Position numbers and translations under genes: made by a program. Shown piece by piece: positions 1 to 27,970 of a stretch of 27,970 nt of DNA. How positions within the stretch are numbered: the first letter of the stretch is position 1; each line of letters begins with the position of its first letter. Source of the DNA: a virus; IMG/VR virus record IMGVR_UViG_3300018083_000102, positions 1-27,970 of that record; one strand, given 5' to 3'. The notes beneath the pieces were generated by a model. The model did not search any database. It saw only the letters and a list, made by a program, of their open reading frames with translations, and had not been told where the DNA came from.

Positions 1-512
1 GCGCGCGACCACAGCACTTCGAGAGTGTCTTGTCGCACTGTCTTCGCTTCGTTCGTCTTGTAGTCGGCGAGCACGCACGTCGCGATCACGCGGTCTTCTG
101 CCCCGCGTCGAATGTCGCGCGCAGTCTCGCCGAGCTCTTTCAGGATGCGCTTCTCTTCGTCCTTCAAGTCGGCCTTCACGACTGCAGCGTTCGCGCGATG
201 CTCGTCGAGATCGCCGGCAAGCTGCGCGAGTCGCGCGCCCTTCCCGATGCGCTCGCTGTCAGTGAGCTTGCACGCGAGCACCGCCTTGTCGGTCGACATG
301 AGCTCGTGATCGGGGAACGCTGCGACGACCTCGGGCACGACGAGCATGCGCGGCCGCTCGACGACTTCCTCGACGAGCTCGTCGTGGTCTTGCGCGTCGT
401 CGTTCTCGGGCGCGTCGCTCTCGTACTCGACGACGCCCTCGGGCGGCATCTTCTCGCGCTTCGAGTCTGCGTCAGGGGGCAGTCGCGGGTCGCTCTTCTT
501 TGCCTTGGGCAT
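1..512 (-). CDS. Partial hypothetical phage protein with acidic N-terminus and helical C-terminal part
   Basis: The frame is open from an ATG at 512 to the left edge, so the C-terminus is missing; about 170 residues are visible. A GAGGAG ribosome site lies 6 bases before the ATG, which fixes the start. The protein begins MPKAKKSDPR and has an acidic stretch at about residues 25-50. From about residue 75 it is Lys/Glu/Leu/Arg-rich and probably helical (for example LKDEEKRILKELGETARDIR). I do not recognise a family. It is leftward, downstream of the repressor gene and separated from it by the G-rich gap at 513-670, so it could be cotranscribed with the repressor or have its own promoter. Confidence 0.75.
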   Translation of the reverse strand, partial: MPKAKKSDPRLPPDADSKREKMPPEGVVEYESDAPENDDAQDHDELVEEVVERPRMLVVPEVVAAFPDHELMSTDKAVLACKLTDSERIGKGARLAQLAGDLDEHRANAAVVKADLKDEEKRILKELGETARDIRRGAEDRVIATCVLADYKTNEAKTVRQDTLEVLWSR

Positions 513-670
513 GATTGCTCCTCGTGTCGGGGGTCAGCGTGAGCCAGTCGCGACGCGAGTGAGCGCAGTGCGTGAGCGCATACAGCAGCATCGTCGACTC
601 GGGGGGTGGGCTTTGGGCGGGGGAAGCGGCGAGAGTAGAACGGGGGCGAGGCGGGTGTCGAGCGGGGGGT
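513..670. other. Intergenic gap with G-quadruplex-type run, C-rich on the leftward transcript
   Basis: No gene is supported here. The + strand carries clustered G runs at 601-606, 608-610, 615-617 and 619-623, which fit the G3+N1-7 quadruplex pattern. Further runs lie at 642-646 and 664-669. On the leftward transcript the same stretch is C-rich and G-poor, as in Rho-utilisation sites. A 9-base direct repeat GTGAGCGCA lies at 559-567 and 572-580. The gap separates the repressor from the partial gene at 1-512. A terminator or pause role is inference. Confidence 0.45.
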
Positions 671-910
671 CTACGCAGCGATGTCGACGTCGAGCTTTCT
701 GAACGCGAGCCACTCGTCTTTCGTGAGCGCGAGCACGTCGGCCCATGCGAGGAAGTCTGCAGCGAGAATGCCGCTTCGCGCGTTCTCCCACTGCGAGATC
801 GTCGCCTGATCGCGACCGAGCTTCTTCGCGAGTCGCTCTTGCGTGACGCCGCGCGATTCGCGCACGTCGCGCATCAGCCGACCCATGCGCGCTTCGAGTG
901 TCTCTTTCAT
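671..910 (-). CDS. XRE (Cro/CI-type) helix-turn-helix repressor
   Basis: A 79-residue DNA-binding protein, nearly all of it one XRE domain. The helix-turn-helix covers about residues 18-45, with GVTQERLAKKLGRDQATISQ as positioning and recognition helices followed by WENARSG, the classic family signature. There is no C-terminal cleavage or dimerisation domain, so it resembles small Cro-like or short phage repressors. It is divergent from the early operon starting at 1027. Its ATG lies 7 bases after a -10 hexamer and there is no Shine-Dalgarno sequence, so its mRNA is probably leaderless, as lambda cI mRNA is from PRM. The role as switch repressor is inferred from position and fold. Confidence 0.9.
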   Translation of the reverse strand: MKETLEARMGRLMRDVRESRGVTQERLAKKLGRDQATISQWENARSGILAADFLAWADVLALTKDEWLAFRKLDVDIAA

Positions 911-917
911 GCTTCGA

Positions 918-947
918 CCTATACGTCGGTCGCTCTCGTACCGTCAA
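918..947 (-). promoter_or_regulatory. Leftward promoter of the repressor gene (leaderless)
   Basis: On the minus strand a -35 TTGACG (942-947) and a -10 TATAGG (918-923) are separated by 18 bases. Transcription would start at or next to the A of the repressor ATG at 910. The match to sigma-70-type boxes is good and no ribosome site is present. Confidence 0.65.
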
Positions 948-961
948 GGGAAACAAAGAGC

Positions 962-989
962 GTGCGCATATTGACGTCACGTATGGCAC
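962..989. promoter_or_regulatory. Candidate operator dyad over the early promoter
   Basis: GTGC (962-965) and GCAC (986-989) flank a perfect palindrome TGACGTCA (972-979). All parts share one centre of symmetry at 975.5. The dyad covers the -35 box of the rightward promoter, a suitable place for a dimeric repressor. The two 6-base parts between them are not symmetric, so chance cannot be excluded. Confidence 0.35.
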
Positions 990-1000
990 TCCATTAGACT
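971..1000 (+). promoter_or_regulatory. Rightward early promoter
   Basis: -35 TTGACG (971-976), an 18-base spacer and -10 TAGACT (995-1000). The start would be near 1007, giving a leader of about 20 bases with a GAGAGAGGAAG ribosome site before the ATG at 1027. The two -35 boxes of the divergent pair are 23 bases apart. Confidence 0.6.
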
Positions 1001-1026
1001 GCAGCTTCAACCCGAGAGAGGAAGCC

Positions 1027-1236
1027 ATGAACACGTTCGAAGCTACGCAACCGCCAAGTCCCGCTGATCTCATGCTCGCTGTCAGCGCGCTGCCCGCGCC
1101 ATGGGTGATTCGCTACAACGTGCTGCGCAAGAAGCTCGACGTCGTGCACGCCGCTCGCGCGACGCTGCGCGAGTACGACGAGTGCGAGCGCGAAGACCTG
1201 AGCTCGACTGTCATCGTGTGCGGCGGTGTGTCGTGA
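1027..1236 (+). CDS. Small hypothetical early protein, first gene of the early operon
   Basis: 69 residues from an ATG with a strong purine-rich ribosome site (GAGAGAGGAAG). It starts MNTFEATQPPSPADL and contains PWVIRYNVLRKKLDVVHAAR, probably helical. I recognise no family. Being first behind the divergent early promoter, opposite the repressor, it is in the place where lambdoid phages carry cro, but no helix-turn-helix is evident. Its stop overlaps the next start (GTGA). Confidence 0.7.
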   Translation: MNTFEATQPPSPADLMLAVSALPAPWVIRYNVLRKKLDVVHAARATLREYDECEREDLSSTVIVCGGVS

Positions 1237-1394
1237 GCGAGCTCGAGTTTGCGACTGTCGCTGAGCAGCTGAGCGAGTACATGAACGCGCACGAGCTCGA
1301 AGCGGAGCTCGAAGACCTCTTTCATCTCTTCGTCGAAGATCTCGGCGAGCACGTCGACGTCGACGTGAGACTCGTGCTCGAGCGTGCAGCATGA
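1233..1394 (+). CDS. Very small acidic hypothetical protein
   Basis: 53 residues from a GTG overlapping the previous stop by four bases (GTGA), ending in an ATGA overlap with the next gene. It is rich in Glu, Asp, Val and Leu (ELEAELEDLFHLFVEDLGEH), probably a single acidic helical protein. The family is unknown. The tight coupling on both sides and the shared codon use support it as real. Acidic small early proteins are often host-take-over or anti-defence factors, but nothing here shows that. Confidence 0.6.
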   Translation: MSELEFATVAEQLSEYMNAHELEAELEDLFHLFVEDLGEHVDVDVRLVLERAA

Positions 1395-1657
1395 GCGCGC
1401 GCGTGTGGGTCGAGCTCGCTGTCGTGCGCGCTCAGCGTCCCGGGTACGAGTGGCGGAACGTGCAAGTCGTCTTCGAGCACGACGACTTCGCGCGCGTCGC
1501 GCGTGCTGACAGCGCGCACGTCGGCGAGAAGCAGATCGGCGAGAGCGTCGGCATGCTCGGCTACCCGAGCATGAACGACGACGAGCGTGAGCGTGCTGTC
1601 GCTGAAGCGACGAGCGTGCTCGTCGACGTCGCTGCGCGTCACGTGGTGCAGCGATGA
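1391..1657 (+). CDS. Hypothetical early protein
   Basis: 88 residues, starting MSARVWVELAVVRAQRPGYE and including VQVVFEHDDFARVARADSAH. It alternates beta-like and helical stretches, with an Asp/Glu-rich middle (YPSMNDDERERAVAEA). I recognise no family. It is coupled by ATGA overlaps to both neighbours, so it is translated with them. Confidence 0.65.
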   Translation: MSARVWVELAVVRAQRPGYEWRNVQVVFEHDDFARVARADSAHVGEKQIGESVGMLGYPSMNDDERERAVAEATSVLVDVAARHVVQR

Positions 1658-1980
1658 AGCGCTACCTGATCACGCGCGACGACGAAGGCGTGCGCGCTGC
1701 AGTTGTCATCGACGGCGAGTCGTTCGACCTCGACCCGCGCTACGACTTGCGCAAGCACTCGCCCACGGGGTTCGAGTTTGGCTACGAGGGCAGCGGGCCT
1801 GCGCAGCTTGCGCTTGCGCTCGTCGCTGATGCGCTCGACAACGACGACAGAGCTCTTCGCTGCTATCAGGGCTTCAAGCGACGCGTCGTCGCGCAGTTCA
1901 GTCGCGACGTGCTCGAGCACGAGCTCACTGTCGAGCAAGTGCACGACGACGTGCTGCGCCACAGCGGTGGTGACGCATGA
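1654..1980 (+). CDS. DUF6166-like protein
   Basis: 108 residues. The central block is characteristic: DLDPRYDLRKHSPTGFEFGY, then GSGPAQLALALVADALDNDD, then a YQGFKRRVV motif (about residues 25-80). I recognise this as the DUF6166 pattern of small proteins widespread in phages and mobile elements. The function is unknown. The length matches the family. It overlaps both neighbours by four bases in the early operon. Confidence 0.75.
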   Translation: MKRYLITRDDEGVRAAVVIDGESFDLDPRYDLRKHSPTGFEFGYEGSGPAQLALALVADALDNDDRALRCYQGFKRRVVAQFSRDVLEHELTVEQVHDDVLRHSGGDA

Positions 1981-2231
1981 ACGACGACACGAGGTTCGTA
2001 CTGGTGCCCGGGCCCTTGCTGCTCGAGCTCGACGTCGACGAGACGCTCGAGCTCTTGAAGCAGCGCGTCACGCGACGCGCGCTGCGACTGCTCACGCGCG
2101 AGCGCGACCTCTGCACGCCGTACGGTCGCGGCTTCGGCGTCGTCGACATGCGCGACACGGCGTTCGAAGAGAGCACGCGTGCGTTTCACGCGACGATGCA
2201 AGCTGAACTGAAGAAGCTCGAGGAGGTCTGA
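1977..2231 (+). CDS. Hypothetical early protein
   Basis: 84 residues, starting MNDDTRFVLVPGPLLLELDV. The middle is helical (LLKQRVTRRALRLLTRERD) and the C-terminus is Lys/Glu-rich (QAELKKLEEV). I do not recognise a family. It has an ATGA overlap with the upstream gene and a TGATG overlap with the downstream gene. An AAGAAGCTCGAGGAGG stretch at its end provides the ribosome site for the next gene. Confidence 0.65.
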   Translation: MNDDTRFVLVPGPLLLELDVDETLELLKQRVTRRALRLLTRERDLCTPYGRGFGVVDMRDTAFEESTRAFHATMQAELKKLEEV

Positions 2232-2494
2232 TGCAAGCGTATTGGGTGACAATGGAGAACGGCGCGACCGGCTGCGCGTACGCCGAGAGCGAAGCTGCTG
2301 CGCGCGCGCTCGCTGAGAAGCGAGCCGGCGGGAAGACGACAGTGAAGAAGGTCGAGACACTGCCGTACCCCGCGAGCCCGCGACTCGACGCGCTCGACGG
2401 CTGGGGCAAGGGGCAGCACCCGTCGTTCTGCTACGACCCGAAGTCGTGCGCCGGTCGCTCGTCGTGCCCGAAGTCGTACGCGTGCAGCGAATGA
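2231..2494 (+). CDS. Small protein with evenly spaced four-cysteine C-terminus
   Basis: 87 residues. The N-terminal half (MQAYWVTMENGATGCAYAES) looks like a small mixed alpha/beta domain with a Lys-rich KRAGGKTTVKKVETLPYPAS segment. The C-terminus holds four cysteines at regular C-x5-C-x5-C-x5-C spacing (FCYDPKSCAGRSSCPKSYAC), suggesting a metal site or iron-sulfur ligand set. I have an impression of similar Cys-rich tails in unnamed phage proteins but cannot assign a family. It has a good GAGGAGG ribosome site inside the previous gene. Confidence 0.65.
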   Translation: MQAYWVTMENGATGCAYAESEAAARALAEKRAGGKTTVKKVETLPYPASPRLDALDGWGKGQHPSFCYDPKSCAGRSSCPKSYACSE

Positions 2495-2889
2495 CAACGC
2501 ACGACCACTTCAACGACCCCGAGCACTGCGACAGCGACTGCTTCGCAGACTTCGATCGCGAGCCCGACGCTGCTGAGCTCGAGCTCGCGTCGCGCGTGCC
2601 CCGCGTCTACGCATGGGTGAACGAGCGCATGCAGACGGGCGGCGTCGAGCACTTCGTCGGCGTCGCAGTCGCTGAAGACGGCGACTACATCGCAGGGCAC
2701 GTGTCGTCGTCGCTCGAGTGGGCGAAGCACGACATGCAGCACGTGTCGAAGCGCACGCTCTACGCTCAGCACTACCCGCTCGGCTACGAGCTCGTGTGGT
2801 TCGACGACTACGACGAGCAGAAGAAGAGCGACGAGCGCTTCGCTGCGCTGTGCGGACGACTGCGCGCACTGTCGCGTGAGCGCTGCTGA
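2491..2889 (+). CDS. Hypothetical early protein, acidic
   Basis: 132 residues from the ATG overlapping the previous stop (ATGA). A longer upstream extension is possible in frame but would overlap the previous gene by about 50 bases, so the coupled ATG is preferred. The start MTTHDHFNDPEHCDSDCFAD has His, Asp and Cys residues that could bind metal. A later block (LEWAKHDMQHVSKRTLYAQH) is aromatic and His-rich. The family is not recognised. Confidence 0.7.
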   Translation: MTTHDHFNDPEHCDSDCFADFDREPDAAELELASRVPRVYAWVNERMQTGGVEHFVGVAVAEDGDYIAGHVSSSLEWAKHDMQHVSKRTLYAQHYPLGYELVWFDDYDEQKKSDERFAALCGRLRALSRERC

Positions 2890-3149
2890 TGGCGCTCGAC
2901 TGGCAACGCAACGGGACGCGCGAAGTGCGCTCGACGTCCGGCAAGTACACGATCGTGCGCGAGTGGACCGTCGTCGACGGCCGCGTCGAGCACGGCGACA
3001 ACTGGAACGTATACGTGCAGCGCAGCGGCACGCGACTGCGCACACTGCTCGCAACGAACTGCGCGACGCTCGCTGATGCGAAGCGCGTCGCGAATCACGA
3101 CCTGCTGTTCGGGCCGCTACAACTCACAAGAGGGAGCACAGCAACATGA
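2889..3149 (+). CDS. Hypothetical early protein
   Basis: 86 residues, start overlapping the previous stop by one base (TGATG). It has a beta-rich look (YTIVREWTVVDG, NWNVYVQRSGTRLRTLL) and ends with the helix TLADAKRVANHDLLFG, a layout common in small unnamed phage proteins. I cannot assign a function. Its end overlaps the next ATG by four bases and supplies an AGAGGGAG ribosome site. Confidence 0.65.
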   Translation: MALDWQRNGTREVRSTSGKYTIVREWTVVDGRVEHGDNWNVYVQRSGTRLRTLLATNCATLADAKRVANHDLLFGPLQLTRGSTAT

Positions 3150-3568
3150 AGAGCAACATGAAGATCCCCCCGCCGCCAGTCGTGCGCAAGATCCCACCGC
3201 CGCCCCCCCCGCGCAAGCGCACGCAAGAGCCGAACACGACGCGCTTCGACGCGCACGAGCGACGCATCGCTTCGCTCGAACGGAAGCTCGCGAAGCAGTC
3301 GACGCAGCTGCACGAGCAAGCGTCGTGGCTGTTCGAGCAGCAGGTGAACTTCGACAGGCACGTGCGCGGGACGCTCGAGTGCATCGCGCTCGCGATGCGA
3401 CGACTCGACAGGCTCGAAGAGAACGCAGAGCGCAGACGAATGGGCATGCCGTCGCTCGCGTTCGAGCGCGAAGAAGCGCTCGCAGCTGTCGACACTGCTG
3501 CAGCCGCAGCCGAGTCGAGCCCGTCTGAGGTGCTGACAGAGCGCGAGCTCGACGAGCGTGAGCCATGA
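3146..3568 (+). CDS. Proline-rich, coiled-coil hypothetical protein
   Basis: 140 residues, preceded by the ribosome site AGAGGGAG. The N-terminus has two polyproline runs (four Pro at residues 8-11, six at 17-22) among Lys and Arg. Residues 33-100 are a likely coiled coil (HERRIASLERKLAKQSTQLH, then MRRLDRLEENAERRR). The C-terminus is Ala/Glu-rich. A second in-frame ATG four codons in is an alternative start. The family is not recognised. The architecture suggests an oligomer with a flexible basic proline arm. Confidence 0.65.
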   Translation: MKSNMKIPPPPVVRKIPPPPPPRKRTQEPNTTRFDAHERRIASLERKLAKQSTQLHEQASWLFEQQVNFDRHVRGTLECIALAMRRLDRLEENAERRRMGMPSLAFEREEALAAVDTAAAAAESSPSEVLTERELDEREP

Positions 3569-3777
3569 GCAAGACGCTGTGCCCCGTCTGCAAGACGAAC
3601 CCTGTGCGCGCGAAAGATGAGGCGTGCTACGACTGCTCGATGACAGCGCTCGCTGCGTACGGTTGGACGAACGGTGAAGTCGACTCGCGCGGCATGCTGA
3701 AGCGCGGGCCCGCTGACCCCGTCGCACGCAAGAAGCTCGACGAGCTCGTCGAGCAGCGCAAGAAGAACAGCACGTGA
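3565..3777 (+). CDS. Small zinc-ribbon-type protein
   Basis: 70 residues. Two CxxC pairs at the N-terminus (LCPVC and CYDC, about residues 6-9 and 21-24) have the spacing of a treble-clef or zinc-ribbon knuckle. The rest is basic and helical (KLDELVEQRKKNST). Zinc binding is inferred. The protein may bind nucleic acid or protein; the sequence does not say which. It overlaps both neighbours by four bases (ATGA before, GTGA after). Confidence 0.7.
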   Translation: MSKTLCPVCKTNPVRAKDEACYDCSMTALAAYGWTNGEVDSRGMLKRGPADPVARKKLDELVEQRKKNST

Positions 3778-4046
3778 GCTCTCGCGCGACGAGACGCACG
3801 AAGCGACAGCAGCGCGCGACGCTGCTCGACGTCTTCACCATGGACCTGATTCGCTCGGCCCGCGAGATGGGAGAGCGCGTCGAGCGACAGCGCGTGCTCG
3901 ACTTCTTGAGCGAGCACGACGACGCGTTCGTAGCCGCGTGGGTTCGCGACGACATCGCGAAAGGCAAGCACGACGGAGGGCGCGTGCTGAAGCCCGTCGA
4001 TCTCGACTTCCCCAACGACACCACCCCCACGGAGACAACGTCATGA
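3774..4046 (+). CDS. Hypothetical early protein with basic N-terminus
   Basis: 90 residues from a GTG overlapping the previous stop (GTGA). The first 15 residues are strongly basic (SSRATRRTKRQQRA), followed by helices (LIRSAREMGERVERQRVLDF). The C-terminus is acidic and Thr/Pro-rich. It could bind nucleic acid or partner with the annealing-type protein encoded next, whose ATG overlaps its stop. The family is not recognised. Confidence 0.6.
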   Translation: MSSRATRRTKRQQRATLLDVFTMDLIRSAREMGERVERQRVLDFLSEHDDAFVAAWVRDDIAKGKHDGGRVLKPVDLDFPNDTTPTETTS

Positions 4047-4882
4047 ACGAAGCGAAGAACGAGCTCGCTGTCGTCGACCCGCGAAACAACGCGCTCGCGC
4101 GACAGCAAGCAGCAGGGATCATCACAGCAGTGCCGAGCGAGGACTTGAAGCACGCTGTCGTCGAGTACAAGCGCATTCAGGAGGCGCTCGACGCGAGCAT
4201 GCCCGAGTGCATCATGCGCATCAGCGGGAAGCAGTTCCGCAAGAAGCAGTATTGGCGCGGCGTGCGCATGGCGTTCAATCTCGAAGTCGTCGCAGTCGGC
4301 GAGCGACGTGTCGAGTACGGCACCGACTGGGGCTACGAGGTCACGTATCGAGCGACAGCGCCGAACGGCTCGACTGCAGACGGCGACGGCGCGTGCATGG
4401 CAAGCGAGAAAGAAGTGCGCGACAAGAACACGGGCGAGATCGTCGCGTGGAAGACGAAGCAAGCGCAGACGGTCCACAACGTTCGCTCGCACGCGCACAC
4501 GCGCGCCATGAACAGAGCGATCTCGAACCTCGTCGGCTTCGGTGAAGTGAGCGCTGAAGAGTTTGTCGACGACGATGACTCGCGCGACGAACAGCCGCGC
4601 ACGCAGCAGACGAAGCAGCGCGAGCAGCAGCCCGAGCAAGTCGTCGAGGCGACAGGCTTCGCGTCGCGCGACGACGAGGATCTATTCTGGTCGCGTGCTG
4701 CGACGTACGGCGCAGGGGATCGCGAGAAGCTGCGCGAGTGGCTCGCGTCGAAGCATCAGCCCGCCCCCGAGGGCATGACGTACAAGAAGCGCGAAGAGCT
4801 TCTTGAACTGCTCGGCAAGAACCACGCGAAGAAGCTCGCAGCAGCAGCGTCGAGCGACGCGCCCGTCGAGAGCACGACATGA
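4043..4882 (+). CDS. Possible single-strand annealing (Rad52-superfamily-like) recombination protein
   Basis: 279 residues from the ATG that overlaps the previous stop; an upstream in-frame extension is ignored because it would run through the previous gene. The core (about 35-175) contains GKQFRKKQYWRGVRMAF, then YEVTYRATAPNGSTADGDG, and ends HNVRSHAHTRAMNRAISNLV followed by GFGEVSAEE. This order, with a basic surface, a strand-rich middle and a His/Arg helix ending in G-x-G-x-V-S-x-E-E, resembles phage Rad52/DdrA-type annealing proteins as I know them. From about 176 the tail is acidic and Gln-rich, then helical. It is the largest early gene, which fits a recombination or replication role. 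The assignment is by motif impression only; a different DNA-binding role is possible. Confidence 0.5.
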   Translation: MNEAKNELAVVDPRNNALARQQAAGIITAVPSEDLKHAVVEYKRIQEALDASMPECIMRISGKQFRKKQYWRGVRMAFNLEVVAVGERRVEYGTDWGYEVTYRATAPNGSTADGDGACMASEKEVRDKNTGEIVAWKTKQAQTVHNVRSHAHTRAMNRAISNLVGFGEVSAEEFVDDDDSRDEQPRTQQTKQREQQPEQVVEATGFASRDDEDLFWSRAATYGAGDREKLREWLASKHQPAPEGMTYKKREELLELLGKNHAKKLAAAASSDAPVESTT

Positions 4883-4893
4883 GCCGCGCATGA
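4879..4893 (+). other. Four-codon minicistron bridging two genes
   Basis: ATG at 4879 overlaps the stop of the previous gene (ATGA). It encodes MSRA and stops with a TGA that overlaps the ATG of the next gene (ATGA at 4890-4893). It keeps an otherwise 7-base gap within the coupled-translation pattern of the operon. Whether it is translated is unknown. Confidence 0.35.
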
Positions 4894-5102
4894 GCGCGAA
4901 GTGTTCGTCGTGCGACGCGTCGATCGTGTGGCTCGAGATGCAGTCGAGCACGGGCGTGAAGCGACATCCGTTCGACGCGAAGCCGAAGACGGGATGGGTC
5001 ACGCTGATAGACGGTGGCGACGTTGTCGTGTCGCGTCTGGTCTACACGTCGCACTTCGCGACGTGCCCGAACGCAGAGCAGCATCGTCGAGCGCCTGCGT
5101 GA
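4890..5102 (+). CDS. Zinc-ribbon-type small phage protein
   Basis: 70 residues. The start MSAKCSSCDASIVWLEMQSS is the common pattern of small phage zinc-ribbon proteins: C-x2-C, then I-x-W, then a conserved Pro/Asp segment (here HPFDAKPKTG). A further Cys near the end (HFATCPNAEQHRR) with His could complete the metal site. The function is unknown. The next gene starts within its stop (GTGA). Confidence 0.7.
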   Translation: MSAKCSSCDASIVWLEMQSSTGVKRHPFDAKPKTGWVTLIDGGDVVVSRLVYTSHFATCPNAEQHRRAPA

Positions 5103-5404
5103 GCGTCGTCGTGCTACGACTCGGGCACGCACTCGGCGGGCCGACGTACCTCGTGCGTCGAGCGAACGACGAGTGCGTGCTGCGCGTCGCGTTCACGAAC
5201 GACGAGCTCGACGCAGACGAGCACGAGCTCGACGAGCACGTCGGCTGGTTCTTCGCAGACGGGCGCATGCTCGCAGACGGCAGTGCGACTGCACGTCGAC
5301 TCGCGTACGACGTGCGCGCTTGGCGCTACGACGGCGAGCGCTCGGGCGACGACGTGCCAGTATGGCGACTGCGTGAAAGCGCAGCTTCGAACGTCGGGAA
5401 GTAG
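5099..5404 (+). CDS. Hypothetical protein, last gene of the coupled early array
   Basis: 101 residues from a GTG overlapping the previous stop (GTGA). It starts with VSVVVLRLGHALGGPTYLVR, beta-rich, and has an acidic middle (DELDADEHELDEHVGWFFAD). I recognise no family. It ends at TAG 5402-5404, just before the promoter and inverted repeat at 5410-5464. Confidence 0.6.
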   Translation: MSVVVLRLGHALGGPTYLVRRANDECVLRVAFTNDELDADEHELDEHVGWFFADGRMLADGSATARRLAYDVRAWRYDGERSGDDVPVWRLRESAASNVGK

Positions 5405-5409
5405 ACTTT

Positions 5410-5464
5410 ACAAAGTGACGTCGCTTTAGCGTTGACTCGCGAGCGTATTCAGACGACACTTTGT
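5410..5464. repeat. 13-base inverted repeat spanning a promoter
   Basis: ACAAAGTGACGTC at 5410-5422 and GACGACACTTTGT at 5452-5464 are inverted copies with one mismatch. They flank the -35 and include the -10 of the promoter below. The spacing suggests two half-operators bound by one regulator, possibly with looping. A related ACAAAGAG lies at 953-960 between the divergent promoters. Confidence 0.55.
5432..5460 (+). promoter_or_regulatory. Promoter for a leaderless gene
   Basis: -35 TTGACT (5432-5437), a 17-base spacer and -10 GACACT (5455-5460), a weak match. The ATG at 5467 is six bases after the -10, so the transcript would begin at or beside the start codon. There is no ribosome site. 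Confidence 0.5.
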
Positions 5465-5466
5465 GC

Positions 5467-5742
5467 ATGCTCAACACCGACGCCGCCTTCGTCTTCTCGC
5501 TCGACGAGATCGCCAATCACCCGCTCGTGACGCGCGACTTCCCGGGCACGCCCGATGCGATCACTGAAGCTGTCGAGAACGCGAACGCGTTCCCCGCGAG
5601 CTTCAGCGAGACGCTGCTTCGTCGTCTGCTCGCGACGAACCTGCTCGAAGAGCTTCGCACTGAGCCCGCGATCGTCGACGACGCTGAAGTCGTGCGCTCG
5701 TACAAGACGCTTGCTGCGATGTACGTCGCGGTGCTCTCGTGA
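5467..5742 (+). CDS. Hypothetical protein, probably leaderless
   Basis: 91 residues from ATG 5467; a TTG two codons earlier is possible but less likely. It begins MLNTDAAFVFSLDEIANHPL and is probably all-helical, with FSETLLRRLLATNLLEELR and YKTLAAMYVAVLS. I do not recognise it. It has its own promoter flanked by an inverted repeat and is outside the long coupled operon, so it is probably controlled separately, perhaps by the repressor. Its stop overlaps the next start (GTGA). Confidence 0.65.
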   Translation: MLNTDAAFVFSLDEIANHPLVTRDFPGTPDAITEAVENANAFPASFSETLLRRLLATNLLEELRTEPAIVDDAEVVRSYKTLAAMYVAVLS

Positions 5743-5996
5743 ACCCGACGACGAGAAACGCAGACGGATCGTATACGAGCAGCACGGGCGCGCTCTTCAC
5801 TGTCGCACGCGCACTCGTCGGACGCAGCGGCACGAAGACGCACGCCGTGCGCGTGTTCGACGGTGTCGCCGAACAGCACCCACTCTGCAGCACGAGCCAC
5901 GCTCGCGTGCGCTCGCTCGCGAACCGACCGATCGACTGCGACCGATGTCTCGCGAAGCTGCAAGAGTACGCGCACCTGACTCTCACACTGGGCTGA
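5739..5996 (+). CDS. Hypothetical protein
   Basis: 85 residues from a GTG overlapping the previous stop. The first part looks beta-rich (GSYTSSTGALFTVARALVG). Later Cys residues (HPLCSTSHARV, IDCDRCLAKLQEY) could make a small metal site with the His residues, so a compact zinc finger is possible but unproven. It ends just before an AAGGAG that serves the next gene. Confidence 0.6.
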   Translation: MNPTTRNADGSYTSSTGALFTVARALVGRSGTKTHAVRVFDGVAEQHPLCSTSHARVRSLANRPIDCDRCLAKLQEYAHLTLTLG

Positions 5997-6010
5997 AGGA
6001 GTGACACGTC

Positions 6011-6187
6011 ATGGCACAAGGCCGACCGAAGAAAGACGACACGGGCCCTCGGCGCACTGCGCGCATGCTCGTGCGCGCAACTGATGAGCAGAAGCTCGCG
6101 ATCGAGAAGCTGTGCGCGAAGCGCGAAACGACGGTCAGCGATCTGCTGCTCGAGCTCGGGCTCGCACAAGTCGAGCTCGAGTCATGA
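6011..6187 (+). CDS. Ribbon-helix-helix DNA-binding protein
   Basis: 58 residues, with an AAGGAG ribosome site 10 bases before the ATG. After a basic MAQGRPKKDD start comes TARMLVRATDEQKLAIEKLC and then TVSDLLLELGLAQVE. This is a short strand (RMLVRA) followed by two helices, the layout of CopG/Arc-type ribbon-helix-helix repressors and mobilisation proteins. It probably works as a dimeric regulator of phage genes. The target is unknown. It overlaps the next ATG by four bases. Confidence 0.7.
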   Translation: MAQGRPKKDDTGPRRTARMLVRATDEQKLAIEKLCAKRETTVSDLLLELGLAQVELES

Positions 6188-6390
6188 AACCGCCGCGCGA
6201 CCCCGCTGCAGTCGACGACGCGCGCGACGACGACACGACTGAGGCGTTCGTCGTCCGCCCGCTCACGCAAGAACGACTCGTCGAGCTCGGGCAGCAGGCG
6301 CGGATTCTCGCTTGGGCGGCAGCTGCGTTCTGCTTCGTCTGCGGCGGCTTCGCTCTGCTCGTCGCTGCGACGTGCAGCGCGCTGCGCTGA
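6184..6390 (+). CDS. Small single-pass membrane protein
   Basis: 68 residues from the ATG overlapping the ribbon-helix-helix gene stop (ATGA). Residues 1-45 are charged and soluble-looking (DDARDDDTTEAFVV, LTQERLVELGQQAR). Residues 45-64 are one hydrophobic helix (ILAWAAAAFCFVCGGFALLV). It looks like a C-terminal membrane anchor of unknown function; superinfection-exclusion or inner-membrane moron roles are possible but unsupported. Confidence 0.65.
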   Translation: MKPPRDPAAVDDARDDDTTEAFVVRPLTQERLVELGQQARILAWAAAAFCFVCGGFALLVAATCSALR

Positions 6391-6479
6391 AGAGGGCCCG
6401 CGTCGTGCACCCTCGGGGAGGAAGCCACTCGAGCAACGTCACGCGCGGGCCTCGAGGCCGAGCGTACCCCGCGTCGGGC
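6391..6479 (+). other. Structured intergenic segment, no gene
   Basis: GGCCCGCG (6395-6402) can pair with CGCGGGCC (6444-6451), enclosing a small hairpin CCTC-GGG-GAGG (6411-6421). CTCG-AGGC-CGAG follows at 6451-6462. No T-run follows, so this is not a standard intrinsic terminator. It lies between the early genes and the moron promoter and may still attenuate readthrough. Confidence 0.3.
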
Positions 6480-6509
6480 TTGACTAATGCGACGTCTGAA
6501 TAGTACACT
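6480..6509 (+). promoter_or_regulatory. Promoter of the moron-like gene (leaderless)
   Basis: -35 TTGACT (6480-6485), an 18-base spacer and -10 TACACT (6504-6509). The ATG at 6516 follows six bases after the -10. An in-frame TAG at 6501-6503 rules out a longer protein. Layout and -35 match the promoter at 5432. Confidence 0.65.
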
Positions 6510-6515
6510 CGTCGC

Positions 6516-6965
6516 ATGCTCTTCGCCCTGCTCGCAGCCTGCTCGACGACCCCGACCACCGACAGCCCGGGAACGGCTGCGCTCGACAGCGAGAACTGGC
6601 TGCGCGGCACGTTCGTCGACGCGTACGACGTGCGAGTCGTCGACGTCGAGCTCGAGCTCATAAGCGAGCCTGCGCAGACTTTCGGGTACGAGACGGTCGT
6701 GCGCTACATGAGCGACGAAAGTGTCGTCGCTTTCGGCTTCGACGCGCCGGCGATCCCCGTGCCCGACGAGTCGAACCCGTTCCCCGAGCCCGTCGAGCCG
6801 ACGATCGAGGGCGTCGACGTCGACGACGTCGGCGTGCTCGAGCTCGAGTGGCGCTTCGTCGACGAGGCGCAGACGTCGATCGAGGGCACGTTCGCTGTGT
6901 CGTTCGTCGTCGACGGTGAGCTCTTCGACGTCGACGGCTCGTTCAGCGGCCCGCTCACGCGCTGA
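6516..6965 (+). CDS. Acidic exported or lipoprotein-like moron
   Basis: 149 residues with its own leaderless promoter, the last rightward gene. The N-terminus MLFALLAACSTTP contains a lipobox-like LAAC with Cys at residue 9. However, the signal would be only eight residues long and lacks Lys or Arg, unusually short for a lipoprotein signal. The body is very acidic and beta-rich (VDVELELISEPAQTF; a Pro/Glu-rich linker PDESNPFPEPVEPT; EGVDVDDVGVLELEWRF). It is separately transcribed and convergent with the late operon, as expected for a lysogenic-conversion (moron) gene, perhaps an envelope superinfection-exclusion protein. The function is inference. Confidence 0.6.
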   Translation: MLFALLAACSTTPTTDSPGTAALDSENWLRGTFVDAYDVRVVDVELELISEPAQTFGYETVVRYMSDESVVAFGFDAPAIPVPDESNPFPEPVEPTIEGVDVDDVGVLELEWRFVDEAQTSIEGTFAVSFVVDGELFDVDGSFSGPLTR

Positions 6966-6970
6966 GTCGT

Positions 6971-8572
6971 CTACGGGATCTCAGTCGTAAACTCGGGCAT
7001 GACAGCGAGCTCGAGCTTGATCTTGCACGCGTTGAGGTCGGGGAACCAGCCGACGACGAGCGCGCTCTTCTCGCGCGGCTTCGAGTCGTCGCGCTCTGTC
7101 AGTCGTGCGTAGCTGCCGCTCGAGTCTTGTCCCGTGGTGAGCAGCACGCGCGAGCCGACTGCTCGAGCGAAGTGCCGAGGCCCGACGCACTTCAGCGTGT
7201 AGAGTTGCGGGAGGACACTGAACCACGGACGCAGTCGCGTGTAGATCGAGATCGCTGCACCCTGCTCGTCTGCGAGCGTCGGGTCGTAGAGCGCAGCGAC
7301 GCCCGGGTTCGAGTAGTCGATGTCCCAGAAGAGCCGCGCGGGCAGCGACGGCGTCTCGCTCGCGAACGCGCCCGACGTGTGATTCGTCTGCGCTGAGGCC
7401 ACGCGAATCACTCTGTACGTGAGCGGCGAGTCTGGCGAGAACGCGTTGAAGAGCACCGCGTCGGGGCCGTCTTCGAGATCGTCGTCGGTGATCTCGACGC
7501 CGTCGTTCGGGTCTTCAGTGTCGGGGTGCAGTACGCAGCGCAGCGTGAACGCGCCTTGGTAGATGCACGGGAACCAGCCGCCCGGCGCGAGCCAGTTCAG
7601 CATCCACTGCAGCGCGTTGTCTTGCTCTTCAGCGAAGATGTAGAGCCTCAGCGTGTCGAGCGACGCGTCCATGTACGCGTCGCAGTCGGTGTCGTCGATG
7701 TACTGCTCGTCGAGTCCGTACGACCACTGCTTCGGAAGAATGTCGTACGTGCCGTTGCCGCCCGTGCCAGTCGACGCGAGCAGCTGTCGATAGATCTCGC
7801 TCGGGTGCCCGAACAGGTACGCGCGCTCTTCTGCTTCGTTCGGCGCGTCCGCGTCGTTGTCGGGGAAGCCCTGCCCGGGGATCACGGTGAAGTTGTCGAA
7901 GTCGGTGCCGCCTGTCGTGCCGAGGAAGCTCGCGTAAAAGTCGTTGTCGTTGCCGTGCACGAGCATGCCGCCGATGTCGGCGTCGGTGTGCGTGTCGAAG
8001 CCCGACGTGCTCAGCACGACGAGCGTGCTGTCGCTCGCTGTGTAGTCGCTGTCGATGTCGCTCTCGTCGTCGATCGTGTTGAACAACGCGACTTCGCTCG
8101 GCTCTGTCGTCGGGCGCTGCTGCAGCATCGAGAAGAACGGATCGCACGTGATCGTCCACGGGCCTTGCGAGTGCGAGCTCTGCGAGAGCTTGACGCCGCC
8201 GTGCGCGGTGATGTCGCGCACGACTCCCCAATCGAGAATCTCCATGTCTGCGGGGTCGAAGACGTCGAAGCCCCAATAGAGACGCAGCACGTGCCCGCGC
8301 GTGAGATGCGCGCACGGGTTCGAGCCGACCATGAACGACCACCCGGCGCTCGAGACGACAAACGTTTGCGTGTTCAGTCGATAGCCGCTGTGCTGCAGCG
8401 AGCCGTCGATGATCGTCTGCACGCTGTCAGTGTTGAAGTTCGGGTGCGTGCTCGCGATGTAGTCGCTCGCGGGCTGCCCCCATTCCGTGAACGTGTGCTT
8501 GAAGACCTTGAACACCGGCTTGAAGGGCCCGCGCTCTTCGAGGTAGTCGATAAAGTCAGTGGCCCACGGCAT
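6971..8572 (-). CDS. Tail hub/baseplate-type protein (putative)
   Basis: 533 residues from ATG 8572 in a TAATG overlap with the upstream tail gene. A longer in-frame extension runs into that gene and is rejected. The N-terminus is MPWATDFIDYLEERGPFKPV, followed by beta-rich blocks (GHVLRLYWGFDVFDPADMEI; WGVVRDITAHGGVKLS; LNWLAPGGWFPCIYQGAFTL). The layout resembles proteins that follow the distal tail proteins in siphophages and form the tail-tip hub. No enzyme motif is seen. It is the last late gene, stopping five bases from the convergent moron gene. Confidence 0.6.
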   Translation of the reverse strand: MPWATDFIDYLEERGPFKPVFKVFKHTFTEWGQPASDYIASTHPNFNTDSVQTIIDGSLQHSGYRLNTQTFVVSSAGWSFMVGSNPCAHLTRGHVLRLYWGFDVFDPADMEILDWGVVRDITAHGGVKLSQSSHSQGPWTITCDPFFSMLQQRPTTEPSEVALFNTIDDESDIDSDYTASDSTLVVLSTSGFDTHTDADIGGMLVHGNDNDFYASFLGTTGGTDFDNFTVIPGQGFPDNDADAPNEAEERAYLFGHPSEIYRQLLASTGTGGNGTYDILPKQWSYGLDEQYIDDTDCDAYMDASLDTLRLYIFAEEQDNALQWMLNWLAPGGWFPCIYQGAFTLRCVLHPDTEDPNDGVEITDDDLEDGPDAVLFNAFSPDSPLTYRVIRVASAQTNHTSGAFASETPSLPARLFWDIDYSNPGVAALYDPTLADEQGAAISIYTRLRPWFSVLPQLYTLKCVGPRHFARAVGSRVLLTTGQDSSGSYARLTERDDSKPREKSALVVGWFPDLNACKIKLELAVMPEFTTEIP

Positions 8573-10035
8573 TAGGGCACCGGCTGAGCGGTTGGGACTT
8601 GCATCGTCGTCGCCCCGTTCGAGTCGTCGATCCATGCGCCTTCGCGCACGTACAGATGATCGACGTAGCTGTTCATTCGCCCCCCGCTCGAGATCGGGTC
8701 GATGCTCACTGAGGCGCTTGTCGTGCCGAGTGATCCCATGTTGTACGACGAGGTGTCTGCGTCGCTCGCCGCGTTGGTCACGATGCCGCTCGCGTCGGTG
8801 CCGACCCATAGCGTCGTCGTGCCGTCGTGCATCGAAACGAAGATCCAGTTCCACTCGCCATAGACGAGCGGGATCGACGACGTCAGATCGCACTGTGCGA
8901 CGGCGCCTTCAAGCGAGGTGAACCGCACCGTGCCGTCGTCTTCGTACCAGAGTTTCCAGTTCTGCGGGACGCTGCGTCGCAGCATGAGGATGCAGTGGTC
9001 GTCGTCGCCGCTCGTGTACGTCGGCCAGATCGCGCAGCCGATCAAGATGTCGGGGTCAGCACCGAAGTCCATGCCAGTGCCCGCAGTCCACTGAAGGTTG
9101 ACGTCCATCCCCCCGTGCCCGGGAGTCCCGCCGCCCCGGTAGAACTCAGCAGAGGTGACGCCGAAGAGAACTTGATCGTTCGTCTGCTCGGTTCCGTTCA
9201 CGCCGTCGTTCGTGAAGTACGTGATCGTGTAGCCGTTGATCCCGTCGTCAGTGTACGTCGTCGAGCCGTCGCCGCCGTCCATGAGCAGGAGCAGCAGGTA
9301 CACGCTGCTCTCGCCGGTCACGATCTCGGCGAACTCTGCGACTTCGATCGGCGTGTGCTCGAGCCCAACGTCGACTTCAAACGTGCAGTCGAAGACGTAC
9401 CAGCCGCCGCCGTCGCGCACTGCGACGTCGCCGCTCACGTACGTCAAGAACGGGTAGAAGTGCTTCGGTCGCACGAGCACGTTCCAGTTGCCCGCTGAGT
9501 ACGCGAAGACGAGGTTCTCGACGAGCGTTGCGTTGCCCGCTGCGACGGTGTCGAGCACGACGCGCTCGCGTCGCCCTTGCGGCAGCGCACTCTGCACGTG
9601 ACAACGCCAACCCGACTCGGGGTCGGTGATGTTCTCCCAGCCTTCGACGAAGCTCGTCGGGTAGTCGAAGTCGGTCGCGTCGCTGAGCAAGTCGTCTTCG
9701 ATCTGCACCGCCCACACTTGATCGATGTCGAGCGCGAAGCCCACGCAGCCGCCCGCTCGAGCGAAGCTCACCATCGCGTGCAGTGCTTCAGCGAGATCGC
9801 TGTCGTTGCCGAGCGCTGCGCGAATGCGCACTGTGCCGCCGCGCGCGTTCACGCTCGACGTCGACAGCTGCACCGCGCCGAGCGACAGCGCGGGCTCGCC
9901 TGTCGGGTCGTAGTCGCACAGCGTCGAGCCGCGCGGGATCGTGATCGTCTCGAGCTCGTCTTCGTCGAAGTCGACGCCGACGTTCACTGCGCCGTCTGCG
10001 AGCATCGGCGACCAGTAGAAGCGAGAGTCGCCCAC
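8572..10035 (-). CDS. Distal tail protein with C-terminal LamG-like domain
   Basis: 487 residues from a GTG one base after the upstream stop; a longer frame upstream overlaps the previous gene and is not used. Residues 1-230 are related to the preceding gene product: the shared blocks are VQSA at 147-150, RP-x2-F-x-PFL near 189-197 and YVFD-x3-x-VDVGLEH near 213-227. Residues from about 240 look like a LamG/concanavalin-type sandwich (GEWNWIFVSMHDGTTTLWVG, then RMNSYVDHLYVREGAW), which may bind sugar. It probably sits at the tail tip and contacts the host surface. It has a one-base overlap with the next gene (TAATG). Confidence 0.6.
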   Translation of the reverse strand: MGDSRFYWSPMLADGAVNVGVDFDEDELETITIPRGSTLCDYDPTGEPALSLGAVQLSTSSVNARGGTVRIRAALGNDSDLAEALHAMVSFARAGGCVGFALDIDQVWAVQIEDDLLSDATDFDYPTSFVEGWENITDPESGWRCHVQSALPQGRRERVVLDTVAAGNATLVENLVFAYSAGNWNVLVRPKHFYPFLTYVSGDVAVRDGGGWYVFDCTFEVDVGLEHTPIEVAEFAEIVTGESSVYLLLLLMDGGDGSTTYTDDGINGYTITYFTNDGVNGTEQTNDQVLFGVTSAEFYRGGGTPGHGGMDVNLQWTAGTGMDFGADPDILIGCAIWPTYTSGDDDHCILMLRRSVPQNWKLWYEDDGTVRFTSLEGAVAQCDLTSSIPLVYGEWNWIFVSMHDGTTTLWVGTDASGIVTNAASDADTSSYNMGSLGTTSASVSIDPISSGGRMNSYVDHLYVREGAWIDDSNGATTMQVPTAQPVP

Positions 10036-10036
10036 G

Positions 10037-10777
10037 TTACGCCCCCTCGCCGATGTAGCGATGCTCGAGCCCGACGTCGACAATGAACCACGCGTCGAAG
10101 ACGTAGTTCATGCCGTTGACCTGTTTGCAGATGTCCTTCTGCCCGGGCGCGAGACGCAAGAACGGGAAGAAGAGAAGCGGTCGCACGATGGGCAGCTTGT
10201 CGACGTCGTCGGTGTCGTTGTGATCGTAGACGAGTCCAGTGTGCGAGCCGCGCCCGGTGATCCCGAACACCTGCAGCCCCGTGTTCACGCTGCCCGTCTC
10301 GACGATTTCGCGATGCAACTCAGGGCGCGCAGACTGCACGAGACAGACCGTGTCGCTGCGCGGGTCGTCGATGCTTGCGTACGCGCTGAAGATGCTCGTC
10401 GCGGCGTAGTTCATGATCGTGTCGCCGCGCTCGCTGAAGCTGTCGGCGGCGATGCCGACTGCCCACGTGTCGCTTTGGTTCTGCGAGAAGCTCGCTTCGC
10501 GCCCTTCGCGCAGCGAGCTCACGAGCGCGAGGTGCCTGTCGAACGCGTCTTCGTCGCCGCCCATGTCGTACGAGATGTGCACGCGATTGCCGCCGCCGTG
10601 CACGTACGTGACCCCGTAGCCGTACCCGAGGTTCACTTTCTCTGTCGTGCGCAGCGGGTCGTACTCGATCTGCGCCTTCAGCGTGTGCGACGTCGACAAG
10701 AGATTGATCTCTTGAAAGTAGTCGGGGTCGAGCCACCACTGCTCGCTCGACTGCTTGGGAAAGTACCAGCGCGACAC
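10037..10777 (-). CDS. Distal tail protein (Dit-like), paralogue of the next gene
   Basis: 246 residues from GTG 10777, with a GGTGAG ribosome site. It directly follows the tape measure, where siphophages encode the distal tail protein. The C-terminal half shares spaced motifs with the following gene product: LVQSARP at 146-152, RPLLFFPFLRL at 199-209 and YVFDAWFIVDVGLEH at 225-239. These point to a gene duplication in which the second copy gained a C-terminal domain. The fold is inferred from position. Confidence 0.6.
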   Translation of the reverse strand: MSRWYFPKQSSEQWWLDPDYFQEINLLSTSHTLKAQIEYDPLRTTEKVNLGYGYGVTYVHGGGNRVHISYDMGGDEDAFDRHLALVSSLREGREASFSQNQSDTWAVGIAADSFSERGDTIMNYAATSIFSAYASIDDPRSDTVCLVQSARPELHREIVETGSVNTGLQVFGITGRGSHTGLVYDHNDTDDVDKLPIVRPLLFFPFLRLAPGQKDICKQVNGMNYVFDAWFIVDVGLEHRYIGEGA

Positions 10778-10781
10778 GAGC

Positions 10782-12641
10782 TCACCCGCTGCGCAAGTTG
10801 TTCGGGATGCCCGTCGAGTAGCCCAAGCCGCCGGGGCCGAACGCCTGCGAGATCTGTCGCTCGACGATCGGTCTGAACGCAGCGTCGCCGACAGGCCCGC
10901 TGATGTTGTAGTTGTGCACGTGCACGACTTGTTCTTGTCCGCCCGAGCGCGCGCTCTGCGCGAAGTAGCCGCTCTGCCGATCGTTGCGCGCTTCGCTCGC
11001 AGTGCGCACGACTTCGCCCTTGTGCAGCATGCCGACCTGATCGTGCGAGATGAACGCTGAGCCTTCAGCGTACCCGCCTTTCTTGTCGAAGTCCGTGTGC
11101 GCTTGCCCGACAGTGAACCACTCTGCAGCGAAGTCGCCGAAGCCGCGCTTGCCGTTCTTCATCTGCCCGCCGTCGAACGGGTTGATGGCGCTCGCGATGG
11201 CCTTCGCGATGGCGATCGGCAAGTCGATCAGCAGCGACTTCAAGATCTCGGGCAGCGCTTGAATGAGAGCGGGCACGACCTCAGTGAGCAGCGCGCTCAC
11301 GAAGTCGGGGATGACTTCAGCGAGAATCTCGGGCAGCGCCTCGAGCGCGGCGATGATCGTGTCCTTCAGACCGGACAACTGCTCGTCGACGCCCTTCGCG
11401 CCTTTCTCGCCGATCGCACTGAGCCCGCCCATGACCGCACTCGCGCCCATGCCGACAGGGCCCGCAGCCATGAGCGCACCCCCGACGTCGCCGCCGAGCC
11501 CCGCTGAGATGCCGCCTGTCGCGCGCATGAATGTCTCGCGACGCTTCGCTTGCGCGTTCGGGTCGTACCCGTTCGTGACCACTGCTGAAGTCGGGCGCAC
11601 GTAGCCCTGCTCGAACGTGGGCAGCGTGTAGCCGCTGAACGCGCCCGTGCCCCCGAGCCCTTCGACGCCGAGGTTGTAGCCCGTCTTCTTCGGCAGCTGA
11701 AAGCCGTTCGCAGCTGCGAAGCCAGCGTCAGTGCCCGCACCGAGCAGCGCGCCCTTCGTCGCGAGCGCGTCGACGCCGCGCTGCATGCCAGTCTTCACTG
11801 CGTCGACTTGCTGCGCGACGACAGCCTCAGCGAGCTTCTTCGCTTTCGACTCTGCTGCAGCTTCGTCCTTCTTGTCTTGCTTGGGCGCGTCGCTCACTGC
11901 GTTGATGAACGAGGCGTTGATGTAGTCCGCCTGCTCTGTCACAAGCTGGTCGAGCTCTTGCTGGTACTTCTTCGTCGCTGTGTCGCGCTCAGCTTTCGCC
12001 TTCACGTACTCGTCGTGCGCGAGATGCGGATCGACGACTGCGTTCTTCGCTGCGTTCAGCTGCTGTTCTGCTTCGCGAATCTTCGGGTCGTAGAGCTCAG
12101 CGCCTGCGATCTGCGCCTTCGTCTCTTGATACGTCGCTTCGTCGATCGCGCCCGTCTTGTAGTCGGCTTCGAGCTTCACGCCTTCTTTCGTCTTGAAGAG
12201 CGCCTGTCGCTCGGTCGCCTTCTTCGCTGCATCGTCCATCGCCTTCTCGGCTGTCTTCACGTTGTCAGCGAGCGTCTTCCAGATCAGCGCGAAGCCAGCG
12301 ATAGCGACAGCGACGACGCCGCCTGCAGCGAGCGTGCCGCCTACGAGCGTCGCCGCCTTCGACACGCCGCCGAGTGCGCCGCTCAGATTGCCGAGGCCCA
12401 TCACCAGCTGCTGCGCTTGCGGCGAGATCAGCCCAAGCGCAGCGCCGAGCGCAGCGACTGCGCCCTTCGCTTGCATCGCCTTCTGCCCCGTGTCGGTCGC
12501 AGCGCCAGTCGCGCCCTTCAGTGACGGCGTGACTGCGTCGCTCGACTTCTTCAGCTTGTCGATCTCGTCGGTCAGCTGCTTGACGGACGCCTTGCCCGTC
12601 GCAGTGTCGATGTTGAGAACGAGAGCGATCGTGTCAGCCAC
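10782..12641 (-). CDS. Tail tape measure protein (short)
   Basis: 619 residues from a GTG three bases after the chaperone T-frame stop. The N-terminus starts MADTIALVLNIDTATGKASV, then a helix with heptad character (about 20-40), then Gly/Ala-rich hydrophobic stretches near 80-125 (TLVGGTLAAGGVVAVAIAGF). A long Lys/Glu/Ala helical region follows (about 130-290). A second hydrophobic helical part is at about 430-500 (LEALPEILAEVIPDFVSALL). The C-terminus has ISHDQVGMLHKGEVVR, typical of tape measure C-termini. The small size predicts a short tail, about 90 nm by the usual per-residue rule. Confidence 0.85.
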   Translation of the reverse strand: MADTIALVLNIDTATGKASVKQLTDEIDKLKKSSDAVTPSLKGATGAATDTGQKAMQAKGAVAALGAALGLISPQAQQLVMGLGNLSGALGGVSKAATLVGGTLAAGGVVAVAIAGFALIWKTLADNVKTAEKAMDDAAKKATERQALFKTKEGVKLEADYKTGAIDEATYQETKAQIAGAELYDPKIREAEQQLNAAKNAVVDPHLAHDEYVKAKAERDTATKKYQQELDQLVTEQADYINASFINAVSDAPKQDKKDEAAAESKAKKLAEAVVAQQVDAVKTGMQRGVDALATKGALLGAGTDAGFAAANGFQLPKKTGYNLGVEGLGGTGAFSGYTLPTFEQGYVRPTSAVVTNGYDPNAQAKRRETFMRATGGISAGLGGDVGGALMAAGPVGMGASAVMGGLSAIGEKGAKGVDEQLSGLKDTIIAALEALPEILAEVIPDFVSALLTEVVPALIQALPEILKSLLIDLPIAIAKAIASAINPFDGGQMKNGKRGFGDFAAEWFTVGQAHTDFDKKGGYAEGSAFISHDQVGMLHKGEVVRTASEARNDRQSGYFAQSARSGGQEQVVHVHNYNISGPVGDAAFRPIVERQISQAFGPGGLGYSTGIPNNLRSG

Positions 12642-12644
12642 TTC

Positions 12645-12830
12645 TCACCCCAGCACGACGACAGGGAACGCAGAGCCGTCTTTCACGAGCTCGAGCCCGA
12701 ACGTCGCAGCGGCTTTCACGCATGCGAAGTCGAGCGACAGGTCAGCGAGATCGACGTCGCGCATGAGCTCGCTTGGCCTTTTGCCGTAGCGCCTTGCGAT
12801 CGTGTCGAGCATGAGCAGTGTCGTCGGGTC
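12645..12830 (-). CDS. Tail assembly chaperone T segment, reached by frameshift
   Basis: This frame overlaps the end of the upstream chaperone ORF and runs on to a TGA at 12647-12645, five bases from the tape measure start. After a shift at TTT-CGA it reads DPTTLLMLDTIARRYGKRPS, ELMRDVDLADLSLDF and then about 26 more residues. The YGKRPSEL motif is typical of the second frame of siphophage chaperones (lambda gpT-like). An internal ATG at 12812 could give a short independent product. The frame is closed upstream by a TGA near 12872, so the shift must happen between there and 12812. The fusion with the upstream ORF would be about 285 residues. Confidence 0.7.
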   Translation of the reverse strand, partial: DPTTLLMLDTIARRYGKRPSELMRDVDLADLSLDFACVKAAATFGLELVKDGSAFPVVVLG

Positions 12831-13503
12831 GAAAGGCTTCGATGCGCTTGCGCGCCCGCCCTCCTTCGTCGCTCACTTGCATGATCGCACTGAACAGCTG
12901 CGTCACGGTACCAGCAGGGATCGTGTCGGGGTGAATGAGGTTCTGCGCAGCGTCTTCGTCTTTGCGTTGCGGCACGAACTTGATCGGCCGATAGCTGCTG
13001 AAGCAAGACGCAGTGCAGATGTGTCGCGCGCGCACGAACGTGTCGACAGCCTGCTCTGCTTGCGCGTACGCCGCGCGTGCGGCGTTCACTTCGTCTGCGA
13101 TCGTCGCTGCTTCGAAGTCGAGCTCTGCTTGCACCATCGCTGCGAGCGACGGCGCGATGTCGGGCTCTGAGCGCAGCGCTTCGACGCGCTTGCACTTCTC
13201 CGCTGCTTCGCTCACGCCCTCGATGCCGGCAGTGACAGTCGCACGCTGAAAGCCAGCCATGCGGTCTTGCCCTTCGCTGCCCATCTTCTTCAGCACGTCG
13301 ACCCATTTGGCGAGCTTCTCAGGCCCCTCGGGCAGCGCTTCGAGATCTGCGTTCTCTTTCGACACGTGCGGGTGCAGCAGCACGAGGTTGCCCCAATACG
13401 CGCGGAAGTAGTCTTGCTGCCCGACGCTCTTGTAGTGCCAGCGAGCGATCCCGATCACGAGAAAGCCGCGCGCTTCAGCGACCATCTGCTCGAGGACGTT
13501 CAT
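12742..13503 (-). CDS. Tail assembly chaperone G-like protein
   Basis: 253 residues from an ATG overlapping the previous stop (ATGA), immediately before the tape measure. The start MNVLEQMVAEARGFLVIGIA is followed by a helical middle (LDFEAATIADEVNAARAAYA). The last part, after the frameshift site at 12832, is basic and low in hydrophobics (HDRKALRQKAKRAHARRRSR), as if it were only the unshifted end. In lambda-like phages gpG and the frameshift product gpGT bind the tape measure and guide tail tube assembly. Position and the second overlapping frame support this role more than sequence likeness does. Confidence 0.65.
   Translation of the reverse strand: MNVLEQMVAEARGFLVIGIARWHYKSVGQQDYFRAYWGNLVLLHPHVSKENADLEALPEGPEKLAKWVDVLKKMGSEGQDRMAGFQRATVTAGIEGVSEAAEKCKRVEALRSEPDIAPSLAAMVQAELDFEAATIADEVNAARAAYAQAEQAVDTFVRARHICTASCFSSYRPIKFVPQRKDEDAAQNLIHPDTIPAGTVTQLFSAIMQVSDEGGRARKRIEAFRPDDTAHARHDRKALRQKAKRAHARRRSR
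12829..12834 (-). promoter_or_regulatory. Candidate programmed frameshift site TTT-CGA
   Basis: In the G-like frame the codons read GAA GCC TTT CGA CCC. A tRNA-Phe on TTT can slip one base forward onto TTC, an equal or better pair, while CGA waits in the A site; reading then continues GAC CCG in the T frame. The net shift is +1 (formally equal to -2). The assignment of the exact site is inference. Confidence 0.45.
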
Positions 13504-13757
13504 CGCTCGCCCCGAGCACGCTCGGCTTCTGCGAGCTCGCGCGCGTCGACGCGCTGCGTCAGCATCTCAGGCGTGTACGCCTTGTGCTTGCGCGTCCAGA
13601 GCTCGTGCTCGAGCTCGAGCGTGTCAAACGGATCGAGCCACTGCCCCGTAGTCTCGACGAGCCAACGTCCGTCGAGCTTGTGCCACCACTCGCCGTCGAT
13701 CTTCACGAACTCGGCACCTTTGCCGCCTGCGTAGGGAATGACGTCTTCGATCTGCAT
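13500..13757 (-). CDS. Small hypothetical tail-region protein
   Basis: 85 residues, with a GAGAGGAAG ribosome site just before ATG 13757. It has a short beta-rich domain, MQIEDVIPYAGGKGAEFVKI then GEWWHKLDGRWLVETTGQWL, and a helical charged C-terminus (MLTQRVDARELAEAERARGE). It lies between the tail tube genes and the chaperone gene and overlaps the chaperone start by four bases. No family is recognised. Confidence 0.65.
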   Translation of the reverse strand: MQIEDVIPYAGGKGAEFVKIDGEWWHKLDGRWLVETTGQWLDPFDTLELEHELWTRKHKAYTPEMLTQRVDARELAEAERARGER

Positions 13758-13784
13758 CGCTTCCTCTCATGGTCGTGTCGGGCT

Positions 13785-13988
13785 TCAGCGCTCGACTTCG
13801 ACCGCGTAACCAGGCTCGAGCTCGACTCGCAGCGCGCTCGTGTCGTCGAAGAGCCGCACGTCCCCGTTGACCGGGTTCGCGCGAATGCCAGCGACGACGA
13901 ACGCAGCGACGCCCTCGATCTTGACCTTGTCGCCCACACGCACGTTCGAGGCTTTCGTCGTCGTGTGCTCGTGCTTCGTCTTGCTCAT
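13785..13988 (-). CDS. Small hypothetical protein, SH3-like beta content
   Basis: 67 residues from ATG 13988, three bases after the tail tube stop. After a Lys/His/Thr start (MSKTKHEHTTTKASNVR) it reads VGDKVKIEGVAAFVVAG and VRLFDDTSALRVELEPGYAV, a compact all-beta pattern such as a small barrel. It could be a tail accessory protein, judging by its place between the tube and chaperone genes. No family is recognised. Confidence 0.6.
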   Translation of the reverse strand: MSKTKHEHTTTKASNVRVGDKVKIEGVAAFVVAGIRANPVNGDVRLFDDTSALRVELEPGYAVEVER

Positions 13989-13991
13989 GCG

Positions 13992-14978
13992 CTACCCCTG
14001 CCCGATTGCTGTCGTCGTGAGGTTGTCGACGACGATCGCGAGCCCGTCGTTCGTGCCGTTCGTGAAGAACTTCCACTCGAGCGCAGCTTCGCCGACGCCG
14101 AGGTTCTGCCCGTTGATGTCGCGGTCGAAGAGCTCGCGAATCTTGCCGTTGTGCCCCGTGAACGCGATGAGCTTCAGCGAGTCGGGGTCGTTGTACGTCC
14201 ACGTCACGTCGCCCTGCGTGCGCGCGAGGTACGCAGCAGCGAGCGCGTCGTTCACGTCGACGACAGCGCTGAGTGACACCATCGAACGCGCAGATCGGAG
14301 CGGCTCCCCCGAGTAGAGCGAGCCGTTGAAGCGGCGATCGGCGAGTCCGTTGTCGACGTTCAGCGTCCAGCGCTTCCACGGATAGTTCGCGCTGTTGAAG
14401 TTGAGGTTGCCAGCCGTCGCGACTGCGTGCGAGTAGTGCGAGAGCGTCTCGCTCGTGCGCGCAGTGACGCTCGCAGCAGAGTCGCTGCGCGCCCACGTCG
14501 TGCCTTGCAGGTCGAGCGACAGGATGACCGGCTTGCGGTTCGCGACGTCTTGCGAGAGCGTGCCGCGCAGCACCTTGCCGCCCGTGTAGAGGTCTTTGAC
14601 CGTGACGCCTGCGTTCACTTCGATCGTGAGCCCGACAGGGAACGCGAGCGCGCGCTTGTACGTGTGCTGGTAGATCGAGCCGCTCGGGCCCGTCGTCGTG
14701 CCCGCGCCGAGCAGCTGTCGCAGCCAGATGCCGCAGTTGTCGTACGTTAGCTCTTGGGTGATGTTCCCCGACCAGCCGAGCGCACTGATGTAATCCTCGT
14801 AGTCGTTGAAGTCGGTCGCGCTCGTGCGCGTGTACTCGCGCACTTGCGTCTCGACGTTCGGGCGCAGCGTGCACGCAGTCGGGTAGCACCACACCGTGCG
14901 TGCGACTGCAGAGCCGTACGTGACCTCAGCGCCAGCGCCGACAGCAGAGCCTGCGAGGTAGTAGAGCGAAGACGACAT
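13992..14978 (-). CDS. Major tail tube protein
   Basis: 328 residues, with a GAGGAGAACGC ribosome site before ATG 14978. The start MSSSLYYLAGSAVGAGAEVT is followed by tube-type beta blocks (DYISALGWSGNITQELTYDN; YQHTYKRALAFPVGLTIEVN; VANRKPVILSLDLQGTTWAR; DVTWTYNDPDSLKLIAF). The pattern, length and place after the tail terminator gene fit phage tail tube proteins that stack as hexamers. Its own strong ribosome site, with no overlap to the upstream gene, suggests high independent translation, expected for an abundant tube subunit. Confidence 0.75.
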   Translation of the reverse strand: MSSSLYYLAGSAVGAGAEVTYGSAVARTVWCYPTACTLRPNVETQVREYTRTSATDFNDYEDYISALGWSGNITQELTYDNCGIWLRQLLGAGTTTGPSGSIYQHTYKRALAFPVGLTIEVNAGVTVKDLYTGGKVLRGTLSQDVANRKPVILSLDLQGTTWARSDSAASVTARTSETLSHYSHAVATAGNLNFNSANYPWKRWTLNVDNGLADRRFNGSLYSGEPLRSARSMVSLSAVVDVNDALAAAYLARTQGDVTWTYNDPDSLKLIAFTGHNGKIRELFDRDINGQNLGVGEAALEWKFFTNGTNDGLAIVVDNLTTTAIGQG

Positions 14979-14987
14979 GCGTTCTCC

Positions 14988-15473
14988 TCAGGTCCCCGCG
15001 CCGATCTGCGCGGTGTAGTCGAAGTGATACTCCCACGAACACGAGCCAACCTGCAGCGAGCCGTCGAACTCGAGCCCGTTGACTTCCCCGTCGAGCGAGA
15101 TCGCGTTGCGCACGAGCCCGCCCAGCGTGAGGTCGAGCTCGAGCGCGTTCATGCCGTCTTCGAGCATGTCGAGCGCTGCGTCGCAGCGTGCTTCTGCAGT
15201 CGCTGTCGTCGTCGACACGTAGCCGATGATCCCGACGATCCCGTGCCGCAAGAAGACGTTGTTCGTCGGCCCGAACTCGCTCGTGAAGCGAAAGAGCGGC
15301 ACGACTTCCCAATACGGGAACGTCGCGCCAGCCGGCACGGCTTCGAGCGGCCGCAGCTGCGTCTTCACTTGCCCCGCCGCGGTCGTGTTCACGCGGTAGA
15401 TGCCCGCGCCGTTCGGCACAGCGAGTCGCGTCTTGATCGCCGCGATGATGGTGCGCAGCTTCGCGTTCGCCAT
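14988..15473 (-). CDS. Tail terminator/completion-type protein
   Basis: 161 residues from ATG 15473 in a TGATG overlap with the gp10-like gene. The start MANAKLRTIIAAIKTRLAVP is a helix, followed by beta blocks (TFPYWEVVPLFRFTSEFGPT; GIVGIIGYVSTTTATAEARC; NALELDLTLGGLV). Length, helix-then-sheet layout and position between gp10-like and tail tube genes fit the tail terminator family (lambda gpU-like). The call is mainly from gene order. Confidence 0.6.
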   Translation of the reverse strand: MANAKLRTIIAAIKTRLAVPNGAGIYRVNTTAAGQVKTQLRPLEAVPAGATFPYWEVVPLFRFTSEFGPTNNVFLRHGIVGIIGYVSTTTATAEARCDAALDMLEDGMNALELDLTLGGLVRNAISLDGEVNGLEFDGSLQVGSCSWEYHFDYTAQIGAGT

Positions 15474-15874
15474 CAGGCACCCTCGCCGAGGTAGCGCTTG
15501 ATCGCTGCGCTGATGTTGCGCTTCGCGTCGACGCGCGCCGTGTCCATGGCCTTGCCCAAGAAGCGGTTCGAGCGAATCTTGCCGCCGTGTCGCGTCGTGC
15601 CGCCGAGCTCTTGAATGCGCGCGTACACGACGCTCGCGCCAAGCTGAAGCTCGACGACGTGCCCGTGCACGATCGTGCGGTCCCAGATGCTATTGCGCAG
15701 CGTGCCCGTGACCACGCGCGGCATGTTCGTCGCGTTGCGCTTCGCGTCGCGTCGCGCGTTCTTGCCGAGGTAGCGCAACTCGTCGCGCACGATCCCGATC
15801 AGCGACTTGCTGTCGCCGTCTTGGTTCAGCACGCGCATGCGCAGCTGCCACTGCTCGAGCGTGATCGTCGCCAC
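15473..15874 (-). CDS. HK97 gp10-like head-tail/neck protein
   Basis: 133 residues from a GTG one base after the connector stop; the longer upstream frame overlaps the connector gene and is not used. The motif run is RNATNMPRVVTGTLRNSIWD, then VELQLGASVVYARIQELGGT and a final helix (AMDTARVDAKRNISAAIKRY). The P-x2-TG-x-LR-x-SI block and the Y-A-x2-x-E-x-G-G-T block are hallmarks of the HK97 gp10 family, which joins head and tail. The neighbours on both sides fit that role. Confidence 0.75.
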   Translation of the reverse strand: MATITLEQWQLRMRVLNQDGDSKSLIGIVRDELRYLGKNARRDAKRNATNMPRVVTGTLRNSIWDRTIVHGHVVELQLGASVVYARIQELGGTTRHGGKIRSNRFLGKAMDTARVDAKRNISAAIKRYLGEGA

Positions 15875-15875
15875 G

Positions 15876-16355
15876 CTACTGGCTCTCGAACGGGGTGTTC
15901 GACGACGCACCGGCGTTCGGGTTGTCGTCCATGCCGACAGAGAACGTCGGCTGCACAGCGTCGCTGTCGGCAGCTGCAGCGTTCTTCTCGCTGACCGACT
16001 GCCCGCCGGCCCACACGATCGCAGCGTCGTCGCTCTCGACGATGCCCGCCTCTTCAGCGACGAGCGAGTCGAGCAGCGCTTGATATGCCTTCGCGCGGTC
16101 GCTGAGCGAGATGCTGAGGCCGTCGCGCGTCGTGCTGACCTGTCTCGAGAAGCGGGCGACGAGTAGACGCGCGCACTTGATCGACCAGCCGAGCACGTCG
16201 GCCTCTGAGCCTGTCGTGCCCGAGCCGATGATGTGAACGATCTCTTCGTCGCTCAGCTGCTTGTCGTTCGTGTCGACGTCACCGATCCGCAGGCGTACCG
16301 CGTCGCGCAGTTCAGCTGCGGTCGTGTACCCCGGAGCAGTGTAGGTCCATGTCAC
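15876..16355 (-). CDS. Head-tail connector/adaptor protein
   Basis: 159 residues from GTG 16355. The helical N-terminal part contains TTAAELRDAVRLRIGDVDTN, then DKQLSDEEIVHII, then ARLLVARFSRQVSTTRDGLS and LSDRAKAYQALLDSLVAEEA. This RDAVRLRIGD-x-D then QLSDEEI arrangement is common in portal-adaptor proteins of siphophages that form a ring below the portal. The C-terminus (about 110-159) is low-complexity and disordered. It lies between the capsid block and the gp10-like gene. Confidence 0.7.
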   Translation of the reverse strand: MTWTYTAPGYTTAAELRDAVRLRIGDVDTNDKQLSDEEIVHIIGSGTTGSEADVLGWSIKCARLLVARFSRQVSTTRDGLSISLSDRAKAYQALLDSLVAEEAGIVESDDAAIVWAGGQSVSEKNAAAADSDAVQPTFSVGMDDNPNAGASSNTPFESQ

Positions 16356-16358
16356 CGA

Positions 16359-16724
16359 TCATCCTCGGGTCTGCTTCGACGTGGGCTTCTTCTCGACGTG
16401 CTCGACAGCAGGCGGGGGCGCGTCGGCGCGCGGGAGCTCTGCGACGTCGACGTGCTTCTCGGCGGGCGCAGCGTCGCGCTTGCGCGCGTTCACGTAGCCG
16501 CCGGTCGGCTGCACGCGCGTCGTGACTTTCAGCGCTGCAGCGGCGACGAGTCGGTCGAGCGGCACGCCGTCGACCTCGAGACGAAGAACGCCGTGCTCGA
16601 CGTTCACGCCGAGCAGCGGCCAGCCGGCGACGTCCTCGAGCGTGAGCTTCGAGCCGACCGGGAGCGCTTCGCCAGTGCGCGAGCGCAGACCCGGGCGCTG
16701 CGTCACGAAGATGAGCTCTGCCAT
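16359..16724 (-). CDS. Hypothetical protein in the head-tail region
   Basis: 121 residues from ATG 16724 in a TGATG overlap with the signal-peptide gene. The N-terminal half (MAELIFVTQRPGLRSRTGEA; KLTLEDVAGWPLLGVNVEHG) looks like a small beta domain. The C-terminal third is disordered, rich in Pro, Lys, Ala and Glu (APPPAVEHVEKKPTSKQTRG). I do not recognise it. Its place suggests a structural accessory protein. Confidence 0.6.
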   Translation of the reverse strand: MAELIFVTQRPGLRSRTGEALPVGSKLTLEDVAGWPLLGVNVEHGVLRLEVDGVPLDRLVAAAALKVTTRVQPTGGYVNARKRDAAPAEKHVDVAELPRADAPPPAVEHVEKKPTSKQTRG

Positions 16725-17410
16725 CAGAGGATCTCCACCGACAGATCGTCGAGACGGGCAGACGTCGACGCTGTCGTCGAGCTCCACTTGCCCGACACGC
16801 TGATCACGAGCGCGCTCGACGTCGCCATGTTCGTCGACGCGAGAATGACGGTGTCGGCTACTTCGGTGCCGCCAGTGTCGGTCGTCCACGACCCTTGCCC
16901 GATGACGGCCGACGTCGCGCTCGGCGCGGCGCGGCAGACGAGCGTGAAGTTGAAGTTGTGGAAGTCGGTTGTCGCGCCCGGGTTCACTGCTGTCGTCGTG
17001 AGCAGCGTCGTGCCGGTCATCGCCGCGGAGCCGATGTAGAGCTTCACTTCGAGCGTGTCAGCGCCCGACGCGTCCGCGACAGTGACGCGACCGGCGATCC
17101 GGACACGCGTCCCCGCCTTGCACGTGTTCGCGGGCATCGTGTACAACTGCGCGAACGCGACGTGCGCGCTCGCACCAGCCGACGCGAGCAGCGTGTCGCT
17201 CGACGAGACAGCCTGATACGCGCGCCCGCCGACGATCTTCTGGGTGCCGCCCGCTACACCGTCTTGCGTGTAGACCCGCCCGTACGGGACGAAGGGCACG
17301 TTGATCGTCGTCGAGCCGCCGTTCGCGCCTGTGACGGCAGCGAACGCGGGCAGCGCGACTGTCAGCAGCGCGACGAGCAGCAGCACCGAGTTGCGAATGC
17401 GAGCAAGCAT
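16724..17410 (-). CDS. Beta-rich protein with Sec signal peptide, encoded among head genes
   Basis: 228 residues, with a GGGAG ribosome site before ATG 17410. The start is a textbook signal peptide: basic MLARIRN, a hydrophobic core SVLLLVALLTVAL and PAFA at the probable cleavage site (after about residue 24). The mature part is Thr/Ser/Gly/Ala-rich and all-beta (RVRIAGRVTVADASGADTLE; VKLYIGSAAMTG; SSALVISVSGKW), like phage jelly-roll fibre or decoration domains. It lies directly after the major capsid gene. A signal peptide is unexpected for a head protein; the product may be exported, or the hydrophobic start may have another use. Confidence 0.7.
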   Translation of the reverse strand: MLARIRNSVLLLVALLTVALPAFAAVTGANGGSTTINVPFVPYGRVYTQDGVAGGTQKIVGGRAYQAVSSSDTLLASAGASAHVAFAQLYTMPANTCKAGTRVRIAGRVTVADASGADTLEVKLYIGSAAMTGTTLLTTTAVNPGATTDFHNFNFTLVCRAAPSATSAVIGQGSWTTDTGGTEVADTVILASTNMATSSALVISVSGKWSSTTASTSARLDDLSVEIL

Positions 17411-17420
17411 GCTGTGCTCC

Positions 17421-18374
17421 CTACGCGATGACGGTCGGGAAGAAGACGCCGCAGACGGTCGACACGACTTCGAACGCGATGTCGCACTGCACTTCGATGA
17501 AGCGCGAGTGACGCTCTTCGACGTAGTAGTCGTAGGTGCGCAGACCGTTCGCGCCCGTTCCCGGCTCGCTCTTGTTCACGATGTTGTAGCCGGCTGCGGG
17601 CGTGTCGAGCGCAGCGGAGGCCGGCGAGAACACAGCGAGCATGGACTTCCCGGCGATCGCCGAGTAGCTCGCGGTCGCGCCTTCTGCCGCCGTGTTCTCG
17701 ACTGCAGTGCTCACGAGGTACTGATCGACGCCGAACAGCTGCGCGAGCAGTTCGTTCGTGATCGGGCCCGAGCTCGTGTGCTTCACGCGGTCTTTGATGT
17801 CCGCGTTGTTCTTCAGCCAGATGTCGGCCTCTGCGCCGATCAAGATCTTGTTCAGCTTGCGACCGCCGATCTTGCGCGACTGCACGAGCAAGTTCATCTG
17901 GATGTCCTTCACGGGGTCGCCACCGACAGTGTCGAACGTCGTGAAGTCGGTCCCCGCAACGAGGTCGGTGAAGACCGACGCTGCGAAGATCTCGGTCATG
18001 AACTTCTTCTCCATGCGCCGCATGACGTTGTCGGTGCAGAAGAGCATCGCGTTCACGTCGGGGCGCACAGCAGCGTCGGACTGCGCCTGAATCTCCTTCG
18101 GGATCTTCCGGCGCAACGCGTACTGCGTCGTCTTGTACGACTGCGTCGTGAGGTCGACTTCGCCTTCGACAGCGAGTGCGCCCGGGGCGCGCTGCGCAGC
18201 TTCGAGCCGCAAGAAGTCTTCTTCGCTCCAGACGTAGTACACGCCTGCTTGCTGATCGACGCCGACGTTCGGGAAGAACTGCGGCCACACGAACTCTTCT
18301 TGCGCGTTCGCCCACCCGACACTGGCTGTCGTGAGCGGGACCGAAACGTGTACGTCTGCGAGATTCGGCTTCAC
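17421..18374 (-). CDS. Major capsid protein
   Basis: 317 residues from GTG 18374, with AAGGAG five bases upstream. The order decoration-capsid and the sequence features fit the capsid family with HK97-type fold: an N-terminal arm (MKPNLADVHVSVPLTTASVG), a segment with FVWPQFFPNVGVDQQAGVYY, a spine-helix region with NAMLFCTDNVMRRMEKKFMT, a middle (IGGRKLNKILIGAEADIWLK) and a C-terminal beta block (RTYDYYVEERHSRFIEVQCD). There is no separate delta domain, since a scaffold gene precedes it. The identification rests on length, position and pattern. Confidence 0.8.
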   Translation of the reverse strand: MKPNLADVHVSVPLTTASVGWANAQEEFVWPQFFPNVGVDQQAGVYYVWSEEDFLRLEAAQRAPGALAVEGEVDLTTQSYKTTQYALRRKIPKEIQAQSDAAVRPDVNAMLFCTDNVMRRMEKKFMTEIFAASVFTDLVAGTDFTTFDTVGGDPVKDIQMNLLVQSRKIGGRKLNKILIGAEADIWLKNNADIKDRVKHTSSGPITNELLAQLFGVDQYLVSTAVENTAAEGATASYSAIAGKSMLAVFSPASAALDTPAAGYNIVNKSEPGTGANGLRTYDYYVEERHSRFIEVQCDIAFEVVSTVCGVFFPTVIA

Positions 18375-18383
18375 GTGATCTCC

Positions 18384-18749
18384 TTAGGCCTGGCAGCCGG
18401 TGTGAAGGACGCAAGACCCGATCGCGTTCGCGCCGCCGCCGTTCTCCATCAGCGTGCACGAGCCGTCGTCGCCAGCACTCGCTGCGCTCGCGAGTCCCGA
18501 CGCGTCGGGCGCGATGCTCGCGCCGACAGTGAGCGTGCCCGCCTGCTTCACCTTCGACAGCCCTGCGATCATGACCGCCGCCTCTTCGCCGAGCGCAGCG
18601 GGCTTGTTCTGCAGGATGCCGATGAAGCGCTCGCCGTCACCAGCGAGAGCGATGCCCGTCGACGTCTGCTTCACGAACTTGTAGCGGTGCGACGACAAGT
18701 CGCCGCTCGCCGGCCACGAGATCACGATTCCTTCTTGAGACTTCGCCAC
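18384..18749 (-). CDS. Capsid decoration protein (DUF2190-like)
   Basis: 121 residues from GTG 18749, with a GGAGGAC ribosome site. The sequence is a small beta barrel type: GIVISWPASGDLSSHRYKFV, then RFIGILQNKPAALGEEAAVM and TVGASIAPDASGLASAASAG. The G-I-L-Q-N-x-P and GEEAAVMIAG turns are typical of DUF2190-type proteins encoded next to capsid genes. It should coat the mature capsid. Cys residues in the C-terminal part (GSCTL, GSCVLHTGC) could stabilise it. Confidence 0.7.
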   Translation of the reverse strand: MAKSQEGIVISWPASGDLSSHRYKFVKQTSTGIALAGDGERFIGILQNKPAALGEEAAVMIAGLSKVKQAGTLTVGASIAPDASGLASAASAGDDGSCTLMENGGGANAIGSCVLHTGCQA

Positions 18750-18751
18750 GG

Positions 18752-19504
18752 TCAGTCCTCCGTCTGCTCGGCCGCGCGGGCCTCGTTGAAGAGCTTCGCA
18801 CCCTCGCCCGACTGCATGACTTGGTAGCGAGCGACTTCGATCGTCGTGTCGGGATGCGCAGCGACGTACGCCTTCGCGAGCACTTCGACTTTCGCCATGA
18901 CGCCCTCGACGCCGTTCGCGCTCGACTCGCCGCCGCGCCCGAGCTCACGCTTGAGCAGCGTGTTCTCGCGCGCTTGCGCGACGCTCGCTCGCAGCGACTG
19001 CTCGAGCTTCGTAGCGCTGTCGACGGGGAGCGACTTCAGCATCGACGCGACCTCGCCCGTGGTCATGCCCGGCACCGCACCGAGCGCCTCTGCTCGCTTC
19101 TCGAACTCGGCCGTGCGACGCGTCTCGCGCTCTTCGCGAAGCTCCTTCTCGAGCTTCTCGGCGCGAGCGTCGCTCTCGTCGAGACGCTTGCGCATCTCGG
19201 GCGGCAGCGCGTCGCGCGGGTCGGCGGGCGGCGTCTTCAGCTTCGCCACCTCTGCGACTGACTTCGCGAGCTCTTGCTTCGTCGTGTCGAGGTCGCTCTT
19301 CAGCGTCGCGATCTCCGTGTCGCGCTTCGCGAGCTCGCCCTCGTGGGCCTTCTTCACTTCTTCGGGCGTCGGCATCGACTCTCCTTCAGAGGGGTCCCGC
19401 TTCCAGAATCGGATCAGCGCAGGGTTGTTGTCGCCTCTGTCGACGAAAGCCTGCTCGCTGACCTTGATGTCCGTAAGGCGGGTTGGCATGAACGAGCGCG
19501 ACAC
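18752..19504 (-). CDS. Scaffolding protein carrying an XkdF-type C-terminal segment at its start
   Basis: 250 residues from GTG 19504, preceded by a G-rich ribosome site; ATG 19489 is an alternative. Residues 8-38 (TRLTDIKVSEQAFVDRGDNN, then PALIRFWKRD) match the segment that usually ends XkdF-like proteases. From about 45 a long coiled coil begins (EEVKKAHEGELAKRDTEIAT; LEKELREERETRRTAEFEKR), the hallmark of scaffolds. The C-terminus is helical (VEVLAKAYVAAHPDTTIEVA). It should be a core for procapsid assembly that the upstream protease cuts. The order protease-scaffold-decoration-capsid fits. Confidence 0.75.
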   Translation of the reverse strand: MSRSFMPTRLTDIKVSEQAFVDRGDNNPALIRFWKRDPSEGESMPTPEEVKKAHEGELAKRDTEIATLKSDLDTTKQELAKSVAEVAKLKTPPADPRDALPPEMRKRLDESDARAEKLEKELREERETRRTAEFEKRAEALGAVPGMTTGEVASMLKSLPVDSATKLEQSLRASVAQARENTLLKRELGRGGESSANGVEGVMAKVEVLAKAYVAAHPDTTIEVARYQVMQSGEGAKLFNEARAAEQTED

Positions 19505-19513
19505 TACCGAAAC

Positions 19514-19538
19514 CCCCCTTGCGTCGTCAACAAGGGGG
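19514..19538 (-). terminator. Hairpin between protease and scaffold genes
   Basis: An 8-base-pair stem CCCCCTTG/CAAGGGGG (19514-19521 with 19531-19538) encloses a 9-base loop. On the leftward transcript it is followed by GTTTC, a very short T tract. It begins right after the protease TAG and its 3' arm merges with the G-rich ribosome site of the scaffold gene. It could act as a weak attenuator, an mRNA-processing barrier or a translation switch. Confidence 0.45.
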
Positions 19539-19985
19539 CTACGGGTACGTCGGCTCGAGCACGCGCTCGCCGGGGTTCTTCATCGCTGTGCCGCCGATCG
19601 AGAACGCACGCACGTCGCCGCTCTTGATCGCTTCCCAGAGTGCTTGATCGTGCACTTTGAAGCCAACCCACCAGCCGAGCGGCAGCACGTTCTCAGGCAC
19701 ACCGAGTGCAGCGATCTTCTCGGGCGTAAACATCATCGACTCGCAGCACTCAGCGAGTGGCGCGCCGTCGACGTCTGCGAACTGCGTGTGGAGCAACGAC
19801 GCTGCGCGGGACGCCATGACGTAGTCGTACGCAGCGAGCTCGAGGTCAGCGATCAAGATGTACTCGTCTGAGTTGTCGAGCACTTGCTCGCCGGTCGGCA
19901 TGTTGGTCACGTACGCCCAGCCGAAGACGAGATGCTCTTCGACTGCGACCTTCGCGATGCGTGCTCTGATCTCGAACTGCGACAC
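19539..19985 (-). CDS. XkdF-like prohead protease, lacking its usual C-terminal segment
   Basis: 148 residues from GTG 19985, with an AAGGAG site six bases upstream. It reads VFGWAYVTNMPTGEQVLDNS, then ILIADLELAAYDYVMASRAA, HTQFADVDGAPLAECCESMM and GWWVGFKVHDQALWEAIKSG, ending RAFSIGGTAM. H66 and S83 are the expected catalytic pair of this serine protease type, and the GWW-V-G-x-K and AFSIGG blocks are diagnostic. It matures the procapsid by cutting the scaffold. The C-terminal VSLVDRGAN-type segment found in relatives is missing here and appears in the next gene. Confidence 0.8.
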   Translation of the reverse strand: MSQFEIRARIAKVAVEEHLVFGWAYVTNMPTGEQVLDNSDEYILIADLELAAYDYVMASRAASLLHTQFADVDGAPLAECCESMMFTPEKIAALGVPENVLPLGWWVGFKVHDQALWEAIKSGDVRAFSIGGTAMKNPGERVLEPTYP

Positions 19986-19996
19986 GTGTTGCTCCT

Positions 19997-20803
19997 TCAG
20001 ACGAGCCCTTGCGAGCAGCGACAGCCGGGATGTGCAGGCGGCGCGACGTAGCTCTTGCCGTTCGCGCTCGCGTGAAACGTGCCGTCGAGGTGCGCGTGCG
20101 TGCCGTCGAGCGACTCGCAGATCGGGCACTGCCCCTCCTGCCCTGCAATCCACTCACGCTCGACGTTCTTCGGCAGGTCGCCCGCTTCGACTTGTGCGCT
20201 CCACTCGTTCAGCGCGCCAGCGTTCTGCGCTGCGTTCGTCTCAGTGCGCGCGATCATGACAGCGCGGTCGCTGACCATGCGCGAGCCTCGAGCTCGTAGC
20301 GACGCGTCGATCTCAGACTGCGACGCGCCTTCGCGCAGCATCTTGTCGCGCTGCTTGTTCAGCGCTTCGACTTGATCGGGGCGCAGTCCGATGACGCCGT
20401 CGAGTTGCTTCGCGAGCGAGTCGATCGGCGTGCCGTCGCGAATGGCGTCGCGCACGTACATGCGCACCGCTTCGCGCACGCTGTCGTCGATCATGCTGAT
20501 GAACTGACTCGAGCGCGTCGCCGCCCAATCGACGGCGAACGGGTTCGCTTCGTTAAAGAAGATGCTGCCCTCGACGTCCACCTTCTTCACGCGACGCGAC
20601 GCTGCTCGAGCTCGAGTGCGCCCCGTCTTCTGCTCGACTTCGTAGAGCGCTCGCACGCGCTCGAGCACCATCGCGTGCAGCTTCTCCCATTTGATGAACT
20701 GCTCCCACTGCATCAGCTTGCGCTGCTTCGCTGCAGTGCGCACAGCCGCCTTCACGACGTCGACGTACGCGAGCACGAGGTTCTTGAACGCGCGCTCGCT
20801 CAC
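19997..20803 (-). CDS. Minor head/head morphogenesis protein (SPP1 gp7/Mu F-like)
   Basis: 268 residues from a GTG overlapping the portal stop (GTGA). A helical N-terminal part (VDVVKAAVRTAAKQRKLMQW) precedes the conserved core: AVMIARTETNAAQNAGALNE (181-200), CPIC (226-229) and AHPGCRC (257-263). ARTET-x2-A and HP-x-CRC are the signature of the SPP1 gp7/Mu gpF family, minor head proteins bound to the portal. The four Cys (226, 229, 261, 263) with nearby His may bind zinc. Direct overlap with the portal gene is normal for the family. Confidence 0.85.
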   Translation of the reverse strand: MSERAFKNLVLAYVDVVKAAVRTAAKQRKLMQWEQFIKWEKLHAMVLERVRALYEVEQKTGRTRARAASRRVKKVDVEGSIFFNEANPFAVDWAATRSSQFISMIDDSVREAVRMYVRDAIRDGTPIDSLAKQLDGVIGLRPDQVEALNKQRDKMLREGASQSEIDASLRARGSRMVSDRAVMIARTETNAAQNAGALNEWSAQVEAGDLPKNVEREWIAGQEGQCPICESLDGTHAHLDGTFHASANGKSYVAPPAHPGCRCSQGLV

Positions 20804-22446
20804 GCTGCGCCGCCCTCAGTGTCTGGCGCGGCGGGCGCAGTCTCTGTCGGCAGCGGCTTCGCGCCGCGCATCGCAGCGACAAGCGCAGCTGCCTTGTCTG
20901 CTGGCACGCCCGTGGCTTCGATGAGAATCGAAGCTGCGCCTTCGGTGACTTGCCCGTTGACCATGCGCTCGAGCAAGTCGAGCACGCTCGACAGCTGCGC
21001 GCCGTTCAGTCCTTCGAAGACAGCAGAGCCCTTCGCGTCGGGCGTCGCGCTCGAGCTCGTCGCAGTCGTCGCAGGCTGAGCAGCGGGCTTCGCGCCTGTC
21101 GGCTCGACGACCGCCTGCACACCCTCGGGCAGCATGTCGACCATGTCGCGCATGCTCTGCGTCTCTTCGTCGATCGCGGGCAGCGTGCCGAGCTCGCGCG
21201 CGTACTCTTCGAGCTTCTTGTCGGGCACGACGACGCCCGAGCCGACCATGCTCGAGATGAAGCCGGCGATCTCGCTGAGCGGCATCGTCTCGACGTCGCC
21301 GTGCTTGCGCTTGGGCCAAAGCTCGGAGCGGAAGCCGTTCAGCTTGCAGAGGTTCGCGACGAGCGTTTCGTTCACGCCCTGCTCGATAGTGTCGAGCATC
21401 GAGCCGAGCCCCGCGCCGAAGAGGTCTGTCGCGCTCGAGTGCAGCGAGTACGAGCCCACCTTGTCCATGCCCATCATGAGCCAGCCGGCCAAGAACGTCA
21501 TCGCCATGCGCTGCTCGTAGCGCACGATCGACGCTTGAATCGCGCCCGCGTTGCGCGAGCCGGTCGACAGCAGCACGAGCTTGTAGCCGGTCGGGTTGCC
21601 TTCTCTGTCGACTTCAGAGGGCAGCAGCCCGCCCATGCGATCGTCGACGCGAATGCCGGTCACGAACGCCTTCACTGCAGCGAGCGCGCTCGCTTGATCT
21701 GCAGTGAGATCAGCAGCGGGGCGCAGCAGCGCGGGCGGCACTTGCATGACCGGGTAGCCGTTCAAGTCGCGCTCGAGTCCGATCGCTTCGATCTCCTCGA
21801 GACGCTTCTTGAAGAACCACGGGCGATACGCGCTGCGCAGCATGCTGCGCCCCTCGGGGCTGTTCTTCTGCCCACGCAGCACGAAGCTCACGCTCTTGCG
21901 CGCCGGGATGAAGACCTCGTTCACGTTCCAGTTCGGGCGCTGCCACAGCCCGAGCACGCGATCGTTGTCGTCGAACTCCCAGCGAGTCATCGAGTCCTGC
22001 GAGCGCAGCGCGAGCTTCGAGAAGCCGAGTCGCCCGTCGTTGTACTTCGACGTGAGCTCGCTGTCGTCGTTCTCGCCGCGTCGCTCTTTGAAGCACTGCT
22101 CGAAGAAGACCCAGCCGTACGGCACGCACGACAGCACCTGCTGCAGCCAGTCGCTGTGCGTGATCGTCATGTCGTTGAAGCAGCTGTCGACGAAGTCGCT
22201 GCACTCGAGCGCCTGCGGGCTGTCGTCTGCGGGCTCAGTGTGCCACGGCGCACCGCGCAGCAAGATGTCGACGGCGTAGCACGACGCGCCGATGATCGGG
22301 TCGTTGTCGTACATCTCGCGAAAGACCGACTGCGCGCGATTGCCGCTGAGCTTGGGCAAGAACTCTTCGTTCAGCCAGCCGCCCGAGCGCTTCAGCCCTA
22401 CGCCGCCGATCTCTGTCATGAGCTCGAAGTCGGTCGAAACGGTCAT
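20800..22446 (-). CDS. Portal protein (Mu gp29/DUF935-like)
   Basis: 548 residues from ATG 22446, with a GAGGCGAGAGA ribosome site that also lies in a hairpin. It contains REMYDNDPIIGASCYAVDIL, VLSCVPYGWVFFEQCFKERR, RSAYRPWFFKKRLEEIEAIG, LERDLNGYPVMQVPP, QASIVRYEQRMAMTFLAGWL and LHSSATDLFGAGLGSMLDTI. This series fits DUF935-type portals: the wing and stem, then a clip, then a Pro/Ala/Thr-rich tail with a small helical end. It forms the dodecameric DNA entry ring. No terminase gene is upstream inside the window. Confidence 0.85.
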   Translation of the reverse strand: MTVSTDFELMTEIGGVGLKRSGGWLNEEFLPKLSGNRAQSVFREMYDNDPIIGASCYAVDILLRGAPWHTEPADDSPQALECSDFVDSCFNDMTITHSDWLQQVLSCVPYGWVFFEQCFKERRGENDDSELTSKYNDGRLGFSKLALRSQDSMTRWEFDDNDRVLGLWQRPNWNVNEVFIPARKSVSFVLRGQKNSPEGRSMLRSAYRPWFFKKRLEEIEAIGLERDLNGYPVMQVPPALLRPAADLTADQASALAAVKAFVTGIRVDDRMGGLLPSEVDREGNPTGYKLVLLSTGSRNAGAIQASIVRYEQRMAMTFLAGWLMMGMDKVGSYSLHSSATDLFGAGLGSMLDTIEQGVNETLVANLCKLNGFRSELWPKRKHGDVETMPLSEIAGFISSMVGSGVVVPDKKLEEYARELGTLPAIDEETQSMRDMVDMLPEGVQAVVEPTGAKPAAQPATTATSSSATPDAKGSAVFEGLNGAQLSSVLDLLERMVNGQVTEGAASILIEATGVPADKAAALVAAMRGAKPLPTETAPAAPDTEGGAA

Positions 22447-22447
22447 T

Positions 22448-22469
22448 CTCTCGCCTCGTTGCGCGAGAG
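22448..22469 (-). promoter_or_regulatory. Hairpin overlapping the portal ribosome site
   Basis: CTCTCGC (22448-22454) pairs with GCGAGAG (22463-22469) over an 8-base loop. On the leftward mRNA the 3' arm is the purine stretch just before the portal ATG, so the stem would hide the ribosome site. The next upstream gene stops at 22497, leaving 50 bases free of coding. Confidence 0.4.
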
Positions 22470-22496
22470 CCTACACCGACTCAGGCGCGCGCGTCG

Positions 22497-22934
22497 CTAC
22501 GTGGGCTCGTCGTCGTCGACGGGCGCAGTGCCGTTGCGGCGGTCCGTGCTGCGTCGACGCAGGTGCTGCGGGACTTCGCCCGTGCGGTCGGGATCGTTCT
22601 CGACGTAGCCTGCGTTCACGCTCGTCTTGCGGTAGTCGATCTTCAGACGCCCGTTCGTCTTGTCGAGCCAGCGATCGAGCCATCCGCGCGTATCAGTGAC
22701 CATGCGCTCGAGCACGGTCAAGAAGCGATTGACGACCCCGTACGCAGCAGCGGGCCACGAGATGTCGCCCACGACGCCCCAGGGGCCGCGCCCCTCGTCG
22801 ACGGGCGACGTCATGACGACCGACGTCGGGCCGTCGCCTGTCGCTTGCGCGAATGCGACTGCGTTGTGCACGAGCACGACGACGCTCGCGACGAAGAGCA
22901 CGTTCGAGAGTACGCGCGTCCAGCGCCCGTGCAT
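22497..22934 (-). CDS. Membrane-anchored or exported small protein of the lysis region
   Basis: 145 residues from ATG 22934, two bases after the previous stop. The N-terminus has a basic MHGRWTRVL, a hydrophobic SNVLFVASVVVLVHNAV and AFAQA, a possible signal peptidase site at about 30 or a single membrane anchor. The rest is soluble: GVVNRFLTVLERMVTDTRGW, then DRWLDKTNGRLKIDYRK, then a basic and acidic disordered tail. It could be a lysis accessory such as a spanin-type protein, but no coiled coil or lipobox supports this. The gene ends before the portal hairpin. Confidence 0.6.
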   Translation of the reverse strand: MHGRWTRVLSNVLFVASVVVLVHNAVAFAQATGDGPTSVVMTSPVDEGRGPWGVVGDISWPAAAYGVVNRFLTVLERMVTDTRGWLDRWLDKTNGRLKIDYRKTSVNAGYVENDPDRTGEVPQHLRRRSTDRRNGTAPVDDDEPT

Positions 22935-22936
22935 TG

Positions 22937-23269
22937 TCAGCCCGCCTTCGCCTTGATCGTGTTCGACACGACGAGCGCGATGAACTCGAGCACGAGCTCT
23001 TCGGCGCGTTCGTCGATGACGTCGACGCCGTCGACTTTCACTCTGAGCTCGAGCTCAGAAGCGAGCTCGTGCGCGAGCGCGTGTGCGTCGTTCTCGTCGA
23101 ACTTGCCGTCAGCCACGGCATCAGCGATGCGCGCGCCGACCTTCGGGAAGTGCTGCCCGACTTCTGCGAGCACCTTCAGCACTTGAAGTGCCTTCAGCAT
23201 GACCTTCGCGACCTCCTGCGCCACGAGTATGGCGCGAATCGTTGCGACAAGGCCAACGAGCGGGCCCAT
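22937..23269 (-). CDS. Small helical protein with hydrophobic N-terminus
   Basis: 110 residues from ATG 23269 in a TGATG overlap with the YkuD-like gene. The N-terminal MGPLVGLVATIRAILVAQEV, then AKVMLKALQVLKVLAEVGQH, looks amphipathic and may associate with membrane. The second half is acidic and helical (ADGKFDENDAHALAHELASE; DERAEELVLEFIALVVS). It sits in the putative lysis module. The function is unknown; a holin partner or antiholin is possible but unproven. Confidence 0.6.
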   Translation of the reverse strand: MGPLVGLVATIRAILVAQEVAKVMLKALQVLKVLAEVGQHFPKVGARIADAVADGKFDENDAHALAHELASELELRVKVDGVDVIDERAEELVLEFIALVVSNTIKAKAG

Positions 23270-23877
23270 CAGTCGAGCAGCGTGTACGTGAAGCTCTTGC
23301 CGTAGACGCGCGACGAGCGCTGCACGAGCGACCAAAACTCGCGGTACTCTTTCGAGTCCTTGAACACCTGACAGCCTGCAGACCACGCGCCGACTTCGAC
23401 GCGCGACGGGTCGAGGTTGTCGAACGGGTTCGTATCCGCGGCGTGGATGTTGATGCCGAAGACGCCCTCGATCGCTTCGTCGAGTCGCGTCTCGACGTCG
23501 AGAATGGCGTCGCGGTTCACGTCGCGCACGATGCGCATCGGCTTGTCTTGCACGAGCGCTGCGTATCGACCCTTGTGCACGCCGATGCGGTGCGAACGAC
23601 GATACTGCCCGGGCAGCAAGATCGCGCAGCCGCTTCTGCGCATCGGGTCGTGCAAGTACGTGAGCCCGGGGTCGGTCGTGATCGTGAACACTGCGTCGAC
23701 CCACACGTTCGGGAGCTCTTTGTAGACGACGTGAAGCTCGTCGTCGAACCCGCCCGCACGACGCGAGCTCGAGCGCACGCCGATGATGTTCAAGTTCAGA
23801 AGCCCCTGCTCGAAGACGGCATAGTGCTTCGCGTACATGAGTTTCAAGATCGTGGGCACGCCCGAGTGCAGCTGCAT
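23269..23877 (-). CDS. YkuD/L,D-transpeptidase-like cysteine enzyme, candidate endolysin
   Basis: 202 residues from ATG 23877 in a TGATG overlap with the holin-like gene. The C-terminal half carries HRIGVHKGRYAALVQ (96-110), IVRDVNRDAILD (116-127), FGINIHAAD (140-148) and VGAWSAGCQVF (162-172). G-x-N-I-H followed by S-x-G-C matches the catalytic His/Cys arrangement of YkuD domains (H145, C169), which join or cut peptidoglycan cross-bridges. Position after a holin-like gene suggests a lysis enzyme. The family name is by motif; a virion-bound or wall-remodelling role is also possible. Confidence 0.6.
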   Translation of the reverse strand: MQLHSGVPTILKLMYAKHYAVFEQGLLNLNIIGVRSSSRRAGGFDDELHVVYKELPNVWVDAVFTITTDPGLTYLHDPMRRSGCAILLPGQYRRSHRIGVHKGRYAALVQDKPMRIVRDVNRDAILDVETRLDEAIEGVFGINIHAADTNPFDNLDPSRVEVGAWSAGCQVFKDSKEYREFWSLVQRSSRVYGKSFTYTLLD

Positions 23878-24104
23878 CACCGTCTGCGCCCCTTCAAGAT
23901 CTCGAGCACTGCGACAGCGCCGAGCGAGAGCCCGACGAGGAACGTCACCCCGAGCAGCGCAGTGAAGCCTGAGCCAGTGAGCTCGCCCGACGCGAGCAGC
24001 ACTGAAGGCGTCGGTCGCGCGAGCTCTACGCCCTTCGCGACCGACGCGAGGAGGGGAACCCCCGCGACTTGTGCGACCCTCGACAGCACGACTCCCCTCC
24101 CCAT
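23877..24104 (-). CDS. Small membrane protein, candidate holin
   Basis: 75 residues from ATG 24104, two bases after the upstream stop. One clear transmembrane helix (46-68: FTALLGVTFLVGLSLGAVAV) ends in the basic LEILKGRRR, a typical cytoplasmic tail. A weaker hydrophobic stretch lies near 12-22. Size, topology and overlap with the YkuD-like gene fit a holin, which would open the inner membrane at the end of infection. It has no strong family signature. Its ATG is followed by a G-rich MGRGVV start. Confidence 0.55.
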   Translation of the reverse strand: MGRGVVLSRVAQVAGVPLLASVAKGVELARPTPSVLLASGELTGSGFTALLGVTFLVGLSLGAVAVLEILKGRRR

Positions 24105-24106
24105 CT

Positions 24107-25084
24107 TCAGAGCGCGCCGTATGCGGCTGCGATCTTCGAGACGATTGCTGCGCGCATCGTACCTGAAGCGCGCACGTTCGGCCCGATCTCGAACTGAACA
24201 TAGTGCGAGGCGGCGAGTCGATTGCCGAGGTTGTTCAAGTCAGCGCCAGCGATCTCGACAGTGTCGCTCGAGCGCGCGATCGTCACGCCTGAAAGCGCAG
24301 CGTCGCCTTGCAGCGCAGTCACGAGCGCGTCGACGAACGCGTTCTGCGCAGTCGGGCAGCCGATGTCGATGCGGCTGTTCGTGCTCTGCCCGTGAAACGC
24401 GAGACAGTACGACCAGCCGCGCGCGTCGATCGTGTCGAGCACGGGGTTCAGTCGCACGCACGTGTCGACGGTAGAGATGTGGTGCCTGTCGTATGAGCTC
24501 TGCCCGCCGAGCCCGTAGCCCTTGCCAATCCACAGCGACGTGAGCTTCGCGTTCGGCGACGCGGCGTCGAGCGCTGTCTTCGCGGCAGTCGCTAGCGTGT
24601 CGGTGTCGGCTTCGATGTTGCCGCCGTGCGGCGCGATCACGATCATGACCGTGTTCGAGCCGTTGTCGGTCTTCGACTCGTAGTATTGCCCCGCTGCTTG
24701 CGCTGCTGCGTCGTCGACGGGCGTGTCGGGCGCGTACGCAGTGAGCGTGCCTGTCGTCGGCAGCGTCGCGTTCAGTCGCGTCGCTGCGTCGGTGCCGATG
24801 CGCACTTCGGTGATGACTGAGTGCGACTCGAGAATCTCGACTGTCAGCGGGCACTTGTACGAGCCGATCGTGAGCACGACTTGATCGTTCAGCAGCAGCA
24901 GCCCGCTCGCCTTCATCTGCCGATAGAGGTCGACGTCGACGCCGATGTGCTCGCGTCGTCGACGCGCGTTCGCGATGTCGGTCGGGTTCGTCGCAGCTGC
25001 GACAGTGACGCTGAGCGGGAAGCTGCGCGACGTCGTGACGCTGCGCGTCGTGTCGCCGCGACACGTGAGCGAGCCGAACCCCAC
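24107..25084 (-). CDS. Poly-gamma-glutamate hydrolase-like zinc enzyme
   Basis: 325 residues from a GTG two bases after the upstream stop. The catalytic region starts near 145: MIVIAPHGGNIEADTDTLAT (H153, E158), then DRHHISTVDT (199-208), YCLAFHGQ (226-233), GADLNNLGNR (280-289) and SHYVQFEIGPNVR (293-305). APHGG-x-IE, HHIST and the HGQ motif are the pattern of the poly-gamma-glutamate hydrolase family (PghP/DUF867), a metallocarboxypeptidase-related fold with zinc held by His and Glu. The first about 140 residues could be a linker or virion-anchoring domain. No signal peptide is seen, so it is either on the virion or released at lysis. It probably cuts polyglutamate capsule. Confidence 0.75.
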   Translation of the reverse strand: MGFGSLTCRGDTTRSVTTSRSFPLSVTVAAATNPTDIANARRRREHIGVDVDLYRQMKASGLLLLNDQVVLTIGSYKCPLTVEILESHSVITEVRIGTDAATRLNATLPTTGTLTAYAPDTPVDDAAAQAAGQYYESKTDNGSNTVMIVIAPHGGNIEADTDTLATAAKTALDAASPNAKLTSLWIGKGYGLGGQSSYDRHHISTVDTCVRLNPVLDTIDARGWSYCLAFHGQSTNSRIDIGCPTAQNAFVDALVTALQGDAALSGVTIARSSDTVEIAGADLNNLGNRLAASHYVQFEIGPNVRASGTMRAAIVSKIAAAYGAL

Positions 25085-25086
25085 GG

Positions 25087-25698
25087 CTACACCGGTGCGG
25101 ACGGGGCCGCTGCTCCGCCCCAGCCCGTATAGATCAACTCAATCCAGTGCAGATAGTACGAGCCGCTCGTGTAGTCGTCGCGCGCGTCTGAGCTCGCGAG
25201 TCGCTCGAGCTTCATCGCGAAGAGCTTCGTCGGGTCGAAGAGCGAGCCGTCGATGGTGATGTCGAACACGGTCGGCACGTGCGCAGTCTGCGCGCTCATG
25301 TCTTGGTAGACCGTCTGCGCGTTGGGCAGCGCAGCAGCGAGAGCGACGCCCACGTCGTACACAGCGCCGGTCCACTTGTACGCGACCTCGAGCCCCGCTG
25401 AGCCCGACGCGCCGATCGTGTTGTGCAGTCGACAGATCACGCTCGCGACGCCAGTGCGCAGCGGCAGCGGCTGGAAGATGAAGCGCCCTTCGCTGTCGGC
25501 AGTGTTGCTGAGCAGGCGCGCAGCGACGTCGCGGTTCGAGCCAGTCGTCGCGTCGGCGTCGTACGTGCCCATCTCGGGCGGCACGGGGAACTTCTGCGTG
25601 CCGTGCACGATGACAGCGAGCTTCTCGGCTTGCGCGACGCTGAGCCCGCTTCCCGACGAACTGAGCCCGCCCGTTCTTCCTGCCAGTGTCAGAGACAT
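25087..25698 (-). CDS. Virion-type hypothetical protein
   Basis: 203 residues from ATG 25698, with AGGTGG five bases upstream, overlapping the deacetylase gene by ten bases. After a Gly/Ser-rich start (MSLTLAGRTGGLSSSGSGL) it has beta-rich blocks (EVAYKWTGAVYDVGVALAAA; VPTVFDITIDGSLFDPTKLF; YTSGSYYLHWIELIYTGWGG). The pattern resembles phage fibre or spike sandwich domains. It lies between two surface-polymer enzymes, which suggests it mounts them or belongs to the same appendage. No family is recognised. Confidence 0.6.
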   Translation of the reverse strand: MSLTLAGRTGGLSSSGSGLSVAQAEKLAVIVHGTQKFPVPPEMGTYDADATTGSNRDVAARLLSNTADSEGRFIFQPLPLRTGVASVICRLHNTIGASGSAGLEVAYKWTGAVYDVGVALAAALPNAQTVYQDMSAQTAHVPTVFDITIDGSLFDPTKLFAMKLERLASSDARDDYTSGSYYLHWIELIYTGWGGAAAPSAPV

Positions 25699-26738
25699 AG
25701 GTGCCACCTGTCGATCGCAGTCTCAGTGTCAGACCACGCATCGGCGACGTTCGCACCGAAGCGGCGCACGTGCCCGTCTGCGTCTGAGTTTCGCTGATGG
25801 TTCAGCCCGAGCTTCGTCGTGAAGATGAGCGAGTACCCGACCGACTCAGCCGTATCGACGAGCGCTTCGTCGTACTGCCCGAACGGCCACGCGACAGCGT
25901 ACGTGTCGACGCCAGTTTGCGCGAGCAGCGTGTCGTGACACGTGGTGAGGTCTGCTGCGCGCTCGACGTCTGACATCGTCATGTAGAGCCCGACGCCGCC
26001 GGGGTTCGAGTGCGCTGCGTGCGAGTGACACGCGAGCTCGACTGCGTCGGGGTACGTCGCGAGTCCGGCGTTGATCTCAGCCCACGTCGCCCACGTCGCA
26101 GTCGTGCCCGGGCGGTTGGTGATGATGAAGAACGTTCCGACCATGCCGTGCTCGTGAAGCAGCTGCGCCCCGAACGCGAAGTGCGAGTCGTAGCCGTCGT
26201 CGAACGTGAGCACGATCGGGTTCGCGGGCAGCGAGCCGACCCCGTTGAGGCAGTCGCTCAGTTCTTCGAGCGTGATCGTCGTGTAGTCGAGAGCGTCGAG
26301 CGCATCGAGCGTCGTCTCGAAGTTCGTCGACGTCGCGCCGAGGTCGTGAAACACGATCACTGGCACGCCGTTCGTCGACGGGCACACGTCTGTCGGGCGC
26401 ACCCACAAGACGTCTTCGACGTCGTACCCCGACAGCACGGGCAGCTTCGTGTCGCTCGCTGCGATGACCCACGTGTCGGCGGGGATGCTCACTGCGCCGG
26501 TCGTGTTGTACGGGCGCACGAACGTGACTCGATCGTCGTTCACGCGCACGAGGATGTTGAACTGATTCGGGTTGATCGTCGCGCCCCACGAAGAGTTGTA
26601 GAGCGAGAGCTTGTCAGCGCCGTGCGCTGCGTTCAGCCCGTCGAACGTCTGCGCGTCGATGCCGTTCGGCGACACGAGCACGTAGTCGCTCCCGACGAGC
26701 GCGTGAGCGAGCGCGCAGAGCAGCGCGAACGCGACCAT
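25689..26738 (-). CDS. NodB-type polysaccharide deacetylase (PgaB/IcaB-like)
   Basis: 349 residues from ATG 26738, one base after the previous stop; a TTG at 26756 would add MRWLPE and give a better signal peptide. Residues 1-13 (MVAFALLCALAHA) look like a signal peptide without charge. The NodB domain (about 125-345) has PVIVFHDLG (126-134), TFDDG (178-182), HSHAAH (238-243) and AWPFGQYD (283-290). D181 with H238 and H243 match the metal ligands and five-residue spacing of PgaB-type enzymes; D180 is the likely base. It removes acetyl groups from poly-N-acetylglucosamine-like surface polysaccharide. It is likely part of an appendage or exported. Confidence 0.8.
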   Translation of the reverse strand: MVAFALLCALAHALVGSDYVLVSPNGIDAQTFDGLNAAHGADKLSLYNSSWGATINPNQFNILVRVNDDRVTFVRPYNTTGAVSIPADTWVIAASDTKLPVLSGYDVEDVLWVRPTDVCPSTNGVPVIVFHDLGATSTNFETTLDALDALDYTTITLEELSDCLNGVGSLPANPIVLTFDDGYDSHFAFGAQLLHEHGMVGTFFIITNRPGTTATWATWAEINAGLATYPDAVELACHSHAAHSNPGGVGLYMTMSDVERAADLTTCHDTLLAQTGVDTYAVAWPFGQYDEALVDTAESVGYSLIFTTKLGLNHQRNSDADGHVRRFGANVADAWSDTETAIDRWHLCL

Positions 26739-26739
26739 C

Positions 26740-27660
26740 TCAGGCAGCCACCGCAAGCGACTGCCCGGGCACGTGGCGCATCGCGTTGATGTAGAGCGCC
26801 TTCACGCAGCCCGTGAACGCGCCCCCGCCGTTCGAGTCGACGAGTCCGATCGCAGCGACCATGTCTTTGTTCAGCGTGCTGCCCGCTGCGTTCGGGGTGT
26901 TGTCTGCAGCCATCGTGCCGAGCGCGTCGCGCGAGTACCACGCAGACGGCGGCGTGAGCCCCGACGCTGTGCCGAACGCGACGTCAGTACCGCCCGGGGT
27001 GATGCGGTTGCGAAGCGCAGTCACTGTGCCCAGCCCAGTGATCGACGACACGAGCGAGTTGGAGTTGTTGTACGTGCCGCGCTGGATGCTGCCCCCGACA
27101 GCTGCTGCAGTCGTGAAGCCCGACTTGCAAGACCCGCCGTTGTTGAACGCAGACGTCGTCCCGAAGCCGCACGCGATGTGCTCTTGATTCGCGTTCGCAC
27201 TCGACGAGTCGATGACCCACACGAGATCGATGTACGAGTACATCGCGAGCAAGCCGAGCGACGTGCTCGACCACAACGCAGCGGGCACGATCTCGCTCAC
27301 GAGCTTGTAGAGGCACGGGCCGAGGATGTTGCCGTCGCCCCAATCGTCTGAGCACGCGCTCGAGCCCGACTGCATCTTCAGCCCGCTCGAGTCGATGAAG
27401 CAGCCGTTCGGGTCGGCGGTCAAGAAGTTCGCCGTGCCGTTCGCGAGCGTCCAGTCTTCGGTCACGCCTGGGAACGCGATCGACTTCGCGCCCGCTGCGC
27501 GCCCGAGATCGGCGACAGTCGCGCCTTGAAAGAGTCGCGTCGCGAGATTGACGTACCCGCCGAGCATTCGATCGCGCGGGTACAAGAGCCCGCCCTGCGA
27601 CTGCGGGAGCACGCCGCACGGACAACGAAGGCTCAGCCCCTGATTGCCCCCGAGTGACAC
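26740..27660 (-). CDS. Cys-rich virion-type hypothetical protein
   Basis: 306 residues from a GTG one base after the upstream stop. It has about eight cysteines (RCPCG near 12-15, then GCF, SACSD, GPC, IACGF, GSCKS and a final TGCVK), Gly/Ser/Thr-rich loops and hydrophobic beta strands (LLAMYSYIDLVWVIDSSSAN). The pattern suggests a disulfide-rich or metal-binding extracellular beta domain, such as a receptor-binding or fibre component. No signal peptide is seen. It is in the same transcript as the deacetylase and the polyglutamate hydrolase. Confidence 0.6.
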   Translation of the reverse strand: MSLGGNQGLSLRCPCGVLPQSQGGLLYPRDRMLGGYVNLATRLFQGATVADLGRAAGAKSIAFPGVTEDWTLANGTANFLTADPNGCFIDSSGLKMQSGSSACSDDWGDGNILGPCLYKLVSEIVPAALWSSTSLGLLAMYSYIDLVWVIDSSSANANQEHIACGFGTTSAFNNGGSCKSGFTTAAAVGGSIQRGTYNNSNSLVSSITGLGTVTALRNRITPGGTDVAFGTASGLTPPSAWYSRDALGTMAADNTPNAAGSTLNKDMVAAIGLVDSNGGGAFTGCVKALYINAMRHVPGQSLAVAA

Positions 27661-27661
27661 G

Positions 27662-27970
27662 TCACGCGCCCGCTTTGAATACTGCCGTGTGCTGCACTGT
27701 CGCAGTGCCCGACGCGACTTGATCCTTGTAGTACATCGTGCCCGTGCGGTCGCTCGTGCTCGACGCAGCGAGCGTCATCAGCGCGTTGAGCTCTTCGTTG
27801 ATCTGAATCGCTGTCGTCGCGCACGTGCCGAGATCGTCGTGCGAGCCAGCAGCAGCAGCGCTCGCTGAAGTGAAGCGCGGGTTGATCGTCGACGCGCTCG
27901 CAGTCGCCTTGTACTGCATGAGTCGACACAAGATCGGGAGCTCGGGCACTGAGCCCTCAGTCGCAGCGCC
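27662..27970 (-). CDS. Partial hypothetical virion-type protein (5' end off the window)
   Basis: The frame is open to the right edge, with about 102 residues visible. A GTG at 27949 and an ATG at 27919 are possible internal starts, so the true start is uncertain. The sequence is Ala/Ser/Thr-rich with a helical TAIQINEELNALMTLAASST, then DRTGTMYYKDQVASGTATVQ. It looks like a small virion or fibre accessory protein. It stops one base before the next gene. Confidence 0.55.
   Translation of the reverse strand, partial: GAATEGSVPELPILCRLMQYKATASASTINPRFTSASAAAAGSHDDLGTCATTAIQINEELNALMTLAASSTSDRTGTMYYKDQVASGTATVQHTAVFKAGA

Follow-up and report, generated by a model that had tools for sequence, protein, structure and literature searches.

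Phage genes for poly-gamma-glutamate (PGA) hydrolases of the PghP type were recorded in a 2015 survey only in Bacillus and Staphylococcus phages (PMC4497714). In PghP and PghL, mutagenesis and crystallography assigned zinc binding and catalysis to H40, E45, H78, H103 and E165 (in phiNIT1 numbering, zinc ligands H40, E45 and H103, and catalytic residues H78 and E165), and identified T80, S81 and R171 as substrate residues (PMC6506827). The PghP of phage phiNIT1 is a 208-aa single-domain protein, and its gene lies apart from the tail genes. A PGA-hydrolase domain is already annotated in gp129 of HCTV-1 and gp133 of HCTV-16, two tailed viruses of Haloarcula. A NodB-type domain on the virion is described in HFTV1, where it is the head of the capsid turret (PMC12494034). 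Both enzyme types are already known in viruses; what is unusual in the locus described here is their combination and the presence of a two-domain PghP in such a phage. In the paper collection searched, none mentions a poly-gamma-glutamate hydrolase, a polysaccharide deacetylase and phage together.

The phage genome and its gene order

The window, that is, the whole stretch of DNA analysed, was the 27,970-base virus record IMGVR_UViG_3300018083_000102. A twin contig in IMG/VR (IMGVR_UViG_3300021082_000064, 39,520 b) represented the same phage, with 99.99% identity to the window, and extended beyond its right end. Since the ends of the twin contig overlapped each other by about 145 bases (one indel), the genome was estimated at about 39.4 kb and taken to be nearly or fully covered. 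The twin contig read through the NodB-PghP region with no break; therefore, the enzyme pair is not an assembly joint. Scans of IMG/VR with single proteins gave no match beyond the twin contig, and the relatives of the portal were scattered and only about 39% identical.

On the minus strand, the order began with the terminase and GroES (both in the extension), a 132-aa protein, p306, NodB, p203 and PghP. These were followed by a 75-aa hydrophobic protein, an endolysin-family protein, two small proteins, the portal, a Mu-F-like head protein, the major capsid protein, a tape-measure-sized gene and more tail-region genes. The genes around the enzyme pair were as follows:

26740 to 27660, minus strand: p306, an ORF with no family match, immediately upstream of NodB (1-nt gap) and in one run with it
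25689 to 26738, minus strand: NodB/CE4 polysaccharide deacetylase, 349 aa (PF01522, phmmer, AF2 model, kept residues)
25087 to 25698, minus strand: p203, 203 aa, no recognised family (homologue before PghP in phage L013)
24107 to 25084, minus strand: PghP-type zinc poly-gamma-glutamate hydrolase, 325 aa (PF05908, phrog_4175, kept residues, AF2 model)
23877 to 24104, minus strand: holin-like protein of 75 aa with a single strongly hydrophobic stretch (hydropathy), 2 nt after PghP
23269 to 23877, minus strand: endolysin-family protein (phrog_3000, E 8e-32; phrog_33083, E 8e-16)

The first-pass annotation had placed the two enzymes one gene apart in the same transcript. On the minus strand, they did lie one gene apart in a tightly packed run, with gaps of -10 nt between NodB and p203 and +2 nt between p203 and PghP. 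The GC content at third codon positions was 0.83-0.87 in NodB, p203 and PghP, which indicated that all three are coding. The NodB ORF opened at a TTG (26756); the likely start is the ATG at 26738, because it lies 1 nt after the stop of p306. Family searches with the 75-aa holin-like protein and with p306 gave no match. From the packing (gaps of -10 to +2 nt), NodB, p203 and PghP would be carried on one transcript, and the adjoining lysis, head and tail genes suggest that the module is late. Promoter and terminator scans gave nothing above chance.

Other genes of the phage were also observed. The GroES co-chaperonin (Cpn10, 91 bits) was located between the terminase and the 132-aa gene (L006:9437-9757, minus strand, in the extension). 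Two N6/N4 DNA methylases scored above the cut-off, and a ParB-N-like protein fell slightly short of it (L006:11865-12797, 17973-18704 and 13218-13826, minus strand). Among the head and tail genes, a 228-aa protein (window 16724-17410, minus strand) had a clear signal peptide and no family match. The closest relatives of the endolysin-family protein were in crAss-like, Bacteroides and Pseudoalteromonas phages; it had no Pfam match, and its GINIH...SAGC stretch recalls the active sites of L,D-transpeptidases (YkuD). No tRNA genes were found in the phage.

Family, active site and fold of the two enzymes

Pfam analysis of NodB (ORF 25689-26756) revealed Polysacc_deac_1 (PF01522) at 51.1 bits against a curated cut-off of 23.1, and the motifs TFDDG, HSHAAH (H-x4-H) and WPFG were present as described in the first-pass annotation. 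The residues D180, D181, H238, H243 and H131 were kept, with D181, H238 and H243 being the Asp-His-His metal motif. The relatives found by phmmer were BpsB, PgaB and IcaB, BpsB being the closest. Structure prediction of both enzymes, proposed in the first-pass annotation as a check, was consistent with its assignments: the best PDB matches of the NodB AF2 model were BpsB, PgaB and IcaB, and the first three matches of the PghP AF2 model were 21dc, 3a9l and 5onj (PghP of phage PM1, PghP of phiNIT1 and YndL). Among the CE4 enzymes, the PNAG deacetylases were closest to NodB by both fold and sequence. The score of NodB against the PgaB equivalog TIGR03938 was 66.7 bits, below the cut-off of 321.9.

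The NodB protein ended soon after the NodB domain, and the C-terminal glycoside-hydrolase domain of PgaB was absent. CE4 deacetylases are known to leave the polymer chain uncut, and since the chain-cutting domain of PgaB is absent, NodB should modify, not dissolve, its polymer. Based on sequence and model, it is expected to deacetylate a sugar polymer with no chain cleavage, and the earlier suggestion that it attacks the polymer or clears biofilm matrix is weakened.

The N-terminus of NodB was hydrophobic and signal-peptide-like (MVAFALLCALAHA), with an AHA site and no basic residue. An N-terminal region of about 100 aa belonged to no known family and was poorly modelled by AF2; the catalytic domain began at about residue 125, and residues 1-125 had no match among solved structures. 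In a tblastn search of 50,697 phage records, NodB matched 10 records, of which some are in fact bacterial DNA, and none of the 10 matches covered 80%. Most of the PgaB-like viral NodB relatives fetched carried ordinary signal peptides. The NodB profile also found gp31, the turret head protein of HFTV1 (E 4e-8), and so did the fold comparison. A 645-649-aa viral protein with a C-terminal NodB domain was seen in L072 and L073; by eye only, its N-terminal parts resemble a D-alanyl-D-alanine peptidase and a beta-lactamase-like domain.

PghP (24107-25084) matched Gamma_PGA_hydro (PF05908) at 41.1 bits (curated Pfam cut-off 22) and phrog_4175. The PF05908 and PF01522 scores were both above the curated cut-offs, so these domain matches are not chance. 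The motifs of a PghP-type hydrolase named in the first-pass annotation (APHGG-x-IE, HHIST and HGQ) were found as APHGGNIE, HHIST and FHGQ, and the assignment was upheld by the catalytic residues: H153, E158, H202, H231 and E299 stood at the zinc and catalytic places and were invariant in the alignments. R305 was kept at the place of R171, and the substrate motif T-S read S-T, both being hydroxyl residues. The conservation of R171 was considered as a sign of L-Glu specificity and dropped, because R171 was invariant in all family members aligned. A profile of the PghP set found 3a9l at 7e-16. No known-phage relative of the window PghP was found by tblastn (50,697 phage records, E 0.01). On the basis of sequence and model, PghP should cleave poly-gamma-glutamate, a capsule polymer.

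The layout of PghP was an N-terminal REH...RMG/RL domain followed by the PF05908 peptidase domain. The AF2 model, built with eight relatives, had good confidence across most of the catalytic domain, but its confidence was low in the N-terminal third. The nearest relatives were not the Bacillus enzymes; they formed a two-domain group with an N-terminal domain of the pattern REH...GQQVRI...LYTV...RL, whose members came from Nitrososphaerales, haloarchaea, Pyxidicoccus, Plesiocystis and phage L013. Among viral proteins, HCTV-1 gp129 gave the best fold match across both domains (301 columns); it has five RMG-type repeat motifs ahead of the hydrolase domain, and its gene follows closely on those for the tape measure and the baseplate hub. 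The sequence match between the N-terminal domain and the HCTV repeats was weak (total E 0.006); their probable kinship is better supported by the fold match and by the L013 tblastn match across both domains. Within the group, Nitrososphaerales archaeal contigs (L035, L036, L037 and L039) carried several divergent two-domain PghP genes, with three in MAG TH5895, and the Plesiocystis pacifica gene (L044:9533-10368) was split between two reading frames in the assembly.

Peptidoglycan contains a gamma-D-glutamyl bond and N-acetyl sugars, and both enzymes could in principle act on it, with an accessory part in lysis or entry: PghP would be a gamma-glutamyl endopeptidase, and NodB would deacetylate the amino sugars. 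The adjoining endolysin-family gene fits such a role, as does the PDB comparison of the model, in which the PghP fold was related to Csd4 and amidase-type peptidoglycan enzymes. However, PGA hydrolases and PNAG deacetylases matched best, with peptidoglycan enzymes far behind, and the glutamate of peptidoglycan is D-Glu, whereas PghL, whose structure is solved, acts on stretches of L-glutamate (PMC6506827). Action on peptidoglycan is therefore considered very unlikely.

The link of p203 to PghP and the proposed role of the module

Searches of Pfam, PHROG, NCBIfam and the PDB gave no match of note for p203; a match to antibody chains in the PDB search (E 0.04) was taken as chance. In phage L013, which is unrelated to the phage of the window, a 126-aa open fragment directly before PghP matched p203 with 26% identity over 114 aa (BLASTP E 7e-6, the value for a single comparison). 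A tail-sheath-like gene was located downstream in L013; its contig begins inside the p203 homologue, and an upstream NodB could not be seen there. L013 is the one piece of evidence for the link, but the joint retention of two genes in unrelated phages is a meaningful sign. Because a p203 relative adjoins PghP in an unrelated phage, the reading of p203 and PghP as one unit, probably on the virion, is favoured. The earlier idea that p203 could mount the enzymes was partly supported: the L013 homologue links p203 to PghP and not to the pair.

The favoured explanation, with a probability of roughly 0.45 (a figure that overlaps with those of the rival readings and is not meant to add to one with them), is a host-surface entry module, in which a virion unit of PghP and p203 is accompanied by a NodB modifying a GlcNAc polymer. 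The module would belong to a tailed phage and would probably be made late. PghP would bind zinc and cut the gamma-glutamyl bonds in a poly-gamma-glutamate-like coat, and the unit that it may form with p203, most likely a virion part, would open the coat during adsorption. NodB would take N-acetyl groups off a GlcNAc-type surface or matrix polymer and alter its charge and recognition with the chain uncut, acting from the virion or, once exported, outside the cell. Activity, substrates, virion location and timing are here what we infer.

This explanation is preferred because the families and folds fit and the residues at which mutation abolishes PghP function are conserved (PMC6506827), because the PghP fold matches a protein encoded next to the baseplate hub in HCTV-1, because the p203-PghP order recurs in a phage with a tail-sheath-like gene, and because neither PghP nor p203 has a signal peptide. 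A virion-mounted NodB also has a precedent in the HFTV1 turret head (PMC12494034). Against it, the export-like start of NodB and the signal peptides of its relatives misfit cytoplasmic virion assembly, the match to the HCTV repeats is weak and the N-terminal PghP model is of low confidence, and the module runs into holin-like and endolysin-family genes, as it would with a role at lysis time.

The main rival reading is release at lysis, given that the gene run leads into a lysis-like pair and that the NodB start, like the signal peptides of its viral relatives, suggests export. Both enzymes would be made late and freed at or before lysis (NodB by export), loosening or altering capsule or matrix for progeny spread, and neither would be in the virion. 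PghP lies 2 nt upstream of the holin-like gene, with the endolysin-family gene next, and the single-domain phiNIT1 enzyme encoded apart from tail genes is also in keeping with such a role. However, release at lysis gives p203 no role, yet its link to PghP recurs; the N-terminal domain of PghP points to HCTV-1 gp129, and a NodB with no chain-cutting domain would not clear the matrix. We regard release at lysis as a tentative possibility.

A stronger form of the entry module is unlikely: in it, a PNAG-type deacetylase and a PGA hydrolase would sit on the same virion, with p203 joining them into a single entry device. If true, its target would be a host coat that contains a GlcNAc polymer as well as poly-gamma-glutamate, and the phage would lie outside the Bacillus and Staphylococcus range in which phage PghP was first known.

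Rarity of the pair and comparison with known systems

NodB was above the cut-off in none of the 102 other viral PghP records (0/8, 0/19 named phages, 0/50 and 0/25), and PF05908 in none of the 16 viral NodB records, which makes 118 other virus records without the pair; this sample contains many fragments and leans to Bacillus and Staphylococcus, and absence there is no proof. One viral PghP record had a sub-threshold NodB match of 16 bits about 12 kb from PghP. A small home-made NodB profile detected none in the flanks (up to 10 kb) of PghP at 31 cellular genome loci. These counts agreed with the first-pass annotation, which knew of no described pair, and the pair is at least rare.

Its occurrence in no other record examined would also fit the independent acquisition of two neighbouring pieces of cargo in a variable region, without a shared function, and in L013 p203 goes with PghP on a contig whose start hides any NodB. 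The tight packing of the three genes, however, points to co-expression and to a degree of selection for it. Chance neighbourhood is, like release at lysis, a tentative possibility. The pair is a real, unusual combination of known parts, not a new kind of system.

Should the enzymes work together, the phage would have a means of dealing with a coat made of two polymers, and the pair could be put to direct use in matrix studies. The two-domain archaeal and myxobacterial type of PGA hydrolase occurs here as a stand-alone phage gene. Because the survey saw only Bacillus and Staphylococcus phages (PMC4497714), the window PghP bears on the reason for which PGA-hydrolase genes are present in species with no known PGA synthesis.

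Compared with phiNIT1 PghP and B. subtilis PghL/YndL (PF05908, MEROPS M86), the window PghP had the same fold and zinc and catalytic residues, but was only about 20-24% identical and differed in its extra N-terminal domain, its p203 neighbour and the change of T-S to S-T in the substrate motif; the phage is also not of a Bacillus or Staphylococcus type, unlike phiNIT1. With HCTV-1 gp129 and HCTV-16 gp133, it shared the two-domain arrangement by fold. However, HCTV-1 carries the hydrolase at the C-terminal end of a 1045-aa product of its tail region, whereas that of the window is a separate 325-aa gene with a NodB gene nearby; neither HCTV-1 nor HCTV-16 has a NodB.

The window NodB had the catalytic domain, motifs and fold of the PNAG deacetylases PgaB/BpsB and IcaB, but it is phage-encoded, has an extra N-terminal region of about 100 aa and lacks both the PgaB glycoside-hydrolase domain and the biosynthesis genes. 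HFTV1 gp31 likewise combines a NodB-type domain with an extra N-terminal domain, and is on the virion; the window NodB is closer to BpsB/PgaB/IcaB and has a signal-peptide-like start, and no PghP is described alongside gp31. In Staphylococcus phage Alsa_4, a PghP region lies inside a CDS annotated as glycerophosphoryl diester phosphodiesterase. PghP is thus joined there, as in the window, with a second, different surface-polymer enzyme, although apparently in one fused protein and with a phosphodiesterase in place of NodB.
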